NCBI RefSeq assembly: GCF_000003815.2
Contig: NC_049994.1
Coordinates: 12,078,236-12,142,235, forward strand
Length of the DNA: 64,000 bases
DNA from: Branchiostoma floridae
Taxonomy: Eukaryota > Chordata > Leptocardii > Amphioxiformes > Branchiostomatidae
Direction of reading: 5' to 3'
The position numbers were made by a program, and so were the translations under genes. The notes beneath the pieces were generated by a model. That model was not told where the DNA came from. It did no database searches and saw only the letters and a list, made by a program, of their open reading frames with translations. This document shows, one piece after another, positions 1 through 64,000 of the stretch; position 1 is the first letter of the stretch, and each line of letters starts with the position of its first letter.

Positions 1-1002
1 TTACAGTTGCAACCTCCTAGGAGGAGGGGGTCATTAACCCCAGACAGCAAGAGATTGTGTAAGTACAGACTAACTTTTCCCTCATAGGAGAGAGTATGGA
101 AGCCTCAGGGAGGGTGACACTCTGAAGTGGCTGACCAGGGATTGTTTTCGTCGGGGAATGATTTTCGACTGCGGCCAGATTTCGCGCAAAATCATGAACT
201 AGTGGGGAGTTAGGTAGACCGCATGAAACTACACGTTTCGTAGATATTGTTGCTAAAAGCTCTTATCTGAGGTCTAAAAGAGTGTCACTATTTGGGGACA
301 AAGAACATCCATCGCGTTTCCTATCAAACTGACCGTTTTCATTGCCATAGTCTCAACTCACTGGCGACGTCATTGCTGGACGCTACCTTGCGATTTGAAA
401 TAAAAGTGCAGTTCCTATGAACGTCCTTCACCGAATGGCAACGTTCGAGTGGGTGTTCTTCCTTCTCTAAGCCAGACCATCGTCACTTTACCAACTTGAC
501 AGACAATATAACACAATATAACTGTCTGCGTATAATGATCGGCGTTTAAACTTACTGTAGCTGACCTTTGATTGTGTTTAAATGGATCATTGGCCGCCCT
601 ATCATTTTACGCTACCGACGAAAATGGGGCACCGCTTGTGCATTGTTCCTACTCTGCACGCCAACAGTAGGATTAAGGTGGTCCCCTTCTCGCTATTTGA
701 TATTCTAAAAGGAAGGATTACTAGTATTGTTACAGAACTGTGTTCACTTATTATTCACAGTAAACGCACTACAGGTTACCTTCAGGGGTCATTTGAGGAT
801 ATTCTATGAGGCCTCGTTTGACCTTTCAAGTCCTGATTGCAGGTTTCAATGTAGCTAAGCGCAGAACGGGTAATTATGATGTACTGTGTCGTTTTCAGGT
901 ATTGATTTTATGTAGTTTTCAATCTATCTTAAGATAGGTTCGGAAATAAAAGATGTGCTCAACTCAGCCAACAAGTTAAACATAAAAATTATCTATATTG
1001 CA
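1..1002. other. Probable intron 1 of the left-edge P450; nothing else seen
   Basis: This stretch lies downstream of the first P450 exon on the minus strand, so it should be intron. I see no second P450 exon here. The paralogue at 27 kb has a 3.9 kb first intron, so the next exon is expected outside the window. No tRNA, microsatellite or strong inverted repeat is apparent. Confidence 0.5.
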
Positions 1003-1080
1003 TGTTCATGCCCGTAGTCTAAATGCTTGTTCATGCCCGTAGGCTAAATGCACAAATGACCACAAGTTGTCTAATGGGTG
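1003..1080 (-). repeat. Dispersed repeat 3' end (copy 1)
   Basis: Read on the minus strand this piece matches the plus-strand stretch at about 5130-5216. Both carry the order 'ttagacaac ... ggtcat ... tagcctacgggcatgaacat', then caata. Here the 'gcctacgggcatgaaca' part occurs twice in tandem. It looks like the 3' end of a retroposon lying in the P450 intron. The family is not identified. Confidence 0.55.
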
Positions 1081-1223
1081 AAAAGGAATAAAAACAACTA
1101 AACTTATTATAGCAGTTGCAGCTAACAACAATACATATGTTCTCGGTTGGTAGTTCAAAATGGTAGTTTTGTTTCGGACCTGATACGGTGAGGGGGAACA
1201 GTAAGAAAGTTGAAAAAACATAC

Positions 1224-1572
1224 CTCGTCCCTTGTGGACTAGGTTGAGTAGCCCCATAGGTGGCCTATCCGAGAAAACGTCCGCTTTCTTGACCAGTGCT
1301 TCAGTCATGGCCCGCCGTCCGGTCAGCACGACCACCAGGCTCGGGCCGAGGCGGAGGCTCATGACGTCACCGTAAGTCTTGGAGAGCTCCATCAGGGTTT
1401 TGTACGGGGTCGGCCCGAGCGACGGCAGGACGCCTATCCCGGGGAAGCCCGCGGGCCCCGGCGGAAGGCCAGGGGGGTTGAAGTGCTGCCACAGCAGGTA
1501 GATACTCATGGCGAAAATAGCGCACAGAAGGAGAAAGTTCGCGCCTTCTTCTACCATACTACACTGTACCAT
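1224..1572 (-). CDS. Cytochrome P450, CYP2 clan, first coding exon (gene runs off left edge)
   Basis: Probable microsomal haem-thiolate monooxygenase; only the N-terminal 116 codons are in the window. Seen: an N-terminal hydrophobic anchor (about residues 10-30), the proline hinge PPGLPPGP, then the first beta-sheet region with YGDVMSLRLGP and VFSDRP, typical of CYP1/2/17/21. The exon ends in phase 1 after HKGRG at a GTATGT donor (intron begins at 1223 on the minus strand). The exon 1 end of the P450 at 27 kb has the same position and phase, and 58 of the last 92 residues match by eye. The start Met at 1572 is the longest choice; a Met five codons in is an alternative. Substrate unknown. The I-helix, ExxR and haem-binding exons are not visible, so I cannot say whether the gene is intact. 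Confidence 0.85.
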
Positions 1573-1644
1573 CGTGGCGAAACTACAAGGGACCGACTGT
1601 GCTAGTGCACGGAAATCGCGCGTGTTCGCCGCACGAAAAACAAC

Positions 1645-1660
1645 AGGTCACTGAGGGTCA
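1645..1660 (+). promoter_or_regulatory. DR4-type nuclear-receptor half-site pair upstream of the P450 start
   Basis: AGGTCA and GGGTCA stand in direct repeat with a 4-base spacer (ctga), 73-88 bases upstream of the P450 ATG. DR4 elements are bound by RXR partners such as LXR, TR, CAR and PXR in vertebrates, and such receptors control CYP genes. No TATA box was seen here. Binding is inference; a 16-base match can occur by chance. Confidence 0.3.
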
Positions 1661-2029
1661 CTTTGTCCGTCAGGCTGTTTTCCGGGTTTTGTCGTCCCCT
1701 AATTGTATGTAAATGATATGTAGGCCACACCAAAAGAGTGACATGCATTCTACCGACTGAAATGTGCGTGTGGATAACTTGTCTTTCACACATTAACCAA
1801 TCATATCCAAAGCCCTCTATGATTACATTAGCATGACGCTTACAGAGTTCCGCTGAGTTGACAAGTGAAATTTGATTGACATCCTACCGTAGAAGCTGTA
1901 TTTGCCTTTTGTGGACTGTTCATGCAAATCTTTTACATGTATAACAAAACTTACAGTGCTATAGTATGTCCTACAGGTTTCCAACTCAAACAAAGAGTTT
2001 TAAACGCTGCACAGTAGGAAATATACAAA

Positions 2030-2410
2030 AGAATCATGACGGTCCGTCAAGAACTTCTTAAATTATTCCCTTTCAAAGTCTGACACTATACCAGCCCCTG
2101 CAGTTAAAAAAAGCATCTAGGGGGCCCAAACCTATAACACTTACTCTTGGCCCCAAGAGCTATCTACCACTCAAACTAAAAGAATCATGACCACAGAATG
2201 TCCAGAAGTCGAAATATCAAACCCGGAAGTTCTGCTGCAGTACCGTAACAAGCCGCCAGGAAGCCCAAAATCATATCGTGTCCAGATCTCAATCAAGACC
2301 TACACACATTCCAAATATTAATATAATCCATCCAGGCGTTCTCGAGTTATACTGATCTTCTACAAACACGCAAATGCTATCCAAAATATCATAACCTTCT
2401 TGCGAAGGTT
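2030..2410 (+). repeat. Dispersed repeat R1 (copy 1)
   Basis: Blocks such as 'atgacggtccgtcaag', 'ccctttcaaagtctgac', 'ctagggggccc', 'gagctatctaccact' and 'ccggaagttctgc' recur in the same order at 57462-57800 and in part at 59283-59560. Pieces also occur in the tandem repeat at 23.0-23.6 kb. It is an interspersed repeat without coding capacity; class unknown. Confidence 0.6.
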
Positions 2411-2491
2411 AATACTAGCACAAGATCATTTGTCGCCATTGCTTGTGCAAGAAGAGGTAATGAAGCTTTTTGGAATCTCTTTGTGGATAGT

Positions 2492-2664
2492 TAATCTCCA
2501 AGCAGATCCTACGGTAGCATAAGATAGTATCAAAAGCTTGCAAAGGAGTGAAGCCGGCTTAGGAGTGTGTTTCGCTACATGACAAATGGACACCTCTTGG
2601 CTGACTACACTCCTTGGCCAGTTTAGTACAATCTTACACCATCGTAGGATCTGCTTGGAGATTA
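2492..2664. mobile_element. MITE family M9, copy 1 (9-bp target duplication)
   Basis: A 173-bp non-coding element with TIRs of about 40 bases. The left end begins TAATCTCCAAGCAGATCC and the right end closes GGATCTGCTTGGAGATTA. It is flanked by gtggatagt (2483-2491) and gtgaatagt (2665-2673), a 9-bp target-site duplication with one mismatch. Other copies are at 9168, 26330 and 55834, with a remnant near 57186. Long TIRs with 9-bp duplications suggest a Mutator-like transposase source; that assignment is inference. Confidence 0.85.
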
Positions 2665-2673
2665 GTGAATAGT

Positions 2674-4420
2674 CACACCGCGTGGTTGGACAGGTAGACG
2701 GGTTATTACGCGTCCTTGCTTTCGTGACCGTCTGCTGTTCAGTGAAGGACGCGAGAAGTTACGTAAGTTTAGATTCACAATGCTTATGTAACAGAGTGTT
2801 TTTAAGGGTTAATCCGTCGAAAAGCTTCAGTTGTTCACCCTATTGGCGTGGTAAGTACTAATTTCAAAGGAAACTATTATAGGTTTTGAATACACTGGAT
2901 AAATGGCCGTTGGTGTCATCTTTCTGGGAAAGAGTTTTGCCTTAGGCTGACAAACATTCTTGGGCCTTCTTGTGCACATGTGGTTAACAGTTCGGTATAG
3001 TATAGTCAAGTCAAAACATATATGTGTCTCTTTTTGTGTCTCTTTTTAAGAGTAGAGTACAATCTTTCACTCACTCTGACATTCGCTAACTCACTCACTC
3101 AGTCATTTGTTTATGTATAAATGGTTTTGTCTGTCCCTTGCCTCTTCCCTCATGAACCCAATAAAAAGCGGCCTGCAGGTAGATTTAAGCTTTCATGAAT
3201 AAACCTTTCTTCAGACCAACATATTTACATATCTATCCATCCATTCATTCTTTCCTGCCCTTGTTCCTGAGACAGTTAATTGGCCACGTGGTGGTGACTG
3301 ACGTCACCGTTGGCCCTTCTTTAATGTGAAGGCCGCTTATCACAACTTGGTCACGGGTGTGTCACACTGAATATGTTATTATAGCTTATGTACTCCAACG
3401 TGTAATGTTTGTAAATAACAATGTCTGACATCTTATTAACAACAAGCAGACATTCTGCATGATTTGGGGATCTTGTAAATGAAGCTATGCCATATACATT
3501 ACAGACTAGACCAACAATCTTTCAATCACTGGAATGGGGGTTAGTAACTGCTCACGAAGACCTTTGACACACTACTGACGTCAATGTCACGTGTTAGAAG
3601 TTAGTGGGTCAGGTCAACAGAGGAAGGTCGAAGGGTCGGATGAAAGTACAATCAGCTGAAAGTGCTCTTTTCTAATTCTTTCCTTCTACGCTTTTTAAAG
3701 CAAATTAAAAAGTACATCGGTTCTTCACTCTTTATATATATATATATCCCATCCTTATGACACTTTGAGAAATTTTGCTTACTTTTAAACTTCGAAGTGT
3801 GATATTTGCAGTCAAATGAGAAAGGATCCGTAGATGAAATCCTAGAAGCAACAGATTTGAGCATGCCTATACAACAAGATGGTCCGGGCCTATGCTATAT
3901 TGCAAGCAGGTATGAGAAAATTTTAATCAATTGACAACACAGAATTGAGTGATAAATGATTTTGTATTCAATATATACTTTCCTCTTTCTTACTAAAGAT
4001 TTTAAATACCTTTAGTGTCTTGAGAAAACACTTATACTGGGTGTAAGTGCCTTTCGAATTTGACTTTGACGTCATAGTTCTCACTCAATACTTCAAGAAC
4101 GTGGATCCAGATGTTGGATGAGAAAAAACAAGAGAGGGTCAGGTTTTAACTACTAATCCATGTATTATATGAACAGAAAGGGTCAATGACTTATTCTTTG
4201 CCCAGGACCTAGGTGAAACTGTAAGTACGGGAAACATTCAAATTAAGAGGTTTGCTGACGTCACAACTGCCATTCAGAATTAAAGGAAAGTGATTTCAAG
4301 TATGGAATGACGTCAGAGAAATGGGGTTTCATGTTTTAAAAGGTGTACTGCGAAACTCTTTGAAGGAATTGATAATTTCTTTAAGTGTTTGAAGGAGAGG
4401 AGACGAAATGATGAAATCGT
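2674..4420. other. Intergenic, no gene recognised
   Basis: AT-rich sequence without a convincing exon. It holds short simple stretches such as a (TA)n run near 3735, a TTTTTGTGTC duplication near 3030 and several TGACGTCA-like words. The short ORFs show no family signature or coding bias. Confidence 0.5.
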
Positions 4421-4424
4421 GGCG

Positions 4425-4700
4425 TCGGGCGTGGCGTAACTGGTAGAGCTTCGGCTCGGAATTTATAGGTCCTGAGTTCGATCCCACCGTGCCCCCGACG
4501 TTGTGCCCTTGGGAAAGGAACTTTACACGACCTTCCTCACTTCACCCAGGTCTAAAAATGAGTACCTGACTTCGGTCTTTGAGGTAAAAGACTACATTTA
4601 CCTTCTGTCGTACTGTGTATGTGGCACTGTTAATATAAGTTACAAAACTAGTGTGCAGTGCGACATTGTCCTCGTTTGTCCAAAAGCAAACAGAAAATGA
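4425..4700 (+). mobile_element. tRNA-derived SINE (family A)
   Basis: The head is tRNA-like: a GTCGGG..CCCGAC end pair, an A-box-like tggcgtaactgg and a perfect B box GAGTTCGATCC. It is followed by 'ttgtgcccttgggaaagg', 'cacgaccttcctcac', 'cccaggt' and 'gagtacctgactt'. This body is shared with pieces at 5325, 21640 and 39815 (plus) and 50290 (minus). The downstream body shows it is a SINE and not a tRNA gene. Confidence 0.75.
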
Positions 4701-4743
4701 TGATGAAATCCGTGTGCGGGCTGACGGGTTTATTGTAACTGAG

Positions 4744-4965
4744 GAAAAGGGCGGTGATTTGACCAGTCCAGTCGAGTCCCGTAGCCGGTGGCCGTATGGG
4801 CAGTCAGACTGTTCACAAGGTCTTTCCACTTCTGACAGTCTTCGGCCAGTCCAGTCAGCTGGGGTGACGTCTTTTCTGTCCAGTCCTTCACATCGTTACT
4901 CCATGCTCGGCAGGGCGACCCCTCGGCCGCACTCCTACTGATTTTCCTTGTAGGATTGTGTGTGC
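4744..4965 (-). pseudogene. LINE fragment: C-terminal end of a reverse-transcriptase ORF
   Basis: On the minus strand the translation contains WSNDVKDWTEKT, then GLAEDCQKWKDLV. This resembles the end of many non-LTR retrotransposon polyproteins, where a 'D(I/V)xxWT...AxDRxxW' segment follows a Gly-Arg-Pro-rich stretch. The Gly-Arg-Pro part is in a different frame, so there is at least one frameshift. No RT catalytic domain is nearby, so this is a dead 5'-truncated copy. Recognition is from memory of the family. Confidence 0.5.
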
Positions 4966-5129
4966 CAAGGTGCAAAATTGAGGAAAGGTGCACGTGTTAC
5001 GTTATCTGCTTTATTCAATAGTATACAGCCATTTTGTTGCATTTTCATTATAGTATTATGATGTTTTCTTATAGAAGTATATGATGTTTTAGATCACTAT
5101 CCATTAGTCTAGTTTAAAATCACTGTATA

Positions 5130-5216
5130 AGTAAAAATATTTTCCCCTTTTTATTCATTAGACAACATTTGGTCATCTGTGTATTTAGCCTACGGGCATG
5201 AACATACAATAAAGAT
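5130..5216 (+). repeat. Dispersed repeat 3' end (copy 2)
   Basis: Plus-strand counterpart of the repeat at 1003-1080, ending 'tagcctacgggcatgaac' then atacaataaag. A 3' end with AATAAA suggests a retroposon tail. Confidence 0.55.
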
Positions 5217-5324
5217 GATTGATATCATTTTAAGGATCTCTACTTTGATTATGACACTTTTCTTATTTACACAAATGTCATCGAATGCTCAAATGCCTAG
5301 GCGCGTGGACTTTTGGCGTTCCTG

Positions 5325-5460
5325 GCTAGGAAAGGCACTTCACACGACTTTCCTCGCCCCAACACACTGCCACTGGGGCCTCATCATGGGACCTTTACCC
5401 TTGTATCTGCATCTGTATCTATATAGCCGGTATAACCTCCCTTCGGCGTAACACACCAGC
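5325..5460 (+). repeat. SINE-A body fragment
   Basis: Contains 'ctaggaaaggcacttcac' then acgactttcctc, matching the segment after the tRNA-like head of the SINE at 4425. The head is missing and the remainder has diverged. Confidence 0.5.
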
Positions 5461-7465
5461 TTCGCAGGCACGCGGTGCGGCAGCAGCTTGTTATATTACA
5501 TTGAACGATCAATTGTGTTATTGCTTCATCCCACGAGAATGAACTACATGGTGCTTTTGGTCTGTCTGTGAATTCTGTCTGTGTACGATTCCGAATGAAC
5601 GCAATACAACATGACCATATCCTATAACTGCTTTATTTTGCCTGTGGGGCTGGAACGTTGTTGCTAAACTGTGTGGGCAAGGAGGTCGAGTCTACCATCT
5701 CTGATTGTTATAATTATTATCACTTAACATAAAACAAACCACGTGTGAATCACATACTTGAGGATAGCCAAGGTCATTGTACGGTAAAGACATATTGGGC
5801 ACGACTTGAATCAGCAGCATAATTTTGGCAGAGACGTTCAGATTATTAGTATTTACGTCTCTGTAACCAAGTGTTTCATTTATTCGACATTAGCACACAT
5901 GGAAGAGATGAACCTAGAACTAGTTGTTTGGTGCCCTGAGGGTGACCGCTGCTAGGTCATGGCCTTCTGTTCTGGGAATGATCAAGTTCAAAATCAGTAG
6001 CAGCTTTGCTGACATCACAAAACTCCGGATGGCCAAGGTCATACAAAATGACGTCATTGCAGCAGGTCTTGCGCAAAGGTCTGTGTACAGACGCGTTTAT
6101 CTCCAAGCAGATGTTGGGATGTGTGAGATCGCAATGTTTTCTGACTGTCTGCCTTCGCCGTGAGTTTGAGTGTGAGGCTGCAACTTTAAGTAAGAAAGGC
6201 CAAGAAGTCAGAAAACGTTACGATTTCCACACCAATGTCTGATTGGCGATTACAGACCTATAACGTGGCCAAAGAAATATGGAACTTCTATTCATCAAAT
6301 GAGTGACTAAACACATGTTAAAGATATCCCCCTATTTCATATAAGACATACCGTAGAAAAAAATCATATTCCTAATGCCACTAGACAACCTTCAATCGTA
6401 AAACTATCTGTTCTTTTATCTCTGCTATAACTGAAAAGCGAGAACTTGAATCTATCTAGTGATAGTTAGTTTTATTTTGTATCGGTTACCTACATCTCAT
6501 GATCTGTTCAACATCTTTTGTTGTGGCCTTTATTTAGCCCAGTGTGAAAAAATATGCAATAAAGGTCTTTATTTATGATCATTCAATGACAAAAATGAAT
6601 ATGGGTGTTACTCTGACAACGAGTAGAAACTGACAAGATTATCAAGGTTCGCATAAGATCGCGTTGACAGAAACGTGGGCACCAGCCTGAAAAAAATGTG
6701 AACTGTTGAACTTTCAAAAATGATTGCTACATTCTCTCATGGAGTTTTGAGACCAGATAGCCACCAGATGTCTGTCTTCTTTGAAGGAGAATCACGTTCT
6801 TGGCAAGAGATTTTAAAGTTTGGAAGAAACGTATGCACTTGTAATTGTATCCGCAGGCGCAATACCATAAGTATTAATCACTCTGAATCAAGCCCTGCAT
6901 GGCAGGAGACGCCCCCCCCCCCCCCCCACACACACACACACGTCGTGTGATCATTAGAGACTTATAAAATGAGGCTGAATTCCGCTTCAACATGGAATAC
7001 TGCTCAATTCCAAACAGTTAGATCATTACATCTCAACTATCAGTTGGGGGTGCTCAAGATCGTGAACGTGAAAACCGTCGGAGAAAAGCCTTTGCACTCG
7101 ACCTTGAGATGAAAACAATCGTGCTAATCATTACCGTCCATCTGAATTCTTCTCAGAAAAGGCGGTTCGTCTGGAAAACTTGAAGGGCTGACCTTTGACA
7201 CTTGTGACCTTGGGCGCCAAGTTGACGTCATTTCGCAGAACCAAAACAGATGTTCGCAAAGTGCACATAAACAGTAACATGCCAGAACTTGGCCTGAAGG
7301 CGACCCAGACTTTCTCATCTGCCAGACTTTCTGGCGGCGAGAACTTGAGGACACTGAACTTAAACTGCGGGGAATGTTTGATTCAGTAAGGCGCGGTCTA
7401 CAACCCTACCTCCCCACTAAGTTTATGAGCTCAAATTACATCCTTGTTGGTGTTTTGGTTATCTC
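5461..7465. other. Intergenic, no gene recognised
   Basis: No supported exon. Near 6100-6114 the word 'atctccaagcagat' equals the tip of the M9 TIR and may be a relic. At 6911-6940 a C-run passes directly into (CA)n. Small ORFs lack family features. Confidence 0.5.
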
Positions 7466-7700
7466 CATGAAAAATTAAGATATTGTTTTGGGTGTGGCTG
7501 TGTGTTTGTGTTTCCCTATTTTTGTAGTCAGAGTAACTCAAGAAGCTCTGGATGGATCATAATCATATATATATTTGGTATGTAGGTAGTGTTGGTAAGA
7601 ATTTAGGCCACCTGGTATGTGACCTTGGTACTGCAGCACAGCTTCCTTTTCTTGTATCTTTTGGTTTGGACGTGCTATGGTCTTGATTTTTGCTCTTTTC
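7466..7700 (+). repeat. Dispersed repeat R2 (copy 1)
   Basis: Shares with 17865-18160 the order 'ctgtgtgtttgtgtttcc', 'ttttgtagt', 'taactcaag', 'ctctggatggat', 'atatttgg' and 'gacgtgccatgg/gacgtgctatgg'. Interspersed non-coding repeat, class unknown. Part of it recurs in reverse orientation near 57735-57800. Confidence 0.6.
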
Positions 7701-8838
7701 GAGACAATGGACAGTGGATCACGTGCCGTTCAGTTACGTGTTTGTTGGATAGGCGGGAACAGCCGGAACTCGAAACTCTAGCTCTAGATGAAAATCCACC
7801 AAACAACATCGATTTCAACAAGCATGTCGGTAGTACTTGTTAGAGATGGGAGTACATTTAGGTCCGTGTGCTCAAGGTCAAGTTTTTTAAGCATCACGTA
7901 TTCCCTCTAGGTTCCCCCGTAGGGCACAGAAGTGCTAAGGAGCTCAAATTGTCCTTGATGTTTTTGTTTTCAGTAAGACAATAAAGTTGGGTGAAGTTGA
8001 ACATAAAGATAAAGAATTAAGCAAAGTAAAGAAGTGTGTTTGTCTAATCTTAACAAAGAAATATACTTTGTCACTTCATCGGCTATATTCTGATTTGTAT
8101 ATTCTATTTCATACAAAAACATAACCATCTCTTCTCGACGAAGGAACCAGCAAAATCATTCTGAATGATATCTGGAACAAGTTAACCTCACTTAAGAGCT
8201 TATTTTGCCCTGGCTTGAGTTTACGTTTATTCAGATTAACAACTAGCTTAACAATATACATTGTCAAGTACATTGCAGCTTCAGTATATGCACAGATTAA
8301 TTGTACTCAATACTGTAAATCTTTAAACTTTCACTGTGGAGTGCTAAGAAGAACTAGTATTTCTATACAATGTGTGAAGGTCCATCATGTTAACTTGAAG
8401 GGGTATCGTCTCTTACAATTACTATACAAACACTGTAAAAACGTTTTGTTAAAAGAGTTTCGTCATTGCTCTTCAAACAAAAGCCTTGCTCACAGGCCAA
8501 ACACAAGGTCAAGGATGACATGGTCTTTCGACTTTTCGACAGGTCACGACTACATCACTTGAACGTTTTTTTTAGACGGTTGATGTTTGAAAGGCATTGA
8601 TCGATCCATGATTGGTTCAGCCGTAACGGTTATGTGTTCGTTCTAGCGGTCATGTTCCTCAGAGCCGTAGCCTTCCAATCATTTGTCCATTTAACCATTT
8701 GTTTTGTGGAAGGCTGGCCCTTTTGTTTCTTAGAGTTATGAAGTCGGACCAGTCTTTTTTCAACATTAATTGTGAAGGTGAAATATTTTGAAATATGATA
8801 TGCATCTATATGTTTTCCATCATAGGTACTTGATTCAA

Positions 8839-8854
8839 TGACGTCATGACGTCA
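8839..8854 (+). promoter_or_regulatory. Two abutting CRE octamers
   Basis: TGACGTCA occurs twice with no spacer. This is the consensus for CREB/ATF dimers. No TATA box or gene lies close by, and the octamer is frequent across this window, so a regulatory role is unproven. Confidence 0.25.
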
Positions 8855-9059
8855 ATAATTGTCATGTTTGCATTGTTGGAAGTCGAATGTTTGCTTTGTT
8901 AGATTTACGTTGAACAGCTGTATAGTTTGATATATAACTTTTTCGTGGTTCACTAAACAACAACCATAATTTTCCATGCACACTTTGTTTGCTCAGGTGT
9001 GGTTATTAATATCTTTCCATCTTAATTGTGTGTTTGTTAAAAGTCGACGTGCCTTCAAA

Positions 9060-9160
9060 CACCTTTCGGTGTACCTATCTCCGTCTCTGTAGCACTTAGG
9101 CCACACAGTTGTACAGACACTACATCGGGGACTAGTCTACTGGCAGAGGCATGTGTTTGT
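9060..9160 (-). repeat. SINE-B body fragment
   Basis: Matches the body of the elements at 27727 and 30226: 'cccatctccgtttctgtggccct' in those copies corresponds here to 'cctatctccgtctctgtagc', followed by 'ggccacacagttgtac' and 'gggactagtctactgg'. The tRNA-like head is absent, and the M9 element at 9168 follows at once. Confidence 0.55.
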
Positions 9161-9167
9161 GTTTAAC

Positions 9168-9341
9168 TGATCTCCAAGCAGACATACGATGGTATAAAAT
9201 AATACCAAACTGGCCAAGGAGTGTAGTCAGCCAAAAGATGGACATTTCCCGGTGATAGCCAAACACACTCTTAGGCCGGCTTCACTCCCCTGGCAGCTTT
9301 TGATACTATCTTATGCTACCGTAGGATCTGCTTGGAGATTA
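9168..9341. mobile_element. MITE family M9, copy 2
   Basis: 174 bp. The left TIR TGATCTCCAAGCAGA is diverged, while the right TIR is near consensus (ctaccgtaggatctgcttgg, then agatta). Perfect 9-bp target duplication gtgtttaac at 9159-9167 and 9342-9350. Non-coding interior. Confidence 0.85.
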
Positions 9342-9754
9342 GTGTTTAACTGCCTCACACTCTCAAGTAAGTGCTGAGTGCAGAGTGAGACACAGTATGT
9401 GCCATTTTCACCTTTACTGGAAGGTTATGTTTTCGCTAGCGTTTTTGTGTGCATGCGTACTTGCCTAGACAGTGGTGGCCTCAAATGCCCTCCGTGTGTG
9501 CTCCAAGACCTGTTTAGTACCTGTCCCTGTAGCTTTGTTGACAGGTATTTGATTACATGTGTTTTCCGACCTTGGTACAGGAGAGGGGGTAAATAAAGCT
9601 ATCTTCAGGTTGAGTGACCTCAAGCAGACCAGAGCGGTGCAATGGCAAACATCTTCGGGGATTTATCTGTGTTAAGTTGTTTGTTTCCAAGCAAAAATTG
9701 ACCTACTTTTTTTTCATGCCCCACTGAATAGCACCTACATAAAGCTAAAGCAAA

Positions 9755-10055
9755 GGGCACAACCCGTCGTACGTGCAAATACGTGCTGTCTACGCGCCAA
9801 AACGTGGGCAATCTTTTGGGGTTGGAATGTGTAAAGTACGGCCTCCTTACGAACTCGTAGGGAATCCGACGGATTTTGAAGCACGCAGACACGCCGTAGA
9901 ACTTTACGTGTAGGCAAAACTTTGTGTGCCATCGGATTCGCCCCCCGTACGTGCCAGTGCGGGCGACGCGCCTGCCCTGTACCGCCTGAACGTTTTGCAG
10001 AAATACGTGGCGGGCGTGGCCGCCCCAAAAAACGAAGGTACGGCGGGTTGTACCC
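9755..10055. mobile_element. CpG-rich TIR element, about 300 bp
   Basis: The left end GGGCACAACCCGTCGTACGT is the near-perfect inverse of the right end ACGGCGGGTTGTACCC, preceded by aaggt. The interior is unusually rich in ACGT/ACGTG words for this AT-rich neighbourhood. The 165-codon open frame on the minus strand across it shows no recognisable family. Target duplication not clear. Confidence 0.6.
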
Positions 10056-10090
10056 TTGGCTTAAGGTGACCGTCATATATGTTTTCGGTA

Positions 10091-10260
10091 GTGTTACTTG
10101 GATAATGAATGAATGAACTCTATTGCTTGGCATCTGTACACGGTACAATGTATGGCAGCAACTATTACACAGTACAAAAGTACTGAGTACAAAACAAAGG
10201 TATAGGGTAAAACTTAACTTCCCAATTACCATTAGAATAAGGGCTGATATAACATACGTT
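10091..10260 (-). repeat. Retroposon 3' tail with (ATTC)n, minus strand
   Basis: On the plus strand a tgaatgaatgaa run is followed by 'ctctattgcttggcatctgt'. Read on the minus strand this is a retroposon 3' end finishing in (ATTC)n. Similar tails lie at 11395-11480 and 21767-21900. Confidence 0.45.
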
Positions 10261-10781
10261 TTGATATGTGTGTCTGTGGCTGTGATTATAGTTTAATCAC
10301 ATAAACCGAGAAGCTATATACTTTGAACCCTCTAAAGTCTTTCTTTAGAACAGTTACTAAGTAGGTTCCTTTTTGCTCTGACCTTTTAAAAAAAATATTT
10401 GATATTCTCTTATATCTAACTTATATCATAACTATGACAGTTCTTCTATGTAGCAACATGAAGTTATTTAATAGCAGCGTGCAACGAATTCCTTTTAATA
10501 AAAGCCCCCCCTCCCACGGATCATTCAGTAACTATTGTGACATTTGTTACCTACGATACGGGGATTTCTCGATCACTTGGTTCGTAATGCGTGAGATTCG
10601 GAACACAAAGTGTTACAGAAGAAAGGCGCTTTGTAGCCACACCTTGCCTATCGAACAAAAGACTGTATCCATGCCTACGGAAAATGTTACTGTTACCATG
10701 TTCAGGAAGGTATTATTGTTTGGAACAGAGCGTTGGAAACTACATGAAGTACAGTGAAGCTCTTTAATTTACATTTAAGCG

Positions 10782-10846
10782 ATACCCATGATTACAACCC
10801 TTGCGTCATTGTACTACCATGACGCAAGCGTTTTAATCATGGGTAT
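10782..10846. repeat. 28-bp-arm inverted repeat (hairpin)
   Basis: The arms ATACCCATGATTACAACCC.. (10782-10809) and its inverse (10819-10846) differ at two positions only and enclose a 9-base loop. It could be a tiny TIR element relic or a stem-loop RNA. The flanks give no clear target duplication. Confidence 0.6.
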
Positions 10847-11394
10847 ACCCATTCTACTGTTCATAGAATGGATAAATACAGAAAATGTAGTCTTCAAACC
10901 GCCCAAACAGGAATAAACTCCTCATGTAAAGGAAGACACCACAACATTCAATACAATCGATATGAACAATACATTATAAGCGGAATCACAGCTTAAAACT
11001 TTTCCTCTAACTAGACGTTTCTCAATTACACGAACACTAACACTAACAATAGCGAACAAAACAGTGCAGGGCAATCTGTAGCTATGGCAGGTTGTAAACA
11101 TTTACAAATATTTTGTCGTCTCTAGGTTCCTGTTATCCCTTACAGAATGACAGAGATAATACCTCCCCTTGGTCTTAGATTAGATTTAGAACTATACAGA
11201 TGTACACATGTACGATGGTGTATTCAGAGATCAATACTAGTACTTATAAGGCGAAGACATGTCCAGGATTATAGTTGAAATAATGAATATTTGATCCACA
11301 AATTTGACTTATGAGAGCATCATAAACAAAACAAATACAACAACAAAAAACGATCAAAAGCGTATGCCTTCGAAAGATTTGAATGAAAGAAGAA

Positions 11395-11480
11395 TGGAAG
11401 AAAGAATGAATCATTGAATGAATGGATGAATGAATGAATGAATGACCTTTATTGTAAATATATACCCACTGTGATAATTA
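11395..11480 (-). repeat. (GAAT)n run and retroposon 3' tail
   Basis: Degenerate GAAT/GAAA units end in 'gaatgaatgacctttattgt'. The same junction 'gacctttattgta' after GAAT repeats occurs at 21767. On the minus strand this is a polyadenylation-like AATAAAGGTC followed by (ATTC)n, a LINE/SINE end. Confidence 0.55.
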
Positions 11481-12839
11481 CAGGTCACAACAAACTAATA
11501 ATTAGCAAATCTTCGAGCCATTAGAAGAGTTCTAATCTACTAATTAAAGTGAATTCGGCGTTTCCTCGCTTCTTTGTAATAGCAGCTTTGACAGCTTTAG
11601 GTAATCTTTCGCATTCAATACATTCCTCCTTTCTCTCAAATGAATTCATAATGTTCTGGTGAATATCAAATTTATAATAGAATATACCAACCAAACAAGC
11701 TTGATAGTGAGGTTGATAGGGTTAGACAGCAACAACAAAGATACTGTCTTGAAGACGCCCCGGGCCACCTTACTTTTAAAGATATGGCAGGTTACCATTA
11801 GAAACTTAAGGTGTTTTCAAACGCGGCTGTCTTTTCGGCTTCTAACAAAGCTTAAAAGAGATTGTGCGAATTCCTGTTTTTCCCGCCTCATGAATGGATC
11901 AAGGTAGTTTGTCCCAGGCGCCAGTTTTACACTAAAGGTCAGGGACACAAAGGGAAAGAGGACCCGGTCGTCCTTTGATGTGTCCCTGTATTGCAGGGTG
12001 CCACTCCTCTGCCCTGTACAAAAATAGCATCAGGCAAGCACGTAGGGGGCCCAAAATAGCAGCGACACAATGGGGCACTGCTCTGAACCTGTCCGACAAG
12101 TGCATGCCTGGCCGCGGTCTATTTCACACAGCATGCGGAGTATGCGTCAATAAGCACCACTTCACACACTTAGGGCCGCCATACGACAAAGGGACTGAGA
12201 GGAGTAGTAAAAAAATAAGTTTCTCCAATACCTCTTAAACAAAAGTATCGGAAGGAAGAATTGCATCATTCTGTGAAAAAAATATAGATTTTGGTTCAGC
12301 TTTGTCGTTGACAGAAATTATGGCTTTGAATATATCATATACGTAACTTAGTTGTTGCTATACATGTATCTACAACGGGTATGAGGGTTTCAATATCTTT
12401 TTTTTTTTTTTTTTCACTTCACGTTGTTCATTACACGTTAGATTGAGCATGAGATATGGTGACAATGCTAGAATAGAAAATCCGGATTCCTAACACTTCT
12501 ACATAATCCTGGTAATCCTATCAATCTAAGCAAATTGAGTGAAATCCTGTGTCAGTGAAGCTTGGAGTGTACTTGATAAATCTCAGTATATGTTTTCAAC
12601 ATATTCTGCTTTCAGCGTGCTAATTTTAGACATGGAGTGTTCTTAAGTCTGTTTACAACTTTGAAAACTAAGCTTCATGACTTGAATTCCAAATCCTTTC
12701 AGAGACGTTGATGTTGAAACCATTTTTTTTAATGAAAGACAATTTATCCATGGCATTAACGTAAAATTTGCTATCCTCCTGACGATTTCATTTTTGTAAT
12801 TGAAAGCTGGAGATCTTTCTTACTCATTGAATGACGACA
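11481..12839. other. Intergenic, no gene recognised
   Basis: No supported exon. A poly(T) tract of 18 bases lies at about 12397-12414. ORFs here are short and without family features. Confidence 0.5.
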
Positions 12840-12925
12840 TAAGCCCAGATCTCCCGCACTCTTGACAAGAGTGCTGGGGTCTTTAACGTGCTGAGATTTA
12901 ACGCCTCAGCCCACACACACCCTCC
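12840..12925 (-). repeat. SINE-A tail fragment (reverse)
   Basis: 'ctggggtctttaacgtgctg' is the inverse of the 'cacgttaaagaaccc' segment in the SINE tail at 39895-39930. Only this portion is recognisable. Confidence 0.35.
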
Positions 12926-13459
12926 CCACCTGAGACTGATGCAAAGTATATTTACATGGCTTAGCGTCCCATTTCAAATACTGTCGTATCGTTAAACTGT
13001 AGTTTCTCCAGTAGGAACGTACCCAGAACACAGACGGTAAATGGTCTGGGATCTGAACTTATCAAAACTTGTTGTTTGATTGAAATCATCGGACTTGTTA
13101 TGGTACTGCAGTTGAACATCCGGTTTTTGTACCTTTTCATCTGAAGATGACATGGTCAACAGATTAAAGAGGTATCTATTAGCACTTGTTGGATCTCTAT
13201 TTCTTAACACTTATATGGCTACATTTTTTCCAAAACCATCCTATTATGATATTTTGCAAAACGTAACGCATGCTTCTTTACATTAATTGAGTTTCTTGTT
13301 TTTTAACTTTATATTTTCTTCTTGGCTCTTCATGAGTTCTACTTTGTCTGCACGAGTTGCGCAATAGTAAGACTTGGTTTGAACCATGACGATTCGCTAT
13401 TATGTAATCTGCTGGTGTGACTCAACATCCTCTCGAAAGTACAACACTCCATATGAAGA

Positions 13460-13523
13460 GGAATGGATTCGATCCCGCGACCTGTATGTTCAGAAGCGGT
13501 ACTCCTAACCACGGCACGCCTCA
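13460..13523 (-). repeat. tRNA-like sequence, probably SINE head
   Basis: On the minus strand it reads GGCGTGCCGTGGTTAGGAGT, then a B-box-like GGGATCGAATCC. The anticodon arm does not form well and the 3' acceptor strand has no match to the 5' end. I take it as a retroposed tRNA-like piece, not a working gene. Confidence 0.35.
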
Positions 13524-13589
13524 TAGAACATGACAAGCGTTTTTAAGAACAAAAGAAGGAGTTTTTTTTTCAATTTCCGGTTCTCGAGC

Positions 13590-13626
13590 AAAAATAGATG
13601 CAATCAAAGCGATTGCATCTATTTTT
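13590..13626. repeat. Perfect 16-bp-arm hairpin
   Basis: AAAAATAGATGCAATC and its exact inverse are separated by 5 bases (aaagc). No coding context. It could be a relic of a short palindromic element. Confidence 0.6.
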
Positions 13627-16249
13627 AACCACAAAGGACCTACAAGTTCTTATTTTGCTTCACCATAGCATAGATTAAAATAATCCTGTTTGCAGCTGCG
13701 TTTAATAATCGCCAAACAGATATTGGGATGAAAAAGTGTAATGTTTTCTACGACCACCCAGTTTTGTTTGAATCCAGAAGACATTATGATCAAACGTCGA
13801 CGAAGGTTAGAAATGCAAGAAAAAAGATACGCATTCCCAGCTATTGAAGCAACTGGAAAGGTATAGGGATATGTCAAAGGTGTCTATTATGGCCTTCCCC
13901 TTCTAACGGGCCTTTTCACGAACTTGACACTGAACCTAAGTTGACCCTCAGCTTGGTTGACTTCTGTTACTGCTAACTGCACGTCAGGTTTCAAAGTCCA
14001 TCCAACATAAAAATCACCTGTTCAAGCAGGCAGTTTTACCATTGTACAATATATTTCTGAGACGTGTGGCTGTAGTATTGTGGTTAACGAAGAAACGTTA
14101 ACTTACGTTTGCTCCAATATTTATTTTTCCGGCGTCGTGAAAGTTCTGATCGAGCAAGTGTATGTCTTACCCCACTTGCTCAAGCGGGCAAGTAAGATTC
14201 TTCAATGAGTGAGATTTTGATATGCTTGTTACTTTTCTCAGCTATAGCATGATCAAGCATTGGTCAACACAGAAAAATAGAGACAATTTAAAAAAAGTAA
14301 ATGGCACAAAAAAAGTATATGGCACAATATAAAGACAGTGTTGCTGGAGGTAAAAATGCATAGAAAGTGACATTTGTTTCAGGCAAGTGATTATTTTTTT
14401 AACGTACTCGACCGACAGGACATGTGAATTTGAGAAAACTTGTCCAACCCTGCGCATAGCGCAATGTTTACTCACAGCTGCACGGTTTCTCACCCAGAGT
14501 GTGATTTTATGCTTGTATTGAGTGTCACATGAAAGGTGAAAGATAAGATAACACGATGTTTCGGATATGACACATCAAGTTCTGCCTTCACCTCTAAACA
14601 CCCCAGGTATCACAACGTCTGTAGGGAGGTGGGCAGTTTGTTTTTCAAACATTCAGCTTCGGAGATATGATTTTTTGTGTGCTTAGAGATCAGATATCAT
14701 GCCATACTTTCATGAAGCAGCATACTGTTATCAATTTAACATAATGTTCAAGAATATAGTTCACACAACGCTAGCTTGGTTGTTTATACTATTATCATTT
14801 GATTAGTTCCTAGAAATTGTTAGATATGAGCAACTCATGTAGTCCAACTGTTTTCTTTGTACAAGTTGCCACACATTGTGCCCTTTATAACTGTCGTGCA
14901 ATAGAGTTCCTCTTTTTTTGCAAAATTTATTGATAAGATAAACAATATTTTAGATATGCTCACATTTTACAGCAGGGCCTTAGAGTGGTGGCAGAACATT
15001 GTGATACAAATGTGTCCGAAATATATGTTATCTTATCTTAACCTTTTACATAATATTTAGTCTTCACACACACACGCGCGCGCGCGCAAACTGTATCATC
15101 GGTGTCACAAAATGATTTGGAACAATACCCTCCTCCCCGCAATATATCAGCGTGAAAATCGGTAAAGAATACTAATTTTCATATCCGACATATATTTGCA
15201 TTTTAAGATTACTAAGATTTCTTTGTTCTCAAGAAGACAATAGGCAAACTTCTCAAAGAATTTTATGACGTTTGTATCGTTTTGTTTACTAAGGGAACAC
15301 GAATGGAGTGTCTGTTGTCTTTTGTAACCATCTCGCTGAACAAACGTTTCACAGTAATGACTATACAACATCTGTTATCGCTTTTCGGTGCTTTTTTACG
15401 TTATTTACTTGGCCTGGTTTAAGAAAAATGCAAAGTTTTTAAACAAATATTTTGCACTTTTCGCTGAGAATAAGCCACATGCATGAAAAGTTTTCGTCCC
15501 AATTCTCTGGACACTAGCGTCAGGTGTTGACGAAGACTATACCTGATTGTCACACAGCTGTCTAATCTTCCCTGCCCTGATTGAAGACTTCCTGATGGAG
15601 CAAAACTACTCAATGTTGTTTTGATGTCCCTTCCGCCATAACCAAGATGAAGTAACGTTGACAGAATCGGCCTCCCAGTTTGGAACCTGGTTTGACAATA
15701 TAAGAGAGAAAGCCTGATAAAAACGACTAAAAACGTCAAAAAACAGCCGGAGCATAATCTCTGCTAGCTTGGATAGTACCAGGAAGTCAGTTGTGAGACT
15801 GCTACCTATTGAGCCATACGGACATCCCTATAATTGCTTGCAGAAATCGTTGATTATTAGCCTGATTATCGTCCGATTTCTACCGGGGCTCCTTAGCATG
15901 ACCATATTGACCGTGCGACCATATTGTGAAGTCAGTGAAGAAGACGTGAAAGAACAAAAATGTTGCATTTTCTATGTTTAGTCATTTCTAAAAAAAATAA
16001 ACCTTCTTCACAACTTAGATTTTATAGTACTGTTTTGCACAACTTTCATTTTATTCTCACGCTGGTATCCATAGGTCCTCAGAGGATGCCATCCACATGA
16101 TAGAACATCCATGACCTTATACTACCCAACACGTGCCAGGAAAAACCCTGGGTGACAAACCATTTTACCGATTCATTGATGAATAATAGACATCCGGATA
16201 CAAAACACGTCATACAAAATGAACTAAACAAATAGATCAAACTTCACAG
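13627..16249. other. Intergenic, no gene recognised
   Basis: No supported exon on either strand. A (CA)n(CG)n alternating purine-pyrimidine tract lies near 15066-15088 and could adopt Z-DNA. The longest ORF here (106 codons at 15419-15739, minus) shows no motif. Confidence 0.5.
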
Positions 16250-16345
16250 ACAGACGTTTCAGACAGCATCCGCCGCCATGAATGCCGCTCATTCAGGCCC
16301 AAATGAGAAAAGACTGTCAGAAACATCTGACACTGCTATTAAATG
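16250..16345 (+). repeat. Copy of the 'cagacgtttcagacagc' repeat
   Basis: 'cagacgtttcagacagcatc' followed by cgccg resembles the arms of the inverted repeat at 25487-25594. The second arm here is degenerate ('gactgtcagaaacatctgac'). Confidence 0.4.
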
Positions 16346-17001
16346 TAATACTAGTTTCCTGTTGTTTGATGCATTGTGCAAAATACATTTTACATTTAAG
16401 AACGCAACTTATAAACAATTTTTGTGTAATCTTCCGGATACTAGTTTGTCCATGACATTTCCCCCCGGCTGTCTGTAAACTACATGTATAAAACTTTACA
16501 TATTTCGCAATGGCACAGTCAATATCCGGTCCACTGATTTTTTTCTGGACCAGTACCCACCCCTACCATACTCGCAACAATCAAAACCCGTATTGAGAAG
16601 ATTTAGGTAACTTGAGAAGTACTGGGGGCTCTATTGACTATAACTAGCTGCTTGGAAAAGCATAATGCTATGCCTCGGTTGAGGGCCACTGCTCTGTAAT
16701 CGTAAGGTCATTGAATGGCTTTATACGTCTTACTGACCCCACTTTCACCTTTTACTTCTTGAACTCTCTCTGACAGGGGTCATACAAATGTCAGGTTCCA
16801 AAGTCAAACGTTCGGTAGACCACTTTCTTTAAGTACATGAGGTCATACCCCCTTAACTAACGTCAGCAGTTGTACAGACAGGTACATTAAATCAGATAAT
16901 CTACTTCAAACAGAAGTGCAAACACAGACGTATGCGTTTATTGTGTTTGTCAGGAAATAGCGGGTGACTTGTAGAGCGTAAAAGGAACCGTAACAAGGTC
17001 A

Positions 17002-17172
17002 AGGTAGTACAGGTAGTACAGTCAAGGTATACATAGGTAGTACAGTCAAGGTACATACATAGCTACTACAGTCAAGGTACATGCATAGGTAGTACAGTCA
17101 AGGTACATGCATAGGTAGTACAGTCAATGTACATACATAGCTACTACAGTCAAAGTACATCGTACATAGGTA
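17002..17172 (+). repeat. Minisatellite, about 26-30 bp unit, six copies
   Basis: Units of the form 'ggtagtacagtcaaggtaca' then tgcata recur six times with small changes (tacata, tgcata, gctactac). It is a tandem array without coding frame. Confidence 0.8.
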
Positions 17173-17860
17173 CAAATGAACGGTATAGATATAGAGGACA
17201 ACTTTTGGCATTCTCAATGAAATGTTCCCAAAATAGAGTTCATTTTTGGAGAGGATAGGACTGAAAAGATGCACAATTTGAGAGAGGAAAGGAAGAAGAC
17301 AAGAAAACTTACTAGGTACAGATGAAAAATTACGACGGCTGTATTCGTATGTACGTTTTGTAAGTCGTAAAAGAACTATTTAACAATCTGCTAGGGGGGA
17401 TTAAACTTGTATCTTCTTCCCATCATAAAACCAGCTAAAATCAAACAAACAAGACCATGGCTTATGAGAAACAGAAAACCAGAAGTTTGTCTGTAGTACC
17501 AAAGAAATACCCCAGGCGGCCTAATATCAATCTTCAGCTTGATTTTGCCAATACCTACCGATGCACTGAACATTGATATGCCGGTTACAAAGACACAGAG
17601 ACGGACACAGACACACCAATAACAATGCCTCTTACACGTGGCAAAATTGTGTTTACGAACATAGCGGTGTCATTTACAAGTATAATCATCATTTGAGTTA
17701 TGATCTTCTTGCCCTTTGCATGCACCCCTCGTGACTTTTACAAGTTCGCCACGTGGGTTTTGATGTTTGCAGGTATAAACACGTTGGGGTCGCCGCCCGT
17801 GAGGTCACCAAGTCATAGGAAAGAACATCGGGATATTTATCTCCATTAAAATTATCCTCA
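17173..17860. other. Intergenic, no gene recognised
   Basis: No exon or strong repeat seen. The short minus-strand ORF at 17391-17573 has hydrophobic patches but no splice support. Confidence 0.45.
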
Positions 17861-17897
17861 TTTAAAATGGAGATATAGTTTTGGATACATCTGTCTG

Positions 17898-18117
17898 TCT
17901 GTGTGTTTGTGTTTCCGGATTTTTTGTAGTAACCATAACTCAAGAACCTCTGGATGGATTACGATGATATTTGGCATAAAGGTAGGTGTTGTGAAGACAA
18001 AGGTCTTTCTGTGTGTTTGTGTTTCCGGATTTTTGTAGTAACCATAACTCAATAACCTCTGGATGGATTACGATGATGTTTGGCATATAGGTAGGTGTTA
18101 GGAAGACAAAGGTCAAG
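17898..18117 (+). repeat. Repeat R2 in two tandem 110-bp units
   Basis: The unit starting 'tctgtgtgtttgtgtttccg' begins at 17898 and again at 18008, nearly identical including 'ctctggatggattacgatga' and 'aggtaggtgtt'. The sequence continues to 'gacgtgccatggttttgat' as in the copy at 7466. The overlapping minus-strand ORFs here are only in-phase readings of the repeat. Confidence 0.8.
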
Positions 18118-18583
18118 GTCGATTTTTTTTGCCTCAGGACGTGCCATGGTTTTGATTTTTTGTTTACTATAGTAACCAACACTCCATCGCTGGCTTTTCC
18201 GACTGACGTCAGTTGGAACATCTAGCTCCTTTGATGCATAGTTAGCCACATTCAGACCAATCACAATGGCTCATCGGGTCCGGATATGCTATACAACTTT
18301 GTAAGAAAAGACGTCGAACAACAACATAACATCTTATGTGTAGTCAAATCTGCGGGACTGGAAACTTCCTACGATACTTGTAGATATCACTGTACTGGTA
18401 TTAAAGTATTGTATTGTAATGTGATAAACATTACTACTGTTTACATTAAACGTATATTATTTTGTATAGCTCATCACAACGTTATTTCATAATGATTGAT
18501 AGGCATTCACTTCATGCAATCACACACACACATACAAGCGTACACGCGCGGGCGAGCATACACACTTATAGGCACACACACTT

Positions 18584-18616
18584 ACACTAACACTAACACT
18601 AACACTAACACTAACA
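18584..18616 (+). repeat. (CACTAA)n microsatellite
   Basis: About five uninterrupted hexamers within a longer CA-rich tract. The complement is TTAGTG, one base from the TTAGGG telomere unit, but the array is short and internal. Confidence 0.8.
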
Positions 18617-18653
18617 CACACCACAAATGCGCGCACACACACATAATGCTAGT

Positions 18654-18853
18654 TTACCTTTATCCGTAGGGTAACCTCTATCCGTTCTTTTGAAGAGCAA
18701 TGAATTCAGGGATATCACGTCGACAGATGGTGGTTTCAAACTGCAATATTTTGATAATAATACAAATTGAAACTACCGTCCATCGACTTGATATCCCTGG
18801 ATACCCTGTTTAGCGACATAACGGATATAGGTTACTACACGGATAAAGGTGAA
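18654..18853. mobile_element. TIR element, about 200 bp
   Basis: The left arm 'ttaccttatccg'-like sequence (ttaccttTATCCGtagggtaa) is mirrored by the right arm (ttactacacggataaaggtg). An inner pair 'gggatatcacgtcgacagat' and 'gtccatcgacttgatatccc' adds to the foldback. Non-coding MITE-like element; target duplication not resolved. Confidence 0.55.
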
Positions 18854-18859
18854 TTAATG

Positions 18860-19780
18860 TTACATTGATACATACAACACACACACCGCAAGTACAATGT
18901 CAATGCGTCATAGGATTAGAAATCCTGTCAGTCACATGTATTTTCCCCTTTATTTGATCCATTTCATTCTTACAAGTAAAGTGGCCAGATACATCTACAT
19001 CTATGTATATGCCTGATAAGGAAAAAGCATGACATTGTCAAAATGTAAAGAATTGGATCAGTCCACTCCAAAACGGCAAAGTTGATTGGCACTTCTATTT
19101 ATACCTATAACGCCAAATTATGGCGGTTAATGTCATATATTTGATATCAGTGCAATCATGTTCAGCTGTTACAATCGTAACAGCAATCATGTACGCAGTG
19201 CATCTTTTAAATGGTTCTGTCCATTTGAGTTGTGAGGACGAACTTTTGCCATACGTGTACATATCTAATTTAAAGGGTTTCTGTTAGCTATTTTTGGTGC
19301 CCTTCCTCGCTCTTGGGGCCTAAAACAACAACACCAGCGGATCACAATATCCCTCTCGAATGTACCCCACGTTAGGATTTTTTGGTTATTTGAAAACATG
19401 CATGTTGTGTTTTCCGTCTGTCGTTGACAATGCTAAGGCGACAGCACAAGAGGAGTTGTTGGGGTTATATTGTGATAAACCCCCCGGTCAGGGAAAGGGA
19501 AACCTTTGACGGTTCAGCAACAAAAACGCAGTGGTGGTCTCCGGTGACTTGTAGCATCACATGATCTGTAATGTTAATCCCAGTACAGCCGCCACCCGTA
19601 TTGTGAGAGGGTAGGGTTGGGTTGTAAGGTCGGGACATTACACGATTGCGGGGGGCGTCGTGTGGGAGTTGGTCGTTCTGGAGTTACGCCTTTTCAAGTC
19701 CACAGTCTACAACATAGGAGTTGTCTGGTTTCTTCGTAAAAGTTCTGCCATACATACACGTCGTACTGTTTTGCTTTTGC
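18860..19780. other. Intergenic, no gene recognised
   Basis: No exon recognised. ORFs lack motifs and no clear repeat boundary was found. Confidence 0.45.
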
Positions 19781-19789
19781 TTGTTGCCC

Positions 19790-20030
19790 CAAAGGCGTTT
19801 AAGCGGTAATGTGGGACAAGACTTGAACCTCTGCGAGACTTGTGTGTCTTTGACTTTGATTAAACTCTGTCTGTTGTTGTTGTTTTTGATTACTATAGGT
19901 CCCTCGAGCACTATTGGTGCCAATGTACTTTCCACTCATATAGTCTTCATTCATTTATTGTTCATTTTCAATAAATAAAGAAGTTAATGTATTTCTCCTG
20001 AGTCTGCGGGATCCGACCTAAAACAAGGGC
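19790..20030 (+). repeat. Duplicated block, copy 1 (partner at 22408-22625)
   Basis: Order shared with the partner: 'gcgagacttgtgtg', 'tctttgact', 'actctgtctgttgttg', 'ataggtccctc', 'cttcattttcaataaataaag' versus 'cttcattttcaatacataaa', then 'gtatttctcc' and 'gggtct'. Roughly 210 bases are alignable by eye. Confidence 0.65.
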
Positions 20031-20034
20031 CTAA

Positions 20035-20261
20035 TACCCCTGTCACTTTATCCACGATCTTCGGGTGTATCGATGAAAGATCGGCCATATTTAAGATTGA
20101 CAGAGGGTTGCGCGTATTTTTTTACCTAAAAACAGTCCCTGTCACATATAAGCCATACTTTGTACCTTGTACAATTGTTGTGCAATAAAGTTATGATTAT
20201 AAGCAAGGCTCGAGCGACTGCCGCAGAATCCGATCGATTTTCACCAAATGTGACAGGGGTA
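20035..20261. mobile_element. MITE family C, copy 1 (TACCCCTGTCAC ends)
   Basis: 227 bp with short TIRs TACCCCTGTCAC / TGTGACAGGGGTA. It closely matches 43767-43997 throughout ('gatcttcgggtgtatcgatg', 'cagagggttg', 'ctttgtaccttgtacaattg'). The ends begin and finish with TA, compatible with a TA target. Non-coding. Confidence 0.8.
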
Positions 20262-20508
20262 TTACTAACGTCCCAGTCACACTTGTCCCTGGTGGTCGTA
20301 CGACGATTTTGATGTCTCAGGATTTTCAAGCTGACTGTGACAGAACCAACTGCAAACATATTGTGTGTCGTGTTGTCTAGTACGGTGTCGTGCTGTCTAG
20401 TACCTTTTCGACAACACGCTTGAGAGTTTAATTCTGTAATACACATGCATGGCTTCCCCAATATTAACCTTAGTTTGTGATCGTCGCCGAATGAAACCAC
20501 ACCCTTTT

Positions 20509-21053
20509 GGCGCGGTCACATAGGTCGTGCGATCGTCGTACGATCGCTAACTTTGAGCATTTCGGAGGACAAAAATGTACGTTTCCTGCAAAGTACAACT
20601 ATCTTGGCTCGCCTATCGGTCTTCAATCGTTGGATTGATGTAAGACTATTGACCTTTGCGAGGTACGCACAATTTGCACGCACGATCTGCGACTCGGTAA
20701 CGAGCTGTGCGATCTCGGAGATCTCCTGCGACTTGTCGCTTATGTTAAGAACATGTTTCGCTGCACCGCGACCGTCGTAAGACTCCTGAAAATTGCCGGC
20801 GATCCCTAAAAATCGCAAGATGATCGTGAGAACACCGGACGTCTTACTCACGAAAATGTCATTTAGAGCTCGTAAACTAGTCTTCCGATCGAATCGCGCC
20901 TAATGTGAGGGGGGTATTAATGAACTGTCCCACGTTTTGTAAGATGGTTGGATTTTGTGCTTTGTATGATGGTTGGATTTTGTGCTTTGTATGATGGTTG
21001 GATTTTATGGTAACAAAATCGTACAGCGATCAAACGACCTATGTGACCGCGCC
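20509..21053. mobile_element. TIR element family D, copy 1
   Basis: 545 bp. The left end GGCGCGGTCACATAGGTCGT and right end ACGACCTATGTGACCGCGCC are perfect inverse copies. The interior holds a 25-bp tandem repeat and many CGATCG-like words. A second copy lies at 22043-22247, and part of a reverse copy at about 20272-20350. No transposase frame recognised. Confidence 0.8.
20943..21012 (+). repeat. 25-bp tandem repeat, 2.8 copies
   Basis: Unit 'gatggttggattttgtgctt' plus tgtat, repeated without error inside the family D element. Confidence 0.85.
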
Positions 21054-21488
21054 CTAAGATAAGATTTTGTTGTCGCAAGACTGTCGAATTTTGTGATGAC
21101 ACGTCCCTGACACATGGATATCCTTGCTCGTCTAACAACGTATAATATAGACAGCCTAATAAATCATTACTCACGACGGTTATAGCCTTAATACTTTTCA
21201 CGTACATCGCATCTACTTTAATAAATTATTACACGAAACTTTCTGTGCACAGTAATTAAAATGGAGTAAAAGGAATAAACATTTAGATACCATCGCCCTA
21301 AAGTAAAGATGTGTACACGCAACAAATATTCCCGATTGCTTCACCGAAAAAAATACATTGTACAAACTGTTTCAGTGTGTACCATACTGTCAAGAGATTA
21401 CCAAAGGCGCATGCGTACTATAGGTAAAAGTCTAACGCGTAACGTCCTTCACCGACAAGTAGCGGGCCGTGGGAGACTGATATTGTCA

Positions 21489-21554
21489 TCATCCCGTCAT
21501 GGGAGGAGGGGAGGCGGCGGCCTTGGCCTCCTCGAACTCAGGAAGGTCGTTGTC
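21489..21554 (-). other. Possible orphan terminal exon
   Basis: The minus-strand frame reads DNDLPEFEEAKAAASPPPMTG then stop. GC-rich third positions (GAG GCC AAG GCC GCC GCC) are unlike the surrounding DNA. It is preceded by AG, but the pyrimidine tract is weak and an in-frame stop lies just upstream. I do not recognise the protein and find no partner exon, so it may be a retroposed scrap. Confidence 0.2.
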
Positions 21555-21639
21555 CTTTTACATCAAGGCGTTTTCTAGGTTTGATGTAGAACTCATTCGT
21601 TGAATGGGTTTCACAGAAGCTTAAGGTTCACGAACTTGG

Positions 21640-21900
21640 AATAATAGCTAGTTTTGCGGTTCTTGACTTAGGACCGAAAGGATCTGGGTTCGAATCCTAG
21701 CTGGTCGCAATCTTGTGCCCACGTGAAAGGCATTTGACAACTATTTGCTCACTCTACTCCGATAGATGAATGAATGAATGAAAGACCTTTATTGTACATT
21801 CATGCCTCAACGGGCGTTGGCAGCATGACGCAACAGACTGGTAGAAAAACAGAAACAACAATATACAATTAAACTACATGAAGCTTCTAAGCTAATAGGC
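21640..21900. repeat. SINE-A head (plus) followed by retroposon 3' tail (minus)
   Basis: 21640-21770 has a B box 'gggttcgaatcctag', then 'tcttgtgcccacgtgaaagg' as in SINE-A. From 21767 GAAT repeats then 'gacctttattgtacattcat' mark the reversed end of another retroposon. Confidence 0.5.
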
Positions 21901-21951
21901 TGATCAACATCTTCTCGCTATATAAAATCAGCACCTACCAAGCTTCGGTTA

Positions 21952-22039
21952 TACCCCTGTCATATTTCGAACAAATCGACGACGAGTCTGCGGCAATCGC
22001 CCGAACCTCCCTTATAATCATAACTTTGTGACAGGGGTA
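21952..22039. mobile_element. MITE family C, internally deleted copy
   Basis: TACCCCTGTCATATTT ... TTTGTGACAGGGGTA in 88 bp. Internal words ('gagtctgcggcaatcgc') match the inverse of the end of the 43767 copy. The family D element at 22043 abuts it. Confidence 0.7.
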
Positions 22040-22042
22040 TTA

Positions 22043-22247
22043 GGACGCCGTCTCATAGGTCGTACGACCGCTACGTTGGGCATGTTGCGTGGAGGACAAA
22101 AATGTAAGTTTCCTACAAAGTTCAGGCTGTCTAGGTACACAAAATGCTGTCTTGGATCCATGTCGGTGGTTGGTTCTGTCACGGCCAGCTTGAAAATCCC
22201 ATGGCATCAAAATCTTCCGACAATCGCATGACCTATGTGACCGCGCC
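22043..22247. mobile_element. TIR element family D, short copy
   Basis: Left end GGACGCCGTCTCATAGGTCG (diverged); right end GCATGACCTATGTGACCGCG then CCC. 'gaggacaaaaatgtaagttt' matches 20566-20585 in the long copy. Confidence 0.65.
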
Positions 22248-22254
22248 CTCAGGG

Positions 22255-22400
22255 ACGTCCTCTCGGACGGGACATAAAGCCGAAGGTCCCATGTTTGAGC
22301 AAAGCCACACCTCCAACAAGTTAAAGATACACTACAATTATCATAAGCTCTTCCCGGTCTGGTGTGTCACGGCTTGTACCTACATGTATTGTGTAGAACT
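22255..22400 (+). repeat. SINE-A tail-like fragment
   Basis: 'gggacataaagccgaaggtc', 'acaagttaaagatac' and 'cttcccggtctggtgtg' parallel the SINE tail at 39870-39975 ('agacattaaatggaggtccg', 'caagcacgttaaagaac', 'cttcccggtgtga'). Confidence 0.5.
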
Positions 22401-22407
22401 TGCGTGT

Positions 22408-22625
22408 TTACGTCCAAAGGCGCTTAAGCCGGATAAAGTCAACGCCGAATTATGCGGAACAAAAAGTGAACCATTGCGAGACTTGTGTGCCTTTGACTAA
22501 ATTCTGTCTGTTGTTGCTGCTTATCATAGGTCCCTCAAATGCCAATTAACTTACCACCCAAACTGTTCTTCATTTTCAATACATAAAGGTGTATACGTAT
22601 TTCTCCCGGGTCTACCTTTCTAGAT
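22408..22625 (+). repeat. Duplicated block, copy 2
   Basis: Partner of 19790-20030. Together with the family C and D copies it shows that a compound block was duplicated within about 2.6 kb. Confidence 0.6.
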
Positions 22626-22792
22626 TGATATGCGTAAACAAATTGTTGCAACAAACATACACCATCGTTTTCTGTCTTCCCTCCCCTTCTCTCTCCTTCC
22701 TTCACTCTAGAGTGATATGTATAAACAAAGTGTTGTAACAAACATACACCATCGTTCCTGTCTTCCCTCCCCTTCTCTTTCCTTCCCTCACT
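22619..22792 (+). repeat. 87-bp tandem duplication
   Basis: Two adjacent units begin 'tctagattgatatgcgtaaa' (22619) and 'tctagagtgatatgtataaa' (22706). Both contain 'caacaaacatacaccatcgt' or a near match and a CT-rich end. Confidence 0.8.
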
Positions 22793-23042
22793 CGTGTTTT
22801 ACCTCGCCCCCTCCCTGCATTGGCTGAACAGCACAAACAGGGTATATTTCACCCGTCCACTTCAGAGGGGTTCCGTCAATAAACCCTATGATTAGTCGAG
22901 CCACGCCCAGCAGGTGCTTTACGTAACTCACACGTGTGAAGGTCACGCGTGTCACCCTTTGTTTACCATCAAAAAACAGGTAACGTCAAGTCTGTGTGCT
23001 AGCGAACGTTGACCCGTATAGCCTATATACCAACTTTCCTCC

Positions 23043-23610
23043 TTGGCATTTAACGTTACTTGTGCAAAAGACGGGACACGTCTAAACTTTGACATAACTT
23101 ACCTATCAACCCCATTCATGTTGCGTTATTCTCTCCCAACATTTCAAACAAAAAGGGCTCTGCAATTCAACACGGAAGCTGCTGGGGGACACAGTATTAT
23201 ATCGCTGGTTGCTTGGCCTAAGAACTAACTGCCCCCCAAAAGTACCATAGCATGTCCAGGACCAACCCAAAACGTTCTGCTGCAGTGCCGTAGAAGGTCA
23301 CTAGAGGACAAAAAATCGAACTTGTCTTTCATATCACATGTGCAAAATACGACGGGGCACGCCATAAACTTCGATGTAACAAACCTTCAGCCCCTTGCAT
23401 GTTGTGTTATTCTCTTCCAACGTCCCCAAAAAAATGGGTACTGCAGTTCACCACGGAAACTGCTAGGGGACACAGTTCTATATCGCTGGTTGCATGGCTT
23501 AAGCACTATCTGCCACCAAAAAAAAAACATTGGTATGTTCAGAATATGATAAATTAACCCCAGAAGTTCTGCTGCAGTGCCATAGAATACCGCTAGAGGA
23601 ACCATAATGG
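23043..23610 (+). repeat. Two tandem units of about 280 bp related to R1
   Basis: The units share 'ttgtgcaaaa..acg', 'cattcatgttgcgttattct', 'gctgggggacacagt', 'tatatcgctggttgc' and 'gttctgctgcagtgcc(g/a)tag'. ORFs read across both are repeat readings, not genes. Confidence 0.7.
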
Positions 23611-25486
23611 AAGTTGTTCCCTCATATTACACCAAACCACACATCAAATATTACATAGATTCATTCTCAGCTTCCGGAGTTATGTTGTCTACACAAGCCC
23701 CATTAATCCAACAACGAACATCGCTGAAAACTTAACTTTATTGGTGAATGTAACATGTTTGGCGAAATATAATATAGTAGGAACCTACAGACTGTTTTGA
23801 CATAGGTACCAGCTGAATGGAACATGTGTTGAGTTGATTACCAACAAGATTCAGTGTTGTTGTGTTTCTGGAACGGCCTTGGTTTCTCAGTAGCCTCACG
23901 TAACCTCAAGACATCGGGAATTTACATTGAGAACTGCGCATGCAGAAAAAAACATCTTTTAAGAAAGTGGAATGTCCTGAGGAGTTTACCACGGCATTAT
24001 TCACAAATGATAACGTTAGCACACTTTTTTCTCCTCCGAGTGACCTTTAAAGCAAAGTGAAGGTCGTTTGCCGTGTGTGTTGGAAATTCGAAGCCCCGCG
24101 GGAGACTGTTGTGAGGGGGCGGTGTGGTCGCAATTACCTTAATTCAAAGGGATGGAACCCTAAGCAACTCACCGGCCTAATCATCTTAACCGTTATTTAC
24201 AAATTGACCACTTACAAAAGATTGGTTCTAAGTTCGTTAGTGTAAGATGGTTAGACGGTATACAACAAGACCATGCAGGCCGCGTGAGGATATTAGGTTT
24301 AGGAAAGGCCTAGGATAATCACTTTAAACATGTAGATATTAACTTATGTGAAAATACCACACATATTTCACTGTTTTCTAGCAGACCAATATCGATACTT
24401 GCTAAGAATGTAAGTTAAAATCCTTCCTTTCCCTTGCGGTGTATGTGGCGTCGCCCGTCTCTATAGCCCTTGGGCCACACAGTTATACAACCACTACAAC
24501 AGGCGGTTAGTCAACTGCTTGTGAGACATGTTCAACTTCCATTCTCTTTCCCTAAATTTCGCCAGAGACAGCTGAAAAAGACTACGAAAAACAGTTGTTG
24601 CTATACCACATCCAGGTCATATTTCTAATTAGGACCCTGCCGGAATACTTCTCTGGTAAACAGAACACAACGTTTCACTCTGGGCCATTCATGTCGATAA
24701 TTATATGTTTTTCTTTCCTTTCATAGCATTAGCAACACACGATAACATCGACACTTGAAAGGACCGGGCGGGCCCCTTTTACCAAATAGCCCTCCCAGAT
24801 CACAAACACATGGACAGACGTGTTTCTAGGTACCGCTGGGTATTGGAACCCAATCTGGTGAGAGATACTACATTCTGTTTAATGTGAAGGCCGCTGAAGG
24901 ACGTTATACTTCCGTCCCATCTGTAAGGTCAATCCCTATTGGCTGAATGTCGATGACGTTTTCGGGGATGCCAACGTGCCAACTCCAAAGGTTGGTAACT
25001 ATGGTGTATTCTTGATGTGACGTCATCAGGAAATGTGTGCATTTCTGTATCCATGGCAGTGAGACACTTTTATTGGTTAATAGGAATACTTATTACGTGA
25101 ACTTATGCAGGATCATTTTAGTGGGCGTCTTTTTTTATGACTGAAGATATCATCGATATTCAACTGCATGATATCTGCATATGTTCGTTTGTAAGAGTTG
25201 AAACTTTAAAAAAAAAACATGGAGATTGTTTACACACTATTTCACTGTTTACACATTTTTTGTTTACTTAAGAGATACTAGATCGCACCTATGTGTCAAC
25301 ATGACATCTAGTTATCAGTCTAAGTCCTGTAAAAATGTGATCTTAATTTTCGAACGAAACTTTTCATTATAAAAATAGTCGTATCTTGTAGCTATTGTAT
25401 CTATTCAGCTTTGTCTAAGAAATTCTATGTGATCATGACATTTATTTGATATATTATTCAACAATAAACCAAACATTTTGATAAGT
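23611..25486. other. Intergenic with a SINE-B fragment near 24410-24560
   Basis: The only recognisable part is 'cgtctctatagcccttgggc' then 'cacacagttatacaaccact', matching the SINE-B body. No exon seen elsewhere. Confidence 0.5.
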
Positions 25487-25594
25487 CACTAACAGCCAGA
25501 CGTTTTAGACAGCTTCCGATGTCTTTTCTTTGATTTATGTTCAAATTCATGACGAAAGACGGCGGAAGCTGTCTGAAACGTCTGGCTTTGTTAA
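25487..25594. mobile_element. Foldback/MITE-like inverted repeat, about 108 bp
   Basis: The arms 'CCAGACGTTTTAGACAGCTT' and 'AAGCTGTCTGAAACGTCTGG' pair almost perfectly. An inner GTCTTT/GAAAGAC pair and a short AT-rich loop complete the hairpin. Outer flanks taacag/ctttgtta allow a TAACA(AAG) extension. A relative lies at 16250. Confidence 0.7.
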
Positions 25595-26320
25595 AGAGTA
25601 TATCTGCTTAGGTTATCATTCATTCCTTTATTTGCTGATAATGTATTATGTACATAACGTTACAGGTTTACAAGTATACAGAAGAAAAGCGGATCCTGCG
25701 AAAAGAACTCTGCAACAGACCTGAGTCAGCTCACAGATGTGCCCTATGTGGCAGAGACTGCCATTCTCGTATACATTGTAGGACTGTTATCAATGATATC
25801 AAGTAGAATTTTACATTGGTCAATATTGACCAAAGAAGGCCATATATATCATGTACAAGGATTTCTAACCTTTATGTATAACGGTATTTCATAGTTGAAT
25901 AACATAGGATGACACTAACAGTTAGTTACACAAAATGTAAGTAAATGACATTTTAAAATCAGAACTTCTCGGACCGAGTGCGCTAAAGGGTCATTGACTT
26001 GGTTTTTTAAGGTAAGCCTTCTAACTGGATGGACAACTTTATGTAACATGAGCGTATAATCACAATAACAATAGATACACTGTGTATAAAAATAGCAACA
26101 CAACAATTGGTTGTGAGACACCTGTCCCCTTAGCCTCAGGCTAGAAGTCTATATATAAACTGAGCATGACCAGTTTTCTAAAATGGAGAGCCGTCTGTTG
26201 TTTTCGCGTAGTCAGTTGTGTTTTAATCAGATTAGGATATTTCCTAAGGCTTCCAATTGTTATCGTGTTTTTCTGCCCCTTCGTATCGCCTGTCACAGAC
26301 TATGTGACCGTTCGACAGTA
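25595..26320. other. Intergenic, no gene recognised
   Basis: No exon, RNA gene or clear repeat apparent. Confidence 0.45.
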
Positions 26321-26329
26321 GCCCTCTAG

Positions 26330-26468
26330 TAATCTCCAACCAGATCCACGGTGCGTAATGTATAGTATCAAACTTCCCGTAGGTGCCCATTTGACTCCCT
26401 TAGCCGGTTATACTTCCTGGCCAGCTTTGATACTATCTTATGGCACCGTAGGATCTGCTTGGAGATTA
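26330..26468. mobile_element. MITE family M9, copy 3
   Basis: 139 bp, TIRs TAATCTCCAACCAGATCC / GGATCTGCTTGGAGATTA. Perfect 9-bp target duplication gccctctag at 26321-26329 and 26469-26477. It lies about 0.5 kb upstream of the plus-strand P450 TATA box. Confidence 0.88.
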
Positions 26469-26950
26469 GCCCTCTAGTAGAAAGCAACAGGAATCAGTTA
26501 ATAATACGAAATCAGGGGAAATATGTAAAAAAAAAATACCTGCCACATACATATATCATGTAGAGGATAGCAAGAAGGGGAAAGGGAGGTATTTGTAACG
26601 GCAGGTCATGTAAAGCAGAATATAATATTTGAATAAAAATGCACTCTCCAATCCAATGTAGGCCCTACGATCATAAGGAGGATCGTCCAAGCATCAGTCA
26701 TACATTTACACCAATGGCGACTCAGGTTGTCTGACGGAGGTGTCAATCACAGGAAGTCCCGCCCATTCCCACATGGGGTTCTCGTTGGAGGAACCCTCGT
26801 CATTTTTTGTCCTCAAGGTCAAGGAAGTTACCATTAGGCATTCACACAGACACGCTGTTCCGATTACCTCCCTGTCACCCCCGCTCCTACCCTAAATGCT
26901 ATGATATAAACACTCCCATCTAACTGGGGGGTGAAGAACAACAAAAGCTG

Positions 26951-26973
26951 TTGCGCAAGTACGTACATATAAA
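26951..26973 (+). promoter_or_regulatory. P450 core promoter: C/EBP palindrome and TATA box
   Basis: TTGCGCAA (26951-26958) is a perfect C/EBP palindrome. TATAAA lies at 26968-26973, 55 bases before the ATG, so a start site near 27000 and a very short leader are expected. Further up, TCAAGGTCA (26813-26821) fits an NR5A/ERR monomer site, but the same word occurs in repeats elsewhere in the window. Only the TATA box position is strong evidence. Confidence 0.55.
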
Positions 26974-27028
26974 GGGACGTGTTCTCGTCCCGTGAGTTCA
27001 TTCATACCTGAGCCTACGACGCACCAAC

Positions 27029-30000
27029 ATGACCGAAGCGATCCTCGACACAGCGGCGGCGGCCGTGGCCTCTCCAACCGAGAACGTCCAGACGTTTCTC
27101 GTGCTCATGTTGGGCCTCCTGGCGGGGTACCTGCTCTGGCGGCGGGTGAACCCGCCCAACCTGCCGCCGGGCCCGTGGGGCCTCCCCGGGCTCGGCGCCA
27201 TCCCGTTCCTCGGGCTGGCCCCGCACGAGACCCTGATGACCATGTCCAAAGCGTACGGTGACATCATGAGCGTGCGTCTCGGGCCGAAGCTTGCCGTGGT
27301 GCTGAACGGACAGAGAGCCATCCACCAGGCACTCATCAAGCGGGCGGGGGTCTTCTCCGACAGGCCGGGCTTTGAGCTGGTCAACATGGTCCATAAGGGA
27401 CGAGGTAAGAAACACATCCTTGTGATTATGAGTTTTATACTTATTACGTTATAGCGAATTAATCAAACCTTGCGTCTTAAGAGATTTTGAGAGGTATGTA
27501 CTATGTAGCATTAACTATATGAAGAATTACTAATTCTAAGATTTTCAAATGGTACTGTTTTATATTATACCCTAGTTTGCTTTTCAAAGTTCCTTTTCTA
27601 ATAATTATGGATGTATCTTCACTCGCCTTAAATCAATGTTGGGAATTAAATGTCTTCTTGACTGTCCGTCAAGCTCTTAGAATATGCTTCTTCCTCAAAG
27701 TTTGATCAGAGTTTAAGTTAGTTAAGTCTTTGCCGCACCTAATGGTGAATCGGGCGGCGCCCATCTCCGTTTCTGTGGCCCTGGGCCGCACAGCTTTGTA
27801 CAACCACTACAGCAAGGGGCTATAGCTAGTCACTGGTAGGGTTGTGTGTTCAAGTACCATACTTTTTCCCCAAATGCTGAGCGCTAAGCTTAGGAAGCAG
27901 TGTGCACAAACTTTAAAGTCTTTGGTATAACTCGGCCAGGATCGAACTCATGAAGTACAACTACAAGGCGATGCTTGAACATAAGTACAGACTACTGTTA
28001 CTTCTCATTGCGGTGCGTTCGGAAACAATTCCTGGCCGGTGGCGTCAAAATTCCTTGTTTTGTCAATGTCAATGAGATTTTCAAATATCCACTTTTAGCC
28101 AGCCTTTTGTACGCCTTTCTTTCAATGGTAAGGAAAAACGCAGTACAAAACGTCACTGTACAACATGGTTACGACATTAATATAGTACATAGCTTTGTGA
28201 ATCTTAGAAAATCGTGAATAACTTTTATAACTACAGCTAATATACACGTAGACGTAAACTCTACTATGCATAAGTGTTCAGCTTACTTTCATGTGCAGAG
28301 CACCTGAAACTGCGTATCCAATAATGAACTTGGGGGTGTACTAAGCAGAGTACTAAGTGCCTTCTTTGTAAGAGAATTTCAGTTATTCTTTTTCCAAACA
28401 TTTAGTTGATATGTTCTTATAGAGATTGAAACATGTAAGCTGTGGTATGGTAAAGGCTTTGCAAATCATAATCATATCAATATCCAACCAACTAGTAGGG
28501 TGGAAAATCTTAAAAAATGACCAGACGGATTGATTTGGATTTATAAAAAGTCCTTCACCCTTTAGTGATTATCGTCCGTCAGAGAGTCTCAGAGAGGTGC
28601 AGTCAGTCAGAAATCATTCTCAGCCAAACATCTGCTTGAAAATCACTCGTTACTGCAATGATACCGGTAATAATGTTCGCTTCTTCCGAATAAGAATTCA
28701 TCATAATCAGACATCATTTTCCATTCTCCTTGACATACATTGTTGCTAAGGACTTCTTCCGCTGTTCCGAGGTATTTCAATCGCCGGAAAACGTTTTGAT
28801 TATACATTGTGCTGGTAACGTTGTAATGATGATATACATCACAGGCATCCGGTATGATAGCTTCCGCAATTCCTCTAACTAAGAGCAAAGCCGCTGTATA
28901 ACGTTAACGTCCTTGCTATGAGACGAGCTTGCTGAAATCTGTATTGTCTTCTTAATTTTACCTATAGACAAGTCGTACAAACGATCTGCCATGTTACAAT
29001 TTGCATATTTCGCTGTTTTTCCATTTGTTGGAAAACGTTGATTGTGGTATGTAGAGGTAATGTTTTGCCTCTTGAATCATAGTACAAAAAGTTCATATTC
29101 TCGTCAGAGGTACATGTGCCTAACTAAACAACACTGACATTTCTTTGGCGCTCTGTCAAGGCCGAATCGATACGCACTTTATAAAGTTTTTGTAGATTTT
29201 TCTTTTCTTAACGGCATATTCTTAACGATTATAACAGAATTGAAATATCAAAGTATGGAAGTTGGATTGCGAGGCAGATTCGTTATAGTAACACTGTGGC
29301 AGCTGTGCGTGGGTGAGTTAGAGTTTTGCCTAACTCGACAACTCGCACAGCAACAGGTGCCCAGTCAATTTGGACTAAACCATCGATAATATGTAAATCT
29401 ACTAGTGCAGTGGTGTATATCATGAAAACATGCTGACTGTTGCTGAGTTGCCGTTTTGCCTAACTCGCCATCGAATTGTAACCTTGCACTGTGGCCTTCG
29501 TTATGCCATGTCAAGGCCGAACCATTAAAACATAGGGGATTTGCAACAACACTATAGTGCTTCAAATAATTCATTGAGGATTCGTAGCAAAGAAAGTCTA
29601 AGGAGACTTGTACTAGCGCAGAAATATCCAAGAGTGTATAAAGAAAACCTTTAAGGGAAACCAATGAAATAACCTGTACAGACCTATGTAAATAATGCTC
29701 TGTGTATTGACATGTTTTCAATAGGGTGAGTAAACATACTTAAGGGGAAAGTCAACACACTTAAGACGGCAGGAGCTTTGCTTAAATACCCCCACACTGA
29801 GCTAGGATTGAGTTATGTGTAGCGGGCTCGATGCAGCGGTCTTCTTACGGCTGAGGGTGAATTCTAATCTGTCGCTAATCTCACATATCTATGGCTTGTG
29901 TTATGAGTAGATTGTTCATTACTTTTGCTGATAAATCTTAATTACTAAGTGGAGTCAACAGTTTACGTAATGGTAGCACACAGCTGCCGTGTCCCACAGC

Positions 30001-33000
30001 TTGTTTATCCTATGATATGTCCAGTCGTCACCCCTCTTCATATCACAGAACCGTTCTTAAGATCGGTAACGTGAAAACTTGTGCGTAGGCGTCAACATTT
30101 TACGTAATTGTACCAACCAGATGTTCTGGTTCTCATGGCATGTTTACACTCTAATCAGTTGATAGACTAGACGTATCATTTTAGATAACATAAAGGTCAC
30201 CTCGCACCTGACAATTTTGGCGGTACCTTAAAGATGCTGGATGTATACAAAAAGCTAAGTCCTTCCTACACCAGATGGCGCATAGGGCGGTGCCCATCTC
30301 CTTTTCAGTAGCCATGGGCCATACAACTTTGTGCAATCACTATAGCAAGGGACTAGTCCACTGGTAGCGGTGTGTGTTCAATTACCACACTACCTAATTC
30401 TGGGTGCTAATCATGTAAAGCAGCATGTAACATCATTAAAAGTCTCTGATATGACTCGGCCGGGGATCTGTTGCCACCTAACGGTATCCTTTGGTACTAC
30501 CGATTACAATAATGCTGTTCGTCCAAATAGGATAGTGTCGTCTTGTCCGTTGTATGTGCCAATAGTTTGACGTCACATTGGAAGGTTGGCAAATTTGTAC
30601 AGCGACAACACTTCTGATCTCACTCTAAAGGCTGCGAACGGCTTGTGACGTCACTAAGAATCGATTCGACACTTCAAGCGGAAGTACAGTAGTGTGATCT
30701 TTGAACCCGAATGCTTCAATAATGCTTGTGGCTTATTGTACCTTATTTGAAGTCCCTTTTTTGGTACTATTCACAATACAAAACTGAGATAGACATTTCG
30801 ATTCAGTACAACGTGCCATTTTGCTGCCATTTATATGTAGAATTTCTCTAACTTATGATCTATTTGCTTACTCGTGTCGTCGCGAAGATCTTAGCTTTTC
30901 CTTTTTTGTGTCTTTTTTCATTTGTTTTGGTTTGATGTGTATTCAGGTGGTATCTCACTAAACTTGGGGCACCGGTGCGGCACTGCGGGGTTCGAAAGAT
31001 TACTTAACGAATTTCAGAGATAAAGAATGGATTTTATTACGTTTTGTGTATTCTGTTGTCTTCTAAATCATACTTCTACGTATTATGCAATATCTAACTT
31101 ATAGAATAAGGCGAAAATAACACAACAGTGCCGCACCGGTGCACCAAGTGCAGTGAAATACCACCTTAAGCACAATATACACGCATATTCACACTCCTAT
31201 TTACAGATACTGACTTTCACTTTGTACACTTGCCACTAATCATGATCGACACATCTTTGTTCCCTTGTTAGGAATCATTGCCGGCCCCAGTACAGACTTC
31301 GTCCAGCGGCAGCGCCGGTTTCTGATGCGATCTTTCCGCACGCTGGGTCTGAACACACACAACATCGAGAACTGTCTCCAGGCTGAGGTGCAAACTCTGA
31401 TGACGACTCTCAAGCAAGTCCAGGGCAACTCTGGAGAGGTGTATGACGTCATCAACCGAAGTGTTGTCAACGCTATCGCGGTCTTCTCATTCGGCAACAG
31501 GTGAGGAATGCCTGTTATGCTCCGGCCACAGTTCCAAACCGATGCCCAGCCGGGCAGTTTAAGAGAGAAGCTTTGTGCACTTTTTGGCAGGGTTATAAGT
31601 AGCATGACTGTGCAGGCCGGTGACCCCCCCCCCCCCCCCCGACTTCAACGCCCATTTTGAATCTGCCACAACCTCTTATACTGTTATATTTTCCAACAGC
31701 CTAGCCGATATAGCTTATAAGAGCAGACAATAAGTTTATTGTCTCATTTTATTAAATGCAATTAAAACTCGAGTTGCAAATTCCTTGAAATGATAAATGC
31801 ATAAATGTCAATAATGCAAATAATGAGATCAACAGACTGGCATGTCATGGAGTTGAAGACAGGTTCATTTCTCTAACCTAATATCCTTTCCATAGGTTCA
31901 ATCACAACGACCCGAAGTTCCACCGCCTGGTCTCCTGCTTGGAAGGCGTGTTCCGCTTCTCCTCCACCGGTGTGGGACTGATGACGCAAGCCTTCCCCGT
32001 CCTGCTCAAGTTCCCCCGCGGCCTGCCCGGCCTCAGCCAGTTCCTCGAAGACGGCGACAACTTCCTCAGCATCATCCGCGACATCGTCAAGTCAAGACGA
32101 CAAGTCTTCGCAGAGATTCTCCAGAAGGACCCGACCCTCGACGACTTCAAGCCGTCCGACATCTTGGACTGCTACTTCCAGGAGACCACGCGCGGGCAGG
32201 CCTGGTTCATGAGCGACGAGGACTTCTGCCACATGATCATGGACAACTACATCGCAGGCACCACCACCACGAGACTCACCATGCAGTGGGCGATGCTCCT
32301 CCTCACCATCTCCCCGAGAGAGCAGACGAAGATGCACGACGAGATAGTGTCAGTCGTCGGGACCGACCGACTGCCCTCGCTGAAAGACAAGGACAACCTC
32401 CCCTACACCAAGGCCGCCATCTTTGAACTGCTGCGCATCTCCTGCGTCACTCCGCTCTCCCTCCCGAGAGAGGCCGCCGATGACGTCATCATCGACGGGC
32501 ACCGGATACCGAAAGGCACGATGGTCATGACGAACCTGTGGTCGGTGACGAATGACCCGGATGTGTGGGAGGACCCGCGGACGTTCAAGCCAGAGAGGTT
32601 CCTGAACGAACAGGGAGAGTGCGTCCTACCCAAGGAGTGGCTGCCGTTCTCCACAGGTGTGTAGATCGAGATTTGCCCACCTTACATTCTATAGCTACTG
32701 CATGAAACTTTTTAATACCTTCCTAATATGTCAATACAATGCTATTTGACACCAACTTCATAGTTATTGGTGGTATGACATCCAAGTGTAAGCATTGTTC
32801 AGAGACTAAATAGGGTTTACACAACAGAGTAAAACTTTTCTCACGAGCTCCATGAATAGTTTTATCTAAAAATATTCGTACTCCATTTCCAATCTGATCC
32901 ACTTATATTCATAAACCATGATAAATGGTGATACAAGTTTGGTCACGTTTAGAGCCGAATCCTTTACACAGGAGCGCCACCTAGCAGTTGGAAGCAAAAC

Positions 33001-33319
33001 CAGTCATATTGGCCTGATAAAGATAGCAAAAGGGCTACCAAAACGTAGGAACATGAATATCACTTGAGTCTGTGTGAAGAATATTTTTTGTCTACCATTA
33101 TCTCACGACAGCGTATACATTTTCCCTGCAGGAAAGCGGTCGTGCATAGGACAGGCCATCGCAGAAAGCATGATGTTCATGTACATCTCGGCCATCGTAC
33201 AAAACTACCGGATCTACCTCCCCGCCGGGAAAACCGTCCCCACAGCGGAGCCCATCCCGGCCATGCATCTCCATCCTCAGCCGTGTGAAATTAGCTTTGC
33301 CAAATATCCTCCTTGTTAG
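27029..33319 (+). CDS. Cytochrome P450, CYP2 clan, complete (4 exons, 517 aa)
   Basis: Probable ER-anchored haem-thiolate enzyme; substrate unknown. Exons 27029-27404, 31272-31500, 31896-32656 and 33132-33319; the intron phases 1, 2 and 1 keep one frame to TAG. Seen: N-terminal anchor (about 20-40), PPNLPPGP hinge, I-helix with AGTTTT, ExxR as ELLR, PERF-type FKPERF, and haem loop FSTGKRSCIGQ holding the cysteine ligand. From memory, introns 1 and 3 match vertebrate CYP2 positions (the third splits the haem loop after FSTG), while the large exon 3 has no internal introns. Odd: the C-helix Trp (WxxxR) is Val here (FVQRQRRF), and the I-helix acid before the conserved Thr is Thr. Intron 1 (3.9 kb) carries two SINEs and a TIR element. 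The relevant nearest family (CYP2, CYP17 or a cephalochordate branch) cannot be settled by eye. Confidence 0.92.
27727..27990 (-). mobile_element. tRNA-derived SINE (family B) in P450 intron 1
   Basis: On the minus strand a tRNA-like head with B box GAGTTCGATCCTGGCC is followed by a body ending 'ggagatgggcgccgcccg'. The same order occurs at 30226-30490 and 42695-43060, with fragments at 9060 and 24410. Confidence 0.65.
27991..30225. other. P450 intron 1 sequence, no further gene
   Basis: AT-rich intron without exons in frame. Around 29290-29480 'gagttagagttttgcctaac', 'ctcgacaactcgcac' and 'gagttgccgttttgcctaac' form an imperfect internal repeat. Confidence 0.5.
30226..30490 (-). mobile_element. 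SINE family B, second copy in P450 intron 1
   Basis: Contains 'aagctaagtccttcctacac', 'agggcggtgcccatctcc', 'ggccatacaactttgtgcaa', 'gggactagtccactgg' and 'gactcggccggggatc', colinear with 27727-27990. The head B box is less well preserved. Confidence 0.6.
30945..31166. mobile_element. TIR element in P450 intron 1, 222 bp
   Basis: The left end AGGTGGTATCTCACTAAACT and right end (inverse) AGGTGGTATTTCACTGCACT continue to a shared GCACCGGTGCGGCACTG on both sides. The TIR is about 40 bases, the interior AT-rich and non-coding. It ends 105 bases before exon 2. Confidence 0.75.
31622..31641 (+). repeat. Poly(C) tract in P450 intron 2
   Basis: An uninterrupted run of about 18-19 C after 'ccggtga', in the short intron between exons 2 and 3. 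Confidence 0.8.
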
Positions 33320-34242
33320 TCTGGTTTTAAGGACATTTTAAACATTGTGGTAGAATTGTGCCCCCTGGCGGAATTGTGGGGAATTTCACCACCCTTCCCA
33401 GACTGCACTGCGTTTCCGGGTGGTGGAGAGGAACTGACTTTTTGAACATTTCACAATCGTTGATGTTTGCCATAAAATTTGTTTGCAAAGTTGGTAAAGT
33501 CTTGTGTTGAACTGTTTTGTTCCTTTACTATGTGATATTACTACAATTGTAAAATGTAAGTTGCCAAGAATTGTTTATGTATTTGAAATGGCTTGATGTC
33601 AAATGATTCAGCTGTGAGCTATAGTGACACTTCATATTGTATTTCAGATATGTACAGTGAATTCGAAGTATTTCTCACTAACGACTTTATGTAATTTTGT
33701 CGATCTTTAACTTAATATATATGCTTCATATTTACTACGTAAATTACGTAAGTACATTTGTACTGGAAAACGTGTTATTATGGACTCTTGTTTAGTTTCC
33801 TTCGGTACGTTCTGAAGAGTAAATAATCAGAACGCAGTTCTAGTATACTATTGTGTATGATTATTTATATTGTAATTGAAGGACGTCGACATCAACAAGG
33901 CTCATTTTACACAGGGTTTCTGTGCGTTTTGTCACTTTATGATGAATGTTTGTTGAATTCGTGAAAACAAGATAGCTGAAGTTGACCATTTTATTGCATT
34001 TTTCATATGCTTGCCGTCCCGTTCTGAAGATGTCTTGACAATTCGTCATGAATATTATTCATTGTAGAACTGCATATTATTCATTGTAAAAAAAATGCAG
34101 TGTTTGAGCTGGTTTGTATGGCACTGTACTCTGAATATTTTGTACATGACATCCTGCGTGGCAGGCGCAGAGACTTTGATATGTGCGGGACCATGTCACT
34201 AATGTATATATTGAAGAGCATTGGAATGCTTCTATGTACTGG

Positions 34243-34248
34243 AATAAA
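34243..34248 (+). terminator. Polyadenylation signal of the P450 gene
   Basis: AATAAA stands 924 bases after the stop codon, followed within 20-30 bases by a GT/T-rich stretch (ctttgttttttttttt). The implied 3' UTR is about 0.94 kb. No earlier perfect AATAAA was noticed in the UTR. Confidence 0.6.
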
Positions 34249-34279
34249 CTAAGTCGAATTGAACACTTTGTTTTTTTTT

Positions 34280-35912
34280 TTCAATTTCTACTCTATAGGC
34301 GTAGGTTTGCAGTTTTATTCACACTTCACGCAATATAGTTCTGTATTGGTGTCATGAAAATTAATAGATATATATAGTGCTTGATTCATAACTCCAAAGA
34401 CAGGCATTGAACATAAATGAACTACTACCAATGAGTAACTTGCAATAAATTCACGAAACACATAAAAAATACACGGATTAGAAATAAAAATAATAACTAG
34501 CTAAACCAGACAGCAACTCAAATAAAATTTAGATAAAATAAATAACATGAAATAAGAACCCCTTGTCGCTGAAACAAAAAGGCTACATTAGAGGTAAACA
34601 TGCTTAATCATAGACCCGGTTGTCATATTTACGTATGAGTAGTGTATCACGTGATCAGGGGTCTCATAGTATATCAACGCCACCTAGCGCCTATCCCTGT
34701 TACTGCATGGTGAACTATGGTGGTTCTGATCGAAACGGGTCAAGTGATCACGTTTTAATTATAAACATCATCAGGCAATATGCTTCCACCCTGGTTAGAT
34801 AAAGAATAAACAAACAAACAATAGACTAAAGAAGTTGCAGATGAATCACAAATAGAAATATATATAGGATGATCAGTGGAGGAGATGTAGAAAGATGATT
34901 ATTCATATAATACAGACCTAGAGATCGATAACCAAACTCGAGCTCTTCAATACGTGCAAACATAGCTTACACGGGACCTTGGTACTAGCTACCTCTTCTA
35001 GATCAGTAAACTTTATCATAGATATCTCTTATTACAGCAGTAGTATGATTTACATTCATTCGTATAAAGCTGAGTAGTAGAATACTCGGTATATTACTAC
35101 ATTGTATATGACAGGTTCTTTCATAAGGCAGTCAAAGCACAATTGATCTTCATTGTAAAACAAACCAAGTGTAATCCACGCGCATACAAGATATATTCCG
35201 CCATGAGTGAGCTCATACTACACTGCACAGATTCCCTATTATCTCTCACAAACGATCATGTTAGACAGTGCTTCAGTGGACTTCACATCCCCAGAGATCC
35301 CTTTGTATATATGCTAGACAACATGGCTGCTAATGACAATACAACTTTAACAGATTTGCCTATATGATATGGGGAGGTGGATAAAAAACACGGCATATGA
35401 TAAGAAGGTCACAATTCAGCCCATACCCCCCACCCCACAACCTCTGCTCGGATAGTACCTAACTAAATCCTACGGGAGGAAAGAAGCCGCTATTTTGTAC
35501 GCATGCACTACTATGAATACTTTTTCACTTTGTATAGCGTCTTAATTTTGTAACCTGTACATTTGCCCCCTAAGTTATTCGTAATGACAATAGCAACATG
35601 CTAGTTGGGCAACCTTGGCTCTTCATGTTTCAACTAGACCGATAAATAAATAAATGTTGTACCTACTACAAGATAAAAGAAGAAATACATTTCTTCTTAG
35701 ATTGTTTTGAAACTTTTAGAGATAACAGAGATATGTCCTAAAGCGATATTAGATTTACCTTCTCTAGTATTAGTTTATAAGAACTGTTTGCACTATTGTT
35801 GCATTTTTTTATTGCAACATATATTTACAACACATTGTGGTGACACATTCAAGTCGTGACTTGTATTCATACCGCCACTATTGTTGCATAATTGACAGGA
35901 TGTCCTTGTCAA
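34280..35912. other. Intergenic, no gene recognised
   Basis: AT-rich; several short ORFs without motifs. No RNA gene seen. Confidence 0.5.
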
Positions 35913-35914
35913 TA

Positions 35915-36088
35915 CAGTAGAAGCCAGTTAATTGCACAACGGATTAACGCACACTTCTGTTAACGGCACGGAATCTCCAAACCAAAACCCAGTGTGGTCC
36001 AGCTGGATAACTTCGCATTATTGCACCAGTCGGATAATTGCACGACATCCACTGGCAAATAGACCGTGCAATTATGCGGCTTCTACTG
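35915..36088. mobile_element. pogo/Tigger-like MITE, 174 bp
   Basis: TIRs CAGTAGAAGCCAGTTAATTG / CGGCTTCTACTG with shared 'aattgcac' words, flanked by TA on both sides (35913-35914 and 36089-36090). The CAGTAGAA start and TA target resemble Tigger-type ends. Non-coding. Confidence 0.75.
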
Positions 36089-36234
36089 TAGTCTTTTTAT
36101 CTAATAGATAATGAAGGCCTCTTGAGCTTGGTCCCATGTTTGGTGACGGTTTGTCAGCAGATTCAGAGTGCTACGGCGATATATATTTCTTCAGCTGCAG
36201 AAAGCTACTAATGATCACTAACTGATGACATTGC

Positions 36235-36646
36235 GGCCCAATTTACACACGCGTTTTTAGTCGACTCATCCTTCTGTTTACATACGGGACTTAGAACGCC
36301 CGTTGCGACAACTGCCAGTTCGGCTTCCTTCTTCCGCGCCGACTCAAGTGGGTTTAAATCTGTCATCTTCTAGTTATTTATAAGCCACCGAGTCTCTACA
36401 GTAGTTTACCATGGCTTTCGACATGGACTTACACCCACGAAAAGTATGATGTAAAAGACACCAAACTACACAAGACATAAAGATAATCATCGTACGTTGG
36501 CATTATTAGTGTATATTTTTGTGGAAATTTCTATTTTTCGTTTCCACAAACTGTGGAACTGTGACGTCAGCCTTTAACACAGGTTGAGTCGAATTGGATT
36601 CAACTAGGTCCAAGTCGACTCCGAAAACGCGTGTGTAAATCGGACC
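36235..36646. mobile_element. TIR element, about 410 bp
   Basis: Left 'ATTTACACACGCGTTTTTAG' followed by TCGACTC; right, inverse, 'ATTTACACACGCGTTTTCGG' followed by AGTCGACT. TIRs are about 30 bases. No transposase frame inside. Confidence 0.7.
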
Positions 36647-39600
36647 TATATTATTTATAGAAAAAGAAGATTAAAATACCATTCTTTAGAAGACTTTCAG
36701 GGACATATTCTGCAATATCAAATGTGTGCTAACCAAGTCTCTGTTTTACTAGAATTCCGAATTTAGTTTCCTCAACTACGTATACTGTTTCTAGCCTTTA
36801 TTTCTACATGTGTGCAATGATAAGATGTAGGTTTTAAATCTTGTTCATTCCAAACCGGAAACATTGCGGAGGATGCAATCTCGGGGATTCAAGTCTGTCG
36901 ACTCGAAGGATTTGGGGCACGCTAAATCTCGAGATGCTAACTTTTAAATTTCATACATAGATATAAATCTTTGTCACACAGGAATGCAGCGTCCTTGGGT
37001 AATTCACGTCACACGGCTTTCCTGTCTCCTATCTGGGTATAAAGGTTGGATGGAGAGGTAAAAAGGTGCGCGTAGTAGAAGGAGAGAGATACCATACCCA
37101 AGACACAGTGCATTTACAACGTTAACCAACTCACCGCGTGACATCCAAAAATGATTTGCGTCTTTTAGCATTGCTGCAGTAGATTAACAACCAACTTCTT
37201 GCTTGCACTGAGATAGATATGAAATAATGTTGTCGTGAGTGTATGAAATGATTGCTACATGCAGTGTTCCGTATAGGTGGAAGTATGTGATTTAGAGCGC
37301 ATTGTTCTCACTGTAACTGATACATGTAGGTATGATCTTGGCAAATGAATTGCTGATATATAAAGAAATGATTTAAAGGAACAATGTATTCAGACATTTA
37401 GTTCACTTATTGTAGGGTACAAAGTAAGAAATGTTGCTGCAGTCCACCTTGATTTCTCAATGGCATCATTACAACAATGAGACTGTATTATTGTTGTTGT
37501 ACTGATGCCAACGGTTAACCACATATTGTCATAGAAAAGGAAATGAAGTTCTTATACTTGAATGTAAGTTCATCTGTGACGGTAGTCAACAACATTATGT
37601 TACGATTCTAATCTTTATATACGTACACAATATAAAGCGCCTACCAACAAGCTTCCGATCAGTCCTCTGATCCATATCACGTTGAAATGACCCAAAGACT
37701 ATGTCACACATCCAGACCGGACGTGTGACGTCAGCAACGGGTCAAAGGTGCTTGGAAGTCGGTATCGGTCCCCGTCTTGGTTGAGAGAAGCTCTTGTTAT
37801 GGAAGATGTGTCCGATACGAGAAAAGTTCAATTAACATTTCCTGTGACCCAAATCTGGTAACCGTAAGTTACAGGTACATCCATGAAAATGCAAACAGTA
37901 TCTTTATAGGCCAGGAGCTTATCTGAACTTTCAAGCCACTCACAATGTGTCTTTTACAGCTGCCAGAGTGGAGTGTGATAGAGACGCCAGTTTGAAATCA
38001 GTGCGTTCGTGGAAGGATCTTATAGACTTATGTCAACCAGACAGAGGAACTCTGATTTTTTGTGCGTAATTTTGTGTGCGGCTGCCTTTCTTGACTTGTT
38101 GAGTTGACTCTTGAGTTTCGTTGCATTTGACTTGTGAGAGATCAGTGCATGCCACAAATTCAGTATCATATGGTGGCCACTAAGGATTAACCCAAGCACC
38201 TGTAAGAAAGAAATCAAGATGTAAGATATAAGAATTCGAACCCATTTTTATTTGCCTAATCTCACCAGCAAATAAGGGTCATTGAGAAACAGTCAAATGT
38301 TTTGGGTTACTCTGACTGGATTGTGATGACAGAAATGTCTATTCAAATTTGTCTGCAAAATCATCCTTACACATGAGCTATTTAGTCTCATACAATAACA
38401 GGAAATGGACCAGCGAATATCGTCATGACCTGGCGTCGTGTGCTGTCACTCTCTTATCTCCTCCATAAACAGAAAACAGATCTAGGAGACGCCCTAATTA
38501 ACATCGATGTCATCTTAATGAGACTGAAATACACTCAGGAGAAACGTGAACATAATTAGGATGTCAATCAAACAAGTAGGCACTTCCACCTTAATCACCA
38601 AACATCCGCTCGGGGGAACTCTAATTGGCTGACATTTTACGAAAAATCATTTTGTTGTTTTGCATTGTTGACGTTAACTGTATGATTAAAACGGATGGAC
38701 AGATTCAATATATTGATGTAAAGGAAACGTACTCAATCTGCAGGCCGATTTGAGCTTTCATGAATAAATAAAGGTTCAAACAAACTACAGATCTAAAATA
38801 GGGGCACATTGAGGTATATATTATACCACAAACATGTAACGTTACACTGGTGAGCTGGATTAAGCGAAAAACCTCTCCCACACGGCAAACATCTAACATT
38901 TTTGTTACAAAATAGATCAGAATTCACAAATAACACAAAGCATAACATTTCCTGCCACCAACACTCCGCAGGAGAAACGTACCAAACAGTACATCATCAA
39001 AAGCCTCCTCTCTACAGAAATATTAGCAATTTCCCCATCCTGTACGTATTCAATAAATTTGATTAATATTTTCTGGCAAGACAAACTAGAAAAACCGACG
39101 TCATCATTATACAAACAATAATAGGCCATTCAAATCATACTGTACAAGATAACGGGTTGTGTGAGGTAGCTGTCAAAAATGGTTGAAAAGCTGTCTGATG
39201 AATGTTGAAATGTCCATTATCGCAAATCCATTCACGCTTCTGAGGGATCTATAGAAGATTGATGTTCTCTCGAAAACCATGTGTGCAAGTACAATAATCA
39301 ACAAGGAATACCAAGGGAGTCTTTCTAATTTACACCTAAAAGAGGCTTTTGGTATAATGTTTGGATAAATGAATCCTTTGACGGATAGATTTGTTGATTC
39401 ACAGTATGCAATTACCAAATCCCACAGTTGGCAAGAGTGGGAGAACAATACACGGTAGTTTATCTTACTTTGTAGTTTAGATATGTAATTTTGTCCAAGA
39501 GAAAACATAGTAACAGACTTGTTTGGGATGAAGGTGATCTTTTGCATACCGGTAATGATGAAACAGTTTAAAATGAGAGAGAAACTGCAGTATCTCAAGC

Positions 39601-39814
39601 CCCAACCACACTGTTCTCAAGAGTTTGATAGCCATTACACGTGTACTTCTGCCATATCATAGGCATGGGCGCATGGCCGTCGCAGTTTCTTTCATGGCTT
39701 ATTTTCAGTTGGTTGTATGGCAGTCATTTTACGGAATGGCGCTTGGTGTATGGTGTTTCTGAAAAATACGCATTAAAGCAAATCTTGCAGGTGATTCGAT
39801 TTGGTTTTCATCGC
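36647..39814. other. Intergenic, no gene recognised
   Basis: A TATAAA stands in GC-richer context at 37038-37043 (gggtataaaggttgg), but no coding exon follows in a supportable frame. Two to three TGACGTCA words occur. No RNA gene recognised. Confidence 0.45.
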
Positions 39815-40060
39815 TTCACTCAGGTGTAAATGAGTACCTAGCTTCGGTTAGGGCCGTCCCTCGGATAAGACATTAAATGGAGGTCCGACCGTGTTTGAGG
39901 ACACCTCAAGCACGTTAAAGAACCCGCCACATGTACACTTATCTAAAAGAGTGGGGTTCTTCCCGGTGTGATTGGATCAAACCTTACAGTCTAGTTTCCG
40001 GATTGACATCATAAAATAGTGATAGTCATCTGTTATGTCATGCCAATGTAATAGAACTAA
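39815..40060 (+). repeat. SINE-A body and tail
   Basis: 'ttcactcaggtgtaaatgag', 'tacctagcttcgg', 'gacattaaatggaggtccga' and 'caagcacgttaaagaaccc' are typical of the SINE-A body. The tRNA-like head is not preserved. Confidence 0.65.
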
Positions 40061-40232
40061 ATGAATAAATACATCCTTTTATACATTGTGTCATAATATA
40101 GACTGATATCGTTGAAACGAGTATTAATATAACTTTATTGTAGCGTGGGGGATCAGAACAAAATATACGAATATGTATCTTTTAAGACGTACTTTTTGGT
40201 GTTTGTGCGTTTCCAAAGCTGACTCAGACTGT

Positions 40233-40385
40233 GCAAACATAACGGTTCAACTGTTGTCTACGTCAGGCGACCTATTTCCATTGAGTGTTACGGCCTGTTG
40301 TACAAACATTCAAAAATAACGGTGCAACTGTCTACGTTAGGCGGCCTGTTTCCGCTGAGTGTTACGACCTGCGGTTTAGTTGACA
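40233..40385 (+). repeat. Tandem duplication of about 75-85 bp
   Basis: 'caaacataacggttcaactg', 'tctacgtcaggcgacc' and 'gagtgttacggcctg' recur as 'aataacggtgcaactgtcta', 'cgttaggcggcctg' and 'gagtgttacgacctg'. Confidence 0.7.
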
Positions 40386-42690
40386 GGTAGAAGACAGTAC
40401 ATACAGACGTCAGTGGTGCCTAATCTGACGTGGGATCCTGACGTGTTCGTCATGTCTGAGGAGGATCTACTCCCATAAGCTGATTGTCAGTCTTTGTTGG
40501 GAACTCGTGAGGTGTGGGAGGCTGATGTCATCAATCACGGAAATGTAGCTGACGTCATAGTTTTTGTGGGGGTTTGTTGGCAGTTACACTCGCATTTGTC
40601 TCGTCTCAAAAATGCAAATTAGAATTTTTAGACAATCTGACGAAAGGTCTGCTATTTAGTAAGATATCAAGAAAGCAAAAGTAAGACATTGTTTGACGGA
40701 GTGTAAGTAATGTGAATGTTTTGACTTTATATATAATGGCAACTTCGAGTGTAAAATGCATGTTGAATGTTCACCGGTTGTATGGTAGATTGCACCCGAC
40801 ACCAGCACTCACCTGGGTTGACCACTGTATTGTGTCGCTGCAATTTAAATATTAAATGAATAAAAATTAGAATGATAGTGTCGCTGACGAAAGATGATGG
40901 ATGCTCTCTAAAACATCTGAACGTTTCCAAAATCATATCCCGTTGCTTGAGTAAATGCTATTTTGTATATCTTATTACTTGGATGTCTAACCTTCGATGA
41001 AAATAAATATGTGACATACCAACGAGTGCAAAAGGAATAAACCTTTCTATGATAAACGCGGAACCAGCCAAATTATTTGACTTTTCACAAATCTCTACTC
41101 GTCTATAAACTTTCCACTCCAAGAAAAATCGAGTGGTTCTCTAAACATAAATTCATGAATTATTCCCGCTATTTCGTGGAGTTTCAAAACCACAATGTTC
41201 CAATCTACACTTCGCCTCAGACAGTCTGTACTTGGAGGTCAATATTAGACCTACGACTTCGCTTTTATTGTATGTCGATAAAGATGATCAAAAAATTATC
41301 ACTTGTACAGTAGAAACCTTACGACCTATCTTTGTACCATGATGTGAGAGACCTGGCTTTAATTGGTCAACATGAGTTAACGCTTTGGGGAAGGGCTCCC
41401 TGGTGAGTTGAATACGCACGCGCGGAGGCGACAGATCTCTTCAAATAAGCTCCAAACAGCGGGAGGAACAAGTGGCTACACGGAGGCAGTTCTGGAGAAG
41501 CCGTTTGTACAAGTCAAGAAAGGCAGCCGGGTTGCTGGATAAGGTCTAGCTTTCACCTTTCATTGTCTACGACCAGCCACGACAGCCCGCTGAGGCGTTG
41601 GAGAAGAACAGTTGGTGGTATGTAATCATGGTAGTTTGTTGCGTGATCGTTGTCTTTTGGTCCTTGAGTTTTATAGTCCCCTGCAATGAGAAAGTCCACT
41701 GCGCGTTTGTCGTTAATAGTGATCGCTCGAAATACACGCATGTATATATAAAAATGATTCGTGTTCTCAATCTTAATGGTAGACATGAATTAAACGGCGA
41801 GTAAGCCCATTTAAGAAGATTTGTGCGGCTAGTGACAAAACTGAAGTCGCCAAGAAAAAATACATCCAACCAGATTATATATTGACTATGACATGTGTAA
41901 TCGTCTGTACGCCAGCTGTAGCGATGATTTGATAGATTTCTGAGACAACAAGACAGTATCTCTATCCTTAACGCAAAAGTATGTATATATAGCTGATCCA
42001 ATGAAAAGCACATCATCTACCACAAACTAAAATGTCACGTTTTCGTACCGTATGGTGTAAAGATGATGAACTGCGCAACGTAATTCATGATTAAAATATT
42101 ATCAGAATGACCACTCGTGATCATTCTATATATGAAGAATCTTCTATTTTCAAATTTGAAACAAAATACAAGAACATCGTGTAAGTGTATATGGCAAACT
42201 TCTATGATTTCAATGTGGATCTTTTTCTCAAAATGGTTTCCAACAGTCTGAAAGTACATTAAATGCGAAGCTGTTCCATGTGCGTAGATCATAGTACATG
42301 AACACAAACATAAAAAGGGTTCTTTTTTTGGCGCTTGTAAATGACTTTGAGAAAGGTGACGCTTCAATATTGCCAGGTAAGTCAGTAGCTTGCAGTGCAC
42401 AGTGAGATGTCGTTAAGAAGGGCGGCTCTGGACATGCAAAGGTTAGAAGATGTCAAGGCCCTCGTGTAGTGATTTATCAAGACATGGCCCAGGCGATGTC
42501 CCTGTTGTGAATGGATCAAGACTTTTACCCTTCAGAACGAGACAGGTCAGACTTTTGCTGCAGAATGATTGCCATGTCACTCCAGTGTACGAAGAGAATG
42601 CGATGTAGATTATTATCATGATTGTTGAACACTCGCCCTGACAAGGGCTACCAGGCAAGGTTTTGAATGAAATGTTTTGAGTGTATGCGT
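40386..42690. other. Intergenic, one unassigned open stretch
   Basis: At 41415-41549 a plus frame is open (TRGGDRSLQISSKQREEQVA, then 24 more codons ending LLDKV and stop). It has no Met and no partner exon. Nothing else is supportable. Confidence 0.35.
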
Positions 42691-42694
42691 TTTG

Positions 42695-43060
42695 GTGTGT
42701 AAAGTGGTGTCCTTCTACGTTTCCATAGCCCTTGGCCTACGCAGTTGTACAAGCATAGGACCATTCTACAAGATGTAGCGTGTTCAAAAACCAAAATCTC
42801 TTTCATATCTGAGTACTATTGCTAAGCAGATAAAACAGTATGTACCAGTTTGAAGTAGTTTCTATGGACCGACAAAGGCTTGAACCCAACCCCCAAGTAA
42901 GCACTTTACCCTCTATGCTTTTTGAGCCACTAACTAATAATTGCTGAGTGCTAAGCAGATAAAGCGGTATTTTAAGTAGTTGATATGGACCGACCAAGGC
43001 TTGAACCCAAACGCCACGCAAGCACTCTACCCTGTAGGCTTTTTGAGCCACCGCTTGATG
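42695..43060 (-). mobile_element. SINE family B with duplicated tRNA-like head
   Basis: The body is at 42695-42800. The minus-strand head 'gtggctcaaaaagcatagag', B box 'gggttcaagcc' occurs at about 42850-42935, and a second time at 42960-43055. A further scrap 'ttgagtgctaagc' is near 43122. The head is thus present in tandem, and the ORFs here are its translations. Confidence 0.65.
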
Positions 43061-43766
43061 AACAATAATGGACTCTGCACATACGCAACCATGTGTTCTT
43101 ATGTTGTGCAAGAGTGCGATTGTTGAGTGCTAAGCCATCAGCTCTGGTCATTAAAACGTACCCTGTTATTGATGTATGAATAAGCACGACAATGGCGACA
43201 GTCTCTTTCATCGTGTAAGAGCTAATCTGTGTAAAAGTCGTATCCAGGACCGTGGAAACAAACGATCAAGAGAGATCCTTGTCAAACGACAGCACACGGG
43301 ATAGCAATTTTCTCATATTAAAGGCATCTCGTGTCTTTAATATACAAATTGCGTTTTTAGTCATCAAAAACATTGGAGTGGGAGGAGTGTTTCAACTCCA
43401 CTCTTATTACATGTGAAGTATTGGAGCCCATAATTTTCCAAAGCATGGAAAGATCAAAAACAGTATCATCTGCTCCGACAGGGCTTCCTGTTTTTACCTT
43501 TGCTGAGAAAGAGATGAATTCAGAGCTGTTTGTGTGCGTATGTTTGTGGGGTGTCTTTCTGACTGTGAAGAAGTTTGGTAATTGGTAAGTGGATAGGTGG
43601 ATGCAAAAACGACGTTCAAGTTGTCCTGGTGGCTCTTTTGGTACTGCAGCAGACCTCCAGGTTTTTATATCTCGCGCAGTCCTGGACATGATCTTGATCT
43701 CTTTATTCGTTGGAAGGAGCATATGAAAAAAAAATGCAATTCAAAATGATGTACCTGTATTGCTAC

Positions 43767-43997
43767 TACCCCTGTCACATTATGTACGATCTTCGGGCGT
43801 ATCGATGGAAGATCAGCCATATTTAAGATCGACAGAGGGTTGTGCGTATTTTTACCTGAAAACCGTCCCTGTCACATATAAGCCATACTTTGTACCCTGT
43901 ACAATTGTTGTGCAATAAAGTTATTATTATAAGCGAGGCTCGTGCGATTGCCGCAGACTCGTCGTCCGATCGATTTTCGCCAAATATGACAGGGGTA
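43767..43997. mobile_element. MITE family C, copy 2
   Basis: 231 bp, ends TACCCCTGTCACATTA / AATATGACAGGGGTA. Nearly the same as 20035-20261 over its length, with a 3-base extension near the end (gactcgtcgtccgatcg). Non-coding. Confidence 0.85.
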
Positions 43998-45955
43998 CAT
44001 ATACTTGATCAAATGAAACTTGAAATTTTGGTTTTAAAATGGATGAAAAAGAAAAAGGAATGCTTCAGCCGGCCGCGCGTGTCAGAAAATAGAATGTTAT
44101 GTAACTGTGGGATAGACGTCATCAATGAAGATACCTATGAAAGACAAATCGAGTAGGACTTTCATTGACTATTTAAACCAGATAAAGATAGGAACAAGCG
44201 CTCTTAATTGCTACGTAACTCACCATAACATTCACCAGTCCCATGTATCAAGGACTTTTCTTTCTGGCAAATTGCCGAGCACACTGATCCATGAGACAAG
44301 TGATTGAAAAAGACTTTAATAATGACGAACGACGCAAGCATTGTCAGCAATTATCTTAAAGATGAAGATTATCTGCCTACCGAATGCCCTTTTATGGGAC
44401 CATTTTGTCTCTCTGACGACAAGATAAGTCGACGTCATCACATGATCCGGAAAGATAGGATTTAGAAGCCTATTGCAATTCTCTATATATAAGATAGAAT
44501 ATCTGCATAATCCCTGTCACTCTTGTCACATCACCAACTCGTTTAAAAAAGGAAACAGGAGTTTACAAGGCTTAAATTTAGATATATTAGATATACTATC
44601 TCCGAACTCATAAATTTATCCATATTCGTATATTTGAAATGTTATCCCTAGTACGTTACTTTCTAATTTTCACCTTAACTGGCTTTCACGAGAAAAAAAC
44701 AACAAATGACTTACAAATGTGCGTACGTTCAATTTTGAGGGTTCAGAATCGAAGGCGAAGGAAAATTCGCCACATATACGCTAAGTGCATATTTGTTGAA
44801 AACAATGGCAGTCGTTTGGGAATCGTGATTTGTACCTATGATTTGTCTTTGTCTTTCCACTACTTTGTCCTCCTTTTAACGCTTCTTGAAGAGCAGACTT
44901 CAAAGCCCCTGCAGAGCTCAAAAATCTCCCTATAACGGACAGGAGTCGGCAGTGTGAGCGCCAGGGCCAACAATGGCACATCACTAATCTACCATTGGCG
45001 GTCCCAGGGAGCAAAGGGTTCTACCTTTATTCGTTGGTATTCGTTTGATCTTGTCTACAAATGCAAAGCCTATTCCTACCACTCAGTCTACAACAACATC
45101 CAACTAAAACCTTCGGGCTATCATGATGTGAACCCATGCCAAATAACTGTCTGAACTACTATGGAAAGTCTTTCATAGTATTATGTACTTTATGGTGATA
45201 CCTCGCTGCCACTGTGTCTTATATAGTGCCATTCAAAGGTCATTGTTAATGCAAAGGTTTTGCCGATGTTCTTAGCTCAGCTATTCGAAGGAGACCTGGG
45301 TAAAGACACTCCAAACGATGATCATTCATTTCACAACGAACATAGATATGTCAACAAGGCTTTTAGCATGACCTGCTTCACCTTGTGAACGGAAAACGCA
45401 TTGATGAAGTAGCGTGTAAGAGGGGAGATGATGGATTGTAGATCACTTCAAAGATCTCAATGTGATTCTTACAACAAGATGGTTAAATACAGCATTAAAG
45501 GGGTTTGGATTAGAGTATAATGGAAACTATTCGTACATTTCAAAGAACATAATTTCCGATTGCTTTCTTTAAAAGGATAGTTAAATGGTAATTGCTGTGT
45601 CTGCTGCCATTTTGGTGTCCCTATTTGCATTTCAATGAATCAAAGCTAAAATGTTTGGGGGATTCAAAAACCTTCTCAAATAAATTCTGTGAAATAAAAG
45701 AAAGAATACTTAAAAACGATGCTGGGAATGTTTGAACCAAGTCGGCATAACTCCTTCATCCTTGAGACATTTATTGCATTTCTTAAGGATTAAAGTTGAG
45801 ACTTTTGACGTTTGACATTCTTTCGTGCGATACACAGCTTTGATTATAACGATATCAGATGATACCTAGTCTTTCATGAATATAGCTTTCCCTTTAGTGA
45901 TGATCTATCATTGCTAGGAAGATGTGTTGTTAATGTTATCGAATCACAGTTTTCA
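43998..45955. other. Intergenic, no gene recognised
   Basis: ORFs of up to 98 codons lack motifs or splice context. No RNA gene seen. Confidence 0.45.
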
Positions 45956-45961
45956 TACGTG

Positions 45962-45988
45962 TGACGTCATCAAACTAACACTATAAAA
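45962..45988 (+). promoter_or_regulatory. Candidate CRE-TATA promoter upstream of the peptide gene
   Basis: TGACGTCA (45962-45969) stands 12 bases before TATAAAA (45982-45988), the arrangement of several cAMP-responsive neuropeptide promoters. The peptide exon at 48101 begins at a splice acceptor, so a leader exon upstream is needed. Transcription from about 46012 could supply it. The link is inference, and no donor was pinned down. Confidence 0.3.
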
Positions 45989-48100
45989 ACCTCTCACCAT
46001 TGAACAGACGCATTTATTTATCATTAAGAGATGAAGTTCTATATCTAGAATGTATACTCTAAATGCCAAATACTGACAACAACCTCTTGGATCCTAAATG
46101 TACTGAATTATACCACAGTCACAGTGAGAAAGTACTGTGTCCAAACATACTATTAGGCCGGAAATATATCTATTACAGGAACATTGGTCAGGGTAGTAGT
46201 TTCCCTTGTGTAGTTGATAACAGTCAAACACCTTTTCAGTTAGTAATTTCCCGTTTTCGTCATTGTCCTTGTTAGCTGTCAAGGGCGTGTTAGTTCTTCA
46301 CACTCTGTATACTTGCGATTTACACTTAATACGTCATACCAATACTGTTCATTTATTATTGGTGAAAGGGCTTCATAGGGACATAGTGACTTGTATCTAA
46401 CTTCTTGCAATGCTCGTGTGTTTTGAACTTCGAGTGAAGTCTGATTATAGTCTTTCGGGTGTATAATGGTCCAGGAAGAATGAATATTTTCCACTGCCTA
46501 TTTTTAAAGCTTGATCAAATGTATATTTTTCCGGTTTTGCGTGAAGTAAAGATTATGGTCTTATAGCACCGGCAGAAGGCTTGTTTTATAAGTTTCCTAA
46601 GAATTAAATGATAAACGTAAACACGAAATAGTTTGTGTTATTTATCTAATAAGACTGCTGTCTTAAATATGTCACAATGGAATTGGATATTGATAGAGAG
46701 TGTCTCTTTGCGAAACAAGATTGCACATTAATTAGAGCTATTGTCTCAGCACAATTTGTATCATGCGAACTATCGGGCTGGAATTCCTATTGTTAAAAGC
46801 AAACCTGTTTTCGATTTTACTTTTGTACACTGGTAAAAAAATTGGCAAAATGTACCGCTGCGTTATCAGTGCTTTGTTGGACTCGTAACTGATTCCTCGT
46901 GGGTCAGTCTAGGCTAGTAGCGTGTCACAGTGTAGTGTTTCCACTGCCCACTGATAGAAGATACCCTGAGCTTAGTCTGAAAACACAAGAAAATATCTCT
47001 GGTTGGGCGTCTTGTACGTCTGCCAGATACTTGGCATGCGCGAGTTCATTTGTGTGACCTTAAGGACCCTTATGCGGATTGTTGTTACGATGATAAGTGA
47101 TAAATGCGATGTCAGGGATGACTAGAACACGTAGAGCTTAAGGAAAAAGCTTAAAATATCGATTATCTTCCCATGTATGAAAGATAATACATTGGTTGAA
47201 GGACCTTTGGTTGCCAGCTCGAGAATCGTTGATCTGACTTTGTTGAAACGGCGCCTAAAGTTGACTCTGCTCGGGAAGACAAGGCGCCAGACATTGCCAT
47301 TTGATCTCTCGTACTTTGTGCGAGTAGTGTACAGGAAATAATGCTGACGTCACATCCTTTACCTAGGCGACATGTTAACAGAAAAACGCAATTTAAAGTC
47401 ACCTTTAATGGCCTATTACCTATTGGCGTGGGATTTTATTTTACTATTTATGGTGTAGCTGTCCTGGCCGCAGACGTGTTTTTAAGTTGAAGCATGCCGC
47501 CTTCTATTGTACGGATGTTCTGCCCATTGGGAATGTTTCTGTTATTCGAATGTTTCTGTTAGAGCGGATTTGAAGAATTGACAATTCTTTTGCTTATGTA
47601 TTTTTGTTTTCACTTTTTTAGATGCCGCTAGCTTATCAGACATTGTAGAAACTATTTCGAAAGACGTTAATCTTTTTATACTTTTATGTACTCACGAATT
47701 TTACTTTCCACATGTAGCATTTTTTCTCTGATAACGAATGTAGTTTATTGGTTACATTCTTTTGCAGTTCCGGCTCTTGGTACGTCTTCTATTCTTAGAA
47801 AAATAATATCCGGTCTAACAAAAGCGTTTTATGAAAATCGATTTAACCAAAAGTAAAATGAAATGGGAATTAATTATAGCACCACAATATCTGGTAATGA
47901 AAATCAATGATAAACTTAAGAAATTTATGTATGTACCTCATCAACACGTCAACATCAAAAGATTTTCACAAATCCTTACACGGTGGTTTTTCTCCTGAAG
48001 GATGATAAATCTGTGACGTCAGCATCTGTACTTATAACGTCAGTCTGTCAGTCAACGCTAGAGCATGATTCTGACGTGACGTACGTTGTTGTTTCTGCAG
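45989..48100. other. Possible leader and intron of the peptide gene, otherwise empty
   Basis: No coding exon recognised. More TGACGTCA words lie at 47344 and 48014. Confidence 0.3.
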
Positions 48101-48115
48101 GCAGTGAAGACTACC

Positions 48116-48926
48116 ATGGACGCGAGGATAGTTGCGCTGGTTGTGGCGGTGTTGGTGACAGAGGCGTGCGGGTTACACCAGCTGCATGACCGCGGCACGG
48201 ATGTGTATCTGCCCAACCCCCAGAGCCGAAGAGGTGCGTTTTATCATACACATTAGATGTAATCCTTTGCTATACTTTCTCGTCATCATCCTTTCGTTGC
48301 TTGCTTTCCTACTTCATTCGTTATCTTTTTTTTTTGGCTAGATTGTCGGGTTGAAATACTCTTTTATTTTGATATGAGATTTGCTTTTATTAATTTTGAT
48401 ATTCATTTACGATTTTAATCTAGTTTACAGGCTTGGTGGCACCAGTTGGTTTGCAACAATAAAAGGTTAGAACGCTATTGTCTTTTTCTCCTCTTGCGTT
48501 TTTTTTCTTTTTTGTTATTTCTTTCGGTTTTAATTCTGCCCCTATTCTTTCAGACACATCTTTTGTTTGCATTACATGATGTCGGTTGCCTTTTGCTGAC
48601 AACATTCATCCATTATATCATTAAAGATTTAAAGATAATTCTAAATTTCTGGAAATATTTTCTTTTTAGCCGGAGCAACACCGCACAAATGGTACGAAAC
48701 CATTATGCGGCTCGACTCACCCCATTTTGGCAAAAGACGCTCCGTGACCGACTACAGCCTTAACGTCCCCGATGACAAGGTCGTTGGAGGAATCGACGAT
48801 CGTCGGGAGGGTCCGGAAAGAGTCCCGATTATCCTTTCCGACAGCGATGTCGGAAGGGATCGGCAACGTTCGGGAGAGAGAATCTTCCAAGTGAACAGAG
48901 GCGGCCAAAAATGCGTTTGCTGGTGA
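48116..48926 (+). CDS. Secreted peptide-hormone precursor candidate (2 exons, 124 aa)
   Basis: Predicted to enter the secretory pathway and release an amidated peptide. Exons 48101(acceptor)-48233 and 48670-48926; the phase-1 intron has GT/AG ends, and the ATG is in strong context (accATGG). Seen: hydrophobic signal peptide (about 1-18, ending EACG), a short spacer, dibasic RR at 38-39, then a 20-residue segment AGATPHKWYETIMRLDSPHF (40-59), Gly60 as amide donor and KRR at 61-63. After that comes an acidic, Arg-rich C-terminal part with possible RR cleavage near 83-84 and a CVCW tail. The splice joins within the codon after RR, so the peptide starts exon 2. Single-copy peptide; the C-terminal His-Phe-amide fits no family I recognise. 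A small secreted protein without processing is the alternative. Single exon pair, frame open throughout. Confidence 0.72.
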
Positions 48927-49262
48927 CGTCAAAAATATGGCTGGAAATGATGATTCTCAGAATTTTTGTCTTTGGCTCAAAATGTTTTAAGTACAGCTAG
49001 CTGACACTATGAACTTATCAACTTTAGAATTGATGATTGTTTACATGATTTCATCATGTTTTGATATTCTACATTGTATCAAAAGAGGTGTTTAAGAGAT
49101 TCAAGCAAGTGGCAGATGTATTGTACCACACAGATAACACAAAGAATTTGATGAAGAATTGGCCGTTTTCAGCACTAGTCTTACATGTAGCAGTGCATAT
49201 ATAGGTCTATTGAATTCATTTATCTGTTATGAGGTGAATAGAATCGTAAACATAAGAATAAT

Positions 49263-49273
49263 AATAAAATAAA
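49263..49273 (+). terminator. Polyadenylation signal of the peptide gene
   Basis: Two overlapping AATAAA hexamers lie about 340 bases after the stop, followed by TG/T-rich sequence (catttcatgaattcattttg). They give a compact 3' UTR. Confidence 0.55.
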
Positions 49274-49475
49274 TCTGACAACCTTTACATTTCATGAATT
49301 CATTTTGTCGTGTCTTAACTCGCTTTTTTTTTTACTTTTTAAACTTGAACATTAACAACTAGAGTACAAAACTAACACTGCATTGAGTCTATACAACTTT
49401 TATGACAGCGCAATACATATCAATAACTAATAAAAGCAGAACAGGCACTGACGTGATATTGGAATAAAACAATTT

Positions 49476-49543
49476 TTGCATGACGGGAATCGAACCCGGG
49501 ACGTGTGAGTGAAAGCTACAATTCTAACCACGGGACCACGGGA
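49476..49543 (-). tRNA. Degenerate tRNA-Glu-like sequence (TTC), probably a pseudogene
   Basis: Minus strand reads TCCCGTGGTCCCGTGGTTAG, a TTC anticodon in a CTTTCAC loop, and T-arm CCGGGTTCGATTCCCG. The D, anticodon-loop and T-loop parts match tRNA-Glu. The 3' acceptor strand (CATGCA) pairs poorly with TCCCGTG, with about three mismatches, so it is likely inactive or a SINE source remnant. Confidence 0.4.
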
Positions 49544-50285
49544 CAGAAAACGACCTCTAGTGCGGCTTTGTGCCGTAGTATTTTCCCTTATAAACTATCA
49601 TAGTCTCATGCCCCAAATTGTCAAATACAGACAGTGCTACATGTACATACATGGTCAAATCTAGAAACTCTCCCTTTTGCTTTTTGACAAAATAGACATT
49701 TTGTTTTGTGAATCCAACCTCCTTGGTGAAACACATTATTAGACAGAAATACGAAGCTGCAGCCCCTTTGGCACATACAACTTGGGGTAACGTTCACATT
49801 TCAGAATCTATCTCCCAGAAAACTGGAAATATACCATTTTGTCTACTTTAAGAATCTACTAGACCTTCACTTTCCTCTACTGAAATCTGTTTCATTTACC
49901 AACAGTGGTCAGTCGTGGATCGTTCTATTAGCAGCAGCTCTAAAGATAACAAATTAACAAACACGATATGGCAATACAAATGGATGCTAATAGTAGATGA
50001 TGTCAATCACCAAATGCGATCATCTTGCAGTTTTCATCTGAATCAGACGTCACTGCGATAAATGTTCATGGCCTGGAAGTGGTTATGTAGACATATCTAT
50101 TTTAGTCTTCAGTGTAGGTGGACCGCTTTTCTAGGAATTTCTTCATGTTGCGACACTGACGAGGAAAATACTCCAAATATGACTTTAACATCTTATCGTT
50201 GGTTTTAAGAGGTGCAATGAGGGGTGGATCTTAATCACAAGCTATACGGGTGAGTTAAGATTAAAAGAGATGGACTGCCTTCCCA
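49544..50285. other. Intergenic, no gene recognised
   Basis: No exon or repeat boundary found. Confidence 0.45.
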
Positions 50286-50289
50286 AGGG

Positions 50290-50545
50290 ACATCTGGTTC
50301 TCAGGCGCGTCGGTACGACAGAAACCATGCAACTTTAGGGAGAGTTTTTTTTTGGGGGGGGGGTGGACAATGACAATGTGGCGCTGCACTCAAGTTTAGC
50401 AACTCATTTTTAATCAACAGTTGCACATACAAATTGCAGACAGAGGGCAAAGTTTTTTTATCCCCGACCGAAGTCATGTACCCATTTTTACAGCTGGGTG
50501 AAGTGAGAAAGGTCGTGTAAAGTGGGGTGTACCCATTCGTTTTTG
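50290..50545 (-). repeat. SINE-A, reverse orientation
   Basis: 'ccgaccgaagtcatgtaccc', 'acagctgggtgaagtgagaa' and 'aggtcgtgtaaagt' are the inverse of the SINE-A body. A G-run at 50353-50361 interrupts it. Confidence 0.6.
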
Positions 50546-50688
50546 CTTCGACCTCTGCCATCTCCCACCGAGCTCGATTTATGAGTTAACATTAACAAGT
50601 TTTCTGTTGAGTATACGTTTTTGCTTCGACCTCTGCCATCTCCCACTCGATTTATGAGTTAACATTAACAAGTTTTCTGTTGAGTATA
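50538..50688 (+). repeat. 78-bp tandem duplication
   Basis: The units start 'cgtttttgcttcgacctctg' at 50538 and 50616 and are identical except for a 5-base loss (cgagc) in the second. The near-identity points to a recent event. Confidence 0.88.
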
Positions 50689-52560
50689 ACAGATTTGTCT
50701 TATTTTAACTTAACTTATGACTATCACTCTGATTTTGAGTTCACCGTATTTTTGTTTTCTGTTATTTGAAAGGCACAATAAGTTGTACATTTCCGTCATG
50801 TTATAATTTACATTTAACCTGGATTCCAGGAGGAGTATCATAATTTTATATTGTTTTAATCTAGATTCCAGGAAGAGTAGTGATGTATCGCTAATAGAGA
50901 TCTAAAAAAAGCCAATCCCCCACGCATACGCGCAAAGGGAGAACAACATGGGGATGGTGTGGTCATGTCCGTCAGACGATAGGACCCTAAGCAACCAAGT
51001 ACAAACACCGGTAAACCAGCGCCTGACGCTGTTTGGAGATCCTCTGTCTCATTCCACATACGCAAGAAAAATAGCAGCATCTACAGTGGGCCGCATATAG
51101 CCACGCAGTTAACAAGTCGTTTCCTGTTGGCGAACAGGATACATACGTCACAGTTAACAACAGGATATAAAATGTTAAGCTTTTAAGCTGAACGGATGAG
51201 AAAATTTGTTTGCATCGCATTACCCTAGGCGTAGCGCATTTATAAACGGCAAACATATACGCCAAAAAGTTCTGATGTTTTCGGCAGGGTTAATGTCTCT
51301 GTGTGTGTCTGTCTCTGAGTCAGTGTCTTTTATTAAGCTAATAAAGGACTACTTGGCACATCATTTTGTACTTAAATGAGACAAAATTACTTGTCGAGGA
51401 TAAGAGATCTTGAAGCTCTAGTTTGAGCCTAAGATTATCAATAGGAAGGGCATTACAGCCCCGAATAGCATTCATTTCTTGATTCCTAATTTAGCGATAA
51501 CAGAAATACACACCGATGATAATACCGGTAGCTGAAAGTATTAATATAATACTTGTACCCATTAATCTTCGAGACCTATAGAGACTGACATTTCTAGGGG
51601 GCATATTCTCTGTCAAATAGAAATTTAAGCCACCTCGTACATTTCTGTAATATTAATTTATTTTCTTTCACTTATGGATTGTTTTCTACATATTTATTTT
51701 CAACTGGGGGAAGGGGCAGAATCGTGTCGAAAAACATTACCAGGGAGTTTTTCGCATACAGATTGTTATCTTCATAGTTCGTTCTTTTCCATTGGTAGGA
51801 AAAAATCGCATTGAAAAAACATGATCAGAGAGTTTTTAGCATACACATTGTTTCCTTCCCATTAGAAATGTACTCTGAGGGAGAATATCATATTGTGATG
51901 AAAGAATTAAAAAAAAAAACTACCGAGATTTTTCGCATAAATAAACTTACATTTTTCAATATTAGAAAGGTCCGTCAGATTTCAGGATATAACATTGTGT
52001 GACCAAACCAGTACATATTTGGTTGCCAAGCTTTCTAGCAGCTATCTATTCCGCTACCACCAGCCTATTTATATGACAAGCTAACTCATACAGATATTGT
52101 GGCTTGTGGCTATCAGAGGCAATACTCAAACCAGCACGACCGCTTGCTGAGTTCCTGTCTATGAATAACGCACGCTTTATTAAAAGTACGCATACATATT
52201 AGTACTGATAATTGCTGATTTAGATCTCCGAAACTCCTGATATAACAAACTCTAGGTTCAAGGAAAGTCAGTTTCTTCGAAAGGGATGGAATATCTGCAG
52301 GTGGTAGCAATAACAACCAACTCATAACGGATTTGTCATGCTTCACTTCAGCAATGCCATTGCACGATTATCTTGCAGTCTGGTGTAAAGGATAGACTGT
52401 TTCAGATTCCATGTTGTTCATGGCACATATTAAAGGCTGCCAGAAACGACCACCCGCAAAACACAAAGCTCTATTCTTGGAAAAGAGAAAGAATGTGTCT
52501 TACTGTGTACATTGTGCAAACGTTTTCCAACGTCTGAAGGACTTTGTTGCCACAATCAAT
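50689..52560. other. Intergenic, with a degenerate tandem repeat at about 51720-51980
   Basis: Three imperfect units share '(g/a)gagtttttcgcatac/agagtttttagcatac/gatttttcgcata' with 'tttccattggtag' or 'ttcccattagaa' or 'atattagaa'. No exon seen elsewhere. Confidence 0.45.
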
Positions 52561-52561
52561 T

Positions 52562-52567
52562 TTTATT
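52562..52567 (-). terminator. Candidate polyadenylation signal of BHMT
   Basis: AATAAA on the minus strand, 414 bases after the BHMT stop. It gives a plausible 3' UTR; other signals are possible. Confidence 0.4.
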
Positions 52568-52980
52568 CATAGGTCTCACACAGGAGAATGTTGCTATTCA
52601 AGAGCATTGTGTAGAGTACATCTCTCAAAGTTTAAAGGTGTTATGATGTGAGATTATAAAGACCGCTAGGCGGCGCTATTGACAGTTAAAAATGGTACAA
52701 CGCACAGCTTAGAGCTGTGAAAAAAGCTAAACGAATATCGAAGAAACATGAAAACGGAAAAATGTCTTCATGAAATCATCAGTGGTTATCAAAAATGTTG
52801 AAAGTAGGAAATATCGTAGACTGGTCACCGAATATTGGTATGCTCACAGTCACTGTTTATCACAAACTAATCAATTCAATCAAATGTATCTCATATGCTT
52901 ACATTTACCCATCGATTAGATTATGTCCTCTCAAAGCCGTCAGCCAGGTTGTAGGATTCCGCTGCCTGTGACGTCAGTGC

Positions 52981-55900
52981 TCACTGGCGGAAGAGTTTCT
53001 CCTGAACGTCCGGAAACCCTGGTCGGCCCAAGGCTGGCTTTACGGATTCCCAGTATTCCCTGGTATCCTTTCCGCTGGAGAAACAAAAGTATGACAGACG
53101 CAAGAAGAGTAGATATAGTTAGTCTGAGCTCTTTCTCTTCGCAATGCTTCGTGCTAGCTGTGGTAATCTGAATTCAAACAAAAGATATACAGAACACAAC
53201 CCAGTGTTGCTGTATCGAGTGAACTGCACCGCCATGTTTGATAGTGTGGTAACTTTCTATAGCGTTTTCGGTAGTTTTTGCTCGCGTCCTGGTGGTCAGC
53301 TTTTCCCATTTAATCTTGTCACGACTCATGTAAGGGCTGAGTAAAGGGCTATAAACAAAATACGTCCTCTTAGTGTTGCCACGGCTACTTTTGTGACATA
53401 AGGTAGCAGAATACAGTTTTCGGCCTATGGGGCTTCCTATAGTTAAGGACCGCAAGGTGACTGACATCGACGCGGATAAAATTATAGTAGGGTGCATTTG
53501 GGAAGCACGACAGACTAGTATGTTAAAGTCGAGGGTACAACGTACAAAATAACCAAAAACAAAAAATATTGTGGTTTTTTAACATTGTGACGCCCTCTTT
53601 GAAATAGGGTCATGCGGGGTCACCCGGAACTGCAGCCGACTCACTTAGACAGCCAGCTGTAAAGGTCACGCGTATTTAAACAACGACAGGCCAAACTGAA
53701 AAATCTCATTCGTGCCATCTGAAAGCCGACATATTATGCTGCCACACAGTAAAGTTCATCCCTCGCTTACATGTACTTTAAGGTATTTACGAACGATTGA
53801 AGATTTCGACCGCACTATGTTTTTACCCCTACGTCATTAACTCCGGGGGTCGCGTAGAAATACTGTACTCTGCCGCCATAACTGAAAAATGAAATTGATC
53901 AAGAGTACTCAAAGAAATTAGCATTTAGAAATAGTGATTTCTGCAAACGCCATGACATACATCAGTATAGCGTCTGTCATATAACTACGGTGAACGACAA
54001 TGTGATGTACTAGTAATCCTTACTTGATAAAGTCTTTCTCAGACTGGTCCGTCTTCAGCGCCCCTCCCCACGGCAAATGTTTCTTGCTGGCGTCTCCGAG
54101 CTTTCCTCCGCGCTCTGGAGACAGCTACGAAACGTAAAGAAATATACTGTGCGCTTCAGTACAGTTAATATTATATATCTCATATCTTTAATCATGTTAT
54201 TGCAAATTTATTTAAGAGGAATATCTATTTCATATCCCCGTCTAATGTCGTGAGAAATATGTCTGAAAGAAGTGACCTACTAACTCGATTTCACCAGGTG
54301 ATTTATTTGCTGTACTCTAATTTCATTAATGAAGCCGAAAATTTGCACAAGACAAAACAATGACAAAACAATGCAAGACGACGGGGAAAATGGTAAACGG
54401 CAAAGTGAGAATCAACAACAAAATTCCTCTAGTCGACACCAGTGACTACCTCTTCCGATATAGCCCGGATGTGGTGAGGTTCAAATCCACAGCAGCCGCC
54501 GATGTACCTGACCCCGAGGTCAAAGGCCGCTCGGGCGAAGTGGTGGACTTCAAAGCGGGTCATCTGCCGAGGGCCCAGAGCTGGCGAGGGAATGTAGAAA
54601 AACATTTGAAGAACAACTAGATATTTCTAGATTTTACAATCTACTATAAATGACCTAAACGTTAGAACGTTGTCTTGATAAATTCGTGTGGTCTCATGCC
54701 TGTATTTACTCCGAATGGTCACTCTCAAAGAATCCTTTCTGAATATAATTGGGCCCCAGAAGCGTGTTTCTGTGACGATCATAAATTCCCTTTCATCACG
54801 CTGATATAACAATGAATTGACATGAAAGTTTGTGTAATTCTGACAGGATTGGTCGGAAAGTTTCGGCATTCATTTTCCAATCTTTCATGCCAACTGATCA
54901 AATGTTGCAATTAGTTACTTTGATTATTACTTAACAAAATATAGTATTCTTACCGAACGGAAACTCCGGCAAGATGGTCCATCCGTTCTTCGTCTGCTCG
55001 GTCTCCGGTGAGTGGTAGCCGTTTGGTTGGACCATCAGATACGGGGACAGTCCTGCCTTCTCCAGCGCATCCTTCATCATCTTTATAGTCTTCAGACAGG
55101 TGTTGGCATCAAACCGGCAGTTCAATCCAACCACGTCAGCACCTACAAAGAGATAGTACAATGAGGCATTAAGGTTCATCTACTGATAATGCTCACATCT
55201 TATAATGGAAGCTCATCTGTAATCATTATAAAATGCTTAACTTTCTTCCAACACAAAGGCATACACGGATCAAATTTTCAATGACCACCTTGGTCTTCTT
55301 CAGGATCAATGCTGATGACCAATCACTTCAGAATATAAACTCGAAAGAACATTTGATCCCAGTGCCTTTGTATATAGTAAGAAAATTTAGCACTGTACTA
55401 TGCTCGCTTCTTGTTAACATTCTGTACCGACTGAGGCAACATGTTGGACTTTGATACGGAATTCTTTGCTAGGTCGGAGAACAAATTTGCATAGCAGATA
55501 TGTCAGCTGCCTCGATGGCGCAGTAGGCAGCGCGTGAGTCTCATAATCTCAAGGTCGTGAGTTCGATCCTCACTCGGGGCAAATTCTTTTTTGGATGTTT
55601 TTCTCATCCAATACTTGTTGTTGTTTGTTACCATTTGTAAGGTGTCTTTAAATTTATTTTATCCAACTTTATCCAACTTAAGACATCAAGAGCGTGTGAC
55701 TTTTTTCATCTTGTGATCCCTGACCAGACTGCCAAGAACGCGTGACTACACCAAAGTGTAACACGAGGAGCAACGAGTCGAACGTGGTGGGAAGTTGGTA
55801 TCGTCCTCCGTCCCGGGATATGAAGCACTCGCCTAATCTACGGTAGCACAAGATAGTATCAAAAACTGACAAAGGACTGAGTGAGGCCGCCCTAGGAGTG

Positions 55901-58005
55901 TACATTGGCTACCGGAAGCTATACAGACTCCTAGGCCGGCTATACTTTTTTTGATACCATATAATATGCTACGGTAACCGTATTATCTGCTTGGAGATTA
56001 GCACCCACCTGCTTTAGCCATCCTGACGGCACACTCCCCGACTGGAACGCCGCTGTCGTCTCCTGTCGGCCCGATACGCAGGGTACAGGCTACGGGCTTC
56101 CCTTTTCCCTTCAGCACTTCGATAGCCCACTCGGCCTCCTCCACGTTACCAATGAACTACACAGATACCGGTACGTTCAGTCAAAAAAGAATCTTCCTAC
56201 TAGTACCATGCGTACTTCGACACGACAAGTTTTTGGTAACGCCACCTTCCCTTTGAGCTGGTGAAAATGTGGTAATAAACCGTACTACAGATCGCATGAC
56301 TTTCCACTTAACACACAATAAAGCTCTGCACAGATACGTTTCCTAGTACATGTATACGCACTGCGATACGACAAGTCCTGCTTGTTTTTGGTAGCGCCAC
56401 CAGATCGCGTGACTTTCCACAACCAATAGCAAGTCCAGAACATAAGACGCGAGTCTCGTCGACCTAGTCTCACACTCGTCTTGCGAGACTGGGTCACTCC
56501 ATGAACAAGATAGACCGACAGCCATCGAAAATTTAGAGATTCTTGTGTATACCTTTAAAAGAAGTCAGTGTTAGATGAAAATTCTATCAACAGAACATAA
56601 AGCGAATTTGCTGTTTGAGACGACGAAGCTGACGTGACTTACCTCAGCCAATAGGAAGTCCACATCTTGTTCCATGAAACTGTCGACCTGTTTGCTGAAC
56701 TCCTTCTGTACGGCTGCCCTTCCCTTCCCCTGTGCGTAAGATGGAGTGTTGGATAACCCTCCACAGACGAGGGTATCTCCGTCCCCAACAACCTCCTTCA
56801 CTATAGTACATGCCTGGTCGTTCATTTCTTTGCACTGGATGTGAAATAAACGCACACAACGTATGGTATTTGTTTATTAAACGTATCTACATGTTGCCTC
56901 CTCTTGAAAAACAAAATACACAGGTAAACAATGTAAGACAAAACGGTACTAATAACAGTAACAATTAGAAGCAAAGTATAACTTGATACACTATAAATAA
57001 AACATAAATACAAAGCAATGAAACAGAATGAAATTTTGTTTCGTGTGAAACTTACGTTGATGTTACGATAGGGTATTGCCAAGTTTAAACAAGAGTCGTT
57101 GTGAGATATTGAAAAATAAAAATAGGTAATGAGCCAACTTGCAAATGAGCTGGACCAGTGCGTATGTAGAGAGAGAGAGAGAGAGAATCTCCAGGCATAA
57201 CATAGTATCAAAGTTGCGTAGGATCTGCTTGGAGATGATGAGTTTCAAACGGTTTCCTTACCGTGATGCTCTTGCCAGTCTCGTTCCCAGGGGCGTCAGG
57301 ACCAGACAGAGACAGTCTGTCGTCTGTCGACCAGAATGTGAAGGCCTGGAGCACATCTGCGCCTGCGCGCATGAACTCTCGGTGTAACTGTTTTACTGTA
57401 AGTATGAAATTAGCATAAGTAGATAGCGTGAGCATCACTTATAATAAGCTATCTACATACCCAAAAACATGACGATCCGTCAACCCATTCTTGAGTCATT
57501 CCCTTTCAAAGTCTGACCTAAACACCCAGGTCCCTTCCAAATCAAGCCGCTAGAGGGTCCAAATCCATACCACTTACTCTCGGCGTCAACAGCTATCTAC
57601 CACTAAAACAAAACCATGGGCCACGACTATAACATGTTCAGAAATTGAGATATCAAATCCGGAACTTCCGCCGTAGCACCGTACCAACACGCTAGGGGGC
57701 TCGTACCAAGTATCAAGACAAGCCAGTATTCTGGAATTAAGGTGGTCAACTACATAGACACAAACACAGACACATACAGACATATACCAACGCTACAGAA
57801 AACCTTGTAGCGAAGGTAAAATGAATATTTTCACTCAAGAAGAAACCTCTATGCCTAACCCACCGGCCTCAGGATGTTCGATGACGACCTCTGTGGTGTA
57901 GGGTCCGGCCATGACGTAACCCCGCTTCTCCAGCGTGAAGACATAACCCCCGTCTCCTATCACAGGGCCCTCCTGCAGCCGCTCCAGTAAACCTTTTTTC
58001 ACCAT
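52981..58005 (-). CDS. BHMT: Betaine-homocysteine S-methyltransferase (8 coding exons, 376 aa)
   Basis: Cytosolic zinc enzyme moving a methyl group from betaine to homocysteine, giving dimethylglycine and methionine. Exons in order: 57864-58005, 57262-57395, 56643-56834, 56009-56156, 54954-55142, 54450-54580, 54024-54124, 52981-53074. All have GT/AG borders and compatible phases (1,0,0,1,1,0,2). Seen: GDGGYVF and LEKRGYV at the start, GLNCRFD (Cys214) and [10 protein letters not shown] (Cys298, Cys299), the three zinc ligands (human 217, 299, 300). The C-terminus ends [13 protein letters not shown] to FRQ, shorter than the 406-aa human protein. The ATG follows an AG acceptor directly, so an untranslated leader exon is needed. 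Odd: human Trp44 corresponds to Tyr36 here, and the Tyr after the LLAE Glu is Phe. A second copy of the first coding exon lies upstream at 59623. Confidence 0.95.
55509..55581 (+). tRNA. tRNA-Met (elongator), anticodon CAT
   Basis: A 73-base intronless tRNA with all arms intact: acceptor GCCTCGA/TCGGGGC (one G-T pair), D arm with GCGCAGTAGGCAGCGC, anticodon CAT at 55542-55544 in loop CTCATAA, and T arm GTGAGTTCGATCCTCAC. It matches the vertebrate elongator Met gene almost base for base as I remember it. A TTTT Pol III stop follows nearby (aaattcttttttgg). It sits on the opposite strand inside the BHMT intron between the exons at 56009 and 54954. Confidence 0.95.
55834..56000. mobile_element. 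MITE family M9, copy 4, at a BHMT splice donor
   Basis: 167 bp. The right TIR GGTAACCGTATTATCTGCTT then GGAGATTA matches the family. The left TIR lacks about 11 bases (TAATCTACGGTAGCACAAG). Target duplication gcactcgcc (55825-55833) / gcacccacc (56001-56009), two mismatches. The right copy spans the last base of a BHMT exon plus its GTGGGTGC donor, so the element entered exactly there. Confidence 0.82.
57186..57237. mobile_element. M9 remnant in BHMT intron
   Basis: 'aatctccaggcataacatag', 'tatcaaag' and 'gtaggatctgcttggagat' are the two M9 tips with almost no interior. It ends 24 bases from the donor of the BHMT exon at 57262 and follows a (GA)n run. Confidence 0.6.
57462..57800 (+). repeat. 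Dispersed repeat R1 (copy 2)
   Basis: Colinear with 2030-2410: 'atgacgatccgtcaa', 'ccctttcaaagtctgac', 'cgctagagggtcc', 'cagctatctaccact', 'ccggaacttccgc'. It lies in a BHMT intron. Confidence 0.6.
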
Positions 58006-58995
58006 CTTATGATACAAGATAAATGCAAGGGTACGAAGAGTCACAACAAGCTTAAGGACTAGGAGATCTTTAACATTTCGGATGAGAGTAGCCGTATATA
58101 AACAACGATTGTGAAAAGCAGCGCGGAATCTAGATGGTCTAAGGTACTTGGCCCTGCCTATATGTCACCGCAAGCGAGGGAACGCCAGCACCTGTAAGCT
58201 TCGTACACACACTCGCACACCACAGCCTCAACAAACTGCTCAAAGTTCAAAGGTTGAAGAACCTAGCTGCCTAAAACTGCAAATCAGAAAGATAAGTACA
58301 CGGGCGAATACACAGACTTTCACGGCTAACCACAAGATTCTCACATAGCGCTCACACTAATGGAGTAAACAATACTGTTTTGATACTGATTGCATGTGTT
58401 GTTTTTACCTCTTTTAGCCGACTTGCTAGCTCGATACACTCCACAACAAACCGCGGCCGTCAGGTCGTTTACAGTTCAAAGTGCAATCCGGGGGGTCTCG
58501 TATCAGTGTTCGTAGTATGGAACACTGTATTCCTAAGGGACCATTCAAAATCATATCTGCCATAATTTGGCATCTGATGAATCTACCGTATGATGCATCT
58601 AATATGAAAATTCGACATTGTCATTATGAATCTTCTGTAATTTTCAATTGAAACTGGATACGTATTTGCGAAAATGTACATAATGTATTCATCAAGTTCT
58701 CCCTGTACATTGTCAATAAGAATTATTCATACCCTTGCCAAGCCAATAATGATGACAAGGGACATGGCTGATTATGTATGTCTACATGTCTGTGGTGCAT
58801 CCTTGTTGTAAGGGTATCGTGACGTAAGTATATGTGTGAACGCGCGCGCGTGTGTGTGCGTACAGGTTTGGCATATGTGCATGTGGTGTGTATGTGGTAC
58901 ATGTACATTCGTCTGTGCGAGATGGTGTACAATTTCTACAATGTGTACCATATATAATGTTGTAAACCCTCTACGTGACAAATGACAGGTCGAAC
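57830..58995. repeat. Tandem duplication unit 1 of the BHMT 5' end
   Basis: Colinear with 59577-60673. Shared landmarks: first coding exon, 'aacatttcggat', 'aaagcagc(g/a)cggaatcta', 'gaacgccagcac', 'ctagctcgatacactccac', an alternating (GT)(GC) tract and 'ccctctacg..acaaatgaca'. It contains one probable untranslated exon and one coding exon on the minus strand. Confidence 0.85.
58409..58460 (-). promoter_or_regulatory. Probable untranslated BHMT exon 1 (proximal copy)
   Basis: On the minus strand, 'gagtgtatcgagctagcaag' followed by tcggctaaaagag ends at a good donor (GTAAAAAC), preceded by CGGCCGCGG. There is no ATG, which fits a leader exon joined to the ATG at 58005. The same exon and donor are preserved in the distal unit. 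The 5' limit is unknown and no TATA box was seen. Confidence 0.4.
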
Positions 58996-59282
58996 GCTCA
59001 AACGTTCCAGATACGCGTACCTTACGCTACCGCCAAAGTGATCTTGTCGGGAACTGTAAGAGCTGCATGGCCGCAATATGCGGTGTTTTTGTATCGACGG
59101 GACCGGAAATGGTGTGACCGTGGCCGCGTTGGAGAGGTGGCCGCTATAGATTATTTCTTAATGCTTAGGTCAATGGAAAAAATCAAAGGGACCGACAAAA
59201 AGTGCCCACAGTGGTCAGGTGACCGCTATGCAAAGGTGGCCGCTAATACAGGTTTGACTGTAGATAGAAAATTGCCTACTCT

Positions 59283-59560
59283 GAAATGAATAGAAAAGTC
59301 GCTAGGGGGCCAAACCTACACCATTCACTCTCATGTCCCAAGAGTTATCTACTACAATATGTCCCGGACACACATCAAAACCGGAAGTTCTGTGAGATAG
59401 CCGACGGGTAGGGAACCCATTTATCGAACTTATCTTCATTTTACTGACACCTACCCACCAACGGTGACCAACCAAATATCATTAGATCTATCCATAGCTT
59501 CTTAAATTCTGCTGTCCACTGGCACAAACGGCACCGAAAATATAGTCTTCAAGGTAGCAA
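59283..59560 (+). repeat. Dispersed repeat R1 (copy 3, partial)
   Basis: 'gtcgctagggggccaaacct', 'ccaagagttatctactac' and 'aaccggaagttctg' match R1. It separates the two BHMT 5' units. Confidence 0.55.
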
Positions 59561-59622
59561 GGTACATATATGAAGAAGGAAGAATATTTTCACACAAGGA
59601 GAAAATTCTACGCCGAACCCAC

Positions 59623-59764
59623 CGGCCTCAGGATGTTCGATGACGACCTCTGTGGTGCACGGTCCGGCCATGACGTAACCCCGCTTCTCCAGCGTGAAGA
59701 CATAACCCCCGTCTCCTATCACAGGGCCCTCCTGCAGCCGTTCAAGTAGACCTGTTTTCACCAT
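59623..59764 (-). CDS. BHMT: Alternative first coding exon of BHMT (distal copy)
   Basis: 142 bp, same length, phase and borders as the exon at 57864-58005 (AG before the ATG, donor GTGGGT). The 47 encoded residues differ from the proximal copy at two places only: residue 4 Thr for Lys and residue 36 Cys for Tyr. Four other base changes are silent. No further BHMT exons lie between the two copies, so this exon can only join the shared exon at 57262-57395, skipping the proximal one. Residue 36 matches human Trp44, an active-site aromatic. It could be a used alternative exon or a fading duplicate; the intact frame and splice sites favour use. Confidence 0.75.
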
Positions 59765-60352
59765 CTAATAACACAAATTGTGGAACAGTTCACTTTTATT
59801 TTGATGCATAAGAAGATAGAATGCTTGCTCAGTTCATCAAAGAGGTAACGTTAATTTCTGAAGAAAGTTACAAACTTTAAGGCAATCCATGCGTTATGTA
59901 CGATGTAAGGGTACTAAATTCACAACAAGGACTGTAAGGAAAATTTCAACATTTCGGATATTAAAGAGTAGGTTTATGAAGAATGATTGTTAAAAGCAGC
60001 ACGGAATCTAAATGGCCGGATTATATTTCATGAATATAAGATACTTAGTCTAGTACTTGACCGTACGTATGTCTGTATGTCACCGCAAGCAAAGGAACGC
60101 CAGCACTTGTAAGCTTCGTTCACACACTCGTACCGTGACCACAGCCAAAACGAACTGCTTAGAGTTCAAAAGTTCAAGAGCATACAGGCTGAAACTGACA
60201 TCCACAGCAATCATAAAGAATACACGAGCGAATACACAGACTTTCACGGCCGTAACCGCAAGATTCTCACATAGCTCTCACACTTATGCTTCTGCTTTGT
60301 CTATTGGAGTAAACAATACTGTTATAGTACTGATTGCATGTGCTGTTTTTAC

Positions 60353-60420
60353 CTCTTTGAGCTGACTTGCTAGCTCGATACACTCCACAGCAAACCGAGG
60401 CCGCGGCCGTCAGGTTGTTT
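60353..60420 (-). promoter_or_regulatory. Probable untranslated BHMT exon 1 (distal copy)
   Basis: Minus strand 'gagtgtatcgagctagcaag' then tcagctcaaagag and donor GTAAAAAC, preceded by a CpG-rich CGGCCGCGGCC. Same layout as the proximal copy. If both promoters work, they would drive the two N-terminal exons separately. Confidence 0.38.
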
Positions 60421-60902
60421 AAAGTTCAAAGTGCAAAGTTCACTATGTATGTCAGAATGTCTGTGGTGTATCCTTGTACGGGTATGGTGACGTAAGTTTG
60501 TGTGTGAGCACGCGCGTGTGTGCGCGCGTGTGTGTGCGCGTTACAGTTTTGGTATATGTATGTGTGGTGCGTATGTGGTACAAGTAAATACGTGTTAACG
60601 AGATGAAATACAATTTATACAATGTGTACCATACATAATGTTGTGAACCCTCTACGACAAATGACAGGTCCCAACTGTTGCATATTTAATTTCAATCAAA
60701 CCTCCACATTTTCGAATTCGTCACATCTCATTCAACAGAAAACACTCGCCAAGGAGCTACTAAGAATCTGGAGCGGAGTATCTTCTTTAAAAAATAACCG
60801 GTATTGTTGCCAAGGATGATTTTTAAAAACGTTGCGGAGTCTACGTAATCATCACACCGTGCCGTCCGACAGGTACGAATATTACTCATTGGCTCTTGCT
60901 TA

Positions 60903-61103
60903 GGCTTAGGTCACATTTCCAACCCGGGGCCCGGCCGGGATGTTTCAAGAAACGAAAATTCAAAATGTATACCTTGAAATACACACATATCCTGCCCATG
61001 GATCTCATTTTGACATTTTGTGTATTTTGATGTCTTTCATATTATTCTTTTCGCTCCCGAAAGCTGCCCGGTCGGGCCCCGGTTTGGAAATGTGACCTTA
61101 GCC
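60903..61103. mobile_element. TIR element with TTA target (Harbinger-like MITE), 201 bp
   Basis: TIRs 'GGCTTAGGTCACATTTCCAA' and inverse 'GGCTAAGGTCACATTTCCAA' extend through CCGGGGCCCGGCCGGG. Both sides are flanked by TTA, the usual PIF/Harbinger target. Very GC-rich ends around an AT-rich centre. No coding frame. Confidence 0.72.
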
Positions 61104-61686
61104 TTAATGGTATAGTCATTTTGGTGTTCTCAAATTTCTAAATGCATGATACACTAGCGTCACAGTGGAGATAAAGTGTCTTGAAAACTTTTTGTGCTTC
61201 ATCTTGTACATATTTTCTAAGCTACCTACATACAAAAAAATGACATTCCGTTGTCCATTTCTTTAACTATCCTCTTTGAAATTTTCTAGAAAAACGCCCT
61301 CTCAATTCCAGAACCATCCAGTAGGATCAAGCGTACGTCACTTTCTCCTTTGTTATTGATTTAAAAACACCAAGACAATGCAAAATGCATGTCTGTACCA
61401 GTCCCAACTAGTAGAGCAATTAACTGACAGCACTTCGTCACAGGAAATTGTCTGGTATGTCTTATTTGAGAAACGGTTAATGAATTTATTGATGTCATTA
61501 GGTTATTAGAAAACTCTTTTTTTTTCAATTTCCAGATGAAACATAATGCTTGTGTGTGTTAAAATAGGACCAAACAGAATGATGAAGGGGTGGGGGTGTT
61601 GGGTTGTGGGGAATTAGAAGTGGTGACACATCAGCGTTTGTTGGGGATGGTAATACCATGTATATCACTCCTCTTCTTCAAGTTAG

Positions 61687-64000
61687 ATGTACCAGATGGC
61701 TACCAACACCAGGGACCCGAATCCTATGTACAAGCATAGTACCCAGACCTCCAGTGGGAAAGAAGCAGTAAACAGCCGAGACCCGAACCCGGCGTACCCA
61801 CAACACGCCCCCACGCCCCCACTAAACGTTTCCACCGAACCCGCTAGCAGTGAAGGCGCCCCCTGCCTCCAGCCATGTGCATCTGCATCTGCACAGCAGA
61901 ACAATGTTCATCTGACTTGTGTACTGTCAAACACTGATGATGATGATGGTGGTTGTGATGATGATGATGGTGGTGGCGATGATGATGATGGTGGTGGTGA
62001 TGATGGTGAGGAGGAGGAGGACGATGGTGAAGATGCTGCTGATGATGATGATGGTCGTGGTGGTGATGAAGATGACGATGATGATTACATGGACGTAGAC
62101 GATGCTGTTGCATCTTCGAGAGGACAAGTACCTGACGATATCCTAGAGGATTCCGACATTGAACCATACGCTGTTGCATACATGGACCAGCATGACCTGA
62201 CGTTTGGGGAAGATTCGGGAGAAACGCAATCAAAATCGTCTTCAAGTAGCAACATTGGAATCTCCACCAGGAGACAACCAGAAAGTCAACAATCCACAAA
62301 TAATGCTGATATTTCAGCCTTCGCTGTGAATAATGACGACACAATGGGAGCTCGACATCTTCATAACATTCCGCATCCTAATGTAACGCATGCACAGAAT
62401 GCTCCTATCCCCATATCAACGCGCGCACAAAACGCCTTGCGGCCGAATCCGATGTATGGACAGAATGCTCCGACTCCGGCGTACGTGCCAAACGCTGAAC
62501 AAGAACCAGCATGTGGTGAGTTACATCTATTAGTTTGAAAATATTTGTTTGAAATACCATTGTTTAAACCAAAATTAGTGAATTTTGTAAAGTATGCCTT
62601 TCAGAAACCCGTGCCATGGCAACACGAAAAATTACTAACTTTTTTGTAAATTGTTGCCAACAATATTTTAGGAAAAGTCGCCAAGTTTAGTTGTTCTAGC
62701 ACAAGCCGTTTGGGAGATATAAAACGTCAAAGTTGGCGGTCACTTTTAGCGCCACAACCCCCCACCCCCATCCCCGTCTGAATAGGGCTAACCGTGTACT
62801 GTGATGCTTGTGCTATGATCCTTGTAGTCATCCTTATGTATATACAATATCATTCCGGGCCGTTGTCTGAGAAATAATTCAATCTTTTGTCAAACAAAAA
62901 TTTTCCAGAATGTAATCGTCTCCGAGTGTACGTTGCAATAGTAGCAGCTATCATGGTGTTCATTTGGATCATGGGAGGAATCTTTGCCGCCATTTACTTC
63001 AAGACTGACCCACATAATCATCAAAAGGTAGGCCAACGTCGTTTCTGCTTGTACGAAGACATTCTGATATTAAATGCTTCCACGAGCTAGTTGCTATCTT
63101 ACAGATTTATGGTACAATGAATCCTGAGAAAATTTGAAAAGCCCTTGGGAGATGCTGTAGATGATGCTTTCCAAATGCTCTCCACTAAAAGATTAGTATT
63201 TTAAACGCACAAGAAGATGAAAGTATTGTCTTGTTCTTGTTCTTTTGCAGATGAGATCTGTCAATTGTTCTATTGGTCAAAACGTAGCACCCACGCTGAC
63301 AGCAACCTCAAAAACAAACGTTAAGGTCACCATTGGTGGGAAAGGATTCTACCCTGGGAAATTTTCAGAGCCACGTGGAGTAGCCGTTTCCTCCGAAGAG
63401 ATTTTTGTGTCTGATATGAAGAACAAACGAGTCCAAGTCTTCAGCATGTCAGGAGTCTACCTCCGTTTCTTCCCAACCATACTGCTAGGTAAAAATGGGG
63501 AAGCCATGTTCCCTACTGATGTCGCTATTGACGGTGAGGGTCTTGTGTGGGTGGTGGGGCGACCTTATGTTGGCGAAGACGTGCTATTTGTGGTACAGTA
63601 CGACCCAAACGGTGTGCCTGTGACCAAGGTGGACGTACAATGCTGGGCTTGGTACCCCAACATTGCCGTGGACGCAAATAACAACAAGATCGTTGTGGAA
63701 ACGTCTGACGAAATTTGGATCTTTCTGACAAACAGCTCGTTTGAGAGGCGGTTTGGAAAAGATCAAGAACTAGAAATTGACTACGTCACAACAAACAAAG
63801 ACGGGGATGTACTTGTCACTGACTATACATCCCGCGGTGTCTATGTGTACACCAATTCTGGGAATTTGCGATTCAGATTTGGAGGCCGGGGAAGCGCTGA
63901 AGCTCAATTCCGGTTCCCGAGAGGCATTTGTACGGACCGTTTTGGTAACATCCTCGTGGCTAACCAGGGTAATGGGCGGGTCGACATGTTCACAAGCCGC
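61687..64000 (+). CDS. Type II membrane protein with extracellular NHL-repeat propeller (3' end outside window)
   Basis: Exons 61687-62515, 62909-63027 and 63251 to beyond 64000; phases 1 and 0, good splice sites, 566 residues visible. Seen: N-terminal tail with NPMY (12-15), NPAY (34-37) and NPMY (254-257), an Asp/Gly/Glu block at about 83-139 from GAT/GGT repeats, CNRLR, then one hydrophobic helix (about 283-307). Next come an NCS glycosylation sequon (321-323) and from about residue 342 NHL-type blades (KFSEPRGVAV..IFVSD..RVQVF; FPRGICTD..NILVAN..RVDMF), about five so far. Positive charges before the helix place the N-terminus inside. NPxY motifs are known sites for endocytic or PTB adaptors. 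Homologues are often labelled TRIM2/3-like from the NHL part alone, but no RING or B-box is present. Ligand unknown. An AG directly before the ATG allows an upstream leader exon. Confidence 0.88.
61938..62095 (+). repeat. In-frame (GAT/GGT)n coding repeat
   Basis: Codon-level repeat giving Asp/Gly runs within the cytoplasmic tail of the NHL gene. The His-rich frame on the other strand is its shadow. Length variation between alleles is likely for such a repeat. Confidence 0.8.

Follow-up and report, generated by a model that had tools for sequence, protein, structure and literature searches.

The window analysed here, a 64-kb stretch of the Branchiostoma floridae genome (C16:12078236-12142235; the genome comprises 513 Mb in 431 contigs), raises the question of whether a short spliced frame on its forward strand encodes a peptide prohormone and, if so, to which peptide family the product belongs. 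The original prediction proposed a two-exon gene with a signal-like start, RR, 20 residues, Gly and KRR, in which the peptide opens exon 2, and we obtained the same layout on re-derivation, with each position rechecked. At a probability of roughly 0.65, we read the locus as a gene, present in one copy, whose secreted prohormone would yield one C-terminally amidated 20-residue signalling peptide, fitting none of the families tried.

The two coding parts, 48116-48233 and 48670-48926, splice in frame to give an unbroken frame of 124 residues, as rechecked base by base (Table 1). From its N-terminus, the precursor has a signal-like segment and a spacer of 18 residues; RR then precedes the 20-residue peptide, which is followed by G, KRR and a tail of 61 residues that closes with KCVCW, the last feature being present as the original prediction had described it. 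Past the signal-like segment, the precursor has two cysteines, and both are in the C-terminal tail. The intron is in phase 1 and splits the codon of peptide residue 1 immediately after RR. A further non-coding 5' exon upstream of 48101 is likely, because an acceptor-like sequence ends immediately before that position, and this may bring the number of exons to three. At the other end, a weak donor-like GT at 48922-48923 overlaps the stop codon (TGCTG|GTGACG); splicing from this GT, if it occurs, would give the gene another 3' end and the protein a C-terminus other than CVCW.

Table 1. Predicted features of the candidate gene (positions in the window)
Feature	Position	Strand	Basis
Probable 5' UTR portion of the first coding exon	48101..48115	+	Follows acceptor-like TTTCTGCAG ending at 48100; predicted from sequence
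Signal-peptide-like start MDARIVALVVAVLVTEACG, ATG at 48116	48116..48172	+	Hydropathy criterion; cleavage site predicted by the -3,-1 rule
Spacer propeptide LHQLHDRGTDVYLPNPQS	48173..48226	+	Sequence reading
Dibasic site RR	48227..48232	+	Exon end at 48233, donor GT at 48234
Intron, phase 1, 436 bases, GC 0.31	48234..48669	+	Splice sites, GC content
Peptide AGATPHKWYETIMRLDSPHF	48670..48728	+	First codon starts with base 48233; exon 2 starts at 48670
Predicted amide-donor Gly and cleavage site KRR	48729..48740	+	Sequence reading
Polar C-terminal propeptide ending in KCVCW, stop TGA (48924-48926)	48741..48926	+	Sequence reading
Probable 3' UTR, AATAAA at 49263	48927..49280	+	GC content, polyadenylation signal

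The base composition changes sharply along the gene, and these steps coincide with the predicted splice sites. The GC content is 0.335 upstream (47600-48100), 0.606 in 48102-48233, 0.312 in the intron, 0.549 in the coding part of exon 2 and 0.314 in the 3' part (48927-49280). Among window segments of equal length, 1.7% reach the GC content of exon 1 and 2.6% that of exon 2. We scanned for the layout itself, defined as an ATG with a hydrophobic core, a donor, an acceptor and RR...G[KR][KR] extending into exon 2; the N-terminus of the precursor has a core hydrophobic enough for the hydropathy criterion of the scan, and the candidate gene is the only match in the window. Dinucleotide shuffles of the window gave at least one layout match in 28 of 400 cases (mean 0.08 start codons per shuffle), after 2 of 8 in an earlier, smaller run. 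None of the 400 combined a match with an exon-intron GC contrast of at least 0.2 on both sides, although this part of the control is weak because shuffling flattens composition. The same scan of twenty further 10-kb samples from this genome (200,000 bases, of which 11,861 are N) gave 1 match, which shows no such GC contrast, its exons being GC-poorer than its intron. Thus, from this match and those in the shuffles, the layout alone would recur by chance many times in 513 Mb, and it is the layout, the composition steps, the splice sites and the polyadenylation signal taken together that make the gene convincing. Codon statistics, with five window exons as the training set, gave no separation of the strands: per codon, the score of exon 2 is 0.114 in frame, against 0.128 in one complement frame.

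To place the gene in its genome, we compared the precursor with all 513 Mb. The 24-residue segment spanning residues 40-63 has a single match, and the whole-protein search revealed no second copy or paralogue; it returned the two exons of the gene itself and one stretch of C19 that contains a stop (16.3 bits, E 2.8) and looks like a chance match. The neighbouring genes are of other kinds. A cytochrome P450 gene (PF00067) lies upstream on the + strand, with exons among 26996-33316, and more P450 exons (PF00067) are found at 1009-1647 (-), so that those in the window represent at least two genes. Downstream, on the - strand, are homocysteine S-methyltransferase exons (54432-57438), three of which match Pfam, one with a score under the curated cut-off; the region 54432-59764 (-) is betaine-type as judged by eye. 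Two near-identical first-exon-like copies in that region, at 57838-58164 and 59552-59764, suggest a tandem duplicate or a pseudogene. Farther along on the + strand are a 283-codon open frame (61687-62535), which contains an extended run of Asp, Gly and Glu as well as RDPNP-like repeat units and has no Pfam match, and an NHL-repeat protein (63221-64000) that extends past the window end. The P450 and homocysteine S-methyltransferase neighbours give no pointer to the role of the peptide gene. The window is also rich in the palindrome TGACGTCA, which we take to be the CRE consensus: it occurs 24 times with differing flanks, against 1.07 expected from dinucleotides, at sites including 8839, 8847, 47345, 48014 and 48924, and one copy contains the stop codon of the candidate gene. 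It is common genome-wide, with 17 copies per 200,000 bases in the twenty further 10-kb samples, and is about four times denser in the window.

The prohormone reading is supported by the spliced frame, the GC steps at the splice sites, the polyadenylation signal and the sole layout match in the window, together with the single copy and the lack of a Pfam domain of another kind or a relative among solved structures. As in an amidated-peptide prohormone, basic sites bracket the peptide, with a Gly before the second (RR...GKRR). If it is processed like other amidated peptides, the precursor would lose its signal peptide near residue 19, a prohormone convertase would cleave after RR and KRR, a carboxypeptidase would trim the basic residues, and PAM would convert the Gly to an amide on Phe. 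The product, AGATPHKWYETIMRLDSPHF-NH2, would then be released in a regulated manner from neurons or endocrine cells and act on a G-protein-coupled receptor. The KCVCW tail has no role in this scheme.

Two other readings of the locus dispense with a peptide hormone. The frame may be secreted without being a prohormone, with RR and GKRR arising fortuitously in a protein with an arginine-rich tail, and the several further basic pairs in that tail, the chance occurrence of the layout and CVCW, which hints at some use of the C-terminus, are in keeping with this. However, the segment enclosed by RR and Gly-Lys-Arg-Arg contains Trp and Tyr and takes up the beginning of its own exon, and Pfam recognises no folded domain, so we consider such a protein unlikely. 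That there is no gene at all, only a chance open frame, is what the layout matches in the shuffles and in the control DNA would allow; against this stand the GC steps, the splice consensus on both sides of the intron and the polyadenylation signal, and we judge it very unlikely.

Regarding known families, the closest comparisons are with PrRP and spexin. A diverged PrRP/sNPF-type peptide, with an HF-amide replacing the C-terminal RF-amide in a paralogue or lineage variant, appears quite improbable. According to passages of PMC7314547, PrRP peptides have 20-31 residues, deuterostome PrRP genes have in common an intron of phase 1 that interrupts the peptide N-terminally or centrally, and echinoderm PrRP genes have an uninterrupted 3' coding part. 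The candidate matches this description in its 20 residues, its phase-1 intron in the first peptide codon at the N-terminal end and its uninterrupted 3' part, and, like the vertebrate PrRP and starfish ArPrRP precursors described there, it would carry one peptide of about 20 residues with an amidated C-terminal Phe. W8-Y9 and F20 also coincide, without gaps, with human PrRP20, and the His codon, CAT, is one transition away from an Arg codon. However, the RF- or RY-amide end that defines the family in the same passages (PMC7314547) is absent, since the candidate ends in HF, and an 18-residue spacer and RR precede the peptide. The gapless similarity (human: p = 0.039, or 0.12 if the final F is held constant; starfish: p = 0.026, or 0.13) is not significant over 38 peptides. 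A genome search with Pfam Prolactin_RP (PF15172) gave nothing above the cut-off, and its 3 weak matches, none of them at the candidate locus, look like chance. LRRFIP, a neighbour of PRLH in human, lies on C10, whereas the candidate gene lies on C16. Moreover, a B. floridae PrRP candidate with an RF/RY-amide has already been reported in the passages of PMC7314547. PrRP as a family was therefore rejected on the missing RF end, the non-significant similarity and the linked gene on C10. The spexin precursor (PF15171) resembles the candidate in its signal peptide, RR, single amidated peptide, G-[KR]-R and long tail, and the W-x4-M-x7-G-[KR]-R spacing is identical to that of human spexin, whose sequence we verified as Pfam Spexin (E 3.8e-52). 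The galanin profile had no match in the 513-Mb genome at E 10; this leaves no galanin candidate at other loci, a point in favour of an amphioxus spexin/galanin-type ligand at this one, and galanin itself was rejected on the same result. Nevertheless, such a ligand is the least probable of the readings weighed here, and very improbable in itself. The spexin alignment, with z 1.6 and p 0.09, ranks 12th of 49 and falls short of significance, Pfam Spexin does not match the candidate precursor, and its 2 weak matches in the genome lie elsewhere, each with a stop, and look like chance. The candidate peptide has 20 residues in place of 14 and lacks the Y-L core that galanin and spexin share. GOLT1 and GYS, the neighbours of human SPX, are found on C4 and on the unplaced C184 and C172, and not on C16 with the candidate gene. 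Spexin, a lead that came from the spacing alone, was thus rejected on the alignment statistics, the profile search and the linkage. The linkage results lower but do not exclude the PrRP and spexin readings, because they use one or two markers each and rely on human gene order.

The original prediction also called the peptide unrecognised, perhaps cephalochordate-specific or overlooked, and the searches of Pfam, solved structures, peptide panels and, for galanin, the genome gave no match to a known family. The Pfam hmmscan of the precursor gave no match up to E 10, at settings whose filters drop most weak matches, and phmmer found no relative among solved structures. The panels consisted of 49 peptides (local alignment) and 38 peptides (gapless), and among the matches listed (the best 15 of 49 and the best 14 of 38) none is significant after correction for 49 or 38. 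The lowest p values are 0.0067 for SALMFamide and pancreatic polypeptide in the former (about 0.3 corrected) and 0.0066 for phoenixin and allatotropin in the latter (about 0.25 corrected), and these four, despite their top ranks, were rejected on this correction. For example, phoenixin-20 shares with the candidate the length of 20 residues, the AG start and the F-amide end, but its precursor, SMIM20, is not known to have a layout of this kind. MCH was considered because of the C-terminal CW and rejected, since its ring is Cx8C and the candidate precursor has CxC. The RF-amide-like C-terminus of kisspeptin is absent, and the similarity to human kisspeptin-10, the one kisspeptin sequence compared, is not significant in either panel. 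In passages of PMC12002301, deuterostome bombesin-type precursors likewise have their peptide region split by a phase-1 intron, and the echinoderm consensus C-terminus RIFGPXX-amide is similar in spacing to RLDSPHF-amide of the candidate. However, the candidate lacks the PRXN motif, and the further phase-0 intron that those passages place in the C-terminal coding region is absent, exon 2 being open to the stop; the passages also describe another, different bombesin-type peptide in amphioxus (PMC12002301). In passages of the open-access literature, we found no report of an amphioxus spexin. A word search of that literature for the fragments HKWYETIM, KWYETI, SPHFamide and SPHF-NH2 gave no occurrence, and DSPHF appeared under titles on scallop hydrolysate, nickel catalysts and locusts.

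The prohormone kind described here is already known, and the peptide is a good candidate and not an established discovery. Mirabeau and Joly are said to have published a list of amphioxus neuropeptides in 2013. Passages of PMC7314547 and PMC12002301 report several other amphioxus peptides. Amphioxus split off ahead of the genome duplications of vertebrates, so that each of its peptides helps to date vertebrate hormone systems. Candidate ligands are wanted because receptors outnumber or lack known peptides: in the passages of the two sources, B. floridae has 16 kisspeptin-type receptors and 4 precursors (PMC9400282), and the sea urchin has galanin-type receptors without known peptides (PMC5860471). 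The concrete sequence of the candidate peptide permits direct receptor screening. If lineage-specific, it would be one more among many such peptides. At a low probability, well below that of the prohormone reading itself, the gene may encode the first member of a chordate peptide system not yet on record, namely the ligand of an amphioxus orphan peptide receptor from a family that has been lost in vertebrates or has diverged there beyond recognition.
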